Shown here: positions 1-64,000 of the stretch, in pieces
Position numbering within the stretch: the first letter of the stretch is position 1
Layout: each line of letters begins with the position of its first letter
Assembly (NCBI RefSeq): GCF_029953285.1
Contig: NZ_JASAOI010000062.1
Coordinates: 1-64,000 of the forward strand
Length of the DNA: 64,000 nucleotides
Source of the DNA: Yinghuangia seranimata
GTDB lineage: Bacteria > Actinomycetota > Actinomycetes > Streptomycetales > Streptomycetaceae
Direction: 5' to 3'
Position numbers and translations under genes: made by a program
Notes under the pieces: generated by a model
Told to the model about the DNA's origin: nothing
Seen by the model: the letters and a program-made list of their open reading frames with translations, nothing else
Databases searched by the model: none

Positions 1-9
1 GGTGTCGGA

Positions 10-38
10 TTGTGCGCCCGCGTTTCGCGGGCGCACAA
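10..38. terminator. Intrinsic terminator hairpin at window edge
   Basis: A perfect 13-bp inverted repeat (10-22 with 26-38) closes on a TTT loop. It probably ends a gene lying to the left of the window. There is no clear T-tract, as is usual in high-GC actinomycetes. Confidence 0.6.
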
Positions 39-300
39 CGGAGGTTCGGGTAGTGCGGTTGCCGGCGAGCGTTTTCGGGTGGGTTCCACGGTGCGCTGTA
101 CCAGGCAACCGGTTGAGGTGACGGGGATCGCAGGTTGGGCCGTTCGTCGGGTCATCGCGTGCAATGGGGTGGCCGGCGGGTGGAGGTGCTGGTCGGCAGG
201 GGGGTTGTACGGGCGGGGTACTCCGCTCGTTGGAGCGGGGGGCGTTGAAATCGTCTTGGGGGGCGACTCGGGGGGCGGGTCGCGTCCGAACAATGGGGGC
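39..300. other. Gene-free G-rich stretch upstream of the serine hydrolase
   Basis: No convincing gene is seen. The + strand is strongly G-rich, with many runs of four to six Gs between 180 and 300, and there is a small inverted repeat CCGCTC/GAGCGG near 225-240. An open frame runs through it into the serine hydrolase, but its residues look like translated non-coding DNA, so I treat it as leader or promoter DNA. Confidence 0.4.
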
Positions 301-1359
301 ATGGGCGACTTGACGGCGCTTGTGCGGCGCACGGCGGACGAGCTTGCGGCCGATCGGGCCGGTGTCGTGGTGGCCGGGGTGCGGGGTGGGGAGACCGCGT
401 TCGCGGGTGCGGGGCGGGTGGGCGGGGACCATGCGGGGGACGACGTTCCCGGGCCGGACACGCTGTTCGAGATCGGGTCGATCACGAAGGTGTTCACCGC
501 GCTGCTGTTCGCGCGGTTGGTCGGACGCAAGACGGTCGCGCTCGACGAAGCGCTCGCGGACGCGCTGCCCTCGGGCGCGCGTGTGCCCGAGCGCGGTGGG
601 GTCCACATCACGCTGCAGCATCTGGCGACGCACCGCTCTGGCCTTCCCCGGCTGCCGAAAGGCATGCTGCTGAAGGCGCTGCTCAAGCCCAACACGCCGG
701 ATCCGTATGCGCACTGCACGGCCGACCACCTGATCGGCGGGCTAGCCCGCACCCGCCTCGGTGCCCCTCCCGGCCGGCGGTTCCGGTACTCGAACCTCGG
801 CGGCGGGCTGCTCGGCATGGCGCTCGCGCACCGCGCGGGCACCGACTACGAGACGCTGGTCCTGCGGGAGATCGCCGCCCCGCTCGGCATGGTCGACACC
901 GTGGTGGCCGTCGACGCGGCGCGGGCCAAGCGCACGGCCGCCGGGCACAGCCGCACGGGCGAGCCGGTCCCGTCGTGGCGGCTGATGGACCTGGTCGGCG
1001 CGGGCGGCCTGCGGTCGACGGCCGCGGACCTCACGCTGTTCGCGCGGGCGCACCTGGCGTTCGCGGAGGAGGGCCCGCTGGACACGGGTGAGCTGGCGGA
1101 CGCCATGCGCCTCGCGCGTACCGTCGACGAGCCGATGCGCGGCCCGGCCCGCGTGCACCTGGGCTGGATGAGCCTGCCCGCGGGCGGCCCCGGCGGTCCG
1201 CGCATGTACTGGCACAACGGCGGCACTGGAGGCTTCTCCTCTTATATAGGGGTCGATCCCGCGCACGACGCCGCCGTCGTGGTCCTCAGCAGTTCGAGCC
1301 GCTCGGTGGACGCCCCCGCGACCGACCTGCTGCGCGGCCTCGCCTTCGACGATCGCTGA
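301..1359 (+). CDS. Serine hydrolase, beta-lactamase/class C (AmpC-like) family
   Basis: This 352-residue protein has the beta-lactamase-fold serine hydrolase motifs in the right order: SITK (nucleophile Ser60 and Lys63), YSN (Tyr163-Asn165) and HNGGTGG (His305 onward) in place of the KTG box. The family includes D-aminopeptidases, esterases and penicillin-binding-protein-like enzymes, so the substrate cannot be given. No signal peptide is visible, suggesting a cytoplasmic enzyme. I chose ATG 301 because family-like sequence begins a few residues later. The frame stays open upstream to position 10, but that part is low-complexity and unlike protein. It stands alone; the downstream amidase is separated by about 110 bases. 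Confidence 0.85.
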   Translation: MGDLTALVRRTADELAADRAGVVVAGVRGGETAFAGAGRVGGDHAGDDVPGPDTLFEIGSITKVFTALLFARLVGRKTVALDEALADALPSGARVPERGGVHITLQHLATHRSGLPRLPKGMLLKALLKPNTPDPYAHCTADHLIGGLARTRLGAPPGRRFRYSNLGGGLLGMALAHRAGTDYETLVLREIAAPLGMVDTVVAVDAARAKRTAAGHSRTGEPVPSWRLMDLVGAGGLRSTAADLTLFARAHLAFAEEGPLDTGELADAMRLARTVDEPMRGPARVHLGWMSLPAGGPGGPRMYWHNGGTGGFSSYIGVDPAHDAAVVVLSSSSRSVDAPATDLLRGLAFDDR

Positions 1360-1471
1360 CAAACCGTCAGAAAGATCCCCGTGCGCTCTGGAGATCGTTG
1401 GCCGATGCACGCATGATGCGGTCAGCGCGCCCCGGTCGGCGGGCGCCGGCGTCGCGGGTGAGGAGCACAGC

Positions 1472-2905
1472 GTGGAGATGGCGGAGCTGTTGGACGGTCA
1501 CGACGCGGTCGGCCTCGCCGAGCTCGTGCGCACCGACCAGGTCAAGCCGGCCGAGCTGCTGGACGCCGTGGTCGCCCGCCTCGAGGAGCGCAACCCGGTG
1601 CTCAACGCGGTGGTGTCGACCCGCCTCGACGAGGCGTACCGCGACGTCGCCGCCGGCCTGCCGGAGGGTCCGCTGCGCGGTGTCCCGTTCGGGGTCAAGG
1701 ACCTGGAGTGCGACGTCGCGGGGATGGCGTCGACGTACGGCAGCCGGCTGTTCGCGGACAACGTCGTCGACCGGGACGGCGTCCTGGCGTCCCGCTACCG
1801 CGCGGTCGGCCTGGTGCTGGTCGGGAAGACCAACACGCCGGAGTTCGGCAAGAACGCGAGCACCGAGCCGCTGCTCTTCGGCCCCGCCCGCAACCCGTGG
1901 AACACCGGCTACTCGACGGGTGGTTCGAGTGGCGGTTCGGCGGCGGCCGTGGCCGGCGGCATCCTCCCGGCCGGGCACGCGAACGACGGCGGCGGGTCGA
2001 TCCGCATCCCGGCGGCGTGCTGCGGCCTGTTCGGGCTCAAGCCGTCGCGCGGACGCGTGCCGCACGACGGGGCCGACGGTGCCTTCGCGAGCCCGCTGTC
2101 GATAGCGAACGCGGTGACCCGCACGGTGCGCGACAGTGCCGCGCTGCTGGACGCGGTGGCCGGCCCGCTCCCGGGCGACCCGTCCCTCGTACCCGCGCCC
2201 GCGGGCTCGTTCCTCGCCGCGCTGGCCGAGCCGCCGGCCCGGCTGCGGATCGGCTTCGCGACGGTCAGCGCGGACGGTGTCGCCGCGCATCCCGCGGCGG
2301 TGGCCGCCGTCGAGCGCACGGCCGCACTGCTGGCGGAACTGGGGCACGACGTCTCCGAGTCCGCGCCCTCGTGGGACCCGGCCGTGGTCACGAACGCGCT
2401 GCGCGTCCTGATGGGCGCGGCGACCCGAGCCCGGATCGAGGACCGGCTGGCCGCCCTCGGGCGCGACGTCGCGGTCGACGACCTCGAGCCGATGCAGCGC
2501 TTCGCGTACGACGCGCTGGCCTCAGTGCCCGCGGCGGTGCTGACCCGCACGCTGCGCGAGACGGAACTGTTGGGCCGTCACATCGCCCCGTGGTTTGCCG
2601 AGTTCGACGTGTGGCTGACACCTACGCTCGGCATCGGGGTGCCGCAGCTGGGCTGGATGGACACCACGCGCGTGGAGACGATGGGGAACGCCGGCCAGAT
2701 GACGTGGTTCACGTCGGTGTTCAACGCGACGGGCCTGCCCGCGGCGTCGGTGCCGGCCGGCTTCGACGGCCAAGGGCTGCCCGTGGGCGTGCAGTTGGTC
2801 GGGCGGATGGGTGCCGAGGCGACGCTGCTGCGGGTCGCGGCACAGCTCGAGGAGGCCGCGCCGTGGCCGTGGCAGGCGCCGTGGCCGGTGGCCGCGCGGG
2901 ATTGA
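1472..2905 (+). CDS. Amidase, amidase-signature family
   Basis: The 477-residue protein is a full-length amidase-signature hydrolase that cleaves amide bonds by a Ser-cisSer-Lys triad. Lys76 lies in FGVKD, the cis-Ser is at about 152 in the GGSSGGS signature, and the nucleophile Ser176 is in the GGGSIRIPA segment. The family covers GatA-like, acylamidase and nylonase-type enzymes. The absence of gatB/gatC neighbours argues against a tRNA amidotransferase subunit. GTG 1472 is chosen because AGGAG at 1461-1465 is well placed; ATG 1478 is the alternative. The 3' end abuts a 12-base tandem repeat and a terminator. Confidence 0.88.
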   Translation: MEMAELLDGHDAVGLAELVRTDQVKPAELLDAVVARLEERNPVLNAVVSTRLDEAYRDVAAGLPEGPLRGVPFGVKDLECDVAGMASTYGSRLFADNVVDRDGVLASRYRAVGLVLVGKTNTPEFGKNASTEPLLFGPARNPWNTGYSTGGSSGGSAAAVAGGILPAGHANDGGGSIRIPAACCGLFGLKPSRGRVPHDGADGAFASPLSIANAVTRTVRDSAALLDAVAGPLPGDPSLVPAPAGSFLAALAEPPARLRIGFATVSADGVAAHPAAVAAVERTAALLAELGHDVSESAPSWDPAVVTNALRVLMGAATRARIEDRLAALGRDVAVDDLEPMQRFAYDALASVPAAVLTRTLRETELLGRHIAPWFAEFDVWLTPTLGIGVPQLGWMDTTRVETMGNAGQMTWFTSVFNATGLPAASVPAGFDGQGLPVGVQLVGRMGAEATLLRVAAQLEEAAPWPWQAPWPVAARD

Positions 2906-2945
2906 CCGGGCACGGGACCGGGCACGGGACCGGGCACGGGACCGG
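2905..2945. repeat. 12-base tandem repeat, three full copies plus five bases
   Basis: The unit ACCGGGCACGGG occurs at 2905-2916, 2917-2928 and 2929-2940, with a partial fourth copy. It starts inside the amidase stop codon. It looks like a slippage-generated repeat in the 3' untranslated region. Confidence 0.75.
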
Positions 2946-2983
2946 CGCCGCCGGACCGGACAAGGGAACAGTCCGGCGGCGCC
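2944..2983. terminator. Bidirectional terminator between amidase and tauD-like gene
   Basis: A perfect 13-bp stem (2944-2956 with 2971-2983) and a 14-base loop sit between two convergent genes. Confidence 0.7.
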
Positions 2984-3058
2984 TCCCGGAGGCCAACCCC
3001 CGTGGCCCGCACCGGTGTCGACGGTGCAGGCCACGTGTCCTCCGGGGCCGGGAGCCGG

Positions 3059-3964
3059 CTAGGCGGCCTGGGCGCCGCCCTGCGGGACGGGGCTGATCGC
3101 CGTGCTGGAGCGCCCGTCCACGCCGACCGGCACGTCGCCGTCGACGGTGGTGCGGTGCAGGACGCGCTTCGCCGTGCCGAAGTCGGACACGGCGCGGTGC
3201 TGGGTGGCACGGTTGTCCCAGATCGCGACGTCGCCCGGCTGCCACGTCCAGCGCACGGTGTTCTCGATGCGCGTGACGTGGCCCTGCAACAGGTCGATGA
3301 GCAGCTTGGAGTCGTCGCGCGAGTAGCCGGCGATGCGCTGGACGAACCCGCCCAGCAGCAGCGTGCGTTCGCCGGTCACCGGGTGCACGCGCACGACCGG
3401 GTGCTCGGTCTCGTACTTCGTCGAGGCGAAGATCTCCTGGTAGCGCTTGAACGCCTCGGCGTCGCGGTCGGGGTTGACGCCCGCGTAGTCGTAGACGTTG
3501 GTGTGGACCGCGCGCAGCGAGTTCGCCAACTCCTTGAGTTCGGGGGTCAGTTCGTCGTACGCGGCAGCGGTGTTAGCCCACACGGTGTGGCCGCCCGCCT
3601 CGGGGATCTCGATGGCGCGCAGGATCGAGGCGAGCGGGTAGGCGGGGACGAAGGTGACGTCGGTGTGCCACTGGTCGGCGGCGCCGCCGTACTCGCTGGT
3701 GATCGGGAGGACCAGCTCGCCCTCGGTGTTGACCGTGGGGTGGCCGATCGGATCGCCGAGCAGGCGGGTGAAGTCGAGCTGGATCTCGTCGGTCAGGTGG
3801 TCCTGACCGCGGAAGAACACGACCTTGTGGGCGTGCAGGGCGTCGCGGACGGCGTCGACCGTGGCGGGGTCGAGGTCGCCCGAAAGGCGCACGTTGCCGA
3901 TGACGGCGCCGATGCGTCCGGCGACCTTGGTGACGGTGATGCCCTCGATGGCGGTGGCGGTCAC
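3059..3964 (-). CDS. TauD/TfdA-family Fe(II)/2-oxoglutarate dioxygenase
   Basis: The 301-residue protein carries the iron facial triad of TauD/TfdA dioxygenases: His100-x-Asp102 in QWHTD and the distal His256 in DNRATQH. Such enzymes couple 2-oxoglutarate decarboxylation to substrate hydroxylation. Taurine or other alkylsulfonates, or aryloxyalkanoates, are the known substrates, but the choice is not readable from sequence. The start is GTG at 3964, preceded by GGAAGGA on the minus strand. The frame stays open for about 100 more codons upstream without family resemblance. A long leader of about 230 bases separates a good promoter from this start and holds a possible leader peptide. No sulfonate transporter genes are adjacent. 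Confidence 0.85.
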
Positions 3965-4368
3965 AGCTTTTCCTTCCGATGCATGGACATGGCGGTCCGC
4001 GCCCAGGCGTGTCGGAGCGGACGCCGAGAAGGGCGTCGGCATGCCGTACGGGCCTTGAGAGAACGAGAGAGAGGTCGCGCGACCGCCGCGCGAATCGGGC
4101 GCGGTCAGGACAGGCGGGAGAGGCGGCGCGCGTCGGTCAGCGACAGTGCGCGCCGGGCGGCACCGGCAGGTGCGTGATGCGGTGGAGAACCAGCATGCGC
4201 ACGATTCTGGGGTGGGATAGGTGCAGGGGTCAACTATTAACGGATGACCATACTGCGACACACCCGGATGAGTGCGTCCAATTCCTCATCAGATGGTAAA
4301 GATCGCCGTACGGTGAAGGTCCGTCAGGCCGCCGCGGCGGCCTCCCACCCCTCCCGACGAGGTGAGTC
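3965..4368. promoter_or_regulatory. Divergent control region between dioxygenase and deacetylase genes
   Basis: The minus-strand promoter for the dioxygenase is readable as -35 TTGACC (4233-4228) and -10 CAGAAT (4209-4204) with an 18-base spacer, giving a leader of about 230 bases. The segment 4225-4320 is AT-richer than its surroundings and must also hold the plus-strand promoter of the deacetylase-like gene, which I could not pinpoint. Confidence 0.5.
4137..4196 (-). CDS. Possible leaderless 19-codon leader peptide upstream of the dioxygenase
   Basis: An ATG at 4196 opens a 19-codon frame ending with TGA at 4137-4139. It begins about where transcription should start from the promoter 4204-4233, so it would be translated as a leaderless mRNA. 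The peptide has three His, three Pro and a Cys-Arg end just before the stop. Attenuating leader peptides are known upstream of actinobacterial sulfur genes. The link here is only inference from position. Confidence 0.3.
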
Positions 4369-5715
4369 GTGCGCTCAGCCCGTGCTGCAGCCGTGCTCGT
4401 GGTCGTCGCCGTCCTGGCCGCCGTGGGCTTCGTGTTCCTGGCCAAGGACACCGACACCGCCAAGAAGAAGTCCCCGACGGCCGGCTCGGGCGGCGGCACC
4501 GACAAGCGCGTCCAGGCCGCGCCGCCGCCCGCCGCACAGCCGCTCACACTGATCGGCGACGGCTCGACGTCCGTCACCCCCGGCACCCAGCCCAACCGGC
4601 ACCCCGTCGACAAGCTGCAGCCCGGGCAGCAGCCGCCGCAGTTCGTGGTCTTCTCGTGGGACGGCGTCGGGGAGGACAACCAGAAGCTGTTCTCGCACTT
4701 CCGGCAGGTCGCCCGGGAGTCCAAGGCGAACATGACGCTGTTCCTCAGCGGCATCTACGTCCTGCCCGGCAGCCAGCGCGCGCAGTACCACGGGCCGAAC
4801 AAGCCGGTCGGCCAGACCGACATCGGCTTCCTCGACGCCAACGAGGTGCACGACACCATCGAGCAGCTCGGCCTGGCGTGGCAGGACGGCCACGAGGTCG
4901 GCACGCACTTCAACGGGCACTTCTGCGGCCCGAGCGGCGGCGGCTCGTGGACGCCCGCGGACTGGGTCAACGAGACCGAGCAGGCGATCAAGTTCGTCCA
5001 GACATGGAAGACCACGACCGGCATCAACGACCTGCCGCCCCTGCCGTTCGACTACAAGAAGGAGCTGATCGGCGGCCGCGCGCCGTGCCTGGAGGGCCAG
5101 AAGGCGCTGCTCCAGGCCGCGCCGCAGCTGGGCTTCCGGTACGACTCCAGCTCGCCGGGCGCCCGCCAGGTGTGGCCGGCCAAGTCCAACGGCATCTGGG
5201 ACTTCGGGCTGCAGTCGATCCCGCTGCCGGGCCACTCGTTCGAGGTCCTGTCGATGGACTACAACATCATGTTCAACCAGTCCCGCACGGTGAAGGGCGA
5301 CCCGGCGAACTTCCCCGCGTGGGAGGAGCAGGCGTACCAGAGCTACACGGCGGGCTTCAACCGCGCGTACACCACCAACCGCGCGCCGATGATCATCGGC
5401 AACCACTTCGAGAGCTGGAACGGCGGCATCTACATGAAGGCCGTCGAGCGCACGATGCGCGAGGTGTGCGCCAAGGACGGCGTGCGCTGCGTGTCGTTCC
5501 ACGAGCTCGCCGACTGGATGGACGCGCAGGACCCCGAGGTGCTCGCCAAGCTCCAGAAGCTGAACCTGTCCGAGAAGCCGGACTGGACGACCTACCTCGC
5601 CCCGGCTCCCGCGGCTCCCGCGGCACCGGCCGCCCCGGCCGCTCCCGCCGCTCCCCCGGCGGCACCCGCCGCCGCCCAGCCCGCGGCGCTGCCGCCGGCC
5701 CGGCAGGGGTCGTAA
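4369..5715 (+). CDS. Secreted polysaccharide-deacetylase-like (NodB-fold) protein
   Basis: The 448-residue protein begins with a short positively charged segment and one hydrophobic stretch (residues 5-24), either a signal peptide or a membrane anchor. A Lys/Gly/Pro linker follows. The catalytic region resembles carbohydrate esterase family 4: Asp98 in SWDGVGED matches the first metal/base motif, and His180-x3-His184 in GTHFNGH matches the metal-binding second motif. The last 40 residues are an Ala/Pro-rich tail typical of wall-spanning proteins. Its substrate (peptidoglycan, chitin or another wall polymer) is not determinable. GTG 4369 has GAGGTGAG just upstream. A strong terminator follows. 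Confidence 0.75.
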   Translation: MRSARAAAVLVVVAVLAAVGFVFLAKDTDTAKKKSPTAGSGGGTDKRVQAAPPPAAQPLTLIGDGSTSVTPGTQPNRHPVDKLQPGQQPPQFVVFSWDGVGEDNQKLFSHFRQVARESKANMTLFLSGIYVLPGSQRAQYHGPNKPVGQTDIGFLDANEVHDTIEQLGLAWQDGHEVGTHFNGHFCGPSGGGSWTPADWVNETEQAIKFVQTWKTTTGINDLPPLPFDYKKELIGGRAPCLEGQKALLQAAPQLGFRYDSSSPGARQVWPAKSNGIWDFGLQSIPLPGHSFEVLSMDYNIMFNQSRTVKGDPANFPAWEEQAYQSYTAGFNRAYTTNRAPMIIGNHFESWNGGIYMKAVERTMREVCAKDGVRCVSFHELADWMDAQDPEVLAKLQKLNLSEKPDWTTYLAPAPAAPAAPAAPAAPAAPPAAPAAAQPAALPPARQGS

Positions 5716-5741
5716 CCGGCCCGGGTTCCCTCGAACCCGAA

Positions 5742-5779
5742 CGCGGGGTGCCCGGCGGCTCCGAGCCGGGCACCCCGCG
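5742..5779. terminator. Bidirectional terminator
   Basis: A perfect 15-bp stem (5742-5756 with 5765-5779) and an 8-base loop lie between convergent genes and would serve both. Confidence 0.8.
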
Positions 5780-5797
5780 GTGCTTTCGCCAACAGCC

Positions 5798-6700
5798 CTA
5801 CCGCGCCAGGTGTTCCCGCAGGAACCGCGCGGTGGCGTCGACCGCCTGGGTGACATACGGCTCGCCGTCGTACAGGTCGACGTGCAGCTTCGCGTCGAGC
5901 CACACGATCTCCTTCGGGTCGGCCATCCGCTCGTACGCCTCCTTCGCCCCCTCGGGCGAGCAGTACGCGTCCTCGACCCCGTGCACGATCAGCCCGGGCG
6001 TCGGCCCGAGGAAGTCCGCGCCCGCCATGTTGTCGACGGTGACCATCTCGCGCACCGACGCCCGCGTCACCCGGTTGCGCCAGTGCTCTGCCGCGCTGCG
6101 CTCCGTGCCGTAGTACGCGAACGGCTCGGCCCCGCCCATCGCCGCCTCGCCCTCCTCGGCGACCGCCGGCAGGTACTCGACGTCACCCCCGCCGTCCTGC
6201 CGCTCAAGCGTCTCGACGAAGCCGGCGAGCGCCTGCCGATAGCCCTCGGGCCCGAAGCCCGCGCGCATCGCGTACGGCGAGTTGTACGCCCCGGCGATAC
6301 CCGCGAACGCCTTCACCCGCGGGTCGAACGCCGCGAACTTCAGCGCGTAGCCGCCGCCGAGGCAGATCCCGACCGCCCCGATCCGCGCCGCGTCCACCTC
6401 GGGCCGCGACCGCAGCAGGCTCACCGCCGCCCGCAGGTCCGCCAGCTTCCCCTGCGGGTCCTCATGCTGCCGCGGCGCCCCGCCCGACTCACCCCAGTTC
6501 CGGTGGTCGAACGCCAGCGTGGCGAACCCGAGCTCCGCCAGCCGCGCCGCGTACGTCCCGGTCACCTGCTCCTTCACCCCGGTGAACGGTCCCGTGAACA
6601 CCAGACCGGCCACCGGCCCGGTGCCCCCTTCGGGCAGGCGCAGCACACCGGCGATCTCGATCCCTTCGACAAAAAAGGACACCCGCTCCACAGTCGTCAT
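5798..6700 (-). CDS. Alpha/beta hydrolase, dienelactone-hydrolase-like
   Basis: The 300-residue protein has an alpha/beta-hydrolase fold. Its nucleophile elbow reads GICLGG, so the nucleophile is Cys113 rather than Ser, as in dienelactone hydrolases. The catalytic His lies in the C-terminal LHVDLYD segment. An HRNWGESGG segment near residues 66-74 is typical of the YcjY-like subgroup. The probable role is hydrolysis of a small ester or lactone in the cytoplasm. ATG 6700 was chosen because conserved sequence starts there; the upstream extension of the frame is low-complexity. It is monocistronic and divergent from the WXG cassette. Confidence 0.78.
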   Translation of the reverse strand: MTTVERVSFFVEGIEIAGVLRLPEGGTGPVAGLVFTGPFTGVKEQVTGTYAARLAELGFATLAFDHRNWGESGGAPRQHEDPQGKLADLRAAVSLLRSRPEVDAARIGAVGICLGGGYALKFAAFDPRVKAFAGIAGAYNSPYAMRAGFGPEGYRQALAGFVETLERQDGGGDVEYLPAVAEEGEAAMGGAEPFAYYGTERSAAEHWRNRVTRASVREMVTVDNMAGADFLGPTPGLIVHGVEDAYCSPEGAKEAYERMADPKEIVWLDAKLHVDLYDGEPYVTQAVDATARFLREHLAR

Positions 6701-6873
6701 CCCCGCAGCAAACCACGCCCCCCACCCTGCCGCGCCGCCCCGCCCCCCGGCATTCCACCTGAATCCGGCACGGCCGCCCAGCATTCGAGACTCGAACACA
6801 CTTTGTATGACAGCGAGTTCAGGCGCTAGGTTCACCTCCAACCAGTTTGTCACTTCGGGGGAAGACGGCACCC
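6701..6873. promoter_or_regulatory. Promoter region of the WXG cassette
   Basis: The divergent interval includes an AT-richer section (6780-6850) with a possible plus-strand -10 hexamer TAGGTT at 6827-6832. GGGGGAAG at 6857-6864 is the ribosome-binding site that selects ATG 6874. Confidence 0.4.
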
Positions 6874-8214
6874 ATGGCACCCGATCCAGGCGCTCCCAAT
6901 CCGTATCCGAACCTCGGGTTCAATCCCGCCCCAGGCGCGATACCGACGATTTCCCACATGGTCGACATGCTGCGCGCCGCACAGCGGGCTCTCGACGACG
7001 CCAAGCAGTGCGTCACGACGATCTCCCAAAGCAACAGCGCCGTATGGAAGGGCGATGCCGGGGACGGGTTCCGCAAGGACATCAGCGAAAAGCTGCCCGG
7101 CCGCCTGACCAAGGCGGCCACCTCCATCAGCCAGGCCGCCGACCACCTGACGCAATGGCAGACCGACCTGGCCGGCTTCCAGGACGAGGCCAAACGCCTC
7201 GAAGGCGACGCGGCGGCAGCGAGGCAGAAGCGCGACACGGCCGCACAGAGCGAGCAACAGGCCTCGGGCAACGTCGACTTGCAACTTCTCAACCAGCGCT
7301 TCGACTCCGATGCGGCACTGACGAACGCGCAGCAGCGATACGACACGGCGGCGAAGTCCCTCATCGACGCCCGCACCGCGGCGAACAACGCGGTGGAGGA
7401 GTTCAACGCCATCATCAAGCGCGCCGAGGAACTGCAACACCGCCACGAGTCCGACGCGAAAGCCGTGGCGGGCAAACTGGACGACGCGGATGACATAGCC
7501 CCGCACAAGCCGAGTTTCTGGCAACGGCTGAAAAACCAGTTCACCGACCTGAAGAACCTCGGCGACATGCTGGCCTTCGTCGGAGCCGCGGCCGGCCTGG
7601 CGGCCTTGACGATCCTCAGCGGCGGCACCCTAGCCCCGTTCCTGCTCGCGGGTGCGGCGGCGCTGAGCGCGGGCGCACTGGCCGCACACCTCGCGGATGA
7701 CGGCATGTGGAAGAAGGTTCTGACGGGGAAGGCCGGGTTCCAGGGCTACGTGTCCGTCATCGGCGACGCGATCGGTGCTGTGCCAGGAGCGTCGGCAGTC
7801 GTCATGGCCGGGCGCGCCAGCGTGCGAGCTGCGGTGGCAAGTTCGGCCCAGGCTGTCAGGTGGGGCGGACAGGCGGCCACCAAGAGCCAGTTGCTGGTCG
7901 AAGCAGCCAAAGACATGACCAGGACGTTGCCGGCGGCAAACGCCGCTGTATTCGGCGGTACGCAAGTAACCATCAACACCCTGGTCCAGGCGACCCGGGA
8001 GGGAACTGCGGCTGCTGTGGCGGCGATGCCTGCCGCGTCGACGGCGACCAAGGTGATCCAGGGCCTCACAACGGCCGGCACCGGCTACGACGTTGCCAGC
8101 AACCTCGGGCTGACCCCGAACATCGACCACTCCCCGGTGGACTTCCTGTTGACCGCCCCAGGGGCCAAGCCCGCGTTCGACGCCGGCAGGGCCGCCTTCC
8201 AGCGAATCCCGTGA
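6874..8214 (+). CDS. WXG-motif protein, putative type VII secretion substrate
   Basis: The 446-residue protein has an N-terminal helical hairpin with a Trp-Lys-Gly motif (residues 57-59, AVWKGDAG), the WXG signature of type VII secretion substrates. A long Ala/Gln-rich coiled coil follows to about residue 210, then a hydrophobic double segment (about 230-275), and an Ala-rich C-terminal half with no recognised toxin domain. The organisation resembles N-terminal halves of actinobacterial polymorphic toxins whose catalytic end is missing. ATG 6874 is preferred over the in-frame TTG 6847 because GGGGGAAG sits 9 bases upstream. It is followed after 9 bases by a gene of unknown family, implying an operon. 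Codons end in A or T more often than in neighbouring housekeeping genes. Confidence 0.6.
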   Translation: MAPDPGAPNPYPNLGFNPAPGAIPTISHMVDMLRAAQRALDDAKQCVTTISQSNSAVWKGDAGDGFRKDISEKLPGRLTKAATSISQAADHLTQWQTDLAGFQDEAKRLEGDAAAARQKRDTAAQSEQQASGNVDLQLLNQRFDSDAALTNAQQRYDTAAKSLIDARTAANNAVEEFNAIIKRAEELQHRHESDAKAVAGKLDDADDIAPHKPSFWQRLKNQFTDLKNLGDMLAFVGAAAGLAALTILSGGTLAPFLLAGAAALSAGALAAHLADDGMWKKVLTGKAGFQGYVSVIGDAIGAVPGASAVVMAGRASVRAAVASSAQAVRWGGQAATKSQLLVEAAKDMTRTLPAANAAVFGGTQVTINTLVQATREGTAAAVAAMPAASTATKVIQGLTTAGTGYDVASNLGLTPNIDHSPVDFLLTAPGAKPAFDAGRAAFQRIP

Positions 8215-8223
8215 GCGCCCAAG

Positions 8224-8862
8224 ATGAACATCGACTTCAATCTGCCCGAGGGGTTTCTGGCCATCGACCTGGCCCCCGACCCCGACCGACTGAGGGTCCT
8301 TTGGGAACATGCCACGGGCGCCCTGACCGACGACGAGTTGCAGAGCGCCGCAGCATCATTCGCCACCATGTACGTGGTCCTGGACGAGTTGCGCAGTCGA
8401 CAGACCGTGCACATATCCGTGGGCATACACCCCTATGGGGATGACTCATTCTCCCGTGCCCTGTTCACGGTCTCGCTGCGAGACAGCGAGATACCCGACA
8501 GCAGCCTCGCCCTCCACGCAGTACGGCGCGTCCTCGACGAACGGCCGAGCATGGAAACGGTCACCGATATCGACCTATGGAAGTCCGGACCGGCGATCCT
8601 GATGGACGGGGAGCACACGCCCGACCCGTCCCTGCCCGACGTCAAGCTGCGCCAGAGCCGACTGATCGTCCCGTTCCCGGACGGTGACTCTCGTCTCGCC
8701 GTGATGGACATGGCCACGCCGGACCTGCGCAGCGGGGACGACTACCGTGACCTGCTGATACTGATCGGCGAAACGCTGAGCTTCAGGGAGACCCGACAGG
8801 CCGCCCCCGAGCCTCCCGCACCCGCCGCGGGGCCAGGCCTGATCGCCTCTGTACTCGGTTGA
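8224..8862 (+). CDS. Uncharacterised protein of the WXG cassette
   Basis: I do not recognise this 212-residue protein. It has no signal peptide or membrane segment, is acidic, and is predicted to be a mixed alpha/beta cytoplasmic protein with a Pro/Ala-rich C-terminal tail (about 185-205). It lies 9 bases after the WXG gene and 15 bases before the next gene, so the three are probably co-transcribed. By position it could be a chaperone, immunity-like or accessory factor for the WXG protein. No sequence motif supports any of these. Confidence 0.5.
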   Translation: MNIDFNLPEGFLAIDLAPDPDRLRVLWEHATGALTDDELQSAAASFATMYVVLDELRSRQTVHISVGIHPYGDDSFSRALFTVSLRDSEIPDSSLALHAVRRVLDERPSMETVTDIDLWKSGPAILMDGEHTPDPSLPDVKLRQSRLIVPFPDGDSRLAVMDMATPDLRSGDDYRDLLILIGETLSFRETRQAAPEPPAPAAGPGLIASVLG

Positions 8863-8877
8863 CGGGGAGGAGCAAGC

Positions 8878-9957
8878 ATGCAGGTGGCGGGTAACGCACC
8901 GCCCAGCGGAGCCGAGTTCGAAGCAGCAGTGCGGCGCGCGGATCGGCGCAGAGCGTGGCGGATGGCTCCGTGGGTGGTGCTGATCATCATCGGAACGGTG
9001 CAGGCGAACGTCACTCGGCACCCGCACTTGGGGACAACGGTCGCTTTCGTCTCGGGTTTTGCGCTGTTCTTCCACGCCATCGTCTGGTCGGCACGTCGAG
9101 GCCTGTCCACCGAGGCGATGACCGTGATCCGGACGTACCCATGGACGCCGGTCACCCTTGCGACAGGCACTGGGCCTGGTGCTCCTTATGACGACACCCG
9201 GCTGATCGCGCCGGACGGCGGCGTTCTCGTGCTCATTTCCTCGCCGTTGAAGAAGCCCGAGGCCGGCAGCATGGCGGTCTGGTTCGCAGGAGACCTGCGT
9301 GTGGGCGGCTACTACGTGGTGCCAGGACAGGGTCTACGGCCGCGCCGCATCCAGGCCCTCGCGCCGGCCTTTCTCGAGCCGTCGTCGCCTGAGACGGATC
9401 GCAGGGCCGTCGAGACCGGCCTCGCCGAGCCCGGCGACTTCGTCGCCGGTGCGCAGCGCACTGACGTGGAGTTCGACGTCGTTCCGTCGTCGCAGACACC
9501 GACCCCGTCGGCCATCGAGCTGCCCCGGGTCTACAGCGGGATCACCGCGCCCGCTCGGTTCGACGAACAGGGCCGCGTCCGGCTCCCCCGCGTCGAGCGC
9601 GATCGCCTCGGTCAGACAACCGGCTTTTTTCGCGTGTCCGTGTCCGGGTTCGAAACCTCATGTGGCGGGAACGCCTTCAAGATCGCCTGGTCCGAGCTCA
9701 CCCACGTCGTCCTACGCGACGGTCGGATCACCGGGGTGCACGGTGACGGTCCAGTGGTGCCCAGCTGGGATCCCATCAGCCTGCGCGCGCAGGGACAACT
9801 GCGCACTATCTGGCTGAGCGCTGAGGCGGAGCTCGGTTCGGTGCCCGGTGGGCTTCCCGCGGTGGCGGCGGCGTTGATCCACTATGCGCGTGAGTCCGGG
9901 GCCGGGACTCGGGTGCTGTTGGGTGTCGACCCGGCGTATGTCACCTCGCGCGGATGA
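8878..9957 (+). CDS. Uncharacterised membrane protein of the WXG cassette
   Basis: The 359-residue protein has two adjacent transmembrane helices near the N-terminus (about residues 30-47 and 53-72), then about 280 residues of soluble, beta-rich domain containing a Pro/Ser-rich linker near 200-215. I do not recognise the family. The start ATG 8878 has GGGGAGGAG five bases upstream. Position suggests it works with the two preceding gene products at the membrane. The soluble part also contains a single Cys and no obvious catalytic motif. Confidence 0.5.
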   Translation: MQVAGNAPPSGAEFEAAVRRADRRRAWRMAPWVVLIIIGTVQANVTRHPHLGTTVAFVSGFALFFHAIVWSARRGLSTEAMTVIRTYPWTPVTLATGTGPGAPYDDTRLIAPDGGVLVLISSPLKKPEAGSMAVWFAGDLRVGGYYVVPGQGLRPRRIQALAPAFLEPSSPETDRRAVETGLAEPGDFVAGAQRTDVEFDVVPSSQTPTPSAIELPRVYSGITAPARFDEQGRVRLPRVERDRLGQTTGFFRVSVSGFETSCGGNAFKIAWSELTHVVLRDGRITGVHGDGPVVPSWDPISLRAQGQLRTIWLSAEAELGSVPGGLPAVAAALIHYARESGAGTRVLLGVDPAYVTSRG

Positions 9958-9978
9958 TCCTTGACATTGCTAAGGATC
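9956..9978. promoter_or_regulatory. Palindromic operator upstream of SDR/kinase operon
   Basis: Inverted repeat GATCCTT (9956-9962) and AAGGATC (9972-9978) with a 9-base spacer. It overlaps the preceding stop codon and directly abuts the -35 element, a typical repressor site position. No regulator gene is adjacent. Confidence 0.5.
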
Positions 9979-10007
9979 TGGACAGGGCCCGTCGGCGCAC
10001 CTAGCAT
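9979..10007 (+). promoter_or_regulatory. Sigma-70-type promoter for SDR/kinase operon
   Basis: -35 TGGACA (9979-9984), 17-base spacer, -10 TAGCAT (10002-10007). The start codon follows about 40 bases downstream. Confidence 0.6.
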
Positions 10008-10049
10008 CGACCGACCTTCGGGCCCGGCGAACGCGAGGCGGCGCATTTC

Positions 10050-10895
10050 ATGACACCGACACCTGAGCACACGTCACCCTCCGTCGAAGGCAAGGCGGTT
10101 CTCGTCACCGGCGGGTCTCGCGGGATCGGGCTCGCGATCGCGGAGGCGTTCGTCAGGGCCGGGGCCGACGTGTGTGTGACCGCGCGTAAGCAGAACGAGC
10201 TCGACGAGGCGTTGGGGCACCTGGCGAAGGTTGGAGGCGGGCGGGCGGTCGCCTATGCCGGGTCGGTCGGGGAGCCGGAGCAGGTCGAGGCGGCGGTCGC
10301 GTATGCGATGGCCGAGTTCGGGCGGGTCGACGTGTTGGTGAACAACGCGGCGACGAACCCGGCGTTCGGCCCGTTGATGGACGTGTCGATCGGTGCGTGG
10401 CGGAAAACGTTCCAGGTCAATCTGGAGGGCCCGCTGCTGTTCGCGCAGGCGTGCTGGCGCGCGTGGATGCGGGAGCATGGTGGCGTGATCCTCAACATCA
10501 GTACCGAGGGGACGTACGGCGTCGCGCCGATGATCGGGGCGTACGAGGCCGGCAAGGCGGCCCTCGCGCACCTCACACGCCAGCTGGCCGGCGAGCTCGC
10601 GCCGGGCGTACGGGTCAACTCGATCTCGCCGGGGCTGGTGAAGACACAGATGGCGCGGGCGATTTGGGAGCCCGACGAGGCGCGGGCCGCGTCCGGGATC
10701 CCGCTCGGGCGGATCGGGATGCCGGACGACATCGGGGCCGCCGCGCTGTGGCTGGCGTCCGACGCGGCGCAGTGGATCACCGGCGCCGACCTGATCGTGG
10801 ACGGCGGTTCGCGGGTCCGCGCCGCCGCGACCGGCACCGGCGGCGCGTCGGACAAGGGCGGCATCGTCGCGAACCTGCGCGAGGCCGGCCGGTGA
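10050..10895 (+). CDS. Short-chain dehydrogenase/reductase (SDR)
   Basis: The 281-residue classical SDR has the nucleotide-binding TGGSRGIG near residue 20, NNAAT, the catalytic Ser in NIST, and Tyr-x3-Lys in YEAGK. The C-terminal DGGSR segment is typical of FabG-like oxidoreductases, followed by a 30-residue Gly-rich tail. It probably reduces or oxidises a hydroxyacyl/ketoacyl substrate with NAD(P)H. The gene overlaps the downstream kinase-fold gene by four bases (GTGA), so the two are translationally coupled. SDR plus this kinase type is a recurrent pair in actinobacterial acyl-CoA metabolism. Confidence 0.88.
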   Translation: MTPTPEHTSPSVEGKAVLVTGGSRGIGLAIAEAFVRAGADVCVTARKQNELDEALGHLAKVGGGRAVAYAGSVGEPEQVEAAVAYAMAEFGRVDVLVNNAATNPAFGPLMDVSIGAWRKTFQVNLEGPLLFAQACWRAWMREHGGVILNISTEGTYGVAPMIGAYEAGKAALAHLTRQLAGELAPGVRVNSISPGLVKTQMARAIWEPDEARAASGIPLGRIGMPDDIGAAALWLASDAAQWITGADLIVDGGSRVRAAATGTGGASDKGGIVANLREAGR

Positions 10896-11884
10896 GCCCG
10901 CTCGTCGACGAGGCCGCGCTCGCCGCGTGGTTGGACGAGCGCGGCCTGGCCCCCGGGGCCCCGCTCGCCGTCGAGCCGTTGTCCGGGGGCAAGTCGAACG
11001 CGATGTTCACCGTCCGGCGCGGCGGTCAGGCGTGGGTACTGCGCCGCCCGGCCGGGGTCGCGATCGACCGCGCCGAGGACGGCCTGCGCCGCGAGTTCCG
11101 CATCCTCGACGCGCTGAACGCCACGGACGTCCCGCACCCCCGCGCGGTCGCGCTGTGCGACGAACGCACCGTCCTCGGCTCGGTGTTCTATCTGATGGAA
11201 CGCGTCGACGGCGCCGCCCCGCTGCCGAACGCGCTCCCGGAGCCGCTCGCGGACGAGGCGGGCCGCCGCGCGATCGGGCTGGCCATGGTGGACGCGTTGG
11301 CCGACCTGCACGCCGTCGACCCGTACGCCGTCGGCCTCGGCGACCTCGGCCGCCCCGAGGGCTTCCACGAACGCCAGGTCGGCCGCTGGTTGAAGCAACT
11401 GCACGGCTACCCCGACCCGCACGCGCTCACGGGCATCGAGCGCGTCGCGGAGTGGCTGGCGACGCGTCTGCCACCGGACTTCACCCCCGTACTGATGCAC
11501 GGGGACTACCACTTCGGCAACGTGCTCGTCGCCCCCGATGAGCCGGCGCGGGTCACGGCGATCGTCGACTGGGAGACGGCGACGCTCGGCGACCCGCTGC
11601 TCGACCTCGCGGGGTTCCTGCGCATCTGGTTCGAGACGGGCCCGCACGAGGGCACGTCGTGGGACGAGATGGCCGAGCGGTACGCCCGGCGCAGCGGCCG
11701 CGACCTGCCGGACCTGACGTACTACGTCACGCTGTCCCGCTTCCGCCTCGCGGTGCTGTTGGAGGGCATCCACCAGCGCTCGCTCTCCGATCCGAACCGC
11801 GAGCCCCAACGGGAACTCGGCGACTACGCACGCCGGTTGGTCGCCGACGCCGTGACCGCGCTGGACGACGGCTCGGCGGGCTAG
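10892..11884 (+). CDS. Aminoglycoside-phosphotransferase-fold kinase (ACAD10/11-like)
   Basis: The 330-residue protein has the APH/choline-kinase catalytic motifs: a Brenner box HGDYHFGN (His203, Asp205, Asn210) and the metal-binding IVDWE about 20 residues later. It matches the subgroup fused to or encoded beside acyl-CoA dehydrogenases (ACAD10/11), where 4-hydroxyacyl-CoA phosphorylation has been described. Antibiotic resistance is therefore the less likely role. GTG 10892 overlaps the SDR stop and gives a full-length domain. The stop lies 4 bases from the end of the convergent gene on the other strand. Confidence 0.82.
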   Translation: MSPLVDEAALAAWLDERGLAPGAPLAVEPLSGGKSNAMFTVRRGGQAWVLRRPAGVAIDRAEDGLRREFRILDALNATDVPHPRAVALCDERTVLGSVFYLMERVDGAAPLPNALPEPLADEAGRRAIGLAMVDALADLHAVDPYAVGLGDLGRPEGFHERQVGRWLKQLHGYPDPHALTGIERVAEWLATRLPPDFTPVLMHGDYHFGNVLVAPDEPARVTAIVDWETATLGDPLLDLAGFLRIWFETGPHEGTSWDEMAERYARRSGRDLPDLTYYVTLSRFRLAVLLEGIHQRSLSDPNREPQRELGDYARRLVADAVTALDDGSAG

Positions 11885-11888
11885 CGCG

Positions 11889-12899
11889 CTACCTGGGCGT
11901 ACTGGTGTGCGGTGAGGCGGTCCTGGCCGCCCCCGTCGGTCCGCCGGAGTGCGACGGAGGCGCGGCGGGACGGGTCTGCTTGCCCGTCGGCTTCGGGCTC
12001 GCGGGCAACCCGAGCTCGGTCCACGGGTTGCCGCAGGGCAGTTCGGCCAGGTCGGACATCCGCAGCGCGGACGGCGGGTTCTCCCGCTCGGTCATTCCCG
12101 CGGCGCTGTGGCAGTAGTCGGGGTCGGAGAGCCGGTCGGAGTGCGGCTCCTCCGCGGCGACGGCGCCGCCCAGCGGCGCACCCGACGCGTTGAACGCCTG
12201 CAGGGTCACCTTCTGCCGGCCCGACGCCGGGATCAGCGCCGTGAAGAACGAGATCTCGCTCGACGTGGCCGTCCGGACCGCCGGGACCACGACGGGCTCC
12301 GCGCCCGACTCCAGACTGACGCGAACGGTCGCCGCGTCGCGCGGGGCGATGCCGAAGACGCCGAACTCGTGCTCCTTGCCGTCCGCTTCGACGAACGGCT
12401 CGGTGGCCTGCCACTGCACCTGCTGCATGCCCACCTCCTGGTCGAAGCACACGCCGACCGCGTGGAGCAGGTAGTTGCGCGAGACGATGCAGGGGGCTCC
12501 GCCCTTGGTGCCCGCCCCCACCGATCCGGCGGCCCAGTCGACGTCCTTGTAGCGGCCGGACCCGATCGCGTACACCGGTGCGCCGGGCACCCTTTCGTAC
12601 CCCGGGAGCGCCGAACCCGCCGGGATACGCGGCACGTTCAGGGCATCGGGCGACGCGTTCGCAGCGGACGGCACCCCGGCCGTGTTCGCCTCGCCGGCAC
12701 CGCCCCCGTCACCCAGGCTCAGCGGCACCGCGATCGCCAGCGCCGCCACCGCCGCGACCCCGCCGGTCGCCATCGCGACGCGCCGCCTGCGCCGTGCCCT
12801 CGCCCCGGTGGCGATCCGGCGGTACGGGTCTTCGTGGGGCGCGTACTCGTCGGGAAGGCCGCCCACGGCGTCCTTCAGAAGGTCCGGAAAACCGGTCAT
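11889..12899 (-). CDS. Single-pass membrane protein, probable partner of the ECF sigma factor
   Basis: The 336-residue protein has about 45 cytoplasmic residues with a cluster of Arg (residues 33-40), one transmembrane helix (about 41-62), and a long outside domain with Cys residues and a Pro/Ser/Thr-rich tail. This N-in topology downstream of a SigE-type sigma gene is that of an anti-sigma-like regulator, although the cytoplasmic part has no recognisable zinc-binding anti-sigma motif. It lies 85 bases after the sigma gene on the same strand. Confidence 0.6.
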   Translation of the reverse strand: MTGFPDLLKDAVGGLPDEYAPHEDPYRRIATGARARRRRRVAMATGGVAAVAALAIAVPLSLGDGGGAGEANTAGVPSAANASPDALNVPRIPAGSALPGYERVPGAPVYAIGSGRYKDVDWAAGSVGAGTKGGAPCIVSRNYLLHAVGVCFDQEVGMQQVQWQATEPFVEADGKEHEFGVFGIAPRDAATVRVSLESGAEPVVVPAVRTATSSEISFFTALIPASGRQKVTLQAFNASGAPLGGAVAAEEPHSDRLSDPDYCHSAAGMTERENPPSALRMSDLAELPCGNPWTELGLPASPKPTGKQTRPAAPPSHSGGPTGAARTASPHTSTPR

Positions 12900-12984
12900 G
12901 CGTCAGCTCTCCTCGTGGCAAACGTGACAAACGTGACAAAGAAGTACCTGGGATGCGGGTGCAGGGCGCGCCGGAGCCCCGTGG

Positions 12985-13545
12985 TCAGTTCGCGAACGCC
13001 GACCCGTGCGCGCGGGCGCCGCGCGGCGCCGGGCCGTCCTCCGCCTCGGCGCGGGCGAACGCCGGCAGCTTGCGCAGCCGGGCGAGGCCGCGCGAGGCCT
13101 GGGACTTCACGGTTCCGGCCGAGCAGCCCATGAGTTCGGCGACCTGCTGTTCGGACAGGTCCTCGACGTACCGCAGCAGCACGACGATCCGCTGCTTGTA
13201 AGGCAGTTGCGCGACGGCGCGGCGCAGCAGGTCGCGGTCGGCGGTCGCCGCGGCGGGGCCCTCGACCGCGTCGCGCGGCCGGTCGGCGATGTACGCGACG
13301 GCGGTCTCGCCCCACCATTTGCGGCGGCGCCAGGACATCGCGACGTTGACGAGCGTGCGGCGCGCGTACGCGTCGGGGTGTTCGAGCCGGACGCGCGGCC
13401 ACACCCGCCACATCCGTATCAGCGCCTCCTGGACCAGGTCCTCGGCGCGGGCCTCGTCGAGCGCGAGCGTGCGGGCGAGCCGCATCAGCGGTGTCCAGCG
13501 GGCGCGCGCGAACTCGGCGAAGTCCTCCTCCTCGGTGGCATTCAT
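12985..13545 (-). CDS. SigE-family ECF RNA polymerase sigma factor
   Basis: The 186-residue protein has the sigma region 2 segment (about 10-75, with the ARAEDLVQEALIRMW core) and the region 4 helix-turn-helix (about 115-165, with LSEQQVAELMGCSAGTVKSQ). It belongs to the SigE-like subgroup abundant in actinomycetes. ATG 13545 begins the typical acidic N-terminus EEEDFAEF; the longer frame upstream lacks similarity. It probably responds to a cell-envelope signal through the membrane protein encoded next to it. Confidence 0.88.
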   Translation of the reverse strand: MNATEEEDFAEFARARWTPLMRLARTLALDEARAEDLVQEALIRMWRVWPRVRLEHPDAYARRTLVNVAMSWRRRKWWGETAVAYIADRPRDAVEGPAAATADRDLLRRAVAQLPYKQRIVVLLRYVEDLSEQQVAELMGCSAGTVKSQASRGLARLRKLPAFARAEAEDGPAPRGARAHGSAFAN

Positions 13546-13672
13546 GCCGTGCGTTCGTCCCCTCTCGTTCCGGGCGGTGCCGGCCGTCCGACGCGCTGCG
13601 GCGGATTCCGGCGCGGCCACCCTTCAAACGCAGCGGGGCACAGGAGAGGTTGAGAGGTGTTTTCCGGCCCGG

Positions 13673-14986
13673 TCAGCCGAGGAGCAGGTCGCGCTCCATG
13701 GCCTTGAGCAGCGGGGCGAGTTCGGCGTCCACCGCCGCCCACTCGGCGTCGGAGATCCGCAGCGAGCCGGGTTCGGCGGGCGTCTCGAGCAGCAGGCGGC
13801 GGCGCAGGTAGGTCGGCGGGTGGGAGGAGTCGACGGACGCGCCGGAGCGTTCGTCGAGGAGCCGCAGGCGCTCGCGCTCGTGGTCGGGCACGGCGTCGGC
13901 GTAGGCGCGCAGTTCGTCCCAGAGGTCGACCTTGCCCCGGCGGGCGGCCTGGCGCGAGACGAAGTTGTCGACGACTCCGACGAGGACCAACGTGTCCGTG
14001 AGCCTGGCGGTCGCGTCGGTGCCCGCGGCCTTGGCCGCGAGGCGGTCGGCGAGGTACTCGGCGCGCGGCTTGGTGGCGAACCACACGCGCTCGTGGAGTC
14101 GGCGCAGGCCGAGGAACGTCAGGTAGAACGGCAGGAGCATGACCGGGACGAGGAAGGCGGCCACCTGCATCACGAAGCCGACCTCGTCACCGCCACCGCC
14201 GCCGGTACCCCGCCATCCGCGCGGGTTGAGCAGGACCGCCCACTCGTCGAGGCTGCTCTGCGCGCTGGCCGCAAGCACGGTGTTCGTGCTGTCGCCGTTG
14301 ACCTGGTGGGCGAGTTCGCGGCCGAGGAGCGCGACGCGCTGGTCGCCGGACAGGACGGTCCACAGCGGCACGCCGAGGATCATCACCTGCCTCTGCCGCA
14401 GGCCGCTGCGCGCGGTGCTCGCGTTGACGCGGGCGTTGAACGCGACCGCGTCCGGTGCCTGTGCGCCGACCGCGTCGGCGACCTTGTCGAGGACGCCGAA
14501 GAGTGCCGGGAGCTGCGCCCTGCGCAACCAGCCGCGTCCGCGCGGCGCCCGACCGACGCGGGGCCGCACCACCATGGCGATGACGAGACCGAGGGCACCG
14601 AGGAACCAGGCCACCGGGTTGCCGGGCGTGGTGGCGACCCAGGTCACGACACCGGCCACCATCAGCACGAAGGGTATGTGAACGGCGACGCTGAACACCG
14701 CGACCGCACGCCGTGTCCGGGCGTGCGGGCGCGGGTCGGCGCCCGCCTTGAGCTCTTCGAAGAGGGCCAGCGCGCGGGCGCTGTTGGCCTGTGCCTCGCG
14801 GGCCAGCCGGTCGCGGGCGCGGTCGGACAGTTCGGCGTCGGCGTCGGCCGGGGAGGGGTCGGCGCCGTGCCCGCAGCTGCGGCACCACGCCACGAACGCC
14901 GCGTCGAAGTCGCCGGTCCACCCGCAGTCGGGCTTCGGGCAGGTGTAGGAGCGCGGAGGCGCGGCAGGCGCGGGTGTCGTCGGCAC
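13673..14986 (-). CDS. M48-like membrane protein with degenerate zinc site
   Basis: The 437-residue protein starts with a zinc-ribbon-like pair (Cys16/Cys21 and Cys35/Cys38). Two transmembrane helices follow (about 95-140), then an M48-type peptidase-like domain and another hydrophobic pair (about 270-295). The usual HExxH reads Arg223-Glu-Leu-Ala-His227, so the first metal-binding His is replaced by Arg (codon CGC at 14318-14320). The second-site motif Glu310-x3-Asp314 is intact. It may be an inactive homologue, or use another ligand. GTG 14986 has no ribosome-binding site, and a -10-like CACACT lies just upstream, so the mRNA may be leaderless. Confidence 0.65.
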   Translation of the reverse strand: MPTTPAPAAPPRSYTCPKPDCGWTGDFDAAFVAWCRSCGHGADPSPADADAELSDRARDRLAREAQANSARALALFEELKAGADPRPHARTRRAVAVFSVAVHIPFVLMVAGVVTWVATTPGNPVAWFLGALGLVIAMVVRPRVGRAPRGRGWLRRAQLPALFGVLDKVADAVGAQAPDAVAFNARVNASTARSGLRQRQVMILGVPLWTVLSGDQRVALLGRELAHQVNGDSTNTVLAASAQSSLDEWAVLLNPRGWRGTGGGGGDEVGFVMQVAAFLVPVMLLPFYLTFLGLRRLHERVWFATKPRAEYLADRLAAKAAGTDATARLTDTLVLVGVVDNFVSRQAARRGKVDLWDELRAYADAVPDHERERLRLLDERSGASVDSSHPPTYLRRRLLLETPAEPGSLRISDAEWAAVDAELAPLLKAMERDLLLG

Positions 14987-15053
14987 CGCGACAGTGTGGG
15001 GTAACCGTCATGTTGGCGCAAGACGGATTCGGTGCCTGGGCGGAATCAGCCGC

Positions 15054-15521
15054 CTATCCCGCCTTCGGCTCCTCGCGCAGCGGCTTCGGCAGGTAGAGCG
15101 CCCCCGAGCCGAAGCGGGCCGCGGTGTCGTTCGGGTTGGAGATGGCGCAGCGCTGGAGGGAGAGGCAGCCGCAGCCGATGCACGAGTCGAGGCCGTCTCG
15201 GAGCGTGGTCAGCGCGGCGATCTCCGCGTCGAGCCGGGCCCGCCAGCCGCGTGAGATGCGCGCCCAGTCGGCCTTGGTGGGGGTACGGCCCGACGGCAGG
15301 GTCTCCAGCGCGTCGCGGATCTCGTCGAGGGACAGGCCCACGTGCCGGGCCGCGCGGATGAAGGCGAGGCGGCGCAGCACGTGCCGCTCGTAGCGGCGCT
15401 GCCCGCCGCTGGTCCGCTGGGCCGCGACCAGGCCCTCCCGCTCGTAGAAGCGCAGCGCGGACGCCGCGTAGCCGCTGCGTGTGGCGACCTCGGAGACCGT
15501 CAGCAGGTCGGTGTCCTTCAT
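15054..15521 (-). CDS. soxR: Redox-sensing MerR-family activator SoxR
   Basis: The 155-residue protein has the MerR helix-turn-helix (about 8-50), a dimerisation helix, and the SoxR [2Fe-2S] ligands Cys114, Cys117, Cys119 and Cys125 (C-x2-C-x-C-x5-C). In streptomycetes SoxR senses redox-cycling metabolites and activates a small set of oxidoreductase and export genes rather than a general superoxide response. It is divergent from an SDR gene, and the spacer holds a near-consensus SoxR box. ATG 15521 starts the conserved domain. Confidence 0.93.
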   Translation of the reverse strand: MKDTDLLTVSEVATRSGYAASALRFYEREGLVAAQRTSGGQRRYERHVLRRLAFIRAARHVGLSLDEIRDALETLPSGRTPTKADWARISRGWRARLDAEIAALTTLRDGLDSCIGCGCLSLQRCAISNPNDTAARFGSGALYLPKPLREEPKAG

Positions 15522-15557
15522 GGTCGCGGCCCCTTTCCCCGCCTCGAGCGGAAAGCT

Positions 15558-15590
15558 TGACCTCAAGTCAACTTTAAGTTGCAGCATAGG
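15558..15590 (+). promoter_or_regulatory. SoxR box within a long-spacer promoter
   Basis: The 18 bases at 15562-15579 match the classical SoxR dyad CCTCAAGT-N2-ACTTGAGG at 15 of 18 positions. A -35 TTGACC (15558-15563) is followed after about 20 bases by a weak -10 around 15584-15590, the over-long spacing expected for MerR-family activation. It faces the SDR gene. Confidence 0.75.
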
Positions 15591-15661
15591 CGGTAGTGAA
15601 GGACTTTGACGACCCATCACAGCTCAAGGTCCCAGATTTTCAGGAAACGAGGATGATCCCG

Positions 15662-16363
15662 ATGCCCGTCGCCCTCATCACCGGCGCGTCCCGCGGACTC
15701 GGACTGTCGCTCGCGCACGGCCTCGCCCAGCGCGGCTGGACGCTCGTCGTGACGGCCCGCGGCGAGGACGAGCTCGCCTGGGCGGCCGAGGACCTGCGCA
15801 CCGACGGGGCCGAGGTCACCGCCCTCCCCGGCGACGTCGCCGACGCCGCGCACCGCCGCGAGCTGGCCGCCGCGGTCACCCGGGCAGGCGGGCTCGACCT
15901 GCTGGTCAACAACGCGGGCACGCTCGGCGTCAGCCCGCTGCCGCCGCTCGCCGAGTACCCGCCGGCCGCGCTCGAGGAGGTCTTCCGGATCAACACGGTC
16001 GCCCCGCTCGCGCTCGTCCAGCTGCTGCTGCCGACGCTCGCCGCGTCCGGCGGCACGGTCGTGAACGTGACGTCGGACGCCTCCGTCGAGTCGTACGAGG
16101 GCTGGGGCGGCTACGGCGCCTCCAAGGCCGCCCTGGACCACGTCACCGGGACGCTCGCCGCCGAGAACCCGGGCATCCGCTTCTACGCCGTCGACCCGGG
16201 CGACATGCGCACGGCGATGCACCAGGAGGCCTTCCCGGGCGAGGACATCTCCGACCGCCCGGAGCCGGGCACCGTCGTGCCGGCGCTGCTGGAACTGCTC
16301 GACCGGCAGCCGGTCAGCGGCAGGTACCGGGCCTCGGACTTCGCCGTGAAGACCGCCGTATGA
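15662..16363 (+). CDS. SoxR-controlled short-chain dehydrogenase
   Basis: The 233-residue SDR has TGASRGLG, NNAG and the catalytic Tyr-x3-Lys (YGASK). Its position under a SoxR box suggests it reduces a quinone-like or other redox-active compound, but this is inference. ATG 15662 is chosen because GAGG at 15649-15652 lies 9 bases upstream. ATG 15653 would touch that site and is less likely. The stop overlaps an ATG (ATGA) of an in-frame extension of the next gene. Confidence 0.85.
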   Translation: MPVALITGASRGLGLSLAHGLAQRGWTLVVTARGEDELAWAAEDLRTDGAEVTALPGDVADAAHRRELAAAVTRAGGLDLLVNNAGTLGVSPLPPLAEYPPAALEEVFRINTVAPLALVQLLLPTLAASGGTVVNVTSDASVESYEGWGGYGASKAALDHVTGTLAAENPGIRFYAVDPGDMRTAMHQEAFPGEDISDRPEPGTVVPALLELLDRQPVSGRYRASDFAVKTAV

Positions 16364-16491
16364 CCCCTGTGACCCCTGTGACCCCTATGACCCGGACGAC
16401 ACCGAAGCCGCCGCGGCCGGCCACGCCGCCCTCCCCTCCCCCGCCCGACGCCCGCACCGCTCGACCTTTCGCCTCGACACGAGGAGACCCC

Positions 16492-17574
16492 ATGAACGTG
16501 CTGGACCTCGCCGCCGCCCGGACCCGGTTCATCCTGCCCGACACCCTGCACGCGTCCGAACCGCCCGAGGCCCGCGGAGTCCCGCGAGACGGCGTACGGC
16601 TCCTGGTCAGCGCCGGGGACCGGAACGGCGCCGAGGCCGACGCGGTGCGGCACGCGCACTTCCGCGACCTCGGCGCCTTCCTCCGGGCGGGCGACCTGCT
16701 GGTCGTGAACACGTCCGCGACGCTGCCCGCCGCCGTCGACGCGCAACGGGCGGACCGCCGTGGGGTCATCGTGCACTTCTCCACCGAACTCGACGACGGC
16801 CGCTGGCTCGTCGAGATGCGCCCCGAGGGCAACCCGGGCGGCCCCGTCCCGGACGGCCGGGTCGGCGAGACCGTCGACCTGCCGGGCGGCGTCGGCATGA
16901 CGGTGGAGGAGGCCTACCCCGACCCGTCCGTGGTCGAGGGCAGCCGGCTGTGGGTGGTGCGGGTAGACGCCCCGGACGGCGTCGTGCCGTACCTCCTGGA
17001 GCACGGGCGCCCGATCACCTACGGCTACCTGCGCGGGCGTTGGCCGCTGTCGCACTACCAGACGGTGTTCGCTCGCGACCCCGGAAGCGCCGAAATGCCG
17101 AGTGCCGCACGGCCTTTCACCGAAGACCTGGTCCTCGGCCTGATCGCCCGAGGAGTCGTGGTCGCGCCGGTCACACTGCACACCGGGGTCTCCTCCCTGG
17201 AGGCCGGCGAGTTGCCGCTGCCCGAGCGGTACCGGGTCCCCGAGCAGACGGCGCGGCTGGTCGAGCTGACCAGGCGGAACGGCGGCCGGGTCATCGCCGT
17301 GGGCACGACCGCGACCCGCGCCCTGGAGAGCGCCGCGCTGCCGGACGGGACGGTGCTCCCGAGCGAGGGCTGGACCGAGCTGGTGCTGTCCCCGGCCCGC
17401 CCGGCGTACGCGGTGGACGGCCTGATCAGCGGCCTGCACGCCCCCGACGCCTCGCACTTGCTGCTGCTGGAGGCCGTCGCCGGGCCCGAGGTGGTCGGGA
17501 GGGCGTACGAGGCGGCGCTGGAAAAGGGCTACCTGTGGCACGAGTTCGGCGACTCGAGCCTGCTGATGCGGTGA
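16492..17574 (+). CDS. queA: QueA-like S-adenosylmethionine:tRNA ribosyltransferase-isomerase
   Basis: The 360-residue protein matches QueA along its length, including NTSATLPA, the YLRGRWPLSHYQTVFA segment, VTLHTGVSSL and the VGTTATRALES block. QueA makes epoxyqueuosine in the tRNA anticodon wobble base. Streptomycete genomes often carry a QueA-like gene without the complete queuosine pathway, so the real substrate is uncertain. ATG 16492 has GAGGAG at 16481-16486. An ATG at 16360 overlapping the SDR stop would add 44 Thr/Pro-rich residues and is probably not the main start. Confidence 0.82.
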   Translation: MNVLDLAAARTRFILPDTLHASEPPEARGVPRDGVRLLVSAGDRNGAEADAVRHAHFRDLGAFLRAGDLLVVNTSATLPAAVDAQRADRRGVIVHFSTELDDGRWLVEMRPEGNPGGPVPDGRVGETVDLPGGVGMTVEEAYPDPSVVEGSRLWVVRVDAPDGVVPYLLEHGRPITYGYLRGRWPLSHYQTVFARDPGSAEMPSAARPFTEDLVLGLIARGVVVAPVTLHTGVSSLEAGELPLPERYRVPEQTARLVELTRRNGGRVIAVGTTATRALESAALPDGTVLPSEGWTELVLSPARPAYAVDGLISGLHAPDASHLLLLEAVAGPEVVGRAYEAALEKGYLWHEFGDSSLLMR

Positions 17575-17625
17575 GCGGCCGGCGTTCGCGGCGCGAACCC
17601 ACTCGAGCCGGCCGATTAACGCGAC

Positions 17626-17656
17626 GAGGGCGGGGCGGAACGACGGCCCCGCCCTC
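17626..17656 (+). terminator. Terminator after queA-like gene
   Basis: An 11-bp perfect stem (17626-17636 with 17646-17656) and a 9-base loop, about 50 bases after the stop codon. Confidence 0.7.
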
Positions 17657-17704
17657 GCCCGCGCGCTGACGCAGGTGGGTTGCGGACCTGACCGTCACGA
17701 CGCC

Positions 17705-18768
17705 CTAGGTGTATTGATCACGAGCGTTGTTGACGGTGATGGGTCTTGATCATGACGAAGACCTCCGGTGTGGTGGAGGTGTCTAGGCTTCACCGCACAA
17801 CGGAGGTCTTCGTGTCCCACCGTAACGCCCGGCTGACCGTGCACGGACGTCGGATCCTGGTCGAACGCGTCGCGTCGGGTCGTCCGGTCGCGCATGTCGC
17901 CGCGGAGATGGGCGTCTCACGGGCGACCGCGCACAAGTGGGTGCGCCGCTGGCGCACCGAGGGCGAGTCGGGCCTGCACGACCGCTCGTCACGACCGCAC
18001 GGCACCCCGCACCGCACCGACGCCGAGCTGGAGGCGCGGGTGTGTCGGCTGCGGGCCGAGCGCAAGCTCGGCCCGGCCCGCATCGGCCCGATCCTGGGGC
18101 TGCCGGCCTCAACCGTGCACCGCATACTCGTCCGCCACGCTCTGAACCGCCTTGCGTGGATGGACCGCCCCACCGGCCGGGTGATCCGCCGCTACGAACA
18201 CGCCGCCCCAGGCGACCTGGTCCACATCGACGTCAAAAAGCTCGGCCGGATCCCCGACGGCGGCGGCCACAAGGCCCTCGGCCGCCAGGAGTCCCGCCCG
18301 ACGAAGACCGGCGTCGGCTTCGACTACGTGCACTCCGCCGTCGACGACCACACCCGCCTGGCCTACAGCGAGATCCACCCGGACGAGAAGATCGCCACCT
18401 GCGCGGGCTTCCTCACCCGCGCCGCCGCGTTCTTCCACGCCCACGGCATCCCACGGGTCCGGCGGGTGCTGACCGACAACGCCTGGTCCTACCGCAAGGG
18501 CTTGGCCTGGAAAGCCGCACTGGCCGACCTCGGCGCCACCGGCAAACTCACCCGGCCCTACCGACCGCAGACCAACGGCAAAGTCGAACGCTTCAACCGC
18601 ACCCTGCTCGACGAATGGGCCTACATCCGGCCCTACACCAGCAACCAGGAACGCGCCGAGGCACTCGGCGCGTTCCTCCACACCTACAACCACCACCGCT
18701 GCCACACCGCACTCGACGGCCACCCGCCGATCACCCGGCTAAACAACGCTGCGGGTCAATACACCTAG
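17705..18768 (+). mobile_element. IS481-family insertion sequence with CTAG target duplication
   Basis: The element spans 17709-18764, about 1056 bp, with imperfect terminal inverted repeats of about 25 bases that share GTGTATTGA at the tips. It is flanked on both sides by CTAG (17705-17708 and 18765-18768), the preferred target of IS481 elements. The surrounding bases form a palindrome, so the original target read ACGCC-CTAG-GGCGT. The transposase stop codon TAG lies in the right CTAG copy, so it was supplied by the target. The element appears complete. Confidence 0.85.
17812..18768 (+). CDS. IS481-family DDE transposase
   Basis: The 318-residue transposase has an N-terminal helix-turn-helix (about 20-60, with AEMGVSRATAHKWVRRW) and an integrase core. 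The acidic residues lie in HIDVKKL, LTDNAWSY and the Glu of NGKVERFNRTL. GTG 17812 is selected by GGAGG at 17802-17806. No frameshift or premature stop is seen, so it is probably functional. Confidence 0.9.
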   Translation: MSHRNARLTVHGRRILVERVASGRPVAHVAAEMGVSRATAHKWVRRWRTEGESGLHDRSSRPHGTPHRTDAELEARVCRLRAERKLGPARIGPILGLPASTVHRILVRHALNRLAWMDRPTGRVIRRYEHAAPGDLVHIDVKKLGRIPDGGGHKALGRQESRPTKTGVGFDYVHSAVDDHTRLAYSEIHPDEKIATCAGFLTRAAAFFHAHGIPRVRRVLTDNAWSYRKGLAWKAALADLGATGKLTRPYRPQTNGKVERFNRTLLDEWAYIRPYTSNQERAEALGAFLHTYNHHRCHTALDGHPPITRLNNAAGQYT

Positions 18769-18992
18769 GGCGTGTCTGGCGGGTCTTTGCGCCGTTCGCG
18801 GTGTCTGGTGCCGTGCATCGCAAGGCGCAGGCCCGAAGCTCGTACTCGGTCGTACTCGCGAGGGCCTGCAACGCGGCGCTTGGGAGGGCCGCTAGGCCGC
18901 AGGAGGGCTTGGGAGGGCCGCCAGGCCCGGGACAAGGCCCGGCGTGCGGTGCCAGGTGCCGTGAGCGGTGTGAAGACCGCCCAGACACGCCC
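18768..18992. repeat. 225-bp inverted-repeat element (MITE-like), IS481 inserted at its edge
   Basis: The ends 18768-18819 and 18941-18992 are inverted repeats, identical at 36 of 52 positions and starting with the same 12 bases (GGGCGTGTCTGG). Almost all other differences are C/T or G/A, so an RNA copy would still pair by G-U wobble. The centre holds a short direct repeat of a CTTGGGAGGGCCGC unit. It has no coding sequence that I believe. It resembles non-autonomous transposon remnants of streptomycetes. Confidence 0.55.
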
Positions 18993-19036
18993 GAGGCCCC
19001 CGACCACCGCGTCCCATGCCATGAGAGCCTGACCCC

Positions 19037-19984
19037 GTGGCGCACGCGGGCGAACGTCGAGGCACGGGTCTCGGCTACGCACTGGGAAGCCAGGTCGTCT
19101 GGGGCGTCCAGCCGCTCTTCTGGCCGCTGTTGTCCGGCCTCGGCACGACGCTGACCATCGCGTACCGCATCGTCTGGTCGTGCCTCGCCGCGCTGGCGTT
19201 CGTCGCCGTCCGCCCCGTCGCACGACGGGAGTTGGCCGCGCTCCTGCACCGCCCGCGCGACCTGGTGTCGCTCGCCTGCACCGGGTTGCTGCTCGGCACG
19301 TCGTGGGCCGCTTACGTGTACGCGGTCGTGTCCGGCCGTGTCGTCGAGGCGAGCCTCGCGCTTCTGATCTCACCCTTGGCCGGCGCGCTCCTCGGGGTCA
19401 CCGTGCTGCGCGAACGGCTGCGCCGCGCACAGTGGTTCGCCTGCGCGGTCGCAGCCGTCGCGCTGGTCGTCCTCGTGATCGGCTACGGCCGCGTCCCGTG
19501 GTCGGCCTGCACCATCGCGTCCACGGTGTCCGTCTACGGCCTCGTCCGCAAACGCCGTCCGCTGCCGGCCGCGGCGGGCACCGCGATCGAGCTGACCGCC
19601 GTGCTGCCGATCGGCGCCGCGGTCATCGTGTGGTCCGCGGCCGGAGGCCAAGCGGTCGACTACCACCCGGCCCTGCTGCTCCTGTTGCCCGCGGCCGGGC
19701 TGATCACCGCCGTCCCCAGCGCGCTGCGCTCCGCGGCGCTAAGCCGACTTCCGCTGTCCGTCTTCGGGTTGCTCATGTACATCAACCCGGCCCTGCAGTT
19801 CGCCATCGGCGTCGGCGTTCGGCACGAGCCGATGTCCGCGCTGAGTTGGACCGGCTTCGCGCTCGTCTGGGCCGCGCTGGCGGTCTTCGCCGCGGACGCC
19901 GTCAGCGCACGGGCTCCGGCCCGCGAGACGCGCCGCACGTCGCGCAGCACGCGCACGAACTCCGCGCCCTCGTCGACCCGATGA
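19037..19984 (+). CDS. EamA/RarD-family membrane transporter
   Basis: The 315-residue protein has about ten hydrophobic helices in the EamA (drug/metabolite transporter) pattern and the RarD-type start with QVVWGVQPLFWPLL. RarD proteins are widely annotated as chloramphenicol-sensitivity proteins, but their natural substrate is unknown. GTG 19037 gives the full first helix; no strong ribosome-binding site is seen. The gene starts 44 bases after the inverted-repeat element. Its last 28 codons overlap the end of the convergent gene. Confidence 0.8.
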   Translation: MAHAGERRGTGLGYALGSQVVWGVQPLFWPLLSGLGTTLTIAYRIVWSCLAALAFVAVRPVARRELAALLHRPRDLVSLACTGLLLGTSWAAYVYAVVSGRVVEASLALLISPLAGALLGVTVLRERLRRAQWFACAVAAVALVVLVIGYGRVPWSACTIASTVSVYGLVRKRRPLPAAAGTAIELTAVLPIGAAVIVWSAAGGQAVDYHPALLLLLPAAGLITAVPSALRSAALSRLPLSVFGLLMYINPALQFAIGVGVRHEPMSALSWTGFALVWAALAVFAADAVSARAPARETRRTSRSTRTNSAPSSTR

Positions 19985-20345
19985 CCGCGATCGCCGCGAA
20001 CAGCGCGGCCAGCGGTATCTCCGCGAGGACGGCGCACGCCAGCGCGGTGTACCAGTCCGTGCCGGCCAGTGCCGTCATGACGTCGAACCAGGCGTCGACG
20101 CCGAACAGCACGGCGGTCGCCGCCGCCACGGGTGCGAGGTGGACCGAACGCGAGCGCAGCAGGAAGGCCGTCCCCAACAGGCCGAAGACCTCGGCGATGT
20201 CGAGCCCGATCCACGACGTCGACCAGTTCCGCACCTCGGCGTGACCGCTCGGCGCGGCACCCATCTGGAAGATCCAGACGACGAGGACCGCGGCGAGCGC
20301 GACGATCACCCAGCGCAGACGGCGCACGGTCTGGTCGCTCAACAT
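19902..20345 (-). CDS. Small four-helix membrane protein of unknown function
   Basis: The 147-residue protein has four predicted transmembrane helices (about 8-28, 45-62, 68-90 and 98-122) and a Cys/Arg-rich C-terminal tail. I do not recognise the family. The last 83 bases overlap the 3' end of the RarD-type gene on the other strand, so one of the two tails may be shorter in reality. ATG 20345 begins the first helix after a short basic segment. Confidence 0.55.
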   Translation of the reverse strand: MLSDQTVRRLRWVIVALAAVLVVWIFQMGAAPSGHAEVRNWSTSWIGLDIAEVFGLLGTAFLLRSRSVHLAPVAAATAVLFGVDAWFDVMTALAGTDWYTALACAVLAEIPLAALFAAIAVIGSTRARSSCACCATCGASRGPEPVR

Positions 20346-20431
20346 GTCTGGGAGGCCTTTCCGTTCGCGGGGCGGGACACCTCGAGTGTTCCGCCTGCGG
20401 GTACGCCGGGTCCTCCTCCTCGGAGCCGGTC

Positions 20432-20459
20432 CGACCCTGGGGTCGATAGGGGGCGACCC
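20432..20459. promoter_or_regulatory. Cluster of GACCC/GGGTC half-sites in a divergent promoter
   Basis: CGACCC-TG-GGGTCG (20432-20445) is a perfect 6-bp-arm palindrome. Its right arm also pairs with CGACCC at 20454-20459 across an 8-base gap. Three alternating half-sites in the interval between a membrane-protein gene and a GNAT gene suggest an operator. Confidence 0.45.
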
Positions 20460-20537
20460 TGACCTCCGGCCAGGGTGCGCCCGGCCGTTGCCTAGGGTTG
20501 GCCGCGGGACGATCTCCCCGACGAAAGGGCCACGGTC

Positions 20538-21179
20538 ATGGGCACAACCCTGGCGGACATCCTCGACGGTGCGGCGCGCGGCGAATTCCCGCCGCCCGAC
20601 GGGGCGGTGACGGTGGTGCCGCAGCCCTGCGCGCGGGACGCGGGCGTCATCGCGTTCACCGCGCACTCGGTGGTGTTCACCGACGAGGACCCCGCCTGGG
20701 TGCACGCCGCGCTCGCCGCACTCGACTGCGACGCGTTGGCCGCCACGATGAACGCCCGGTTCCTCACCGCGCTGCTCGACCGCACCGGCCGCCGCACGGA
20801 CACGATCGACCTGCTCACCGTCGCCGACCCGCTGCCCGGCGAACCGCCCGTCCGGCTCCGGGAGGTCGAGGACCGCGGGCACCCGCGGGTGGTGACCGCG
20901 CAGCGCCGGCGGGACGAGGTCAGGGTGTGGGAGGCGGACGGCGGGGTGCTCGTCCTCGGCCGCGGCGTGGCCGGCCGGTGGGAGGCCGCGATCGAGGTGG
21001 ACGAGGACGTCCGCCACCGGGGCCTCGGCCGCGAGCTGGCGCTCGCCGCCCGGCACCTCGTCCCGGACGGCGGCCCCATATGGGCGCAGCAGGCGACCGG
21101 CAACGCGCGCAGCATCCGCGTGTTCCAGGCCGCCGGGTACCGCCCCGTCGGCGCGGAGTCGCTCCTGATGCTGCGCTGA
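20538..21179 (+). CDS. GNAT-family N-acetyltransferase
   Basis: The 213-residue protein has the acetyl-CoA-binding signature of GNAT enzymes in its last third, with the pyrophosphate loop RHRGLGRELA followed by NARSIRVFQAAGY. The N-terminal half is a less typical domain. The acceptor substrate is unknown. GAAAGG lies upstream of ATG 20538. It is convergent with the SDR that follows; a 9-bp stem (21208-21252) between them may terminate both. Confidence 0.8.
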   Translation: MGTTLADILDGAARGEFPPPDGAVTVVPQPCARDAGVIAFTAHSVVFTDEDPAWVHAALAALDCDALAATMNARFLTALLDRTGRRTDTIDLLTVADPLPGEPPVRLREVEDRGHPRVVTAQRRRDEVRVWEADGGVLVLGRGVAGRWEAAIEVDEDVRHRGLGRELALAARHLVPDGGPIWAQQATGNARSIRVFQAAGYRPVGAESLLMLR

Positions 21180-21207
21180 GCCTCTGGAGGGACGCCGCGC
21201 GAAACGC

Positions 21208-21252
21208 CGAGCGCCCACCACCCGCGGCTCGGGCCACGGCGGCGGGCGCTCG
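21208..21252. terminator. Possible bidirectional terminator
   Basis: 9-bp inverted repeat (21208-21216 with 21244-21252) around a 27-base GC-rich loop, between convergent genes. Confidence 0.45.
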
Positions 21253-21265
21253 CACGGCGGCGGGC

Positions 21266-22048
21266 TCAGACGCCGTAGCCGCCGTCCACGTCCAGCTTCT
21301 GGCCGGTGATGAAGTTCGCCCGGTCGGAGGCCAGAAAGCACACCGCCTCGGCGATGTCCCGCGCGACGCCGAACCGGCGCAGCGGGATGTTGCCGCGCGC
21401 GACGTCGAGGGCACGCTCGTCAAGGTCGCCGTTGCCGATGAGTTCGGCGGCCATGCCGTCGGTCAGCATGCCGGGGCCGACGCAGTTCACCCGGACGCCG
21501 AAGCGCCCCTCCTCGGCGGCCAGCCCCCACGCGACCTGCTCGACGGCGCCCTTCGGCGCGGACGACAGCCCGTCGCGGACGGGGAACCGGCGGGTGGCGG
21601 CGGTGGTGACGGCGACGATGCCGCCCTTGGCGGCGCGCAGGTGCGGCAGCGCCGGGTGGACGAGGTTGAAGAACGCCACGGCGTCGTTGTCCATCTGGTA
21701 CTTGAACTGCTCGGGGCTGACCCGGCTCAGGTGCACCATCGGGATGTGCGGCCCGGAGGCGTAGACGACGGTGTGGACGCCGCCGAACTCCTCCGCCGCG
21801 GCGTCGACGAACGCGGCGACGCCGGCCGCGTCGGTCAGGTCGACCTGCCACGTCTTGGCCCGGCGCCCGAGTGCCGCGGCCTCGGCGGCCAGCTCGTCCG
21901 CCGCGCCCGCGCGGCTGCGGTACGTCAGGGCCAGGTCGCTGCCGCGCTCCGCGAGGAGCCGTGCGATCGCCGCGCCGAGCCCGCCGCTGGCGCCGACCAC
22001 GACCGCCGCCCCGGGCCTGCCGGTGAAGTCCTCCGCGAAGCCGGTCAT
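21266..22048 (-). CDS. SDR-fold protein lacking the catalytic Tyr
   Basis: The 260-residue protein has an SDR Rossmann start (VVGASGGLG) and the C-terminal DVDGGYGV typical of the family. At the active site the Tyr-x3-Lys motif reads Ser162-Ser-Ala-Pro-Lys166, so the catalytic Tyr is replaced by Ser while the Lys remains. It may use another acid, bind a ligand without turnover, or belong to a divergent subfamily. ATG 22048 is selected by GAGGAG on the minus strand. A strong palindrome lies just upstream of the start. Confidence 0.75.
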   Translation of the reverse strand: MTGFAEDFTGRPGAAVVVGASGGLGAAIARLLAERGSDLALTYRSRAGAADELAAEAAALGRRAKTWQVDLTDAAGVAAFVDAAAEEFGGVHTVVYASGPHIPMVHLSRVSPEQFKYQMDNDAVAFFNLVHPALPHLRAAKGGIVAVTTAATRRFPVRDGLSSAPKGAVEQVAWGLAAEEGRFGVRVNCVGPGMLTDGMAAELIGNGDLDERALDVARGNIPLRRFGVARDIAEAVCFLASDRANFITGQKLDVDGGYGV

Positions 22049-22070
22049 GCGCCCACTCCTCACCCGCTCG

Positions 22071-22095
22071 TAGATCTGATTACCCGTCAGATCTA
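22071..22095. promoter_or_regulatory. 25-bp palindromic operator upstream of the Tyr-less SDR
   Basis: TAGATCTGA (22071-22079), 7-base spacer, TCAGATCTA (22087-22095): a perfect 9-bp-arm dyad 22 bases upstream of the start. The form is typical of TetR-family operators. No regulator is encoded next to it. A 19/22 match occurs upstream of the gene at 24461. Confidence 0.7.
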
Positions 22096-22180
22096 CGCGG
22101 GACGGGCAAGCATGTCAATCGCCGGACGGCCGCCCGCCGGGACCGCCCGAGGCCGGTTTCGAAACCGAGGTTTATCCGGT

Positions 22181-22209
22181 GTGAAGCACCCCCACGGATC
22201 AGGTACTAT
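22181..22209 (+). promoter_or_regulatory. tRNA-Lys promoter
   Basis: -10 TACTAT (22204-22209) with a weak -35 GTGAAG (22181-22186) and a 17-base spacer. The tRNA begins 14 bases downstream of the -10. Confidence 0.55.
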
Positions 22210-22223
22210 TTTTCTCGCAGCAA

Positions 22224-22297
22224 GCGCCGCTAGCTCAGTTGGTTAGAGCAGCTGACTCTTAATCAGCGGGTCCGGGGTTCGAGTCCCTGGCGGCGCA
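22224..22297 (+). tRNA. tRNA-Lys, anticodon CTT
   Basis: A 74-base cloverleaf: 7-bp acceptor stem (22224-22230 with 22290-22296), discriminator A, anticodon stem GCTGA/TCAGC with loop CTCTTAA (anticodon CTT), and the TTCGAGT T-loop. CCA is not encoded. A terminator follows. No integrase or duplicated tRNA end is seen nearby. Confidence 0.97.
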
Positions 22298-22309
22298 CTT
22301 CGCGACTAG

Positions 22310-22346
22310 GCGACCTGTGTCCACGGAAAGCGTGGACCCAGGTCGC
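22310..22346 (+). terminator. Intrinsic terminator after tRNA-Lys
   Basis: Outer arms GCGACCTG (22310-22317) and CAGGTCGC (22339-22346) enclose an inner 5-bp stem, followed by a T-rich run (TTGTTTTTG) at 22350-22359. Confidence 0.85.
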
Positions 22347-22359
22347 TTCGTTGTTTTTG

Positions 22360-22704
22360 TGCGCGGCTTCGCCGCGTGGCGGGGGCTTCGCCACCCGCAC
22401 CCCCCTGGGCCGCACTGTGGTGGGGCTGCGCGGCGGGCGGGGGCTGCGTCGGTCGCACTTCCGTTGAGCCGAACGGGTGTTGGCCCGGCGGGTGGGGCGT
22501 GAGCCACGACACATCAGGCCCTTTGTCGCGTTTTCAGCCATTGATGCGCTTCGAAGTGCGATGTCACGAACGCCCGCTGATGATGAGTGAGGCGCCGCGG
22601 GTCTCATGCGGTCACCGCCGTGTGCGCCCGCCGCGAGGCCGGTGTACGCGGCGGGCTCTTCGGGCACCCGCAGCCGGACCCTTCCGCGAGCCCCCGGAGC
22701 CGTC
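22360..22704. other. Gene-free interval before the sortase-like gene
   Basis: I see no gene here. An ATG at 22606 is in frame with the next gene, but the extra 33 residues are Arg/Pro-rich and have no ribosome-binding site, so the interval is taken as promoter and leader DNA. Confidence 0.4.
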
Positions 22705-23649
22705 GTGACCAGTGCCGCGCCGCAGCCCGAACCGTCCGACGCGCCCGACCGGGCCCGGCCGGCCGAACCGGCCGAACCGGCCGAACCGGCGGAACCGGCG
22801 GAACCGTCCGAGCCCGCCGTCTCCACCGCGCCGGCCGCGCCCGCCGCCGACGCTCCGCGGTCGTCCGGCGCGCCCGAGGGTCACCCGTCCGGCCCCACGG
22901 ACCCGCCCGGTCCGCCCGGCGCGGCGACCGCTGCCGGGCCGCCGGCCGGCGCGGACGAGCCTCCGCCCCCGCCGCCGGCTTCGGGCCCCGGCACCCGCAC
23001 GCTGCTGATCGCCGCGCTGGTCGCGGTCCTCATCAGCGTGGGCCTCGTCTACGGCGCGCGCGCCGGCCTGGACGGCGCGCAGCGGCCGCCCGCGGAGGCC
23101 GCCCGCCCGATGGTCTCGGTCGCCCCGGCGACGCCCGGGTCGACCCCGGCGGACGCCGCGCAGCGCGCCGTCGCCGCGACGCTGCCGCCGTCCCCGCCGG
23201 TGCGCGTCACCATCCCGAAGATCGGTACCAACGCGCCCCTGGTCGGCCTGTCCCTGAAACCGTCCGGCGAGCTCACCGCCCCCGACCCGACCAACCGCAA
23301 CCTGGCGGGCTGGTACAAGGGCGGTGTCACGCCCGGCTCGCCCGGCAGCGCGATCGTGGTCGCGCCCGTCGACACCAAGACCGGACCCGCGGCGTTCCAC
23401 CGGCTCGGCGACCTGCGTCCCGGCGACATCGCGGAGGTCACCCGCGCGGACGGCATCGTGGCGACGTTCCGGGTCGAGTCGGTCGAGATCTTCGAGAAGA
23501 ACGACTTCCCGAGCGCGCGCGTGTACGCCGACACACCCGACGCCGAGCTGCGCCTGGTCACCAGCGCCGGCGTGGACGACAAGGACGCGGGCGGCTACCC
23601 GTCCGGCGTGGTCGTGTTCGCCACGCTGGTCGCGACCCACAGGGCGTGA
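22705..23649 (+). CDS. Class F sortase homologue lacking the catalytic triad
   Basis: The 314-residue protein has a Pro/Ala/Glu-rich cytoplasmic segment with PAE repeats (about residues 18-38), one transmembrane helix (about 98-119) and an extracellular sortase domain (about 165-314). The frame VTIPKIGTNAPLV, LAGWYKGG and GDLRPGDIAEV fits actinobacterial class F sortases. However, the His of the usual GHVD is Pro221 (APVD), the Cys of the usual TC is Ser287 (VTSAG), and the position of the usual Arg nine residues later is Gly296. It should not catalyse transpeptidation. GTG 22705 has GGAG five bases upstream. A strong terminator follows. Confidence 0.75.
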   Translation: MTSAAPQPEPSDAPDRARPAEPAEPAEPAEPAEPSEPAVSTAPAAPAADAPRSSGAPEGHPSGPTDPPGPPGAATAAGPPAGADEPPPPPPASGPGTRTLLIAALVAVLISVGLVYGARAGLDGAQRPPAEAARPMVSVAPATPGSTPADAAQRAVAATLPPSPPVRVTIPKIGTNAPLVGLSLKPSGELTAPDPTNRNLAGWYKGGVTPGSPGSAIVVAPVDTKTGPAAFHRLGDLRPGDIAEVTRADGIVATFRVESVEIFEKNDFPSARVYADTPDAELRLVTSAGVDDKDAGGYPSGVVVFATLVATHRA

Positions 23650-23691
23650 ACCGCAGGGCGTGAGCCGCAGGGTCCGAACCGCAGACGAAGG

Positions 23692-23720
23692 GCCCGGCCG
23701 AGCGCGTCGCTCGGCCGGGC
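23692..23720. terminator. Bidirectional terminator
   Basis: 13-bp perfect stem (23692-23704 with 23708-23720) with a 3-base loop, extended by AAG/CTT outside, between convergent genes. Confidence 0.8.
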
Positions 23721-23765
23721 CTTCGCGTTGCTGTCCGCCGTCAGACCGCGATCGCGCCGGTCGCG

Positions 23766-24233
23766 TCAGGTGGGTTCCCCCGCGTCGCCCCGTTCGCCGT
23801 ACGCCGCGGAGGTCTCGATCTGCTCCTCCATGTCGTCGAGCGTGGCCTGCGGCAGCCGTGTGTACGACAGCAGCCGGCCGCCCGCCTCGCGGATGCGCAC
23901 CGCGACCTCGCGGGCCCACACGTTCTCGACGAAGATCACGACCACCAGTGAGTCGGCGGGCATGATCAGACCGATCTGCTCGACGTCGTTCTCCCCGGCC
24001 AGGCCCAGCATGCGGCGCGCCGCGACCTCGGCGGCCATGTCGCGCAGGTCGTCGTACTCGCTGATCTCGTGGTGGGTGATCTCGCCGTGCGCGTCCTTGA
24101 CCACGATCAGCATGTCGATGACGCGGACGTCGCCGCGCGCCTCGACCTCGTCGACGGCCTCGAGGACCGCAGGCGTGAGGCGGTGCCCCGGGAACCCGAG
24201 CACGATCGCGTCGACGGGCCCCAGCTCGCCCAT
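23766..24233 (-). CDS. DUF6325-family protein
   Basis: The 155-residue protein resembles a family of small actinobacterial proteins that start with GPVD-x-I-V-x-FPG and have no known function (DUF6325, related to DUF1269). It shows a repeated alpha/beta pattern, a central acidic part and a hydrophobic beta strand SLVVVIFVENVWA at about 105-117. ATG 24233 gives the usual N-terminus with GAAGAG upstream; ATG 24260 would add nine residues. Confidence 0.7.
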   Translation of the reverse strand: MGELGPVDAIVLGFPGHRLTPAVLEAVDEVEARGDVRVIDMLIVVKDAHGEITHHEISEYDDLRDMAAEVAARRMLGLAGENDVEQIGLIMPADSLVVVIFVENVWAREVAVRIREAGGRLLSYTRLPQATLDDMEEQIETSAAYGERGDAGEPT

Positions 24234-24384
24234 GTGCACTGTCTCTTCAACACCCGGCATGCAGTCCACGCTAAGCGGGTAAGCCCGGCGCCGCATGCGG
24301 AACGGGACCCGAGCGGACGCATCGGCGGACCGCCGTGGAACCGCGCTGGAACCGGTCTGGAACCGCGCGGAGGCACGATCGTCC

Positions 24385-24406
24385 AGATCTGATTCACCGT
24401 CAGCTC
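24385..24406. promoter_or_regulatory. Second copy of the AGATCTGAT-type operator
   Basis: This 22-base site matches 22072-22093 at 19 positions, differing only in two spacer bases and one arm base. It lies 55 bases upstream of the secreted Cys-containing protein gene. It implies a shared trans-acting regulator. Confidence 0.55.
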
Positions 24407-24460
24407 GCCGCGCGGCCGACTCCCCTCGACCGCCGGACCCGCCGCACGGAAGGCACCCCC

Positions 24461-24934
24461 ATGCTCCGCTCCAGGATCGGCAAGGCCCTCGGAATGCTCG
24501 TCGCCGCCGTGGCCCTGATCGCCACGGCGCAGTCGCCGGCCTCGGCCGCGACCGTCGCGTGGAAGACCTCCAACCCCAACCTCGGCAACATCGTGTGCTC
24601 CGACCCCCGGGCGCTGACCACCGACTCGGGCGTCTTCGACTGCCTCACGTGGGGCGGCGGCAAGGTCCGCGCCTACGCGATGGTCTACAACACGAGCAAC
24701 GACGCCCGGTACCTGCCCAACGTCACCCACGTCTCGGTCTACGACGGCACCCACGGCCAGGACAGCAGCGCCAACGCCTGTGCGGCCAGCAGCCTGCCCG
24801 GCCAGAGCACGCGGTACTGCTGGGGCCCCGAGCAGTACGTGACCTCCGGCTGCATCAACGTCTTCGGCCTGCTCAACTACTACTGGTACAGCAACCAGGT
24901 CATCTGGTCGCCGTCGAAGGTCGTCTGCGCCTGA
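24461..24934 (+). CDS. Small secreted protein with six cysteines
   Basis: The 157-residue precursor has a clear Sec signal peptide (basic start, hydrophobic core 8-24, cleavage near ASAA at about 30). The mature part of about 127 residues is rich in Thr, Ser, Asn, Trp and Tyr and contains six Cys, enough for three disulfides. I do not recognise the family. GGAAGG lies 8 bases upstream of ATG 24461. The 3' end overlaps the convergent SARP gene by 35 bases. An operator-like site lies in its promoter. Confidence 0.7.
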   Translation: MLRSRIGKALGMLVAAVALIATAQSPASAATVAWKTSNPNLGNIVCSDPRALTTDSGVFDCLTWGGGKVRAYAMVYNTSNDARYLPNVTHVSVYDGTHGQDSSANACAASSLPGQSTRYCWGPEQYVTSGCINVFGLLNYYWYSNQVIWSPSKVVCA

Positions 24935-25793
24935 CCGACCCACCCCCCGACGCGGGGCCCGCCGCCCCGCACCCCCGGCCGGCCGGCCCCCCGGCACGAA
25001 CCCCCCCGAGGCCCAGCGCGTGCACGCGCCGCGCCTCGGGGCCCGGCTCGATGCCGAGGCCGTCCACCAGCAGGGCCCGCAGCCGCTGGTACGTGTAGAG
25101 CGCGTCCGCGCGCCGCCCGCAGCCGTGCAGCGCCAGCATCAGGCGCGGCCACCACGGTTCGTGCAGCGGGTCGCGTTCGACGAGCCCCGCCAGTTCGTCG
25201 ACGACGCCGCGGTGCCGCTCCAGGACGAGGTCCGCGTCGATCCGCGCCTCCAGGGCGCTGACCCGCAGCCGCGCCAACTGCGCGCTGTGGCAGGCCACCA
25301 GCCCGGCCGGGTCGCCGAACTCGACGCCGTCGTACGGCTCACCGCGCCACAGCGCGAGCGCCTCCCCGAGCAGCGCCGACGCCGCCTCCGGGTCGCCGCA
25401 CGCGAGCCGGGCACGGCCCTGCTCGACCAGCAGCCCGGCGATCACGGCGTCCACCTCGACACCCGGGAGCCGCAGTTCGTACCCCTGCGGCCGGGTCGCG
25501 ATCAACACGCCGTCCCGGTCGCCGAGCAGCCGCCGCAGCCGGTGCACCACTTGCGCGACCGCCTTGGCCCGCGTCGCCGGGGTCTCGCCCGGCCACACCT
25601 CGGACAGCAGCCGCTCCGTCAGGACCACGCGGCCGGCCGCGGCGGTCAGCCGGGCCAGCAGCGACCGGGGCCGCACACCGCTCACCGGCGCCCACGCGCC
25701 GTCGCCACCGCGCACTTCCAGCGGGCCGAGGACACCCACACCCGCACCGGGTAACCCGTCCGACGCCCCCACGACGCCCGTCCACCGCACCAC
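24900..25793 (-). CDS. SARP-family (AfsR/DnrI-like) transcriptional regulator
   Basis: The 297-residue protein has the OmpR-like winged helix of Streptomyces antibiotic regulatory proteins (about 18-110) followed by the bacterial transcriptional activation domain (about 115-265, with HEPWWPRLMLALHGCGRRADAL). The C-terminal 35 residues are Gly/Arg-rich and may be an artefact of frame extension into the convergent gene. GTG 25793 is chosen because GGAGGAGG lies 7 bases upstream. SARPs usually activate secondary-metabolite genes, but no such cluster is present in the window, so its target lies elsewhere. Confidence 0.8.
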   Translation of the reverse strand: MVRWTGVVGASDGLPGAGVGVLGPLEVRGGDGAWAPVSGVRPRSLLARLTAAAGRVVLTERLLSEVWPGETPATRAKAVAQVVHRLRRLLGDRDGVLIATRPQGYELRLPGVEVDAVIAGLLVEQGRARLACGDPEAASALLGEALALWRGEPYDGVEFGDPAGLVACHSAQLARLRVSALEARIDADLVLERHRGVVDELAGLVERDPLHEPWWPRLMLALHGCGRRADALYTYQRLRALLVDGLGIEPGPEARRVHALGLGGVRAGGPAGRGCGAAGPASGGGSVRRRRPSTATR

Positions 25794-26129
25794 CGCCGAA
25801 CCTCCTCCCAGCCGTGTCCCCCCACGGCCGTGAGGGCAGGGTAGGCAAGGCGACACGTGACACCGGCGCGGGCTATCCCATACGCGCGACCGCCCTCGCC
25901 GCGCACGGCCGGTGTGCCTGCCCGCGCCCGTCGCGGCCCGGTGACCGAATCCCCTTAACCCGGTAGCGCGCGTGCCCCCGAATGTCCCAGGCTTGTCACG
26001 GTCGACAAATGTCCTCCCGGTGTGCGCGTCGCTCGGCCCAACGGACCGGGTGCTGGCATACAGTGCGGTCGAGTGGAGGACAAAGAGATAGCCCGGACGG
26101 GGCCGGGCCGAGCGGAGAGGGAGATGCCC
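25794..26129. promoter_or_regulatory. Divergent promoter interval, SARP and sepF
   Basis: The interval contains an inverted repeat TTGTC-N6-GACAA (25993-26008), a possible operator. The ribosome-binding site AGGGAG (26118-26123) selects ATG 26130 for sepF. No gene is seen. Confidence 0.4.
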
Positions 26130-26657
26130 ATGGGCGCATTGCGCAAGGCCGGCTCCTGGCTCGGGCTCGGATCGGGGGACGAGGACGACGACATGTACCG
26201 CACCGGGAGCAGGGGCGCGTACGACACCGGGTCCTACGACGAGGACGACGACGTCGACGCGGGCTGGGTCTACGACGACGAACCCGAGGACCGCTCACGC
26301 CCGCTCGAGGGCAGCGTGGTGCCGGCCTCGGAGATCTTCGCGGCCCGCGCGGCCGCGGTCGCCGAGATGGTGAAGCCCACCTCGCGGATCGCCGTCGTGC
26401 ATCCGAAGAGCTACCACGAGGCGCGCGCCATAGGCGAGTACTTCCGGCAGGACATCCCGGTCATCATCGACCTGACCGCGATGGACGAGTCGGACGCCAA
26501 GCGCGTCGTCGACTTCGCGTCGGGCCTCACCTTCGGCCGCCGCGGCACCATCGAGCGGCTCGCGAAGCGGGTGTTCCTGCTGCTGCCGGGCGAGGTCGCG
26601 CTGCTGACCGGCGACCCGGGCAGCAACAACCACGACGGGTTCTTCAACCAGGCGTAG
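26130..26657 (+). CDS. sepF: Cell division protein SepF (SepF-like paralogue)
   Basis: The 175-residue protein has a short amphipathic membrane-targeting helix at the N-terminus (ALRKAGSWLGL), a very acidic linker with Asp/Glu runs (about 15-50), and the SepF core (about 75-165) with VVHPKSYHEA, VIIDLTAMD and RRVVDFASGLTFG-type sequence. SepF tethers FtsZ to the membrane. It is not flanked by ftsZ or other division-cluster genes, so it may be one of the extra SepF-like proteins known in streptomycetes (SflA/SflB type). A 16-bp terminator follows. Confidence 0.85.
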   Translation: MGALRKAGSWLGLGSGDEDDDMYRTGSRGAYDTGSYDEDDDVDAGWVYDDEPEDRSRPLEGSVVPASEIFAARAAAVAEMVKPTSRIAVVHPKSYHEARAIGEYFRQDIPVIIDLTAMDESDAKRVVDFASGLTFGRRGTIERLAKRVFLLLPGEVALLTGDPGSNNHDGFFNQA

Positions 26658-26704
26658 CGTCGACCAGGCGCAGGTTCGATCAGGCACAGCGCTACCGGAA
26701 CGCG

Positions 26705-26740
26705 GAACGGGCCGGGCGGAGGAATCCGCCCGGCCCGTTC
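26705..26740. terminator. Bidirectional terminator after sepF
   Basis: Perfect 16-bp stem (26705-26720 with 26725-26740) with a GGAA tetraloop, between convergent genes. Confidence 0.9.
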
Positions 26741-26770
26741 GCCGTTTCCGCGTACGCGCGCCCGCCCGGG

Positions 26771-29014
26771 TCAGCGCCCGACGGTGCCGCGCTGGGCGCC
26801 GCCCGTCGGGGTCGGCGTCGGCGTGTCGAGGCGCGAGTCCGGGGTGTCGCCCTGGTCCTTGCTGTCCGGCTGGCCCGGGTCGCGGCTGTCCGGCTTGCCG
26901 CTGCCGTTCGCCGGGTTGTCCTTCGGGTTCTGCTTCTCCATGGCGCTCTCCGGCAGGCCCTTCACGTTCGGGTAGTACGCGAGCTCGGTCTTGGAGCCCG
27001 GCGTGCTCTGGACCGCGGCGCGCAGCTCCCGGTAGATGCTCGGAGTGAAGACGACGATCCGGAGCGGCTCCTTGTTCTGCTTGATGAGGTAGACGAGGTT
27101 GCCGGTCCAGTCCCACGTGACCGCGTCCATCTCACCCCACTCCAGCTCCTTGCCCGCGAACTTCTGCGGCTGCGACTTCACCATGTCCATGGCGGTCGTG
27201 TAGAGCCAGCCGAGGTCGTGGTTCTGGATCGAGTACTGGATGCTCATGAGGCCGTTGGACCAACCGGAGTCGGACACCGCGGCCAGCGTGCGCTTGTGGT
27301 CGTTCATCGTGCCGGTGTTGTACAGCGGCGGAACCCACTCGGCGATCGTGGTCTGGAACTTGCCCCACGCGTACATGCGGGCCCACGTGGTGTCCGGGCC
27401 GGGGCGGCCGGTCGCGTAGGTCGGGGTGCCCCAGGCCAGGCCGCCGGCCATCACCAGCGCGAGGCCCGCGGCCAGGCCGTTCACGCCGACCGTGCGCAGG
27501 CGTCCCGACCAGCCCTGGCTGCGGACCTTCGCGGCCCCGGTGCGGTCACCGCGGAACATGAGTCCGACGACGCCCGTGCCCATGAGCACGACGATCACCC
27601 AGCCGTGCAGCGCCTTCTCGAAGTAGTACCCGGTGTGGCCGATGACGCGCCACTGGTACATCGCCAGGCCGAACAGGACCACGGTCGCCGCGACGAGCTG
27701 CCCGCCCATCGCGACCATCGCCGTCGAGCGGCGGGTGGCGCGGCGCAGCGCGTAAGCGACCAGGATGGCGATCACGACGCCGATGAGCACGGTGCGCGGG
27801 TAGCGGCGGAAGAAGCCGTCCAGTGCGAACTGGTTGCCCTCGGCGAGCGCGCTGTTCAGGAGGTGCGGGATGACCACGGGGAACAACGCGATCGGCGCGG
27901 CCAGCACCACGATCGTCGCCATGCCGCGCCACTTGGGCAGCAGCCGCTTGCGGTAGACCCACAGCGAGACGAGGGCGCCGGCGGCGAGCGTCGGCACGAA
28001 GAGCTGGTAGGTGAACGCGACGATGATCATCGCGGACATGACGGCCAGCGTCTGCTCCAGCGGCCGGTTCGGGAACCGGGCGAGCACCGCGATGCCGTAC
28101 GCGAGGCCGGCGAGGCCGAGCACCTCGGAGTCGAAGCCGTCGAAGGCCAGGTGCATCATCATGCCGGTCGACAGGTACACGCCGACCGCGGTCAGGATCA
28201 GCGTGCGCTTCCAGCCGCGCAGCACGGGGCCGGCGATCCAGCGGGCGCCCCAGACGACGAACAGCACCAGCAGGCCGTAGCCGAGGAAGGTCAGCCAGGC
28301 GTAGCGCTGGTACTCGGCGACGCCTCCGCCGCCGTTGGTGTTCGAGCGCAGGAAGATGTCGAAGAAGCCGTAGAAGAAGCTCGCGCCGTTCGGGTACTGG
28401 TCGGCGAAGTCGGGCGCCAGGAACTTCTCGGCGTGCGACACGTCGAAGTACGTGTAGCCGCCCACCTGGTGGATGGCGTCGAACATCGTGAAGTGCCGCT
28501 GCCGGTCACCCGTGTGGTTCGTCAGGAAGAACTGCAGCCTGCGCGCGGTCGACGCGCCCAGCACCGGGTAGGCCAGCATGAACCAGCCGAGGAAGCCCGA
28601 GCCCAGCACGACGAGGTCGCTGCCGACCACCTTGCGCGGCAGCTTGGGGCGGCGGTTGGAGATGTAGCCGATCGCGATCAGCGCCGTGAAGAGGGTGCCG
28701 GCCACCGGGATCGGGTGCAGGCCCCACGGCCACAGCGAGAACAGCAGCCCGCCGGTGAGGATGCCGGCCATCGAGATACCCAGCGCGACCATCATGCGGT
28801 CGAGGAGGGTGCCTCCGGTGCGGAGCAGCGACGCGACACCGGCCCAGAACAGCGCGAGCAGAAGGATGTCGAGCTTGACCAGGTGGGTGAGGATCGGCAG
28901 CACCCACGCGGCGGCGAGCAGCAGGAGTACACGTACCGGTTTGGGTCGCGCGCCGCCGGATGGATTGTTGGGCGCTCCCGACGCGTCCACCCGAGACTGA
29001 ACCAGCGTCGCCAT
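26771..29014 (-). CDS. Large polytopic membrane protein, GT-C glycosyltransferase-like
   Basis: The 747-residue protein has about thirteen transmembrane helices from residue 30 to about 510, then an extracytoplasmic domain of about 180 residues and a Pro/Asp/Thr-rich disordered tail. The layout, and conserved loop residues such as DVSHAEKFLAPDFADQYPNG, resemble GT-C glycosyltransferases of actinobacterial cell-envelope synthesis, including arabinofuranosyltransferase AftA-like proteins. The donor would be a lipid-linked sugar and the acceptor a wall glycan, but this is inferred from fold only. ATG 29014 has AGGGAG 8 bases upstream. Confidence 0.6.
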   Translation of the reverse strand: MATLVQSRVDASGAPNNPSGGARPKPVRVLLLLAAAWVLPILTHLVKLDILLLALFWAGVASLLRTGGTLLDRMMVALGISMAGILTGGLLFSLWPWGLHPIPVAGTLFTALIAIGYISNRRPKLPRKVVGSDLVVLGSGFLGWFMLAYPVLGASTARRLQFFLTNHTGDRQRHFTMFDAIHQVGGYTYFDVSHAEKFLAPDFADQYPNGASFFYGFFDIFLRSNTNGGGGVAEYQRYAWLTFLGYGLLVLFVVWGARWIAGPVLRGWKRTLILTAVGVYLSTGMMMHLAFDGFDSEVLGLAGLAYGIAVLARFPNRPLEQTLAVMSAMIIVAFTYQLFVPTLAAGALVSLWVYRKRLLPKWRGMATIVVLAAPIALFPVVIPHLLNSALAEGNQFALDGFFRRYPRTVLIGVVIAILVAYALRRATRRSTAMVAMGGQLVAATVVLFGLAMYQWRVIGHTGYYFEKALHGWVIVVLMGTGVVGLMFRGDRTGAAKVRSQGWSGRLRTVGVNGLAAGLALVMAGGLAWGTPTYATGRPGPDTTWARMYAWGKFQTTIAEWVPPLYNTGTMNDHKRTLAAVSDSGWSNGLMSIQYSIQNHDLGWLYTTAMDMVKSQPQKFAGKELEWGEMDAVTWDWTGNLVYLIKQNKEPLRIVVFTPSIYRELRAAVQSTPGSKTELAYYPNVKGLPESAMEKQNPKDNPANGSGKPDSRDPGQPDSKDQGDTPDSRLDTPTPTPTGGAQRGTVGR

Positions 29015-29384
29015 CCAGCGCACTCCCTATCCGCATGCCGTGAGGTCGTCGTATGGATTGACGTCACCGTCCGCAGTAGCTTCCCGCTGCTGTGAGACGT
29101 CACACAAAGCGCACGGCGTTCGAGTCGCACGGAGGATGCCGCCGGTGGCGGGGGACCCCCCGAGCCTCTTCACCCGGTACCGCGCGGCGGCCCGACGTGT
29201 GAGCGCGCCCAGCGAACTCTAACAGCCAAGTTGATCCCATTATCGCTGAGGCAAGGCCCCCCGGCGCGGGCCTCCACGGCCTGTTCACACCGACCCAAAC
29301 CTTTAGTTCATCCGGGGTGGCGATGCATCCGGCTATTTCGGACCTCTTGCGGTTCGCGGGCTCTCACCCCAGAATGCCCCCGCC
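29015..29384. other. Gene-free interval upstream of the membrane protein
   Basis: I see no gene, RNA or clear hairpin. Local AT-rich patches at 29040-29110 and 29220-29340 are the likely promoter sites for the minus-strand membrane protein gene. Confidence 0.35.
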
Positions 29385-30983
29385 TCAGCGCAGCCGCAGG
29401 GCCAGGAAGAAGTCCACTTTGTCCTCAAGCCGGGACAGGTCGCGGTTGGTCAGCTCCTCGATGCGCCCGATCCGGTAGCGCAACGTGTTGACGTGCACGT
29501 GCAGCCGCGCCGCACAGCGCGTCCACGAGCCGTCGCAGTCCAGGAACGCCTCCAGCGTCGTGACCAGCTCGGCCTGGTGCTTCGCGTCGTACGCCGTCAG
29601 CGGGCTGAGCAGCCGGTCGCGGAAGCCGCGCCGCACGCCCTCGGGCGCGGCCGCCAGCAGCAGCACGTGCGAGGCGAGCTCCTCGTGGCCCACCACCTCG
29701 AACGCGCCGGGCCGGCCGTCCGCGATGCGCGCCGCGTGCCAGGCCTCCTCCAGACCGCCGCGCAGCCCGTCGGCGCGGGCGACGGGCGCGCTGACGCCGA
29801 GGCCCAGGCGGACCCCCTCCCCCGCGGCGCTCTCCAATCCGCCGAGCCGGGCCTTCAGCAGGCCCGCCACGTCGTCGGCCGGCCCGGGGATGAGCGCGAC
29901 CGCGCCCTCCCCCGCGGTGCCGACCAGCGCGGGAACCGGCAGGTCGGCGAGCGCCTCCTCCAACAACGCGCGCGCCATACGGCCGACCGCGGGACCGGCC
30001 TGACCCGGGACCGCGACACCGGCCGCGGCGAGCTGCCACGTCACCTCGCCGCCGCCGTCGGGCTCGGCGACCCGCAGCCGCGCGGCGATCTCACCGGGGT
30101 CCGCCCCGGAGACCACCAGCTGCAGGACGTCCTCGGCCAGTCGGCGGCCGAGCCGGCGGGCGTCCTCGACCCGGTCGGCCTCGACGGCGATCAGCCGGGC
30201 CAGCTCGTCGAGCAGCGCGCGCCGCTGGTCGGGCCAGTCGGCGACGTCCTCCTCGACGACCAGGCACCACTCGCTCCACACCGCCTGCTCGGCCGCGGCG
30301 CCGCCCGCGCCGCCGGAGTCCCGGTCGATCGGCAGCATCGAGAACACCCGGCCGCCGACCCGCTCGCGGAACGGGGGCCGGGCGCGGCGGGCGCGCGCGG
30401 CCAGGTGGCCGCGGGCCAGGATGGTGCGCAGGTCGGCGTCCAGCGGCCCGGCGCCGGCCGCGACCTGCCGGCCGGTCAGCGACAGCACCCAGCAGCGGAT
30501 GTCGATGTCGGACGCGACCAGGCCGAGCACGCCGTCCAGTCCCGCCCCGCCGGTCGCCGCCTGCACCAGGCGCCGGTGCCGGTCGACCACCGCGGTCAGG
30601 TCCGAGGCCCGCTCGGTGGAGACCCGGCGCACCACGAACTCGGTCAGCCGGGCGAAGGACATCTCCTCGTCGACCATGAACAGCGGCAGCCGGTGCCGCG
30701 CGCACGCCTCGACCAGGTCCGGCGGCACCGGTCCGACCTCGGTGATGCCGGCCGCGAGACCCGACGCGCCGGCCCCGACCAGGACCCGGACGAAACTCTC
30801 GGAGTCCTCGGGGCGGGTCCGCCACAGCATGCCGGTGAGCACCAGCTCGCCGCCTGTCAGGTAACGGCTGGGGTCGTTGAGGTCCGTGGTCATGACCCCG
30901 CGCACGCCACGGTCGAGCTCGTCCTCGCCGGTCAGCAGCCGGATCCCCGGCACTCCCGCCTCGAGCAGCGCCCGCAACCGCAC
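29385..30983 (-). CDS. pucR: PucR-family transcriptional regulator of purine catabolism
   Basis: The 532-residue protein has an N-terminal PucR ligand-sensing domain (about 1-120), a central GAF/CdaR-like region, and the C-terminal PucR helix-turn-helix (about 470-530, with CAARLHVHVNTLRYRIGRIEELT). It is divergent from the xanthine dehydrogenase operon and is the likely regulator of it. GTG 30983 is chosen because GGAGG lies 7 bases upstream and the conserved domain starts there; ATG 31016 would add 11 residues. Confidence 0.88.
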   Translation of the reverse strand: MRLRALLEAGVPGIRLLTGEDELDRGVRGVMTTDLNDPSRYLTGGELVLTGMLWRTRPEDSESFVRVLVGAGASGLAAGITEVGPVPPDLVEACARHRLPLFMVDEEMSFARLTEFVVRRVSTERASDLTAVVDRHRRLVQAATGGAGLDGVLGLVASDIDIRCWVLSLTGRQVAAGAGPLDADLRTILARGHLAARARRARPPFRERVGGRVFSMLPIDRDSGGAGGAAAEQAVWSEWCLVVEEDVADWPDQRRALLDELARLIAVEADRVEDARRLGRRLAEDVLQLVVSGADPGEIAARLRVAEPDGGGEVTWQLAAAGVAVPGQAGPAVGRMARALLEEALADLPVPALVGTAGEGAVALIPGPADDVAGLLKARLGGLESAAGEGVRLGLGVSAPVARADGLRGGLEEAWHAARIADGRPGAFEVVGHEELASHVLLLAAAPEGVRRGFRDRLLSPLTAYDAKHQAELVTTLEAFLDCDGSWTRCAARLHVHVNTLRYRIGRIEELTNRDLSRLEDKVDFFLALRLR

Positions 30984-31295
30984 GTTCTCGCCTCCCGCCG
31001 CTCCTGCCCTAACCATGATCCCCTACGTCCGCACGCCGTGACCTGTTCCGAACTGTCATATCGGCAGAGGGGCCTGGTGAACATCTGTAGAAACCTACGG
31101 GAACAGGCGGACGATCCGGCGCGTCGCTTCATGGTTTCCGTGGCTACTGCGAAGGTGTTTCCGCTGTGTGTACTGAGTCACATCGTCGGTAAAAGACCCA
31201 GCGGCACAGCGGCGACGTCCGGAGCAGGTGCACAGCACGGCGCCCCCTCCCCCCAACGCAGCACCCAGGCACAACCCAGGAGGAGACCCCCCGTT
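30984..31295. promoter_or_regulatory. Divergent control region, pucR and xanthine dehydrogenase operon
   Basis: The interval is AT-richer than its flanks between 31040 and 31200. It contains a small inverted repeat GTAG-N4-CTAC near 31088 and the ribosome-binding site AGGAGGAG at about 31279-31285 for the operon. The PucR site itself is not identifiable by eye. Confidence 0.4.
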
Positions 31296-32177
31296 ATGGA
31301 GTTCCTGCGCCCCTCCACGTGGGACGAGGCACTCGCCGCGAAGGCGGAGTACCCGTCCGCGGTACCGATCGCGGGTGGCACGGACGTCATGGTCGAGCTC
31401 AACTTCGACCGGCACCGGCCCGAGGCCCTGATCGACCTGAACCGCGTCCCTGAGCTGCACACCTGGGAGATCGACGACGACGTCGTCCGTTTGGGTGCGT
31501 CCGTCCCGTACACGCGCATCATCGACCACCTGACCGACCGGCTGCCCGGCCTCTCGCTGGCCGCGCACACCGTCGGCTCGCCGCAGATCCGCAACCGCGG
31601 CAGCGTCGGCGGCAACCTCGGCGCGGCGTCGCCCGCGGGCGACGCGCACCCGGCGCTGCTGGCGTCCGGGGGCCGGGTCGAGGTGGCCTCGGTGCGCGGC
31701 ACCCGGATGATCCCGATCGACGACTTCTACCTGGGCGTGAAGCGCAACGCGCTGGAGGAGGACGAGCTGATCCTGGCCGTCCACATCCCGTCCGCAACCG
31801 CGCCGCAGCAGTTCTCGAAGATCGGCACCCGCAACGCGATGGTGATCGCGGTGTGCTCGTTCGGCATCGGCCTGCACCCGGAAACCGGAACGGTCCGCAC
31901 CGGCATCGGCTCGGCCGCGCCGACCCCGCGCCGGGCGACCGACGCGGAGGAGTTCATCGCCGCCGAGCTGGCCGACGCCGGCCTGTGGGCGTCGCGCGGG
32001 GAGCTGGCCGCGTCGACCGCGCAGCGCTTCGGCGAGCTGGTCGCGCAGGCCGCGTCGCCGATCGACGACGTCCGCGGTTCCGCGGCGTACCGGCGCCACG
32101 CGCTGTCGGTGATGGCCAGGCGCACGCTGACCTGGACCTGGAACGAGTACCGCACGGCCGGGAGGGCAGCGGCATGA
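31296..32177 (+). CDS. Xanthine dehydrogenase FAD-binding subunit
   Basis: The 293-residue protein is a complete FAD subunit of the molybdenum hydroxylase family (CoxM/PucC/XdhB type). It has the FAD pyrophosphate motif IAGGTDVMVEL (about 26-36) and the second motif GSVGGNLGAASPAGDAHPALLA (split around 105-125). It passes electrons from the molybdenum centre through the Fe-S subunit to NAD or another acceptor. It overlaps the Fe-S gene by four bases (ATGA), showing translational coupling. Confidence 0.9.
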   Translation: MEFLRPSTWDEALAAKAEYPSAVPIAGGTDVMVELNFDRHRPEALIDLNRVPELHTWEIDDDVVRLGASVPYTRIIDHLTDRLPGLSLAAHTVGSPQIRNRGSVGGNLGAASPAGDAHPALLASGGRVEVASVRGTRMIPIDDFYLGVKRNALEEDELILAVHIPSATAPQQFSKIGTRNAMVIAVCSFGIGLHPETGTVRTGIGSAAPTPRRATDAEEFIAAELADAGLWASRGELAASTAQRFGELVAQAASPIDDVRGSAAYRRHALSVMARRTLTWTWNEYRTAGRAAA

Positions 32178-32659
32178 GGATCACGTTCACCTGCAACGGC
32201 CGGCTGACCGAGGCCGACGGCGTCTGGGAGGGCGAGAGCCTCCTGTACGTACTCCGCGAGCGGGTCGGCCTGCCCGGCTCGAAGAACGCCTGCGAACAGG
32301 GCGAGTGCGGCAGCTGCACGGTCTACCTCGACGGCGACCCGGTGTGCTCGTGCCTCGTGGCGGCCGGCCAGGTGCAGGGCCGCGAGGTCCGCACCGTCGA
32401 GGGCCTCGCCGACGGCGACGAGCTCGACCCGGTCCAGCAGGCGTTCGTGGAGGCGGGGGCTGTGCAGTGCGGCTTCTGCACGCCCGGCCTGCTCGTCCAG
32501 ACCCACGACCTGCTCGAGCGCCAGGCGCAGCCGAGCGACGCGGAGATCCGCGAGGCGCTCTCCGGCAACCTGTGCCGCTGCACGGGCTACGAGAAGATCA
32601 TGGACGCGGTGCGGTTGGCCGCGGCCCGCAGAGCCGAGTCGGCGGAGCGGGTGAACTGA
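32174..32659 (+). CDS. Xanthine dehydrogenase [2Fe-2S] subunit
   Basis: The 161-residue protein has the plant-ferredoxin-type cluster ligands ([15 protein letters not shown] plus a later Cys) and the helical domain second cluster (CGFCTPG and LCRCTGY) of the CoxS/XdhC-type small subunit. It is complete and relays electrons to the FAD subunit. In this family the next gene is normally the large molybdopterin subunit. Here it is absent and replaced by a short frame one base downstream. Confidence 0.92.
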
Positions 32660-32660
32660 C

Positions 32661-32831
32661 ATGGCCGACCCCTATATAGCGACGCAGTGGCTGCGCGTCG
32701 AAATGGTCGCGGCGATCCCCGACGTCCCGCCGATGCGCAGCGACGCACGAGAACTCACCGACCCGCCCGAGCCGTACGGCACGCGCGGTGTCGGAGATCC
32801 GGTACGACCGGAACACCCCACCGGGACCTGA
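32661..32831 (+). pseudogene. Possible remnant of the molybdenum-binding xanthine dehydrogenase subunit
   Basis: A 56-codon frame starts one base after the Fe-S subunit stop, just where the roughly 750-residue catalytic subunit gene is expected. Its second half reads EPYGTRGVGDP, close to the conserved xPxGAKGxGEP segment near the C-terminus of molybdenum hydroxylase large subunits. The first 30 residues match nothing I know. I infer a large internal deletion; a chance frame remains possible. Confidence 0.4.
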
Positions 32832-32926
32832 CGGCCACCAGCCGCGCACTTCCCGATCTGCAGTACCGCGTCCATGCATAAACGCGGCTGAATCGCGCCC
32901 CCGAACGCACAAGGCCCGCACCGTAC

Positions 32927-32951
32927 GGGCACGCCGAGCTTCGGTGTGCCC
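32927..32951 (+). terminator. Hairpin between remnant and permease gene
   Basis: 11-bp stem with one G-U pair (32927-32937 with 32941-32951) and a 3-base loop. It may attenuate read-through into the permease. Confidence 0.5.
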
Positions 32952-33005
32952 GCACGGAGCCGGTCGCACCACCCCAACAACACCTCAGACACTTGGGAGT
33001 GGTCC

Positions 33006-34490
33006 ATGAGCCAGATATCTGTGCACTCGGACTCAGAGCAAGGCCCCAGAGACACCGACCGCGTGACCCCGCCCGCCCCGCCGGGCGGCAAGGCCGGACT
33101 CCTGGACGCGTACTTCAAGATCAGTGCGCGCGGCAGCACCGTCGGCCGTGAAGTACGCGGCGGCCTGACGACCTTCATGGCGATGGCCTACATCCTGCTG
33201 CTCAACCCCATCATGTTGGGCGGCGCGGACTCCAAGGGCCACCACCTGGACCCCACGCAGGTCACCACGATGACGGCGCTCGCGGCGTTCATCACGACCG
33301 TCGCGATGGGCCTGATCGGCAACGCGCCGCTCGCGCTGGCGGCCGGCCTGAGCGTGTCCGGCACGCTCGGCACCGGTGTGATCGCGAAGATGACCTGGCC
33401 GCAAGCCATGGGCATGTGCGTGATCTACGGCGCGATCATCGTGCTCATGGTGGTCTCCGGGCTCCGCGAGACGATCATGAACTCGATCCCGATGGCTGTG
33501 AAGCACGCGATCACCATCGGCATCGGCCTGTTCGTGTGCTTCATCGGCCTCATGGACGCCGGTTTCGTGCACGAGAACCCGGCGCCCGGCGGCGGTCCGG
33601 TCACCCTCGGCCCGGAGGGCGAGCTGGCCGGCTGGCCGGTCATCGTGTTCGCGGTCACCGCGTTGACCATCTTCATGCTGATGGCCCGAAAGGTGCGCGG
33701 CGCGATCCTGATCGGCCTGCTGTTCGGCACGCTGGTCGCGCTGGTCGTCAACGCGGTCGTGGACATCCCCGCCAAGGCGTGGGGCGGTGGCATCCCCGAG
33801 CTGCCGGACAAGATCGTCGAGACCCCCGACTTCGGCCTGTTCGGCGACGTCGACGTGTTCGGCGGGTTCAGCTCGGCGGGCGGCATCAGCGCGTCTGTCC
33901 TGCTGTTCACACTGGTCTTCGCCGGCTTCTTCGACGCGATGGCGACCATCATCGGCATCGGCTCCGAGGCCAACCTGGTCGACGAGAAGGGCCGCATGCC
34001 GGGCCTCAACCGTGCGCTCGCGGTGGACGGCGCGGGCGGCATCGTCGGCGGTGTCGCCGGCGCGTCCGGACAGACGGTCTTCGTCGAGTCGGCGACCGGC
34101 GTCGGCGACGGCGCGCGTACCGGCCTGTCCAGCGTCATCACCGGCGCGGTGTTCGGCCTGATGCTGTTCTTCACGCCGATCGCCGGCATGGTGCCCAGCC
34201 AGGTCGCCGCGGCGGCGCTCGTGGTCATCGGCTCGATGATGATCACGCAGGTGCGGCACATCGACTGGGAGGACATCTCCTCGTCGGTCCCCGCCTTCCT
34301 CACTATCGTGATCATGCCGTTCACCTACTCGATCACCGCAGGTGTCGCGGCGGGTGTGATCAGTTACACACTGATCAAAACGGCACAGGGCAAATGGCGG
34401 GACCCGGGTCTGCTGATGTGGATCCTGAGCGTCGCCTTCGTGGCGTGGTTCGCCCTGCATCCGATCAAGGAAGGACTCGGGGTCAGCTGA
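33006..34490 (+). CDS. NCS2-family purine permease, AzgA-like
   Basis: The 494-residue protein has about twelve to fourteen membrane helices. It also has the AzgA-type (COG2252) signatures, including GFFDAMATIIGIGSEANLVDEKG and the SATGVGDGARTGLSSV segment with the substrate-site Glu. These import hypoxanthine, guanine or adenine by proton symport. Its place between xanthine dehydrogenase subunits and XdhC supports a purine-scavenging role. GGGAG lies 6 bases upstream of ATG 33006. Confidence 0.88.
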   Translation: MSQISVHSDSEQGPRDTDRVTPPAPPGGKAGLLDAYFKISARGSTVGREVRGGLTTFMAMAYILLLNPIMLGGADSKGHHLDPTQVTTMTALAAFITTVAMGLIGNAPLALAAGLSVSGTLGTGVIAKMTWPQAMGMCVIYGAIIVLMVVSGLRETIMNSIPMAVKHAITIGIGLFVCFIGLMDAGFVHENPAPGGGPVTLGPEGELAGWPVIVFAVTALTIFMLMARKVRGAILIGLLFGTLVALVVNAVVDIPAKAWGGGIPELPDKIVETPDFGLFGDVDVFGGFSSAGGISASVLLFTLVFAGFFDAMATIIGIGSEANLVDEKGRMPGLNRALAVDGAGGIVGGVAGASGQTVFVESATGVGDGARTGLSSVITGAVFGLMLFFTPIAGMVPSQVAAAALVVIGSMMITQVRHIDWEDISSSVPAFLTIVIMPFTYSITAGVAAGVISYTLIKTAQGKWRDPGLLMWILSVAFVAWFALHPIKEGLGVS

Positions 34491-34551
34491 CCGAGCGGAG
34501 GCTCGGGTGCTTGATCCACGGGGGATTCCGAGTCACCGTTGGGAGATGACG

Positions 34552-35727
34552 ATGTTCGACATCGTGTCCGAGCTCACCGCTTGGCGGGCCGAAGGCAGGT
34601 CCTTCGCGCTGGCCACGGTCGTCGACGTCTCCGGCAGCGCGCCCCGGCTCCCCGGGGCGGCGCTGGCCGTCAGCGCGGACGGCGAAGCTGTCGGCAGCAT
34701 CTCCGGCGGGTGCGTGGAAGGCGCCGTGTACGAGCTGTGCCGCGAGGCGCTGGAGACCGGTGAACCGGTGCTCCAGCGCTTCGGGTACAGCGACGAGGAC
34801 GCCTTCGCCGTGGGGCTCACCTGCGGCGGCGTCATCGACGTGTTCGTGCAGCCCCGTCCCCCGGTCGGCGACGCGCTCGGCGCGATCGCCGACCGCGAAC
34901 CGGTCGCCGTCGCCCGCGTGGTGGCGGGGCCGGGGCACCGCATGGGCGACACCCTCGTGGTCACGCAGACCCGCGGCACCGGCCCCGGGGATCCGGCCCG
35001 CCCGGTGTTCGCCGGCGGCCTGGGCGGCACGCCCGTGTTCGAGGAGGCGGTGCGGCTGGAGACCGCCGCCATGCTCGACTCCGGACGGGGCGGCATGCTC
35101 ACGTTCGGCCCCGACGGGCGGCGCTGCGCGGCGGGCCCGGACACCGCGACGGTGTTCGTCGAGGCCTACACGCCGCCGCCCCGCATGATCGTCTTCGGCG
35201 CGGTCGACTTCGCCGGCGCGGTCGTCAAGGTCGGCAAGTTCCTCGGCTACAAGGTCGTGGTGTGCGACGCCCGCGAGGTCTTCGCGACCCGCCGCCGCTT
35301 CCCCGACGCCGACGAGGTCGTCGTCGACTGGCCGCACCGCTACCTCGACTCGATCGAGGTCGACGGCCGCACCGTGCTGTGTGTGCTGACGCACGACGCC
35401 AAGTTCGACATCCCGCTGCTCGAGCGGGCCCTGCGGCTCCCGGTCGCGTACGTCGGCGCGATGGGCTCGCGCCGCACCCACGAGTCGCGGCTCCAGAAGC
35501 TGCGCGACGTCGGCATGACCGAGGTCGAACTCTCCCGTCTCCGCTCCCCGATCGGCCTCGACATCGGCGCCCGCACCCCGGAGGAGACCGCGATCGCCGT
35601 CGCCGCCGAAATCGTCGCCCACCGCCGCGGCGGCTCAGGCGTCCCCCTGTCGACCACCGCCGGCCCGATCCACCACGACGGCACAGGCTCGATCCCCCCG
35701 TTCGCCACCGGCCACCACGCGGCCTGA
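34552..35727 (+). CDS. xdhC: XdhC-family molybdenum cofactor insertion protein
   Basis: The 391-residue protein has the XdhC N-terminal motif (DVSGSAPRLPGAALAVS, then SISGGCVEGAVYE) and the C-terminal Rossmann domain (GYKVVVCDAREVFAT and YVGAMGSRRTH). XdhC binds sulfurated molybdenum cofactor and delivers it to the xanthine dehydrogenase large subunit. ATG 34552 has GGGAG 6 bases upstream; ATG 34546 would touch it. Because the large subunit is missing here, its client must be encoded elsewhere if the system works. Confidence 0.9.
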   Translation: MFDIVSELTAWRAEGRSFALATVVDVSGSAPRLPGAALAVSADGEAVGSISGGCVEGAVYELCREALETGEPVLQRFGYSDEDAFAVGLTCGGVIDVFVQPRPPVGDALGAIADREPVAVARVVAGPGHRMGDTLVVTQTRGTGPGDPARPVFAGGLGGTPVFEEAVRLETAAMLDSGRGGMLTFGPDGRRCAAGPDTATVFVEAYTPPPRMIVFGAVDFAGAVVKVGKFLGYKVVVCDAREVFATRRRFPDADEVVVDWPHRYLDSIEVDGRTVLCVLTHDAKFDIPLLERALRLPVAYVGAMGSRRTHESRLQKLRDVGMTEVELSRLRSPIGLDIGARTPEETAIAVAAEIVAHRRGGSGVPLSTTAGPIHHDGTGSIPPFATGHHAA

Positions 35728-35798
35728 CCCGCGTTCCGCTCCGAGCGAGGGTGCCCCGCCGCCACACCGGGGGTGTGACGACGACCGTCGACGGCTAG

Positions 35799-35958
35799 GA
35801 GCAGATGTCGGCCGTGCACGCCGCCATGATCCGTCTGCGCCGCGAATCCCCTGACGTGTGGGACGAGTACGTTCGCGAGGGCGAGGCGTGGCCGGCGTTG
35901 GACGATCTTGTGGGCGCGTGGGACGAGTGCCCGGAGTACAGCCCCCCGTTCGGACACC
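35799..35958 (+). pseudogene. Remnant of a MazE-like antitoxin (C-terminal half)
   Basis: From codon GAG 35799 the frame reads EQM-SAVHAAM and continues with LRRESPDVWDEYVREGEAW and ECPEY. It parallels the C-terminal half of the intact antitoxin at 39178 (EQM-QAVDAAM, then MRREDPDAWAEYVRERDVW and DDYPEY). An in-frame TAG stands immediately before it, and the N-terminal DNA-binding half and toxin gene are absent. The frame runs on into the antisense of the epimerase gene. It is a decayed copy. Confidence 0.6.
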
Positions 35959-36813
35959 TCACAGCGCTCCGGCGTCGCGGGCTGTCCACAGGGTGGGGAA
36001 AAGGGGGCGGTAGCCGAGGTCGTCGCGGAGGCGGCGGTTGGTGACGACGCCGTACCAGGGGTCGGGGTCGACGCGGGCCGCGGCCTCGGCGGGGGGCTCG
36101 ACGCCGTTGGCCTCGTGGAGCTCGTATGCCGTCACGGGCGCGTCGTCGGCGACGTTGTAGGCGCGGCCGGCCACGTCCGGCGCGGTCAGGAGCCGCCACA
36201 GGGCCTGGCAGACGTCGGCGTGGTGCACGAGTTGCAGCCGCTGGTGCGCGGCCCAGTGGCCCGCCCAGCGCATTGAGTCGGCCAGGTGCGAGTCGCCCTC
36301 GCCGTAGACGAACGCCAGGCGCGCAATGCGCACGTCGAAGCCGTGCTCGTGGTGCAGCGCCAGCAGGTCGCGGTCGGCGGCGGCCTTCGACGCGGGGTAG
36401 GCGCCCCACAGCATGCCGCCGGGCGCCGACGGGTCGTCCTCGCTCGCGGGACGTCCGCGGCCCGCACCGTAGGTGAGGTTGGTGCTCACCTGCACGAAAC
36501 GGCGAACCCCCCTCTCCAGCGCGGCAGTTCCCAGCGCGACCGCGGCGGTGTGGTTGACCGCCCACGCCTCCTCGTCGGGCACGCCGCGGAACGCCGCGGC
36601 GATGTTGACGACCGCGTCGACGCCGCCGAGGGCCTTCACCACCGAGCCCCCGTCGCGCAGTTCGCCGACCGCCACCTGCGCGCCCAGCGCCGCGAACCGC
36701 GCGCCGCGCTCCTCGTCCCGCACCAGCACGCGCACGTCGGTGCCGCGCTGCAGCAGCCGGGGCACGAACCGCCGGCCGACCTCACCCGTCGCTCCCGTCA
36801 CCAGAACCGTCAT
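35959..36813 (-). CDS. NAD(P)-dependent epimerase/dehydratase family protein
   Basis: The 284-residue extended-SDR protein has the GATGEVG nucleotide-binding loop at 7-13, an active-site Tyr-x3-Lys (YPASK) and VYGEGD after it. It probably acts on a nucleotide-sugar or a small-molecule carbonyl; the class is broad. ATG 36813 has AGGGAG 6 bases upstream. It is divergent from an XRE regulator with a strong operator between them, a common arrangement in which the regulator controls the oxidoreductase. Confidence 0.82.
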   Translation of the reverse strand: MTVLVTGATGEVGRRFVPRLLQRGTDVRVLVRDEERGARFAALGAQVAVGELRDGGSVVKALGGVDAVVNIAAAFRGVPDEEAWAVNHTAAVALGTAALERGVRRFVQVSTNLTYGAGRGRPASEDDPSAPGGMLWGAYPASKAAADRDLLALHHEHGFDVRIARLAFVYGEGDSHLADSMRWAGHWAAHQRLQLVHHADVCQALWRLLTAPDVAGRAYNVADDAPVTAYELHEANGVEPPAEAAARVDPDPWYGVVTNRRLRDDLGYRPLFPTLWTARDAGAL

Positions 36814-36890
36814 CGCCGTCTCCCTTTTCCCGCAGGTCTCTTCGGTGACTTCAGCTTCGTTCCGCGGTGTCGGGGCCGGGAGAGACGCGT

Positions 36891-36919
36891 GTATCCAGGG
36901 ACTCGGCATCCCTGGATAC
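36891..36919. promoter_or_regulatory. Operator between epimerase and XRE regulator
   Basis: GTATCCAGGGA (36891-36901), 7-base spacer, TCCCTGGATAC (36909-36919): a perfect 11-bp-arm dyad 28 bases from the regulator start and 77 bases from the epimerase start. Confidence 0.8.
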
Positions 36920-36947
36920 CGGCCCGTCGGGCCAGGATGATGAGGGG

Positions 36948-37784
36948 GTGGACAGGGACGAACTCGCCAAATTCCTCCGTCGGTGCCGCACCCGCATAGA
37001 ACCGTCGGACGTCGGCCTGCCGAGCGGCGCGCGCCGCCGCACGCCCGGGTTGCGGCGCGAGGAGGTCGCGCAGTTGACCGGCATGTCGGTCGACTACTAC
37101 ACGCGCCTGGAACAGGCCCGAGGCTCACACCCCTCACGTCAGATGCTCACCGCGCTCGCACGAGCGCTGCGCCTGGACGGCGACGAGCGCGACCACCTCT
37201 TCCACCTCGCGGGCGAGGAGCCGCCGCGCGACGTGCACGGGGCGTCGACGCATGTACGGCCTGGGCTGCTGCTGATCCTCGACCGGCTGCACGACCTGCC
37301 CGCACAGGTGCTCACCGACTGGGGCGAGGTGCTCGCGCAGAACGCGATGGCCGCGGCGCTGGCCGGTGAAGTGGGCGGCGGGCGGAACGTGATCCGGCGG
37401 TTCTTCCTCGACCGGGCGGGCCGCGCGCTGTTCCCGCACGAGGACCACGACCACCTCGCGCGCGCCCACGTCGCGCAGTTGCGTTCCGTCGTCGCGGCCC
37501 GCCCCAAGGACCGCCGACCGGCTGATCTCGTCCATGAACTGCTGGCCAAGAGCCGCGAGTTCGCCGGGCTGTGGGACGAACACGAGGTCGCGGTGCGGCG
37601 GTCCGACACCAAGCATTTCCTGCACCCGGTGGTGGGCCTGCTGGCGTTGGACTGCGAGGTCCTGTTGAGCGCCGAGCAGGGGCAGTTCCTGATCGTCCAC
37701 AGCGCCCGCCCGGGGACCGAGGCCCATGAGCGGCTGCGGTTGCTGAAGGCGGTGGGCGTCCAGGAGTTGGCCGGCGGCCGCTGA
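36948..37784 (+). CDS. XRE-family regulator with MmyB-like ligand domain
   Basis: The 278-residue protein has an N-terminal helix-turn-helix (about 8-75; GLRREEVAQLTGMSVDYYTRLEQAR) and a C-terminal MmyB-like domain thought to bind a fatty-acid-like ligand. Proteins of this kind commonly repress a divergent SDR or epimerase gene. GTG 36948 has GAGGG immediately upstream. The dyad at 36891-36919 is its probable binding site. Confidence 0.85.
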   Translation: MDRDELAKFLRRCRTRIEPSDVGLPSGARRRTPGLRREEVAQLTGMSVDYYTRLEQARGSHPSRQMLTALARALRLDGDERDHLFHLAGEEPPRDVHGASTHVRPGLLLILDRLHDLPAQVLTDWGEVLAQNAMAAALAGEVGGGRNVIRRFFLDRAGRALFPHEDHDHLARAHVAQLRSVVAARPKDRRPADLVHELLAKSREFAGLWDEHEVAVRRSDTKHFLHPVVGLLALDCEVLLSAEQGQFLIVHSARPGTEAHERLRLLKAVGVQELAGGR

Positions 37785-37818
37785 GCCGGGGTGCGGCGGC
37801 CGCCGGGCGCGGGTCCGG

Positions 37819-38229
37819 TCAGGCGTCGAGCGCCTTGCCGACCGTGCTGTGCACGTGTGCGGGGACGTCGCCGTCGTGGCGGTCGCCGGTCGTCGGCGTG
37901 CCGGTGGGCTCGAACATGAGGATCGAGCCGCCCGGCGACGACGGCTTGTGCTCGGTGCCGCGCGGGACGACGAACGTGTCGCCGCGGTGCAGTTCGACGA
38001 CCCGTTCGCCGCCGTCGGCGTCGCGCAGCGCGATGTCGAAGCGTCCGTCGAGGACGAGGAAGAACTCGTCGGTGTCCTCGTGCACGTGCCACACGTGCTC
38101 GCCCAGGGTGTGGGCGACGCGCACGTCGTAGTCGTTGACCCGGGCCACGATGCGCGGGCTGTAGACCTCGTCGAAGGAGGCCAGGGCGGTCGTCAGGTTG
38201 ACCGGCGCGCGGTCGTCGGTGTTCGTCAT
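37819..38229 (-). CDS. Single-domain cupin protein
   Basis: The 136-residue protein has both cupin motifs: HVWHVHEDTDEFFLVLDG (metal-binding His, His, Glu) and PRGTEHKP (fourth ligand His). It is a small beta-barrel protein probably binding a divalent metal. Function is open, from small-molecule sensing to dioxygenase or isomerase activity. It is divergent from the HTH/Clp-N pair and shares the intergenic region with two palindromic operators, so it may be in the same regulon. Confidence 0.8.
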   Translation of the reverse strand: MTNTDDRAPVNLTTALASFDEVYSPRIVARVNDYDVRVAHTLGEHVWHVHEDTDEFFLVLDGRFDIALRDADGGERVVELHRGDTFVVPRGTEHKPSSPGGSILMFEPTGTPTTGDRHDGDVPAHVHSTVGKALDA

Positions 38230-38286
38230 GCCACCAGCCTCGCCGGGTCGCGCGCCGCACGCTTGGACGATCCTGACCTGCCGCGC

Positions 38287-38329
38287 GTCAACTTTGGTTG
38301 ACAGGGTCGCGGCGTCAACGTAAGTTGAC
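38287..38329. promoter_or_regulatory. Tandem GTCAAC-N4-GTTGAC operators
   Basis: Two perfect palindromes, GTCAAC-TTTG-GTTGAC (38287-38302) and GTCAAC-GTAA-GTTGAC (38314-38329), are centred 27 bases apart. The second ends 3 bases before the HTH start codon. They probably mediate autoregulation by the HTH protein. Confidence 0.8.
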
Positions 38330-38332
38330 AGC

Positions 38333-38542
38333 ATGACCAACGCAACCGACCTCGCCACCCAGGCCGGCGACCGCGATCCGCGGGTCGGCCTGCGAGCGGT
38401 CGCCGCATTGCGCCGCCTGCTCGAGCAACTCGAATCCGTCCAGGTCCGCAGCGCGCGGAACCACGGCTGGTCGTGGCAGGAGATCGCCACCGAGCTCGGC
38501 GTCAGCCGACAGGCCGTCCACAAGAAGCACGGGAGGCACTGA
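38333..38542 (+). CDS. Small helix-turn-helix protein of the HTH/Clp-N pair
   Basis: The 69-residue protein is little more than one helix-turn-helix (about 43-66; WSWQEIATELGVSRQAVHKKH) preceded by a helical arm. Its start follows two palindromes and its stop overlaps the downstream Clp-N start by one base (TGATG), with the ribosome-binding site GGGAGG inside it. This makes a tightly coupled two-gene unit. Such pairs, an HTH protein plus a Clp N-domain protein, recur in actinobacteria, but their job is unclear. Confidence 0.8.
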   Translation: MTNATDLATQAGDRDPRVGLRAVAALRRLLEQLESVQVRSARNHGWSWQEIATELGVSRQAVHKKHGRH

Positions 38543-39120
38543 TGTTCGAACGGTTCACCGCGTCCGCACGGGCGGTGGTCCGCGGGAGCGCCGCCGTCGC
38601 GCGGAGCTCCGGCACCGACCGGATCGGCGAGGAGCAACTGCTCCTCTCGCTGCTCGACCAGCCGGAGGGCGGCGCCGCGACGGTACTGGCCGCGCTCGGC
38701 GTCGAGGGCGGGCAACGCGACGCGATCGCGCGCGACCTGGCCGACGCCCGGCGGCGCGGCGGCTTCACCGCGGCCGACACCGAGGCCCTCGCGTCGCTCG
38801 GGATCGATCTGGACGCCGTCATCGAGCGCATCGAACAGGACCACGGCAAGGGCGCGTTCGTCGGCGCCGGAGCCGGAGCCGGAGCCGACGGTGAACGCCG
38901 CGGGCTGTTCGGCCGGGGCACGTCGACCCGCCCGGTCCGCATGACCGGCGGCGCCAAGCACGTGTTGGAGCGCGCGCTGCGCGAGTCGCTCAAGCGCGGC
39001 GACAAGTCGCTGGGGACCGAGCACCTGCTGCTGGCGTTCGTGGCCCTGCCGGGCGTCGTGCGCGACACGCTCGGGCGGTACGGCGTCACCGAGGCCGGCG
39101 TCACCGCGTCCCTGGCGTAG
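38542..39120 (+). CDS. Clp N-terminal-domain protein without ATPase domain
   Basis: The 192-residue protein contains two Clp N (ClpA/ClpC N-terminal) repeat halves. The first (about 1-75) has the FERFTASARAVVRGSAAVA and IGEEQLLLSLLDQPEGGAA type motif. The second (about 128-190) has RALRESLKRGDKSLGTEHLLLAFV. They are joined by a Gly/Ala linker. There is no AAA+ ATPase module, so it cannot unfold proteins on its own. It may be an adaptor for ClpC or a sensor controlling the HTH protein. Confidence 0.8.
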   Translation: MFERFTASARAVVRGSAAVARSSGTDRIGEEQLLLSLLDQPEGGAATVLAALGVEGGQRDAIARDLADARRRGGFTAADTEALASLGIDLDAVIERIEQDHGKGAFVGAGAGAGADGERRGLFGRGTSTRPVRMTGGAKHVLERALRESLKRGDKSLGTEHLLLAFVALPGVVRDTLGRYGVTEAGVTASLA

Positions 39121-39155
39121 CGGACTGCGACCGCCCGAGAACGGATACCCCTGGC

Positions 39156-39179
39156 ATACCTTTGGTATACTCCGAGTAT
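39156..39179. promoter_or_regulatory. Overlapping palindromes at the mazEF start
   Basis: ATACC-TTT-GGTAT (39156-39168) overlaps ATACTC-C-GAGTAT (39167-39179), which itself reaches into the antitoxin start codon. This is typical of antitoxin autorepression. Confidence 0.65.
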
Positions 39180-39453
39180 GACCACGACCATAAAGGTCTC
39201 CTCGGCGACCCGCGACCGACTGCGCCGCTGGGCCGACCGCCACGACGCCAAGACGCTGGACGACGCGCTGCTCGCCTGCCTCGACGCCGCTGAAGCGCAA
39301 GAACAGATGCAGGCGGTCGACGCAGCGATGGCCCGCATGCGCCGCGAGGATCCGGACGCCTGGGCCGAGTACGTTCGCGAGCGCGACGTCTGGGACGCGG
39401 TCGTCGACGGGCCGGCCGGCGCGCGCGACGACTACCCGGAGTACAACGCGTGA
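39178..39453 (+). CDS. MazE-like antitoxin
   Basis: The 91-residue protein starts with a ribbon-helix-helix-like DNA-binding segment (TIKVSSATRDRLRRWA) and has a longer acidic, helical C-terminus (about 40-91) that would wrap the toxin. It overlaps the downstream toxin gene by four bases (GTGA), giving coupled translation. A decayed copy of its C-terminal half lies at 35799. Confidence 0.8.
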   Translation: MTTTIKVSSATRDRLRRWADRHDAKTLDDALLACLDAAEAQEQMQAVDAAMARMRREDPDAWAEYVRERDVWDAVVDGPAGARDDYPEYNA

Positions 39454-39791
39454 AGGACGATCTGTACCCGGGGGACATTGTCCTCGTGAACCTGGAGCCG
39501 TCGGTCTTCGGCGAACAGGGCGGCACGCGGCCCGCGCTCGTGCTGTCCGCGTCGGCGTTCAACCGCTGGCCGGTCGGGCTCGTCGTGATCGTGCCGATCA
39601 CCAGTAGGGCCACGGGGTTTCCGCACCACGTGCGCATCGAGCACGACGGCGGCCTGGACCGCGAAAGCTGGGCGATGCCGGAGTACCTCCGCGCGATCAC
39701 ACAGCGCCGGATCTCGCGACGCATCGCGCAGGCCGAGGAGTCGACGATCGAAGCCGTCCAGGGCTGGGTCGACCGCATCCTCGGCCGGTGA
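39450..39791 (+). CDS. MazF/PemK-family endoribonuclease toxin
   Basis: The 113-residue protein has the PemK/MazF fold: GDIVLVNLEP at the N-terminus, RPALVLSA, VVIVPITS and the C-terminal helix. These toxins cleave mRNA or tRNA at short motifs when the antitoxin is degraded. The start is GTG 39450, which overlaps the antitoxin stop. Confidence 0.88.
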   Translation: MKDDLYPGDIVLVNLEPSVFGEQGGTRPALVLSASAFNRWPVGLVVIVPITSRATGFPHHVRIEHDGGLDRESWAMPEYLRAITQRRISRRIAQAEESTIEAVQGWVDRILGR

Positions 39792-39844
39792 CCGGTGCCC
39801 AGGATCTCGACGTAGGGCCGCGCGGCGTCGCCTGAGGCCGCCTG

Positions 39845-40384
39845 CTAGTCGCCGCTGTGCCGGCGGACGCACAGCTCCGCGGCGCCGAGCAGCGCGGCGG
39901 GCGGGCCGAACACCCACACCGGCCAGAAGTACACCGGCCCGTGGGTGATCAGGACCAGGAACCAGATGGCGACGTTGACGACGGTCACCGCGAACGTCGC
40001 CGTCCACAGCGCGCGCAGGAGCGCGGCCGCGCCGGGCCCGCGGTACGGCTCCTCCGGTGCCGGCTCGACGACCGGGCGGCGCGGCACGGGACGGGGTTCC
40101 GGACGGTACGCGGCGGGCGGCGCGTGCAGCGGCAGCCCGTACCCCGCCTCGGCGCGCGACGCCGCGGCGCGGATCACCTCGACCTCGTGGACGAGGTGCG
40201 CGGGCGGCGGCAAGTCCCGAAGCAGCACGGCCAGTTCCCCGAGGGTGACGGCCGAGTACGCGGTTCCGATCCGGTCGCTGAACTCGTCCAGGGTCAGGCG
40301 GCCGGCGGCGTGGTGGTTGCGCAGCAGCTCCACGGCCGCCTCACGGTCGACGTCCGAGGCGCGCATTGCCGGTTGGCTAAGCAT
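39845..40384 (-). CDS. DUF1707 membrane protein
   Basis: The 179-residue protein begins with a DUF1707 (SHOCT-like) helical domain (RASDVDREAAVELLRNHHAAGRLTLDEF split over residues 8-36), followed by a Pro-rich linker (about 85-115). Two membrane helices come next (about 122-142 and 148-168), then a short tail. DUF1707 proteins are common in actinobacteria and have no established function. ATG 40384 fits the usual position of a few residues before the RASD motif. Confidence 0.72.
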   Translation of the reverse strand: MLSQPAMRASDVDREAAVELLRNHHAAGRLTLDEFSDRIGTAYSAVTLGELAVLLRDLPPPAHLVHEVEVIRAAASRAEAGYGLPLHAPPAAYRPEPRPVPRRPVVEPAPEEPYRGPGAAALLRALWTATFAVTVVNVAIWFLVLITHGPVYFWPVWVFGPPAALLGAAELCVRRHSGD

Positions 40385-40454
40385 GCTCCGAGGCTAGGCA
40401 GCCTCCGGAAGGCGCGGGATGGGGCTAGCCCCACTCTTTCCGGTGGGCGCCCGG

Positions 40455-41258
40455 CTACTCCTCGACGCCCCACGTGAAGTGCGGCGCGCGGCGCTCGGTG
40501 AACGCCGCCAGCCCCTCGCGCACGTCGGACGACTCGCGCGAGCGCCGCTCCCAGGCGCGCACCCGCTCCGGGTCGACGGTGTCCGAACCGAGCAGGTCCT
40601 TCGCGGCGCGCACGGTCAGCTGCGAGCGCGAGGCGATGGTGCGGGCGAACGCGTACACCTTCTCCTCGGCCTCCTGCGGCATGTACACGTCCTCGACGAG
40701 GCCGACCCGCAGCGCCTTCTGACTGTCGATCAGCTCCGCGGAGAACAACAGGTACTTGGCCGTCGGGACGCCGACGACGCGGGCCAGCCGGTGCGCGGAG
40801 CCCGCGTCGTACACGATGCCGAGCTTGGCGGGCGTCACGCCGAAGCGCGCGTTGGCGTCGGCGAACCGCAGGTCGCAGGCGACCGCGAGCTGGCATCCGC
40901 CGCCGACGCAGGGGCCCTGCACGAGCGCGATCGTCGGCTTCGGGAAGGCGGCGAGCGCGCGCTCGGCGGCCGCGTTCAGCGCGTGGTACGCGTCCGCGGA
41001 CTCGGCGGTGGCGTAGTGCCCCCGCAGCTCGCGGATGTCGGCGCCGGCCGAGAACACGCCGTCGGTACCGGTGAGGACGAGCACGCGCACCTCGGGGTCG
41101 TGCGCCAGGCCGTCCAGGATGGCCGGGATCGCCGCCCACATCGCCGCGGTCAGCGCGCCCTTGGCCTCGGGGCGGTCGATGCGTAGCGTCGCCACACCGT
41201 CGTCCGCGACGCCGAGCACCAGCCCGGCCGTTCCGGTGTCCACCTGCCGCGCGCCCAT
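40455..41258 (-). CDS. Enoyl-CoA hydratase/isomerase family protein
   Basis: The 267-residue crotonase-fold protein has both oxyanion-hole segments: FSAGADIRELRG and GPCVGGGCQLAVACDLRFA. In the second, the residue corresponding to the catalytic Glu of hydratases is not clearly present, so isomerase or other crotonase activity is possible. ATG 41258 is chosen; the ribosome-binding site is weak. It is transcribed away from the RNA ligase gene. Confidence 0.8.
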   Translation of the reverse strand: MGARQVDTGTAGLVLGVADDGVATLRIDRPEAKGALTAAMWAAIPAILDGLAHDPEVRVLVLTGTDGVFSAGADIRELRGHYATAESADAYHALNAAAERALAAFPKPTIALVQGPCVGGGCQLAVACDLRFADANARFGVTPAKLGIVYDAGSAHRLARVVGVPTAKYLLFSAELIDSQKALRVGLVEDVYMPQEAEEKVYAFARTIASRSQLTVRAAKDLLGSDTVDPERVRAWERRSRESSDVREGLAAFTERRAPHFTWGVEE

Positions 41259-41484
41259 GCAGACCACCACGCCTTTCGTCCGTGCTTCGGCCCGCCGGTC
41301 CGCGGTGCCGTGCCGCGACCACGGTACGACCCCAGGGACCGCCCCGACCGACCGGCCGCCACGTGACGGTGCGGCCGCGCCGCCTGACCCGCGCCCGGAG
41401 GCCCGACGCGCCGGAAATCCCCGCGCGCGGCCACCGTCCAACCGTCCATACTCGGACCCCGTCTCACGACCGAACGGGGACCAG

Positions 41485-42672
41485 ATGCCCGCCGCGCCCG
41501 AGTCCGTGCCCGCGCCGCCGCGCCTGTCGCTGGCCGCGCTGCTCCCGCCCGAAGAACTCGCCGCCGAGGTGGCCGCCGGGCGGGTGCGGCGCACCCGGCA
41601 CCCGGACCCCGCGCTGCCGCTGTCGGTCTACGCCTACGGCCCGCAGTGCGTGTTCGCGAACCACTGGACGCCGGTGACCCGGCGGGCGCGGGGCCTCGTC
41701 GTCGACGACGAGTCCGGCGAGGTCGTCGCGCTGACGTTCCCGAAGTTCTTCAACTACGACCAGCACCAGGCGGGTTCGCCGTTCGCCCCGGAACTGCCGC
41801 ACGGCGAGCCGTTCGAGGTGTTCGACAAGCTCGACGGCAGCCTGGGCATCGTCTTCCACTACGGCGGCCGCTGGCACGCCGCGACGAAGTCGGCGTTCGC
41901 GTCCGAGCAGGCCCTCTGGGCGCAGGCGTGGCTGGCGGCCCGGGACACCGCCGGGCTCACACCCGGCACGACCTACCTCGCCGAGATCATCTACCCGCGC
42001 AACCGCATCGTGGTCGACAACGGCGACCGCAAGGGGCTGGTGCTGCTGGGCGCGTTCGCGGCCGACGGGACCGAACTCCCGCTCTCCAGCTGCGCGGACG
42101 CGTGGCGGTCGCTCGGCGGCGACGTCGTCGCGGCGCATCCGGCGCCGCCGCTCGACACGCTGGTCCGGCACGCGCGCGCCGACCTCGGGCTGGACGGGCG
42201 GCCGGTGTCCGGCACCGAGGCCGAGGGCTGGGTGGTGCGGTTCGCCTCCGGGCTGCGCGTGAAGGTCAAGTCGGCCGACTACGTCCGGCTCCACGGCGCG
42301 ATGAGCCGCACCACCGAGCGCGGCGTGTGGGAGGTACTGTCCGCCGGCGACGACCCGGCCGTGTTGTTCGACCGCATGCCCGACGAGTTCCGCGCGTGGA
42401 TCCTCGACACCGCGAACCGCCTGCGGGCCGCCCATCAGGCGTGGACCGCCGCGGCCGAGGCGGCGTACGCGCAGGTGCTCGCCGCCGAGGCGGAAACCGG
42501 CACCGACGCCCGCCCCGACCGCCCGGCGTTCGCGCGCCTCGCCGCGGCGCATCCGCGCGAGGTCCGCAGTGCGCTGTTCCTCCTGTACGACGGCCGGCCG
42601 ATCGACGCGCTGGCGTGGCGGCACATCAAACCGGCGGCCGGTGCGCCGTTCATCACCGCTGATGCGGGGTGA
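41485..42672 (+). CDS. T4 Rnl1-like RNA ligase
   Basis: The 395-residue protein has the covalent nucleotidyltransferase motifs of RNA ligases: motif I KLDGS with the adenylated Lys115, an upstream ARG...FPKFFN block (about 68-90) that in T4 Rnl1 binds ATP, motif IV EGWVVRF and motif V KVKS. It should seal 3'-OH and 5'-phosphate RNA ends with ATP. No polynucleotide kinase, 2',3'-cyclic phosphodiesterase, Hen1 or anticodon nuclease gene is nearby. The C-terminal third (about 270-395) is helical and may be the substrate-specificity domain. GGGGA precedes ATG 41485. Confidence 0.82.
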   Translation: MPAAPESVPAPPRLSLAALLPPEELAAEVAAGRVRRTRHPDPALPLSVYAYGPQCVFANHWTPVTRRARGLVVDDESGEVVALTFPKFFNYDQHQAGSPFAPELPHGEPFEVFDKLDGSLGIVFHYGGRWHAATKSAFASEQALWAQAWLAARDTAGLTPGTTYLAEIIYPRNRIVVDNGDRKGLVLLGAFAADGTELPLSSCADAWRSLGGDVVAAHPAPPLDTLVRHARADLGLDGRPVSGTEAEGWVVRFASGLRVKVKSADYVRLHGAMSRTTERGVWEVLSAGDDPAVLFDRMPDEFRAWILDTANRLRAAHQAWTAAAEAAYAQVLAAEAETGTDARPDRPAFARLAAAHPREVRSALFLLYDGRPIDALAWRHIKPAAGAPFITADAG

Positions 42673-42692
42673 CACCAGTGCTCACCAGCGCG

Positions 42693-42710
42693 TCTCCCCC
42701 TGTAGGGAGA
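42693..42710 (+). terminator. Small hairpin after the RNA ligase gene
   Basis: TCTCCC (42693-42698) and GGGAGA (42705-42710) with a 6-base loop, 20 bases after the stop. A weak terminator candidate. Confidence 0.35.
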
Positions 42711-42732
42711 TGCCGCAGGGCGGGCTGAGCGT

Positions 42733-42766
42733 GCAATATATTGCGCATGGCGCGCAACGGTGTAAT
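42733..42766 (+). promoter_or_regulatory. Operator and leaderless promoter of the PLP-enzyme operon
   Basis: The perfect palindrome GCAATATATTGC (42733-42744) overlaps TTGCGC-N5-GCGCAA (42741-42757). A -10 TGTAAT (42761-42766) would start transcription a few bases before ATG 42776. This matches the absence of a spaced ribosome-binding site and suggests a leaderless mRNA under repressor control. Confidence 0.55.
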
Positions 42767-42775
42767 GCTCGAGGG

Positions 42776-43732
42776 ATGCTCGACACGCTGTACGACCTCC
42801 CCCGCGCCCACGCCGTGGTCGCGCGGCATCTGGCGCCGACCCCGTTGGTCGCGACCTCGCTGGTGCCCGGGCATCCGGACGCGTTGCTGAAGCTGGAGAC
42901 CGCTCAGCCCGTCGGCGCGTTCAAGGTGCGGGGTGCGTTGGCCGCGCTCGATGGGCTGCCGGTCGGGGTGCGGGCCGTGACGGCGAGTGCCGGGAACCAT
43001 GCGCTCGGCATGGCGTATGCGGCCGGGCTCACCGGACGTTGCGTCACTGTCGTGGTGGCGTGCGACGCGTCCCCTGCCAAGATCGCGGCGTTGCGTGACG
43101 CACCCGTCGAACTCGTCGTGCACGGCGCTGGATTCGACGAGGCCGAGGCTCACGCGCTGAAGCTCGCCGAGGCACCCGGCACGGCGTACGTCTCGGCGTA
43201 TGCGCATCCCGACGTCATCGCCGGGCAGTCCAGCATCGGCGCCGAGCTCGACGCCGCGTTGGGCGCGGGCCCGTTGACCGTCGTGTGCGGGGTGGGTGGG
43301 GGCGGGCTGGCCGCGGGGCTCGCGTTGTGGGCCCGGAGCCGTCCCGGTGCCCGGGTCGTGGGTGTCGAGGCCGAGGTGTCGCGTGCGGTGTCGACCGCCG
43401 TGGCGGCCGGGCGCGTGCTGCCCTGCGAGATCGGCGACAGCCTCGCCGACGGCCTGCTCGGCAACATCGAGCAGGACTGCCCGACCCCCGGCGTGCTGCG
43501 CGACGCGGAACGCGGCGGCGTCGTGCACCTCACCTACGCCGCCGAGCCCGAGATCGAGGCGGCCATGCGCGCGCTGTTCACCCGGCACGGGCTGGTCGTC
43601 GAAGGCGCGGCCGCCGTCGGCCTGGCCGCGCTCCGGGCCGGCCGGGTTCCCGTGCACGGCCGAGTCGTCGTCGTCCTCACCGGCCGGAACATCGCCCCGG
43701 CCGCCTATGCGGAGGTGCTCACCCGTGGCTGA
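42776..43732 (+). CDS. PLP-dependent threonine/serine-dehydratase-like enzyme
   Basis: The 318-residue protein is a fold-type II PLP enzyme with the Schiff-base Lys50 (GAFKVRG), the ASAGNHA loop and the phosphate-binding CGVGGGGL. It deaminates a hydroxy-amino acid or a related substrate. Encoded with an ornithine-cyclodeaminase homologue, it resembles the EutB/EutC pair of ectoine breakdown, but other ectoine genes are not present, so the pathway is uncertain. The next gene overlaps it by 8 bases. Confidence 0.8.
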   Translation: MLDTLYDLPRAHAVVARHLAPTPLVATSLVPGHPDALLKLETAQPVGAFKVRGALAALDGLPVGVRAVTASAGNHALGMAYAAGLTGRCVTVVVACDASPAKIAALRDAPVELVVHGAGFDEAEAHALKLAEAPGTAYVSAYAHPDVIAGQSSIGAELDAALGAGPLTVVCGVGGGGLAAGLALWARSRPGARVVGVEAEVSRAVSTAVAAGRVLPCEIGDSLADGLLGNIEQDCPTPGVLRDAERGGVVHLTYAAEPEIEAAMRALFTRHGLVVEGAAAVGLAALRAGRVPVHGRVVVVLTGRNIAPAAYAEVLTRG

Positions 43733-44702
43733 CCTGCCCGTCCCCGTCGTCGTCCCCGAGGCCGAGGTCCGGTCGCTGGTCACCGCCGAGGCTGCGTTGC
43801 GCGTCACGCGCGAGGCGCTCGTCGCCCAGGCGGCGGGCGCGGTGAGCCAGCCGGAGCCGTGGCACCTGGAAGTCCCGTCCGCGCAGGGCGAGGTGCACAT
43901 CAAGGGCGCGCACATCCACGGCGCGACGCACTTCGCCGCCAAGTACGCGACGGGCTTCTACCGCAACAAAGAGCTCGGCCTGCCCACCGGTTCGGGCCTC
44001 AGCATCGTCGCGGACGCCGAGACCGGCTTCCCGGTCGCCATCGCGCTCGACAACGGCTACCTGACGGACGTCCGTACCGGCGCCGCGGGTGCCGCCGCGG
44101 CCGCCGCGTTGGCGCGACCCGACGCGGACGCGGTCGGCCTGATCGGCATCGGCGTCCAGGCCGGGTACCAGATCGAAGCCCTGCTCCAAGTCCGCAATCC
44201 GTCAAGGCTGTTCGTGTACGGCCGGGACCGCGCGGCGGCCGATGCCTTCGCCGAGCGCATGCGCACGCTCCACCCGTGGTCCGTCGCGGTGGTCGACAGC
44301 GCCGAGGCCGCCGTCCGCCCCGCCGACATCGTCGTCACCGTCACCCCGTCCCGCGACGCGATCGTGCAGGGCGCGTGGCTGCGGCCGGGCGCGCACGTGA
44401 CGGCCGTCGGCGCGGACATGGAGGGCAAGCGGGAGCTGGCGCTGGACGTGCTCACCCGCGCGGACGTCGTCGCCGCCGACGACGTGGCGCAGTGCCTGCG
44501 GGTCGGCGAGCTGCAGTACGCGGCCGCCGCGGGCGTCGTCGAACGGCTGCGCCTGGTGGCCCTCGGCGACGTGATCGCGGGGCGTGCCGCCGGGCGGACG
44601 TCGCCCGACCAGATCACCGTCGCGGACCTGACGGGCATCGGCGCCGAGGACGCCGCGATCGGCTCGGCGCTCGTGGAGGCCCTTGCCGCACAGGCCTCCT
44701 GA
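43725..44702 (+). CDS. Ornithine cyclodeaminase/mu-crystallin family protein
   Basis: The 325-residue protein has the family's substrate segment (HIKGAHIHGATHFAAK at about 59-74, and YATGFYRN after it) and a Rossmann dinucleotide motif GIGVQAG near 142-148. Members are NAD(P)H-dependent imine reductases, cyclodeaminases or ectoine-pathway EutC. GTG 43725 with GGAGG 9 bases upstream is preferred; it overlaps the previous stop. Confidence 0.8.
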   Translation: MADLPVPVVVPEAEVRSLVTAEAALRVTREALVAQAAGAVSQPEPWHLEVPSAQGEVHIKGAHIHGATHFAAKYATGFYRNKELGLPTGSGLSIVADAETGFPVAIALDNGYLTDVRTGAAGAAAAAALARPDADAVGLIGIGVQAGYQIEALLQVRNPSRLFVYGRDRAAADAFAERMRTLHPWSVAVVDSAEAAVRPADIVVTVTPSRDAIVQGAWLRPGAHVTAVGADMEGKRELALDVLTRADVVAADDVAQCLRVGELQYAAAAGVVERLRLVALGDVIAGRAAGRTSPDQITVADLTGIGAEDAAIGSALVEALAAQAS

Positions 44703-44735
44703 CGCACGGTCACGCAGCCTGCGGCACCCCGGGGT

Positions 44736-45392
44736 TCAGCTGGTCGGCAGCGGCGCCGGCAGCGTGTTGCGGGCGAACCGCACGGGCGCGTCCGAGGTGT
44801 TGAGGTAGGCGTAGCGCTGGTCGGACGGGAACCGCGCCGCCTCGCCGGCCGCGAGCGCCTGACGCGCGCCGCCCGCGAAGTCCAGCACGAGGACCCCTTC
44901 GGCGACGAGGACCAACTCCTCGGTGCCGAAGGGGTCCTCGACGGCTTCGTACCGGTCGCCCGGCATCAGCAGCCAGTCCCACAGTTCGGTGCGGTGCAGC
45001 CCGGACCCGGTGACGGCCATGCGCCCGTAGCCCCCCTCGGGCGACGTCCACAGCGTGACCATGGTGCGGGGCGTGCTGACGTGGTGCGCCGCGCCGGTGC
45101 GCGCGCCGACGAGGTCGGCGAAGTCCGCGCCGATCGCGCGCCCGATGCGCTCGACCGTGCCCAGGCTCGGGTTGGCCTGCCCCTGTTCGATGAGGGTGAG
45201 CATGCGGCGGCTGACGCCGGAGCGTTCGGCGAGTTCCGCCACGGTCATCCCGCGTTCGGTGCGCCGCGCGCGGATGTTGCGGGCGACGACCGCCCCTACC
45301 GACGGTGCGTCCGAACCCCCCTCGGACGCCTCCGGAGCGGCCCCCGCCTCTGGGGCGGGGTCAGCGGGGGCGGGCGTCGTCTTGCGCGGCAT
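44736..45392 (-). CDS. XRE-family regulator with cupin domain
   Basis: The 218-residue protein has an Ala/Pro-rich N-terminal stretch (1-30), a helix-turn-helix (about 35-92; MTVAELAERSGVSRRMLTLIEQG) and a C-terminal cupin domain that likely senses a small metabolite. It is convergent with the PLP-enzyme operon and is its probable regulator. The region of its start codon contains ATTGCG and GCGCAA half-sites like those upstream of the operon. Confidence 0.85.
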   Translation of the reverse strand: MPRKTTPAPADPAPEAGAAPEASEGGSDAPSVGAVVARNIRARRTERGMTVAELAERSGVSRRMLTLIEQGQANPSLGTVERIGRAIGADFADLVGARTGAAHHVSTPRTMVTLWTSPEGGYGRMAVTGSGLHRTELWDWLLMPGDRYEAVEDPFGTEELVLVAEGVLVLDFAGGARQALAAGEAARFPSDQRYAYLNTSDAPVRFARNTLPAPLPTS

Positions 45393-45428
45393 ACCCGCAA
45401 TCTAAGCGATCGCGGGCGCCGCGTCGTG

Positions 45429-45755
45429 TCACAGGCTCTCGGTCGGCAGCCCGGCCTCGACCCAGTCCTGGATGCCCTCCTTGTACTTGCGCACGTCCGT
45501 GTAGCCGAGCCGGGTGAGCGCGTCGGCGACCTGGCCGCTGTTGGGGCACGCGGGGTTGGAGCAGTAGGTGACGATCGTGGCGGTGCGGTCGGGCAGGACC
45601 TCCGTGGCCCGCGCGGCGACCTCGCCCGGGTGCAGCGGGACGGCGCCGGGAAGGTGCTGCTTCGCGTAGTACTCGCCGGCGAGCGCGTCGACGACGGTGA
45701 CGTTGCCCGCGTCGATCGCGACGCGCAGCTCCTCACGGGTGATGAGAGCGGTCAT
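45429..45755 (-). CDS. Single-domain rhodanese
   Basis: The 108-residue protein is one rhodanese domain with the active-site Cys in TYCSNPACPNSGQ (about residue 66), plus a second Cys five residues on. It transfers sulfane sulfur. ATG 45755 has GGAG 8 bases upstream. It is divergent from a TetR gene, with two matching operators in between, and so is probably repressed by it. Confidence 0.85.
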   Translation of the reverse strand: MTALITREELRVAIDAGNVTVVDALAGEYYAKQHLPGAVPLHPGEVAARATEVLPDRTATIVTYCSNPACPNSGQVADALTRLGYTDVRKYKEGIQDWVEAGLPTESL

Positions 45756-45778
45756 GGCTGGACTCCTTCAAATGAAGT

Positions 45779-45825
45779 GGACTATGGTCCGGTTGTGCCC
45801 GACAAAATTAACGGACCGCAGTCCG
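45779..45825. promoter_or_regulatory. Paired GGAC-N4-GTCC operators
   Basis: GGAC-TATG-GTCC (45779-45790) and CGGAC-CGCA-GTCCG (45812-45825), centred 34 bases apart between rhodanese and TetR genes. The second overlaps the 5' end of the TetR coding sequence. Confidence 0.65.
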
Positions 45826-46454
45826 CTTCGTCAACACCGCTCTCGATCGGTGCCGCGCCACCGCGCCGCGAGCGTGCCGACGCCGTGCGCAACCGGCGGC
45901 GGATCCTCGACGCCGCCGCCGCGCTGTTCGCCGAACACGGCGTCGAACAGGTGTCGATGGACGCCATCGCGGCCGCCGCCGGGGTCGGGAAGGGCACGCT
46001 CTTCCGGCGCTTCGGCGACCGGTCGGGGCTCGCAGTCGCACTGCTGCACGAGCGCGAGACCGAGCTGCAGGAGGCGATCCTGAGCGGCCCTCCCCCGCTC
46101 GGCCCCGGCACCGCGGACGACCCCGCCGAACCGGCTGCGCGGGCCGCCGCGTTCACCCGCGCCTACCTCGAATACGCCCTCGCCAACCTGGAGTTGGTAC
46201 GCGCCTCGGAGACCGCCTCACCCGGCGCGCGCTACCGCATCGGCGCCTACCGGTTCTGGGCCCGGCACCTCACCGTGCTGCTCACCGAGGCCGGCCACGC
46301 CGAGCCGGCCGCCGGGGTGCTGGCCGAGGCGCTGCTGGCCCCGCTGGCCGCCGAACACGTGGCGGCACTGCGCGACGCGGGCCACGAACCGGCCGAGATC
46401 GCCGACGCGTTGGCGTGGCAGGCCGCGACGGTGGCGGCGTCGGCCCGGGGCTAG
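45795..46454 (+). CDS. TetR-family repressor
   Basis: The 219-residue protein has the TetR helix-turn-helix (about 28-75; RRRILDAAAALFAEHGVEQVSMDAIAAAAGVGKGTLFRRFGDRSGL split over those residues) and a helical ligand domain. GTG 45795 is chosen as the only plausible start upstream of the domain; it lacks a ribosome-binding site and may be leaderless. It is convergent with the DHA2 transporter gene; their ends overlap by 4 bases. Confidence 0.82.
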   Translation: MPDKINGPQSASSTPLSIGAAPPRRERADAVRNRRRILDAAAALFAEHGVEQVSMDAIAAAAGVGKGTLFRRFGDRSGLAVALLHERETELQEAILSGPPPLGPGTADDPAEPAARAAAFTRAYLEYALANLELVRASETASPGARYRIGAYRFWARHLTVLLTEAGHAEPAAGVLAEALLAPLAAEHVAALRDAGHEPAEIADALAWQAATVAASARG

Positions 46455-47977
46455 TCCTCCGCGTGCCGGACCGCCACGTCGCCCTCCAGCGGCGGGGCGC
46501 CGACCGCGCAGCACGTCTTGCAGCACGGCTCGGCGTGCGGCGCCGTCTCGGGCGTCTGCTCGAGGGCGTCGGAGCGCACGGTCAGCCACGCCAGGAGGGC
46601 GCCCAGGGCAAGCAGCGCCGCGCAGATCCACATCGCCTGGTCGAACGCCGAGTCGACGGTCGACGGGACGCGGTACCCGTCGCCGGTCAGGCCCACGATG
46701 GCGGGCAGACCCGCCACGGCCAACAGGCCGGCCGCACGCGCCGCAGCGTTGTTGACGCCGCTCGCGACGCCCGCGCGCGCGACCTCGACGGACGCCAGCA
46801 CGGTCGCGGTCAGCGGCGCGACCGTCACCGACAGGCCCAGGCCCAGCAGCGCCACGCCTGGCAGCACATCCGCGACGTACGAGGCGTCGGCGCCGATGCG
46901 GAGCATCAGCAGCAGCCCGCCCGCGCACAGCAGCGGCCCGACGGTCATGGGCACGCGCGGCCCGATCCGCTTGGCGACGGCACCCGCCCGCGCGGACAGC
47001 AGCAGCATCAGCACGGTGATCGGCAGCGTCGCCAGACCTGAGTTCTGCGGCGAGTAGCCGGACACCGTCTGGAGCTGCAGCACCAGGAAGAACAGCACGG
47101 CGCTGAGCGCCGCGTACACGCACAGGGTCACGACGTTGACGGCGGTGAACTGCCGTGACTTGAAGATCGCGAGCGGGAGCATCGGCTCACGCACCCGCCG
47201 CTCGGTCCACACGAACGCGACCGCGGCCAGCACACCGGCGATCCCCGCGACGGCCGCCAGCGCCGGCGACGTCGGCGCGCTGATCAGCGACCACGTCACG
47301 CCCGCCAGCGCGAGCGCGGCCAGCGCCGCGCCCGTCACGTCGAACCGCCCGGTGGCACCCGCGTCGAAGGTCTCCGGGACGTGCTTGAGGGCCACCACAA
47401 TGGTGACCACCGCGAGCGGCAGGTTGATCAGGAAGATCCAGCGCCAGCTGGCGGCGTCCACCAGCCAGCCGCCGAGGAACGGGCCGATCGCGGTCGCCAC
47501 ACCGCCGAGGCCGGACCAGGCGCCGACCGCACGGGGCCGGTCGTCCGCGTCGAACGTCGCCTGGATGATGGCCAGCGACCCCGGCGTCAGCAGCGCGCCG
47601 CCGACGCCCTGCAGTGCGCGCGCGAAGATCAGCAGCCCGGCGTTCGGCGCGAGCCCGCACAGCAGCGAGGCGACCGCGAACCAGGCGACGCCGATGACGA
47701 AGACCCGCCTGCGGCCGTACCGGTCCCCCAGCGCGCCGCCGAGCAGGATCAGCCCGGCGAGGCTGAGGGTGTACGCGTTGACGATCCACTGCAGCGCGGC
47801 CGTGGACGTGTTGAGGTCGCGGCCGATGGTCGGCAGCGCCACGTTGACGACCGTGCTGTCCAGCAGGACGATCCCGGAGCCGAGCACCGTGGTCAGCAGC
47901 ACCCAGCGCCCGGCGGCCGAGCCGTACCGGATGCCGCCGGCGCCGCTTCCCTGCGCGACCTGCCCGGAGTCCGCCAT
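46451..47977 (-). CDS. MFS transporter, DHA2 (EmrB/QacA) family
   Basis: The 508-residue protein has fourteen predicted helices and the DHA2 signatures, including STVVNVALPTIGRDL in helix 1, GDRYGRRRVF in loop 2-3 and GxxGGPxxGG-like GPFLGGWLV. It is a proton-driven drug exporter. The cytoplasmic tail contains an unusual Cys cluster (two Cys, two residues, two Cys), as a metal- or thiol-binding site might. ATG 47977 begins the protein. Confidence 0.85.
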   Translation of the reverse strand: MADSGQVAQGSGAGGIRYGSAAGRWVLLTTVLGSGIVLLDSTVVNVALPTIGRDLNTSTAALQWIVNAYTLSLAGLILLGGALGDRYGRRRVFVIGVAWFAVASLLCGLAPNAGLLIFARALQGVGGALLTPGSLAIIQATFDADDRPRAVGAWSGLGGVATAIGPFLGGWLVDAASWRWIFLINLPLAVVTIVVALKHVPETFDAGATGRFDVTGAALAALALAGVTWSLISAPTSPALAAVAGIAGVLAAVAFVWTERRVREPMLPLAIFKSRQFTAVNVVTLCVYAALSAVLFFLVLQLQTVSGYSPQNSGLATLPITVLMLLLSARAGAVAKRIGPRVPMTVGPLLCAGGLLLMLRIGADASYVADVLPGVALLGLGLSVTVAPLTATVLASVEVARAGVASGVNNAAARAAGLLAVAGLPAIVGLTGDGYRVPSTVDSAFDQAMWICAALLALGALLAWLTVRSDALEQTPETAPHAEPCCKTCCAVGAPPLEGDVAVRHAED

Positions 47978-48004
47978 ACCCCGATCATGCGGGGTTCGGA
48001 CGCG

Positions 48005-48039
48005 AAAAGCGCGCGGGGCGGACGCCCTCGCGCGCTTTT
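48005..48039 (-). terminator. Terminator of the PAP2 gene
   Basis: 11-bp stem (48005-48015 with 48029-48039) with a TTTT tract on the minus strand, between the PAP2 stop and the transporter start. Confidence 0.8.
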
Positions 48040-48055
48040 TCGGAAGGTCGGAAGG

Positions 48056-48973
48056 CTAGCGGACCGGCACCCGCGGGGCGGGGATTATCCGGACCAGCTT
48101 CGCGTGCGGCGACCGGTCGGGGAACGGGACGATCAGCATCGCCACCGCCAGCAGCAGCGACGCGACGAACGCGTCCAGCCAGTAGTGGTTCGCGGTGACC
48201 ACGACGACCAGCAGCGTTATGGCCGGGTGCAGCCAGATCAGCCGGCTTCCGGCCCGGCGCAGCGGGTCGCGGTTGCACCACACCGCCATCACGCCGATGG
48301 CGACCACGAGGGCCCAGCCGAAGTGCAGCGACGGCATCGCGGCGTACTGGTTGGCGATCTTGGCCCCGGCCCCGGCGTACGGGGAGGAGCCGTCCAGCAT
48401 GCCGGTGTCGACGAAGCCGTAGTCCTTCATCAGCCGCGGCGGCGCGAGCGGCACGAGGATGTGGATGACCAGCGCGATGCCGGTCATGATCGCCAGCAGG
48501 TTGCGTATCCACTTGTAGTGGTCGCGGTGCCGGATCCACAGCCACAGCAGGAACGCGACGGTCACCGGGAAGTGCACCCACGCGTAGTACTTGTTCGCGG
48601 CCGAGATCAGGACGTCCGACTGCGTGAACCAGTGCTGGATGACCTGTTCGTCGGGCAGCCGCAGGTCCTGCTGGAGGGTGAGGATCTCGCGGGCGTTGTG
48701 GATCGCCTTCGAGTCCTCGCCGCCCGCGAGGCCGCGGCCGAGCTTGTAGACCAGGAACAGCGCGGCGACGAGCAGCAGCTCGCGGAGCGCGTCGCGGGTG
48801 GTGCGGAGCCTGCGCGCGCGCCGCTCCTCGGCGGTCTCCTCGACCGGTGCCGCGGCCGACTCCGCGACGGTCCCTTCGACGGACGTGGCGGGGGCGGGAA
48901 TGGTCGCCGAGGCACCCGCGGAGTCCGTCGTGGAGGACGTCCGAGGGGGTCTCGTTTTCAGCCTGTCGCGCAC
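48056..48973 (-). CDS. PAP2-family membrane phosphatase/inositolphosphotransferase-like protein
   Basis: The 305-residue protein has a disordered Ala/Thr/Glu N-terminus (1-55), about six membrane helices, and the phosphatase motifs PSLH (His217) and HYWLD (His263, Asp267). It fits the IPT/AUR1-like branch of PAP2 enzymes acting on membrane lipids. GTG 48973 is chosen because AGGGGGA lies 5 bases upstream; an ATG at 49003 falls inside a palindromic operator. Confidence 0.8.
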   Translation of the reverse strand: MRDRLKTRPPRTSSTTDSAGASATIPAPATSVEGTVAESAAAPVEETAEERRARRLRTTRDALRELLLVAALFLVYKLGRGLAGGEDSKAIHNAREILTLQQDLRLPDEQVIQHWFTQSDVLISAANKYYAWVHFPVTVAFLLWLWIRHRDHYKWIRNLLAIMTGIALVIHILVPLAPPRLMKDYGFVDTGMLDGSSPYAGAGAKIANQYAAMPSLHFGWALVVAIGVMAVWCNRDPLRRAGSRLIWLHPAITLLVVVVTANHYWLDAFVASLLLAVAMLIVPFPDRSPHAKLVRIIPAPRVPVR

Positions 48974-48993
48974 CGTTCCCCCTCGCTCGCCGT

Positions 48994-49010
48994 TCTGACG
49001 CATCGTCAGA
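48994..49010. promoter_or_regulatory. TCTGACG-N3-CGTCAGA operator
   Basis: A perfect 7-bp-arm palindrome (48994-49000 with 49004-49010), 21 bases upstream of the PAP2 start. It shares TCTGA-N7-TCAGA with the sites at 22073 and 24387. Confidence 0.6.
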
Positions 49011-49267
49011 TCTGCACTCTTCGTGATCACTTGGCCCCGCTGGGTCACATCATCCGAACCCGGGCCGCAGGCCAGCCTAAGCCCACCGTCAACCCGCAAC
49101 GTCCACCCGCTGGAGGAGATCACGTCAGCCGGAAGTCGAACTCCCGCCATCACCAGGACACTCCGCCGACACGCACGGTTCCGCGCCCGTCACACTGCTA
49201 CGGACTTGTGACGCAACTCCGCGAACCCGCATACGCGCAGGCCCCGCCGCTCCGTACGCTGCCGTCC

Positions 49268-50059
49268 ATGACCGACCACGCGCCCGTGTCCCCGCCCCTG
49301 CCCGCCCAGCCCCAACGCGGTTCCGGCGCGGGCCCCGGCGAACAGCGGCTCGTCCTGGTCGTGGAGGACGAACCGACCATCGGCGAGGCGGTCGCGGCCC
49401 GACTGCGCGCCGAGGGCTTCACGACACTGATGGCGACCGACGGCCCCACCGCGGTCGCGCTGGCCGAGCAGTCCCGCCCCGACATCGTCGTCCTGGACGT
49501 CATGCTCCCCGGCCTCGACGGCCTGGAGGTGTGCCGCCGCATCCACACCGTGCACCCCGCCGTGCCGGTGCTCATGCTGACCGCGCGCGACGACGAGACC
49601 GACCTGCTGGTCGGACTGGCGGTCGGCGCCGACGACTACATGACCAAGCCGTTCTCGATGCGCGAGCTGGTCGCGCGCGTGCACGTCCTGCTGCGCCGCA
49701 TGGAGCGCGCCGCGGCCGCCGCGCGCGAGAGCGTCCCCGAGACGGTGCGGATAGGCGGGCTGCGCGTGGACCGCACCCAGCGCCGCGTGCACCTGGACGG
49801 CGCCGAGGTGCACCTGACGCCGACCGAGTTCGACCTGCTGGTGTGCCTGGCCTCGCGGCCGCGCGCGGTGCTGTCCCGTGAGCAGCTGCTCGCCGAGGTG
49901 TGGGACTGGGTCGACGCGTCCGGCACCCGCACCGTCGACAGCCACATCAAGGCGCTGCGCCGCAAGCTGGGCGCCGAGTGGATCCGCACCGTGCACGGCG
50001 TCGGCTACGCCCTGGAGACGCCGGCCCAGCAGGGTCGGCCGGGCCCGCTCGAAGGGTGA
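49268..50059 (+). CDS. OmpR-family response regulator
   Basis: The 263-residue protein has a receiver domain (about 27-140) with the phospho-acceptor Asp77 (VVLDVMLPG) and conserved Lys in MTKPF, and a C-terminal winged helix (about 160-255). It pairs with the adjacent sensor kinase. Together with the KGD gene this order (regulator, kinase, KGD) matches the streptomycete chromosome. No strong ribosome-binding site precedes ATG 49268; a -10-like TACGCT nearby may indicate a leaderless transcript. Confidence 0.9.
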   Translation: MTDHAPVSPPLPAQPQRGSGAGPGEQRLVLVVEDEPTIGEAVAARLRAEGFTTLMATDGPTAVALAEQSRPDIVVLDVMLPGLDGLEVCRRIHTVHPAVPVLMLTARDDETDLLVGLAVGADDYMTKPFSMRELVARVHVLLRRMERAAAAARESVPETVRIGGLRVDRTQRRVHLDGAEVHLTPTEFDLLVCLASRPRAVLSREQLLAEVWDWVDASGTRTVDSHIKALRRKLGAEWIRTVHGVGYALETPAQQGRPGPLEG

Positions 50060-50064
50060 CCGCC

Positions 50065-51150
50065 ATGCTCCGCCCCGCCTGGATGGCCAGACCGCTGGAC
50101 CCGCTGCGCTCGATCAAGATCAAGCTCGGCGTCCTGGTGGTCACGTCGGTGTTCGTGTCGACGCTCCTGATGATCCTGGGGCTGCGGGCCGAGGTGCAGT
50201 TCCGCTACACGTTCGTCGTCACCTCGCTGGCCAGCCTTGCGGTGACGCTGCTGCTGGCGCACGGCATGACGTCGCCGCTGCGCGAGATGACCGCGGCGGC
50301 CCGCGCGATGGCGCGTGGCGACTACTCGCGCCGGGTGCGGGCCACCTCGCGCGACGAGGTCGGCCAGTTGGCGTCGGCGTTCAACCGCATGGCGTCCGAC
50401 CTGGAGCAGGTCGACCGGCACCGGCGCGAGCTGGTCGCGAACGTGTCGCACGAGCTGCGCACGCCGATCGCCGGGCTGCAGGCGCTGCTCGAGAACATGG
50501 TCGACGGCGTGTGGGAGCCGGACAAGGAGCGCCTGGAGCAGGCGCTGACGCAGACCGAGCGGCTCGGCCGGCTGGTCGCCGACCTGCTGGACCTGTCCCG
50601 GCTCGACGCCGGCGTGGTGCCGCTGCACGCGCGCGAGTTCGCGGTGCGGCCGTTCCTGGAGTCGGTGCTGCGTGAGGCGGAGTCGCTGGGCCACGACGTG
50701 GTCTTCGTCGTCGACGTCGAGCCGGCCGCCCTGACCGCGGTCGCCGACACCGAGCGGCTGCACCAGGTGGTGACGAACCTGCTGGCGAACGCGTGCCGGC
50801 ACAGCCCGCCGGGCGGCCGGGTGAGCCTGCACGCGCACCGCGCGCACGACGCGGCGTCCGGCAGCCTGCGACTCGAGGTGCAGGACCAGGGGCCGGGCAT
50901 CCCCCGCGAGGAGCGCACCCGGGTGTTCGAGCGCTTCATCCGCGGCGGCGACCGGTCCGGGCCCGGCGGCGGTGCCGCGTCGGGATACCCGGGAGGGCGG
51001 CGGCGGGAGGGCGGCGGGACGGGCCTCGGGCTGGCGATCGCGCGGTGGGCGGTGGACCTGCACGGTGGCGAGATCGCGGTGGCGGAGTCGGCGTACGGCT
51101 GCCGCATCCGCGTCGTGCTGCCGGGCGACACACGCGACGCCCGCTCGTGA
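50065..51150 (+). CDS. Sensor histidine kinase
   Basis: The 361-residue protein has two N-terminal helices (about 20-40 and 45-65) with almost no extracellular loop. A HAMP domain (about 70-118), the dimerisation domain with His129 (VSHELRTP) and the ATPase domain (N-box NLLANACRHS, GTGLGLAI) follow. The missing outside domain suggests it senses membrane or intracellular state. Its ATP lid contains a Gly/Arg-rich insertion at about 300-320. It follows the regulator by 5 bases. Confidence 0.9.
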   Translation: MLRPAWMARPLDPLRSIKIKLGVLVVTSVFVSTLLMILGLRAEVQFRYTFVVTSLASLAVTLLLAHGMTSPLREMTAAARAMARGDYSRRVRATSRDEVGQLASAFNRMASDLEQVDRHRRELVANVSHELRTPIAGLQALLENMVDGVWEPDKERLEQALTQTERLGRLVADLLDLSRLDAGVVPLHAREFAVRPFLESVLREAESLGHDVVFVVDVEPAALTAVADTERLHQVVTNLLANACRHSPPGGRVSLHAHRAHDAASGSLRLEVQDQGPGIPREERTRVFERFIRGGDRSGPGGGAASGYPGGRRREGGGTGLGLAIARWAVDLHGGEIAVAESAYGCRIRVVLPGDTRDARS

Positions 51151-51448
51151 CCGTCGGTGAGACCGACAAACCTCACAAGACGCCGCTTCGCACAGTTGTA
51201 CTGACGCGCCGCTGGTGGACGCGCGTCAAGCCGGCACGCAAGGACATGCTCGGACGGAATGTGACGCTCCGGTTATGACATACCGTCACATAGAATGTGT
51301 CCGAAAGGGACAAATCTCCGCCACTCGGTCATCTCTCTGTGATCTACGCGACGCGTAGGACGTAGGGCCTGCGCACCATGGCCGAAAGGGCGTAGCCTTG
51401 TTTCCCGCTGTCCACCACCCCAGGAAGCGGAAGAGGGCGGTTGCCGCC
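51151..51448 (+). promoter_or_regulatory. Leader and promoter region of KGD
   Basis: A -10-like TAGAAT at 51291-51296 and a GTGAC...GTCAC inverted pair (51261-51289) mark a likely promoter and operator for the KGD gene. I see no gene in the interval. Confidence 0.4.
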
Positions 51449-54400
51449 GTGTCGTCACAGTCCCCTAGCAACCCGATGGCCAGCTTCGGCCCCAACGAGT
51501 GGCTTGTCGACGAGATCTACCAGCAGTACCTACAGGACCCCAATTCTGTAGATCGCGCATGGTGGGATTTCTTCGCCGACTACAAGCCCAGCAGCGCGGA
51601 TGCGGCACCGGCCGCAGCCACCGCGGACTCGTCCAACCGGAGCGCAGCCATCACCACCAGCACCCCGAGTGCGCCCGGCTCCGCCGGCTCCGCGCCCGTC
51701 TCGAACCAGGTTCCAGCGCCCGCCCCGACCGGCCCTGCCGCGACGACACCCGGCCCGGCGTCCAGCCACCCGATGGTGACCTCCGGCGTCTCCAACAACG
51801 CCGCCGTCGCCAAGCCCACCCCCGCGGACCCCCCGCCCGCCAAGCCGAAGGCCGCCACCCCTGTGCAGGCCTCCGTCAACGGCCCGGAGACGGTCCAGCT
51901 CAAGGGCCCCGCGGCCCGCGTCGTGGCCAACATGGACGCGAGCCTCACGATCCCGACCGCGACCAGCGTGCGCGCCGTGCCGGCGAAGCTGCTGATCGAC
52001 AACCGGATCGTCATCAACAACCACCTCAAGCGCGCCCGCGGCGGCAAGGTCTCGTTCACGCACCTCATCGGCTACGCGCTCGTCCAGGCGATCAAGTCGA
52101 TGCCCGCGATGAACCAGGGCTACCAAGAGGTCGACGGCAAGCCCTTCCTGGTCAAGCCCGAGCACATCAACCTCGGCCTCGCGATCGACCTGACCAAGCC
52201 CAACGGCGACCGCCAGCTCGTCGTCGCGGCCATCAAGAAGTCCGAGGACCTGGACTTCTTCGGCTTCTGGCAGGCCTACGAGGACATCGTCCGCCGTGCC
52301 CGCGCGAACAAGCTGACCGTCGACGACTTCGCCGGCGTCACCGTGTCGCTGACCAACCCCGGCGGCATCGGCACCGTCCACTCGGTCCCGCGCCTGATGC
52401 CCGGACAGGGCACCATCGTCGGCGTCGGCGCCATGGAGTACCCGGCCGAGTTCCAGGGCGCGTCCTCGGACACGATGGCCCGCCTCGCGGTCAGCAAGAT
52501 CCTCACGCTGACCAGCACCTACGACCACCGGATCATCCAGGGTGCGCAGTCGGGCGAGTTCCTGCGTCGCATGCACCAGCTCCTCCTCGGCGAGGGCGGG
52601 TTCTACGACGAGATCTTCGCCTCCCTGCGCATCCCGTACGAGCCGGTGCGCTGGGTGCAGGACATCTCCGCCAGCCACGAGGACGACGTCAACAAGACCG
52701 CCCGCGTGCAGGAGCTCATCCACTCCTACCGGGTGCGCGGCCACCTCATGGCCGACACCGACCCGCTGGAGTACAAGCAGCGCCGCCACCCCGACCTCGA
52801 CGTGGTCGAGCACGGGCTGACGCTGTGGGACCTGGAGCGCGAGTTCGCGGTGGGCGGCTTCGCCGGCCAGTCGATGATGACGCTGCGCGAGGTGCTCGGC
52901 GTGCTGCGCGACTCGTACTGCCGCACCGTCGGCGTCGAGTACATGCACATCCAGGACCCGCAGCAGCGCCGCTGGATCCAGGAGCGCGTCGAGGTCCCGC
53001 ACAGCAAGCCGGACCGCCAGGACCAGCTCCGCGTGCTGCGCAAGCTCAACGCCGCCGAGGCGTTCGAGACCTTCCTGGCCACCAAGTACGTCGGCCAGAA
53101 GCGCTTCTCGCTCGAGGGCGGCGAGTCGACCATCCCGCTGCTGGACGCGATCATCCAGTCGGCCGCCGAGGCGGGCCTCGACGAGGTCGCGATCGGCATG
53201 GCGCACCGCGGCCGGCTCAACATCCTGACGAACATCGTCGGCAAGAGCTACGCGCAGGTGTTCCGCGAGTTCGAGGGCAACATCGACCCCAAGTCGATGC
53301 ACGGCTCGGGCGACGTGAAGTACCACCTGGGCGCCGAGGGCACCTTCACCTCGGACGACGGCGCGCAGGTCAAGGTGTCGCTGGTCGCCAACCCGTCGCA
53401 CCTCGAGGCGGTCGACCCGGTCCTCGAGGGCGTCGTGCGCGCCAAGCAGGACATCATCGACATGGCCGGCGCGGGCTTCACGGTGCTGCCGCTGCTGCTG
53501 CACGGCGACGCCGCGTTCGCCGGCCAGGGCGTGGTCGCCGAGACGCTCAACATGTCGCAGCTGCGCGGCTACCGCACCGGCGGCTCGGTGCACGTGGTCA
53601 TCAACAACCAGGTCGGCTTCACCGCCGCCCCGGCGTCGTCGCGCTCCTCGATGTACGCGACCGACGTCGCGCGCATGATCGAGGCGCCGATCTTCCACGT
53701 GAACGGCGACGACCCCGAGGCGTGCGTGCGCGTCGCGGAGCTGGCCTTCGAGTACCGGCAGGCGTTCCACAAGGACGTCGTGATCGACCTGATCTGCTAC
53801 CGGCGCCGGGGCCACAACGAGGCCGACAACCCGTCGTTCACCCAGCCGCTGATGTACGACCTGATCGACAAGAAGCGCTCGGTGCGCAAGCTGTACACCG
53901 AGGCGCTCATCGGCCGCGGCGACATCACGGTCGAAGAGGCCGAGCAGGCCCTGAAGGACTACCAGGACCAGCTCGAGAAGGTCTTCGCCGAGGTCCGCGA
54001 GGCGACCACGGCGCAGCTGCCGGCGCACGCCGAGCCGCAGCCGCTGCCGGAGTTCCCGGCGCCGGTCGGCAGCGCGATCGCCACCGAGACGGTCAAGCGG
54101 ATCGTCGAGTCGCAGATCTCGCTGCCCGACGGCTTCACCGTGCACCCGCGCCTGCAGCCGCAGCTGCAGCGCCGCGCGGCGATGGTCGAGGACGGCACGA
54201 TCGACTGGGCGATGGGCGAGACGCTCGCGTTCGGCTCGCTGCTGATGGAGGGCCACCCGGTCCGGCTCGCCGGCCAGGACTCCCGCCGCGGCACCTTCGG
54301 CCAGCGCCACGCGGTGCTGGTGGACCGCGAGTCGGGCGGTGAGTGGACGCCGCTGGCGAACCTCACGCCCGAGCAGGCCAAGTTCACCGTGTACGACTCG

Positions 54401-55231
54401 CTGCTGAGCGAGTTCGCCGCGATGGGCTTCGAGTACGGCTACTCGCTGGCCCGCCCGAACGCGCTGGTGCTGTGGGAGGCGCAGTTCGGCGACTTCGCCA
54501 ACGGCGCGCAGACCATCATGGACGAGTTCATCTCCTCCGCCGAGCAGAAGTGGGGCCAGCACTCCGGTGTCACGCTGCTGCTCCCGCACGGCTTCGAGGG
54601 CCAGGGCCCGGACCACAGCTCGGCGCGCATCGAGCGCTACCTGCAGCTGTGCGCCCAGAACAACATGACGGTCGCGGCGCCGACGCTGCCGAGCAACTAC
54701 TTCCACCTGCTGCGCTGGCAGGTGCACAACCCGCACCACAAGCCGCTGGTGGTGTTCACCCCGAAGTCGATGCTGCGCCTGAAGGCCGCCGCGTCGCGCA
54801 TCGAGGAGTTCACCACGGGCGAGTTCCGGCCGGTCATCGGGGACACCACGGTGGACCCGAAGCAGGTGCGGCGCGTGGTCATGACGTCCGGCAAGTTCTA
54901 CTACGACCTCGAGGCGGCGCGCACCAGGTCCGGTGCCACCGACGTCGCGCTGGTCCGGGTCGAGCGGCTCTACCCGCTGCCGATCGAGGAGATGCGGGCC
55001 GAGCTGACCCGGTACGGCATGGAGCGGTACGGCAACGGCCTGGAGCTCGTGTGGGCCCAGGAGGAGCCGGCCAACCAGGGCGCGTGGCCGTTCATCGCGC
55101 TCAACCTGGTCGAGGCGGGGCTGCCGACGCCGCGCCGCATCGCCCGCTCGGCGGCGTCGTCGCCGGCGGTCGGCTCGGCCAAGCGGCACGAGGCGGAGCA
55201 GCAGGACCTGGTGGCGCAGGCGTTCGCGTAA
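51449..55231 (+). CDS. kgd: Multifunctional 2-oxoglutarate decarboxylase/dehydrogenase (KGD)
   Basis: The 1260-residue protein fuses an E2-like acyltransferase domain to the E1 thiamine-diphosphate part of 2-oxoglutarate dehydrogenase, as in mycobacteria and streptomycetes. The N-terminal 45 residues carry the [12 protein letters not shown] targeting segment. A Pro/Ala linker follows (about 45-150), then the acyltransferase domain with His360 (TYDHRI). The E1 part has His586 (GMAHRGR) and the thiamine motif starting at about 686 (GDAAFAGQG ... NN). It supplies succinyl-CoA or succinic semialdehyde in the TCA cycle. GTG 51449 matches family N-termini. An 18-bp terminator follows. Confidence 0.96.
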
Positions 55232-55264
55232 GGCGGGCGCCGGTCCCCACCGGCGGGTTTTCCC

Positions 55265-55303
55265 GGGTTCGCCCCGGCGCATACGATGCGCCGGGGCGAA
55301 CCC
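55265..55303 (+). terminator. KGD terminator
   Basis: Perfect 18-bp stem (55265-55282 with 55286-55303) with a 3-base loop and CTTT after it; a second small hairpin lies at about 55240. Confidence 0.92.
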
Positions 55304-55350
55304 CTTTGGATTCCGGGCCCGAAGAGGGCCCTGTGCGAGTGGGAGCGAGC

Positions 55351-55527
55351 GTGTACTTCACCGACCGCGGCATCGAAGAGCTGGAGAGCCGGCGCGGAGA
55401 AGAAGAGGTCAGCTTCGCGTGGCTGGCCGAGCAGCTGCGCACGTTCGTGGACCTCAACCCCGAGTTCGAGACCCCGGTCGAGCGCCTCGCGACGTGGCTC
55501 GCGCGGCTGGACGACGAGGAGGAGTAG
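55351..55527 (+). CDS. DUF6104-family small protein
   Basis: The 58-residue protein matches a small acidic family found next to KGD in streptomycetes (YFTDRGIEELE, then AEQLRTFVDLNPEFE and ATWLARLDDEEE). It is helical and has no known function. GTG 55351 has GGGAG upstream. Conserved neighbourhood suggests a role linked to KGD, but the terminator between them makes it a separate transcript. Confidence 0.82.
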   Translation: MYFTDRGIEELESRRGEEEVSFAWLAEQLRTFVDLNPEFETPVERLATWLARLDDEEE

Positions 55528-55540
55528 GCCTCCCGGCCGG

Positions 55541-56401
55541 TCAGGCGGTACGCGCGGCGTTCGCGGTGTGCACGGCCCAGCCCACGGCGTACAGCAGCAC
55601 GGCGAGCGCCGCGCCCTGGCCGAAGCCGATGGTCAGCTCGACGGCGAGGGCCTGGTGGTCGCCGCGCAGCCAGTCGGGCTGCGGGCTCGTGCGGCGGATC
55701 GCGGCGAGCGTGCCGGCGAGCGCGACCGCGGCGACGACGGTGGCGCGGGCGCGCACGGCGAGCCGACGGGGGGCGTCGTGCGGCAGCGGGCGGGCCGGCA
55801 GCCGCCGGACCCACCAGGCGAGGGCGGCGAGGCCGACCACCGAGCTGATGTTCTGCAGGACCTGGCACCACGCGGGGCCGAACGGGCTGGCGTCGAGCAG
55901 CCACGGCGCGACCTCGCGGGCGCCGGCGTCCCCGGCGTGCGTCCAGGTGTCCCAGCCGACGTGGGTGAGCCCGCCGATCCACGCGGAGACCACGAACCAT
56001 CCGGCGACGCCGACGAGTTCCCGGACCCAGGGGCGGCCCTCGCGGCGTGCGGCGGCGATCCGCCCGGGCAGCACCGGGGTGAGCGGTTCCGCGAGCCGGG
56101 CGCGCAGCGCGTCGGGCAGCAGCGCGAGTGTCGGGCGCAGGAGCAGGAAGTGCCACACCCCGACGGCCACGGCGGTGAACACGAGGTCGACGATGAGGAC
56201 ACCGGGCACCAGGCCGTGCGTGACCGTCCGGTCCGGGTGCAGCGGCAGGGACCGCAGGTCGACGAACAGCACGACGTCGGGCGTCATGGTGCCGATCGCC
56301 AGCGCCGAGGCCACCAGCGGCCCGCGCCGCTCCCCCACCCCTGTGCGGGTGCCGGAGCGCATCGGCAGGGCGGCGGCCATATGGCTGGCGGTGAACGGCA
56401 T
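55541..56401 (-). CDS. DUF4184-family membrane protein
   Basis: The 286-residue protein starts with MPFTASHMAAALP, the typical start of DUF4184 proteins, and has about six membrane helices. Conserved acidic and His residues (PDVVLFVD, THGLVPG, THVGWDTWTH) lie on the outside, as in metal-dependent membrane hydrolases (YdjM-like). Function is not known. GAGGA lies upstream of ATG 56401. Confidence 0.75.
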   Translation of the reverse strand: MPFTASHMAAALPMRSGTRTGVGERRGPLVASALAIGTMTPDVVLFVDLRSLPLHPDRTVTHGLVPGVLIVDLVFTAVAVGVWHFLLLRPTLALLPDALRARLAEPLTPVLPGRIAAARREGRPWVRELVGVAGWFVVSAWIGGLTHVGWDTWTHAGDAGAREVAPWLLDASPFGPAWCQVLQNISSVVGLAALAWWVRRLPARPLPHDAPRRLAVRARATVVAAVALAGTLAAIRRTSPQPDWLRGDHQALAVELTIGFGQGAALAVLLYAVGWAVHTANAARTA

Positions 56402-56545
56402 CCGGTGGTTCCTCCACATTGTCTGCGGCGCGGGCCCCGCACCGTCCGGCGCGGACGGCCCCGCGCGTTCGGTGCGGGTAGTCCCTCATCGGATTCCCGC
56501 GTTGCCGGGGTAGCGATCGCGCCATCCTGGCGGTTGTATGACTCG

Positions 56546-56567
56546 CGGGAACAGCCGGTGGTTCCCG
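56546..56567. promoter_or_regulatory. CGGGAAC-N8-GTTCCCG inverted repeat
   Basis: A perfect 7-bp-arm repeat (56546-56552 with 56561-56567) in the divergent region between DUF4184 and DUF4097 genes, just upstream of the -35 TTGACG (56573-56578). Confidence 0.5.
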
Positions 56568-56588
56568 ACCCCTTGACGCGCGGTCAAC

Positions 56589-56626
56589 GCGATATATCGT
56601 GGATGACAGGGCACACGATATATCGC
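56589..56626. promoter_or_regulatory. PadR operator, doubled
   Basis: GCGATATATCGT (56589-56600), 14-base spacer, ACGATATATCGC (56615-56626). Each half is itself a palindrome (CGATATATCG) and the two together form one large dyad. The first overlaps the -10 region of the promoter whose -35 TTGACG is at 56573-56578. Confidence 0.85.
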
Positions 56627-56655
56627 GTATCACGCCCCGAAGGGGAGGGGGATTC

Positions 56656-57477
56656 ATGTCTCGATGGACCGTCGCCGATCCTCAGGCGTTCGACGTCGAG
56701 CCCGTCCATGTGGTGCGCGTCCGCGCCGTCGCCGGTCTGGTCGACGTCGTCGGCACCGACGGGCCGACCCGGCTCGAGGTCACCGGCGTCGAGGGCCCGC
56801 CGCTGGAGGTCGGTCACGACCCGGCGTCGGGCGAGCTCACCGTCGGATACGACGACCTGAGCTGGAAGAGCCCCAAGGCGTGGCTCGACCGCCAGGTGCA
56901 CGGCCGCAGCTGCCGCGTGGCGCTCGCCGTGCCGTGGGACTGCACGATCGACATCGCGGTCATGTCCGCGCACGCGACGGTCTCCGGCGTGCACGGCTGC
57001 GTCGCGGTGCGCAGCGTCGCGGGCGGCATCACCCTCTTCGGGCTGACCGGCGCGGTGGACGCCGCGACGGTCGCCGGGACCGTCGAGGCCGAGTCGCTCG
57101 CGGGCGACTTCCAGGTCGCCACGGTGTCGGGCGACCTGACGCTGGTCGAGGGCACGGGGGGCCGTGTGCGGGCGCACTCGGTGTCGGGCGCGATGGTGCT
57201 GGACCTCGACGCGTTCGGGCGCAACGACGTCCAGCTGTCGACGGTTTCGGGCGCGCTCACGGTGCGGCTGCCGCACGACGGCGACGTCGATGTCGACGTG
57301 CGCTCGTCCGGCGGTACCGTCGGTTCGGCGTTCGAAGGGCTGACCGCGCGGACCGGATTCGGAACATCCCGGTTGGTCGGCACGTTGGGCGGGGGGACGG
57401 GGCGCTTGAGGATCACCTCGGTGTCGGGCGACGTGGCTCTGCTGCGCCGGGCTCCGGAAGGAAAGGTAAACGCATGA
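56656..57477 (+). CDS. DUF4097-family beta-helical protein
   Basis: The 273-residue protein is built of short beta repeats with Gly/Val/Ser patterns (VSGxVxVxSVAGxI type), as in DUF4097 adhesin-like proteins thought to form a beta-solenoid. It has no signal peptide. GGAGGGGG is the ribosome-binding site. It overlaps the padR gene by four bases (ATGA), and the same pairing is frequent in streptomycetes. Confidence 0.82.
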   Translation: MSRWTVADPQAFDVEPVHVVRVRAVAGLVDVVGTDGPTRLEVTGVEGPPLEVGHDPASGELTVGYDDLSWKSPKAWLDRQVHGRSCRVALAVPWDCTIDIAVMSAHATVSGVHGCVAVRSVAGGITLFGLTGAVDAATVAGTVEAESLAGDFQVATVSGDLTLVEGTGGRVRAHSVSGAMVLDLDAFGRNDVQLSTVSGALTVRLPHDGDVDVDVRSSGGTVGSAFEGLTARTGFGTSRLVGTLGGGTGRLRITSVSGDVALLRRAPEGKVNA

Positions 57478-58427
57478 CCCCCGTCTTCGGGCACGGCCGC
57501 CTGCGGCTGTACCTGCTCAAGCTGCTCGACGAAAGCCCCCGCCACGGCTACGAGATCATCCGGCTGCTGCAGGACCGCTTCCTCGGCCTGTACGCGCCGT
57601 CCGCCGGCACCGTCTACCCCCGGCTCGCCAAGCTCGAGCAGGAGGGCCTCGTCGCCCATTCGGTCGAAGGCGGCCGCAAGGTCTACCGCATCACCGACGC
57701 CGGACGCGCCGAGCTCACCGCCCGCCAGGCCGAGTTGGACGCGCTCGAGGCGGAGATCCGCGAGTCGGTGTACGAGCGCGCCCGCGAGATCCGCGACGAG
57801 GTCCGCACCTCCGCGCGCAACCTGCGCGAGGAACTGCGGCAGGCCGCGCAGGACGTCCACGAGACGCCGCGTCCCCGGGCGTCGTCGTCCGCCAAGGGCT
57901 GGGGCGGCGCCGGCGCGGGCGGCCGCGAGGACCCGGTCTCGGCGTGGGCCAAGAACCTCGGGCCCGCGCTGTCCCAGAAGATGGTGGACCTCGCCGAGGG
58001 CCTCGCACAGGGCCTCGCCGGGCTGACCGAACAGCGCACGCAGCGGCTCGAGGACGAGATCCTCAAGCACTTCGGGCCCGACCCGCTGGCCACCGAGCGG
58101 CCGGACGTGTGGGGCGCCGAGACAGACGCCGAGGGCGCGGCGAAGGACACGACGAGCGGGTCGGACCACATCCGCGGGGCCGCGGCGAAGTCCCGCCTGG
58201 CCGACGAGGACGTCGAAGTGCCGGTCACGTCCCGCCCGGCCCGCGAGAAGTCCCGGCGCGCGCGCCCGGGCGCCGAGGAACTCGGCGCACTGTTCGACCG
58301 CTTCCGCCACGAGATCGACGCGGTCGCGGCCCGCGCCGGCCTGACCCCTACGCAGGTCGACCGGGCACGCGACGTCGTCGTGCAGGCGTGTGCGGACCTG
58401 AAGGACATCCTGAACGAGCGCCACTGA
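57474..58427 (+). CDS. PadR-family transcriptional regulator
   Basis: The 317-residue protein has the PadR winged helix (about 5-85; LLDESPRHGYEIIRLLQ) and then, unusually long for the family, a coiled coil (about 85-130) and about 190 extra residues that include an Ala/Gly linker and a helical C-terminal domain. It should bind the doubled CGATATATCG operator and repress its own operon. The long C-terminal part may sense a signal or bind the DUF4097 partner. Confidence 0.85.
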   Translation: MTPVFGHGRLRLYLLKLLDESPRHGYEIIRLLQDRFLGLYAPSAGTVYPRLAKLEQEGLVAHSVEGGRKVYRITDAGRAELTARQAELDALEAEIRESVYERAREIRDEVRTSARNLREELRQAAQDVHETPRPRASSSAKGWGGAGAGGREDPVSAWAKNLGPALSQKMVDLAEGLAQGLAGLTEQRTQRLEDEILKHFGPDPLATERPDVWGAETDAEGAAKDTTSGSDHIRGAAAKSRLADEDVEVPVTSRPAREKSRRARPGAEELGALFDRFRHEIDAVAARAGLTPTQVDRARDVVVQACADLKDILNERH

Positions 58428-58525
58428 CCCGTTGACCGACGAGCCCCCGCCGCCCGCGCGAAGCGGGCGACGGGGGCGTCGCGTTACCGGGGCCCGGAGC
58501 CACGAGCCCGGCACGGTGACCCGAC

Positions 58526-58549
58526 GGCCCGACCCGTGTGGGTCGGGCC
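58526..58549 (-). terminator. Terminator of the secreted metallopeptidase gene
   Basis: Perfect 10-bp stem (58526-58535 with 58540-58549) with a GTGT loop, 28 bases after the stop codon on the minus strand. Confidence 0.8.
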
Positions 58550-58577
58550 GGACCGCCGGTGTCCGGTACCGCCGCGA

Positions 58578-61500
58578 CTAGGGGTAGATCGCGATGGTGT
58601 ACTTGGCGCTGTCGCTCTGCTGGTTGCCCAGTTCGAGCGTCTGTGTGCCGGTGGTGGGCAGCGCGTAGCCGGTGATGCTGCGCTGTCCGGTCGGGTTGGG
58701 CGGTGTGCTGGGCCGCGGGAGCCCGCCCACCGCGGCGAGCGTGCTGTAGTAGGGCGGGTTGTACGGATTCCAGAACGCGGCGCTGCCCGAGCACAGGCCC
58801 GGCCCGAACGTGCAGGCCGGCCCGATGTTGGCGGCGTCCACGTTGATCTTCTGCCCGGCGGTACCGGGGAAGGTGATCTGGGCCCGGCGGCCCCAGGTGG
58901 ACATGTCCACCGTGGTGACGCTGCCGTTGGGCGTCGCCGCAGCCTTCACGACCGTGCTCAGCACGCGCAGTTCGTACGGGAAGGGAGCGTCCGTGGGGTC
59001 GAAGGGCGTCGGCCTGATGTCCACGGCGTAGTCGCCGGTTCCCGCGCTGGTCAGCACGCGCCCGATGTCGTGCCGCTTGGTGCCGTTGGTCATGTACTCG
59101 AGCCAGCTGTCGACCGGGTAGTACGGAACCTGCTGGGTCTCGTACACGCTGTGGACGGCCGACGAACCCGCGAGGTAGAACGTCTGGCCCACCGGCACGG
59201 AGAAGCGCAGCTTGGCACGCTGGCCCCACTTGGTGGTCGCCACCGTCACCGGAGCGCCCTCCACGACGGCGGTCGCGGTGGGGATCGTGTTCACGTCGAG
59301 CGCGCGCAGCGAGACGTCGAGTTGCCCCGTGGTCGACGGCACTGCTTCGAGGTACACCACGCCCGGGCTGGCTCCGAGGGTGTAGAACCCGGTCTTGTAG
59401 GCGCCGGTGAAGAGTTCGTTGACCATGCCGCCGTAGGCGGTGCCGCTGCCCATCTTCGATCCCCAGGGTGCGCGCAGCGTGACGTTGGCGTCGTACTTGC
59501 CCCGGCTCGCGACGTAGAAGGTCTGGTTCGCCGCGACCGGCACGGTGAACCAGGCGTGCAGGCCCGGGACGCTGCTGACGACCGCGCCGGGGTCGCCGTC
59601 GACGGTCAGCGGCGAGACGACGTCCTGGGTGACGCTGGCGTTCCAGCCGAACGAGAGCTTGTTGTTCACCGCGTCGGACGGCTCCGCGACCAGGTCGACA
59701 CGGGCGACGACGAGGGTCGCCACCATCGACGGGTCGGAGACGCGCACATACGCGTTACCCGAAGCGTCCAACGAGTACGTCTCGTTGATCGCCGGGTACA
59801 GCGCCCCGGTGGTGCTGCCGCTGCCACGCCAGGTGACGACCGAGTAGCGCAGGTTCGGCTTCGGGTCCACGTGCACCTGGAGGACGCCCTGGTCGCCGAT
59901 CTTGCCCTTCTGGAAACCGGTCATCAGGTCGACGTAGAAGGCGCCGCCGGGCTGGAGTTCGGCCGTCAGGTTGCCCGTGTTCCACGTGGGGGCGAGCCCG
60001 CCGAGGACGGCGGTTCCGTGCGCGGGGCGGCCTCCGGCATACGAGTCCGTGCCGACATTGCCGTCCGCGAGGATTCCGCGCCACGTCGTGGACGCCTGCG
60101 GGTCGGTGTAGCCCGGGGCGGTGACCCATGCCTGCGTCTGCGGCGACCAGGCCGAGACCGGGTTGCTCAGCCGGTAGTTCGCCACCGCGAAGTCCAGCAT
60201 CGCCGCGTTGGCGTCGAGTCCGTACCCGGACATCACGGCCTTGATGGCGTCGAGGCTCTTGCCGCCGGCGGTCGAGTAGACCTCCCACGTCAGCCGCACG
60301 AAGCGGTTGTCGGTCCGCTCGGTCAGGTACTCGGCGAGCGGGTTCACCGAGTACTGCCGCGAATTCCCGAACCCGTCCCACGCGTTGATGGCACGGCCCG
60401 GCGAGCCCAGGAACTTGGCGAGGTTGCGGGCGTAGTACTCGTTCTCGCGGGCCTCACCGTCGTACGACGGGTCGGCCTCGAAGCTCTTGTGCGTGGCCCA
60501 CTCCGCGCTGGCTTCCATCCACCAGTTCGTCGCGCCGAGGTTGAACACGAAGTCGGCGTTGGGCATGTAGTGGTACTGGAAGCAGTGGAACAGCTCGTGG
60601 CGCGGCAGGTAGTTGAACTGGAAGTTGATCGGCACGGGGTTGCCCGCGCCGACCGCCATGTCCTGCGGCAGCAGGATCGTCGGGTTGTGGCCCGCGCCGG
60701 GGAACTCGAACGGGAAGGCCACACCGGCCCCGTCCTTGGCGGAGGAATGGCCGACCCAGACGTCGAGCGGTCCCGCCGGGAGCGAGATGACGAAGCCCAT
60801 CGCCTGGTACGTCTTCCAGGCGGACTCCAGGCCCTCGGCCATCTTGTAGACGGCGTCGGGGGTGTCGCTGCTGCGGTTGAACTCGGGCTTGAGCCCGGGC
60901 TCGACGTAGCCGCCGTGGTCCGGATCGCCGACCGTGCGCTCGATGTTGTAGTAGATGTTCGCGTGCTCGGTCACGTACAGGCACTGGAACTGGTCGGCCA
61001 GGTAGATCGTGACCGTGCCGCACGCGTTCTTCGGGTCGTCCGGCAGGTCGGCCGCGAGGGACGTGGCCGCGGTCGTGGCCGTCGCCGTCTTCGCGCCGGC
61101 CTTCTTGACGGAGAAGAGGTCGTTGACCCACGCCTTCGTCTGCGGGGTCGCGGACGTCAGGTGCTCGAACAGGAAGGCCTGGTAGCCGGCGGCCTCTTCG
61201 CCGAGCGCCTTGTCGGGCCTGAACTCGGCCGGCAGGTCCTTGGACCCGATGAGGTTCTGGACGCCGTACCGGACCAGCTGGTCGTCGTTGATCCGGTGCT
61301 GGGACCACGCCGGGACGACCTTGTCACCCGGGCCGAAGTCCGGTGCCGGGTTCGGGTTTCCGGACTTGCCACTCGCGGCCGACCGGGCCTTGAGGGCGGC
61401 CGCCGCGGAGGCGGTCCGGGCGGCGTTGTAGGCGGGGGCGGCGGCGCTGACCGGTGGCGGTGAGCCATGGGGGTCCGGTTCGCCCGCGGCCGGCGAACCG

Positions 61501-61640
61501 TCCGGGGACGACACTTCGGCCGCTCCCGGAGCCGGCTGCGACGCGGGGCTTCCCGGTGGGGGTGGGGTGGAGCCGAATGCGGAGGGCATCGGCGCGGCGA
61601 GGAGTGCCAGTGCCGCGACCGCTGTTGCGACGCGTTTCAA
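58578..61640 (-). CDS. Large secreted HExxH metallopeptidase-like protein
   Basis: The 1020-residue precursor has a Sec signal peptide (residues 1-23) and a Pro/Ala/Ser-rich pro-region (about 24-100). The gluzincin-type zinc site is His348-Glu-x2-His352 (HELFH) with Glu376 24 residues later in WWMEASAEW. The rest (about 500-1020) consists of beta-rich domains that are repeated in pattern. Substrate is unknown; extracellular protein or glycoprotein is likely. The start is TTG 61640, with GGAGG 9 bases upstream. A gutted duplicate lies directly upstream. Confidence 0.75.
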   Translation of the reverse strand: MKRVATAVAALALLAAPMPSAFGSTPPPPGSPASQPAPGAAEVSSPDGSPAAGEPDPHGSPPPVSAAAPAYNAARTASAAAALKARSAASGKSGNPNPAPDFGPGDKVVPAWSQHRINDDQLVRYGVQNLIGSKDLPAEFRPDKALGEEAAGYQAFLFEHLTSATPQTKAWVNDLFSVKKAGAKTATATTAATSLAADLPDDPKNACGTVTIYLADQFQCLYVTEHANIYYNIERTVGDPDHGGYVEPGLKPEFNRSSDTPDAVYKMAEGLESAWKTYQAMGFVISLPAGPLDVWVGHSSAKDGAGVAFPFEFPGAGHNPTILLPQDMAVGAGNPVPINFQFNYLPRHELFHCFQYHYMPNADFVFNLGATNWWMEASAEWATHKSFEADPSYDGEARENEYYARNLAKFLGSPGRAINAWDGFGNSRQYSVNPLAEYLTERTDNRFVRLTWEVYSTAGGKSLDAIKAVMSGYGLDANAAMLDFAVANYRLSNPVSAWSPQTQAWVTAPGYTDPQASTTWRGILADGNVGTDSYAGGRPAHGTAVLGGLAPTWNTGNLTAELQPGGAFYVDLMTGFQKGKIGDQGVLQVHVDPKPNLRYSVVTWRGSGSTTGALYPAINETYSLDASGNAYVRVSDPSMVATLVVARVDLVAEPSDAVNNKLSFGWNASVTQDVVSPLTVDGDPGAVVSSVPGLHAWFTVPVAANQTFYVASRGKYDANVTLRAPWGSKMGSGTAYGGMVNELFTGAYKTGFYTLGASPGVVYLEAVPSTTGQLDVSLRALDVNTIPTATAVVEGAPVTVATTKWGQRAKLRFSVPVGQTFYLAGSSAVHSVYETQQVPYYPVDSWLEYMTNGTKRHDIGRVLTSAGTGDYAVDIRPTPFDPTDAPFPYELRVLSTVVKAAATPNGSVTTVDMSTWGRRAQITFPGTAGQKINVDAANIGPACTFGPGLCSGSAAFWNPYNPPYYSTLAAVGGLPRPSTPPNPTGQRSITGYALPTTGTQTLELGNQQSDSAKYTIAIYP

Positions 61641-61697
61641 AGGGGGGAGCCTCCGATCGATCGACGAGCACGTTGGGGGGCGTGCATGACCGACGGC

Positions 61698-61720
61698 CCG
61701 GCCCGCGTGAACAGGGCCGG
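61698..61720 (-). terminator. Decayed terminator of the duplicate gene
   Basis: CCGGCCC (61698-61704) and GGGCCGG (61714-61720). The flanks also match those of the intact terminator at 58526-58549. Confidence 0.5.
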
Positions 61721-61742
61721 ACCGTCGGTGTCCGGGGGTGCG

Positions 61743-62018
61743 CTAGGCCGCGGTGGTCGCGGTCACCTTTCGCCCGGCGCGGCGGGCGGCGTGCGGCGCG
61801 GGTGCCTCGATCGGGTCGACCGGCGGCGGGGAACCACAAGGGTTCGGTTCACCCGCCGCCGGTGCCGCCGACGGCCTGTCTGGGGACGACACTTCGACGA
61901 GTCCCGGCTTGGGGCGCAAGACCGGGCCACCTGGGGGAGGTGGTGTGGAGTCGAGAGCGGACGGCGTCGGCGAGTTGGGGAGCGCCAGTGCCGCGTTCGC
62001 TGTTGCGACGCGTTTCAA
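61743..62018 (-). pseudogene. Gutted tandem duplicate of the metallopeptidase gene
   Basis: A 91-codon frame with TTG start at 62018 begins like the intact gene (MKRVATA then AALAL, and later STPPPPG, EVSSPD, AAGEP, GSPPPV). It then joins to a segment resembling AGAKTATATTAA near residue 185 of the intact protein and stops. Downstream it keeps a decayed copy of the intact terminator. It is what remains after duplication and deletion of about 2.8 kb, including the catalytic part. Confidence 0.7.
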
Positions 62019-62199
62019 GGAGCCTCCGTTCGATGCAGCCGCGATCACGGCCAGACGGGATTCTGGCAGCGGAGATCGCGAAGTCGGAGGCTCGGAGCGG
62101 CACACCGGACCCGGGGCAACCGGGTGCGGTTCTCACCGTGCGGGGGTCAACCGCCGTGCGGGCAGAGCGGCTTCGGGAGAGGGCGGGGTCGGTTCCGGG

Positions 62200-63357
62200 T
62201 CAGCGGCGGGCGGCGGCGTCGAGCACGCGGGTGGCGAGCCACAGGTCGCGTTGGACGACGGGGTTGCCGAGGCCGTCGGTGCGGAGGCGTTCGGAGAGCC
62301 GGGCGAGCCGTTTGCGCAGGCCGGGGCCCGATATGCCGAGGACGTACGCGGCGGCGCGGGCCTGGCAGTCGTAGTCGAGCCAGACCCGCAGGGTGACGGC
62401 GTCGGTGGAGTCGGGCTCGTCGAGGACGTCGCGCAGCACCGCGCGGGCCCAGCCGCGGGCGAGCGGCTGGGTGAGGACGGCGCCGAAGTCGACCCGTCGG
62501 GGCGTGTCCAGCGGGCGGGGGCGCGGGAGTTCGTCGAGGGCCAGGGCGAGGCAGAGGGTGGCCTGGGAGCCGACCGTGGCCAGGTCCAGGCGCAGGAGTC
62601 GGCCGACCAGCCGGAGCCGGGACGCGACGGTGTTGCGGTGCAGGTAGAGCCGGGCGGCGGCTTCGCGGCCGAAGACGAGCCACATGCGGGCGGTGGTCAT
62701 CAGGTCGTCGGGCAGCGGGTCCTGGGGCCTGGCGGGCTCGTGCGCGCGGATCGGGGCGAGGAAGCCGGCCGCCCACTGCCGCCCCAACTCGCCGGTGAGC
62801 GGCGCGAATCCGTTGCCGGGGCTGGGTACGGCCGGTCCGTCGGAGGCGCGTCGGCCGGGGGCCATGAGCCCGGCGAGTGCCTGGCCGTACGCGAACACGA
62901 CGTCCTGCAGCGGCAGCGCCAGACTGGCGGCGATGCGGCAGCGGCCGCCCATCGCGGCGCGGACGGCGGCCGCGTAGCCGACGGCGTCGCCGGGCGCGAG
63001 GACGAGGACGTGCAGCGCGTGGTCGGGGCAGCGCCGCACCCACACCTCGGTGCCGGTCTCCGCGCCGACGCGGACGCAGGCATCGGCGGCACGGTCGCGT
63101 TCACCGGCCCGCGCCTGGACGACGAACGCCCGTACCGGGTCCGGGAGTCCGCCACCGGCCAGGGCGGCGATCCGCCGGGCGGGCTCCAGGCGCCCGGACA
63201 TCACGAGTTCGACGACGCTCTCGCGCAGCGCGGTCTCGGCGGCGTGCAGCCGCCGGACGCGGTCGTCGAGGTCCGCGCGTTCGCGGGCCAGCGCGGTCAG
63301 CCAGACGGCCGTCGCGAAGTCCGTCCCGGTGTCCGCGGTGTCCTGGCGCTCCGCCAC
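62200..63357 (-). CDS. PucR-type helix-turn-helix regulator (lacking the PucR sensor domain)
   Basis: The 385-residue protein has a C-terminal PucR/CdaR helix-turn-helix. The segment LYLHRNTVASRLRLVGRLL lies at about 240-258, and a second similar segment DYDCQARAAAYVLGISGPGLRKRLARL sits near the end (split by Ala). The N-terminal PucR domain is missing. It is a regulator of unknown target, convergent in orientation to nothing recognisable. GTG 63357 has GGGGGATGAG upstream. Confidence 0.65.
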   Translation of the reverse strand: MAERQDTADTGTDFATAVWLTALARERADLDDRVRRLHAAETALRESVVELVMSGRLEPARRIAALAGGGLPDPVRAFVVQARAGERDRAADACVRVGAETGTEVWVRRCPDHALHVLVLAPGDAVGYAAAVRAAMGGRCRIAASLALPLQDVVFAYGQALAGLMAPGRRASDGPAVPSPGNGFAPLTGELGRQWAAGFLAPIRAHEPARPQDPLPDDLMTTARMWLVFGREAAARLYLHRNTVASRLRLVGRLLRLDLATVGSQATLCLALALDELPRPRPLDTPRRVDFGAVLTQPLARGWARAVLRDVLDEPDSTDAVTLRVWLDYDCQARAAAYVLGISGPGLRKRLARLSERLRTDGLGNPVVQRDLWLATRVLDAAARR

Positions 63358-63492
63358 CTCATCCCCCGGCGTGTCCGACCGTCGTACGGTCCCCCGGGCG
63401 GGAACGCGGCCGCGCCGCCGCCTCGGTGATCATCGTCGATCGCCCACAGGCCGCGCAACGGCGCCCCGGGGCCACCGGTGCGCGGGAACGCC

Positions 63493-63529
63493 GCAGCGGG
63501 CCCCGCGCGGCCCGAACGGGGCCCGCTGC
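63493..63529. terminator. 12-bp hairpin in intergenic DNA
   Basis: GCAGCGGGCCCC (63493-63504) pairs with GGGGCCCGCTGC (63518-63529). It may belong to a terminator cluster between the regulator and the catalase gene. Confidence 0.5.
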
Positions 63530-63631
63530 GGGCCCGCGGACGGCTCCGCCGCCGTCGGGTGGAGCCGCCGGGCGGCGCGGTGATCTGAGCAGCACCATGT
63601 CACGCACCCCGCCGCCCGGCGGTGTTCCGAC

Positions 63632-63689
63632 ACCGGGGGACGCCTCGCGTCGCGAGCCACCCCGCTCGCGGTGGACGGCGTCCCCCGGT
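63632..63689 (-). terminator. Large hairpin downstream of the catalase gene
   Basis: Outer 13-bp perfect stem (63632-63644 with 63677-63689) around a nested smaller hairpin. On the minus strand it follows the catalase stop after the purine repeat. Confidence 0.6.
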
Positions 63690-63691
63690 CG

Positions 63692-63726
63692 TTCTTCCTT
63701 CTTCTTCCTTCTTCTTCCTTCTTCCT
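63692..63726. repeat. Pyrimidine microsatellite (CTTCTTCCTT unit)
   Basis: Three and a half copies of a 10-base unit, TTCTTCCTT-type, all C/T on the plus strand. It lies in the 3' untranslated part of the catalase gene. Confidence 0.8.
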
Positions 63727-63737
63727 GCGGTCGCCAG

Positions 63738-64000
63738 CTAGTTGGCGGCGTCGCGCAGCTCGCGCACGGCCTGCTCCAGGCGGCGGCCGTACTCGGGGTC
63801 GGCCGCGTGGAAGTGCGGCAGCACCCGCTCGACGATGTCGTCGCGCTGCACCTGCGCGATGAACCCGGCGAGGTTGGCGATGAGGCGGGACTTCTCGTCG
63901 GCGCTCATGAGGCGGTAGAGCTCGCCGGCCTGGAAGAAGTCGTCGTCCTTGACGTGCTGCGGCGCCTCGTGGGTGCCGGTGAAGCCGACCACGGCCGACG
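63738..64000 (-). CDS. Catalase, C-terminal fragment (runs off window)
   Basis: About 87 residues are visible and the frame is open to the window edge, so the start lies outside. The sequence (DDDFFQAGELYRLMS, then ADEKSRLIANLAGFIAQV and AADPEYGRRLEQAV) matches the conserved C-terminal helical part of haem catalases. The haem-binding and active-site residues lie in the unseen part. A large hairpin follows downstream. Confidence 0.85.
   Translation of the reverse strand, partial: SAVVGFTGTHEAPQHVKDDDFFQAGELYRLMSADEKSRLIANLAGFIAQVQRDDIVERVLPHFHAADPEYGRRLEQAVRELRDAAN

What the first reader, a model, noticed from the sequence alone, without database searches (positions are those of the whole stretch)
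22705..23649. Class F sortase homologue in which His, Cys and Arg of the triad are all replaced
The sortase frame is well kept, but the usual GHVD is APVD (Pro221), the usual TC is TS (Ser287) and the Arg nine residues after Cys is Gly296. All three changes together, in an intact gene with its own ribosome-binding site and terminator, suggest a maintained non-catalytic wall protein or a recent loss of function rather than an annotation error.
Basis: partly seen in the sequence, partly recalled or inferred. Interest (0 to 1): 0.6.

Follow-up and report, generated by a model that had tools for sequence, protein, structure and literature searches.

The report
Dead sortase that lost its substrate
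In this actinomycete, one of several cell-wall-anchoring enzymes (class F sortases) has lost its catalytic histidine and cysteine, and the gene for the protein it probably anchored, still present next door in a sister species, has been deleted.

Summary
The gene at 22705-23649 is intact and clearly a class F sortase homologue. His is Pro221 and Cys is Ser287, as reported. The third claim is wrong: the "Arg nine after Cys" column is not conserved in class F, and the catalytically intact orthologue also has Gly there. The third lost residue is an Asn present in all 121 homologues surveyed, Gly301 here, which aligns with the catalytic Arg of class E.

The loss is private to this species. The syntenic sister-species orthologue (74% identical) keeps His, Cys and Asn.

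[quoted passage not shown] In the window that gene is missing; only its upstream leader remains, next to the sortase, and no orthologue was found elsewhere in the genome.

Best reading: the substrate gene was deleted, the sortase was orphaned, and its active site decayed while the fold persists. Order and cause are inferred. A repurposed, selected pseudoenzyme is not excluded. Local interest is modest. By-products of wider interest are a candidate class F sorting motif (P-H-G-G-V-H-T-G) and a conserved non-catalytic sortase-like family.

The parts
22705..23649 (+). class F sortase homologue, 314 aa, GTG start, no frameshift or stop
   Evidence: syntenic orthologue in sister species G001
22705..22998 (+). 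N-terminal Pro/Ala/Glu-rich low-complexity tail (about 98 aa) in front of the transmembrane helix; the sister orthologue has only a short N-terminus here, about 10 aa if its AGGAGG-TTG start is used
22999..23055 (+). single predicted transmembrane segment (TLLIAALVAVLISVGLVYG)
   Evidence: read from sequence
23206..23631 (+). sortase domain, predicted sortase beta-barrel
23365..23367 (+). Pro221 (CCC) at the catalytic His column; sister has CAC
23563..23565 (+). Ser287 (AGC) at the catalytic Cys column; sister has TGC
23605..23607 (+). Gly301 (GGC) at a column that is Asn in 121/121 homologues and aligns with the catalytic Arg of class E sortases
22541..22641 (+). upstream (leader/promoter) segment that in sister species G001 lies directly in front of the substrate gene (77% identical over 103 columns)
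22642..22671 (+). inferred deletion junction: about 630 bp carrying the substrate gene of G001 is absent here; 22647-22671 resembles the G001 sequence just upstream of its sortase
   Evidence: the 25-base match alone is weak: its score equals the best of 200 shuffles
23690..23721 (+). GC-rich hairpin between the convergent genes, without T-run
22224..22298 (+). tRNA-Lys (CTT), conserved flank shared with G001
23766..24296 (-). DUF6325 gene, conserved flank shared with G001

Best explanation
This is a non-catalytic class F sortase orphaned by loss of its partner. [quoted passage not shown] In the window lineage a deletion of about 630 bp removed the substrate gene and left the leader directly in front of the sortase. 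With no cognate substrate, and with other intact class F and class E-type sortases in the genome, selection on catalysis ended, and His, Cys, the invariant Asn and their neighbours changed. Shown: absence of the substrate gene, presence of the leader, loss of the residues, intactness of the sister. Inferred: that the upstream protein is the substrate, that deletion came before decay, and that the gene is now dispensable.
For: Sister G001 is syntenic on both sides (SDR and tRNA-Lys; DUF6325, SARP, SepF) and has an intact sortase. G001 has a 169-aa secreted protein with tail GGVKAGSGG...AGGALLLGGGAFAVYALRRR directly upstream; in the window only its leader remains, and no orthologue was found in the genome. 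89 of 117 class F homologues with enough upstream sequence have such a gene within 650 bp, and 81 of those 89 share the motif P-x-G-G-x-H-T/A-G. Other sortases in the genome give redundancy; the intact class F paralogue at G000:C15 still has its own substrate-like gene. Window end branch is 0.26 against 0.079 for G001. At nine-taxon invariant columns the window changed 7 and G001 1, mostly around the active site. Deleting all four class F sortases of Actinoplanes missouriensis gave no phenotype (PMC13251363).
Against: There is no frameshift or stop, and pairwise dN/dS over the domain is 0.275. A branch codon model gives no raised omega on the window branch and rejects omega = 1 (lnL -3393.48 against -3397.98), though synonymous changes are saturated and the value averages the whole branch. 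The changes at catalytic columns are concentrated rather than scattered. Absence of an adjacent substrate does not by itself predict loss: of 28 homologues without a detected one, 27 are catalytically intact. L023 in G001 lost only Cys while a substrate-like gene stays about 1.3 kb upstream.
Confidence: 0.62

Rival explanations
1. A repurposed pseudoenzyme: the membrane-anchored sortase fold is kept by selection as a binding or scaffold protein, for example to hold a sorting signal, lipid II or another sortase, and the active site was freed or removed.
For: Intact frame, sortase fold predicted at pLDDT 88.6 with Z 17.5 to SrtA structures; conserved scaffold positions kept while active-site positions changed; codon model rejects neutrality on the branch as a whole; a conserved non-catalytic sortase-like family exists in the same family of bacteria.
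Against: The loss is private to one species, so conservation of the dead form cannot be shown; the model is less confident than for the intact sister under the same rows (88.6 against 94.4, beta7-beta8 block 72 against 84); the partner gene is gone.
Confidence: 0.25
2. It still works with another nucleophile, Ser287, and another base.
For: Ser is chemically possible in place of Cys; R128 and R92 (domain numbering), nearly invariant in class F, are kept; a His not seen in homologues stands at domain position 77.
Against: The invariant His is Pro and the invariant Asn is Gly; domain position 77 is L/Y/W/A/F in others, so the new His is unlikely to be a relocated catalytic residue; no homologue in the survey has this combination.
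Confidence: 0.05
3. Sequencing or assembly error.
For: Draft genome, 113 contigs; sequence reads were not available to me.
Against: Several separate substitutions (H, I, C, G, Y, N columns) and a missing neighbouring gene in an otherwise colinear, in-frame region; no frameshift.
Confidence: 0.02

Closest known systems
Class F sortase (NF033748; PF04203), e.g. SrtF of Cutibacterium acnes and SrtF1-4 of Actinoplanes missouriensis
   Same: Domain, single N-terminal transmembrane segment, sortase fold, membership of a multi-copy actinobacterial family, descent shown by a 74% identical intact syntenic orthologue.
   Different: His, Cys and the invariant Asn are lost; no substrate-like gene next to it.
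Sister-species orthologue G001:C20:23740-24204 with its upstream secreted protein
   Same: Same locus, same flanks, 74% identical domain, same AGGY loop.
   Different: Catalytic residues intact; substrate gene present; short N-terminus.
Conserved sortase-like family typified by G000:C89:11665-12282
   Same: PF04203 domain without catalytic His and Cys.
   Different: A different subfamily, non-catalytic in every readable member aligned, with C-terminal hydrophobic segments; the window gene is a recent private loss in class F.

Membership tests
Class F sortase (functional enzyme) | Sequence match above curated family cut-off | tested here: met
   NF033748 168.6 bits, cut-off 166; PF04203 55 bits, cut-off 26.6
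Class F sortase (functional enzyme) | Catalytic His | tested here: not met
   Pro221; H in 121/121 homologues
Class F sortase (functional enzyme) | Catalytic Cys | tested here: not met
   Ser287; C in 120/121 homologues
Class F sortase (functional enzyme) | Residue at the catalytic Arg position of beta8 (Asn in this class F set) | tested here: not met
   Gly301; N in 121/121. Equivalence to Arg rests on a MAFFT alignment with own-genome class E sortases; the profile comparison did not reach that region
Class F sortase (functional enzyme) | Sortase beta-barrel fold | tested here: met
   AlphaFold2 pLDDT 88.6; Z 17.5, rmsd 2.0 over 131 residues to 7f87 and 7cfj
Class F sortase (functional enzyme) | Adjacent substrate-like gene (common, not universal) | tested here: not met
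   Present in 89 of 117 homologues with enough upstream sequence, absent in window
Class F sortase (functional enzyme) | Transpeptidase activity | not testable with these tools
   needs biochemistry
Conserved non-catalytic sortase-like family (G000:C89 type) | Loss of His and Cys shared by orthologues | tested here: not met
   The window's nearest orthologue is intact

The most novel reading that the evidence does not exclude
A class F sortase that lost catalysis but is kept by selection as a membrane-anchored, non-catalytic binding protein after its substrate gene was deleted.
Probability: 0.25. Interest if true: 0.55.

Novelty: new variant of a known kind. Interest (0 to 1): 0.38.

Why it matters
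It is a clean natural case of an enzyme losing its active site together with its neighbouring partner gene, in an enzyme class whose physiological role is called unknown (PMC13251363). The comparison also yields a testable candidate class F sorting signal (P-H-G-G-V-H-T-G before a hydrophobic stretch and arginines) and suggests that class F uses Asn where other sortases have Arg. My limited searches of the open paper library did not find inactive class F sortases or the motif string.

Tried and rejected
G002 gene as strict orthologue: rejected; it groups with another paralogue and its flanks do not match. A general rule 'no adjacent substrate, therefore dead': rejected; of 28 homologues without a detected one only L023 has lost Cys. 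Relative-rate count of 16 against 11 changes is not significant by itself. Codon branch model: saturated synonymous sites, so only a weak statement. Solved structures by sequence: single-protein search gave only an irrelevant weak hit; the profile reached only Clostridium perfringens sortase D, 4d70. Profile comparison of class F with class E aligned only the N-terminal half. The genome-contig scan spent patterns on the low-complexity tail and found little. No sigma-70-type promoter or T-run terminator was found by the scan.

Full report
OBSERVATION. The frame 22705-23649 encodes 314 residues without a stop. It matches PF04203 at 55 bits (cut-off 26.6) and the class F sortase model NF033748 at 168.6 bits (cut-off 166). 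An AlphaFold2 model of the domain has mean pLDDT 88.6 and superposes on sortase A structures with Z 17.5 and rmsd 2.0 over 131 residues. So it is a sortase fold by sequence and by prediction. The genome holds eight further PF04203 matches.

RESIDUES. I aligned the domain with homologues from 200 genomes of the same bacterial family, using about 120 loci read out in full. This sample is biased towards close relatives. In 121 distinct homologues the His column is H in 121 and the Cys column is C in 120. The window has Pro221 and Ser287 there. The intact sister orthologue has the same Gly. The third invariant residue that is truly lost is the Asn of xNVVVFA, N in 121 of 121, Gly301 in the window. 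In a MAFFT alignment with the genome's own class E sortases this Asn stands where those have their catalytic Arg. That equivalence is not confirmed by the profile comparison, which aligned only the N-terminal half.

PRIVATE LOSS. The genus is represented by three genomes. The best match, in G001, is 74% identical and syntenic: SDR gene and tRNA-Lys upstream, DUF6325, SARP-type regulator and SepF downstream. It has AHVD, TCGG and SNVV, that is His, Cys and Asn intact. In the tree the window and G001 pair with support 99/94, with end branches 0.26 and 0.079. The G002 match belongs to another paralogue group and its flanks do not match. At columns invariant in G001 plus eight outgroups the window has changed seven (H66P, Q126E, I130V, C132S, G133A, Y136D, N146G in domain numbering; add 155 for the full protein), G001 one. 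In the wider set Q126/E, G133/A and Y136/F vary somewhat, so the firm ones are H, C and N.

THE MISSING NEIGHBOUR. In G001 the order is leader segment (reverse-complement coordinates 7653-7755 of L054), a 169-aa protein with signal peptide and the tail TGGVKAGSGGTAETETAGLSAGGALLLGGGAFAVYALRRRSSSSPTA (7772-8281), then the sortase. In the window the leader (22541-22641, 77% identical) is followed within about 60 bases by the sortase start; the secreted protein is absent. A 25-base match at 22647-22671 to the G001 sequence just before its sortase marks the likely far side of the deletion, but on its own it is weak: its score equals the best of 200 shuffles. Searching the whole genome with the G001 protein and with its tail found no orthologue; the best hits are tails of other proteins, including the substrate-like gene of the intact paralogue at C15. 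Deletion in the window, rather than insertion in G001, is favoured because a substrate-like gene within 650 bp upstream is found in 89 of 117 homologues with enough upstream sequence and in 81 of 85 rows of the largest clade. The root of that tree is uncertain, so this is parsimony, not proof. G001 also carries about 4 kb of other genes between tRNA-Lys and the leader, and about 2 kb downstream, which the window lacks; their polarity is unknown.

SELECTION. Pairwise dN/dS between window and G001 over the domain is 0.275 (dS 0.58, dN 0.16). A branch codon model gives 0.041 on the window branch and 0.065 elsewhere, not different, and rejects 1 on the window branch by 4.5 log units. Synonymous sites are saturated in that model, and the value averages time before and after the loss, so it cannot decide between recent decay and retained scaffold function. 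The absence of a stop codon is also weak evidence after so few changes (inference).

MECHANISM. I think the sortase was orphaned by deletion of its substrate gene and its active site then decayed. Redundant sortases in the genome and the report that removing all four class F sortases of Actinoplanes missouriensis caused no phenotype (PMC13251363) make low constraint plausible. That paper also noted secreted proteins with a transmembrane segment and basic C-terminus next to srtF1 and srtF4 as possible substrates, which agrees with the pairing seen here. The order of events and the substrate role are inferred. The main rival is a kept binding protein. A counter-example to a simple rule is L023 in G001, where Cys is Val while His and a distant substrate-like gene remain. 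The predicted model of the dead domain is less confident than that of the intact sister with the same rows (88.6 against 94.4; beta7-beta8 block 72 against 84), consistent with loosening of the active-site loop but not proof.

ASCERTAINMENT. The independent findings are the private nature of the loss, the Asn change, and the missing neighbour gene.

BY-PRODUCTS. Of the 89 upstream proteins, 81 share P-x-G-[GA]-[VMLIP]-[HKN]-[TA]-G, most often PHGGVHTG, 37-47 residues before the C-terminus and followed by a hydrophobic stretch and arginines. The same pattern occurs 16 times elsewhere in those frames, so it is enriched at the tail rather than exclusive to it. This is a candidate sorting signal for Streptomycetaceae-type class F sortases; the motif strings were not found in the open paper library. 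A second by-product is a conserved sortase-domain family without His and Cys.

Noticed in passing
L059 11260-12285 (G000:C89:11665-12282) and L151-L170: A conserved family of sortase-domain proteins in which His (G-K/R instead of G-H) and Cys (TA/TG/TS or TT instead of TC) are replaced in every readable member aligned (19), with C-terminal hydrophobic segments. In this genome it sits between a large secreted protein and a gene resembling a phosphate ABC transporter ATPase (neighbour functions read by eye).
   Followed up: partly
upstream genes of class F sortases, e.g. L015, L027-L150: 81 of 89 upstream secreted proteins share P-x-G-G-V/M-H-T-G before a hydrophobic stretch and arginines: candidate class F sorting signal.
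   Followed up: partly
L023 (G001:C88:54165-54620): Another class F sortase of the genus with Cys replaced by Val and His kept; a substrate-like gene remains about 1.3 kb upstream.
   Followed up: partly
class F homologues, column of window residue 301 (23605-23607): Class F sortases of this bacterial family have invariant Asn (121/121) where class E sortases align their catalytic Arg; a near-invariant Arg lies four residues before Cys.
   Followed up: partly
L060 3555-4910 on reverse strand (G000:C54:145112-145456): A further PF04203 protein with Arg and Ala at the His and Cys positions (LTGRAEQ, LIAAGP).
   Followed up: no
window 22705-22998: Low-complexity AEPAEP-type tail before the transmembrane helix, not present in the sister orthologue.
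   Followed up: no
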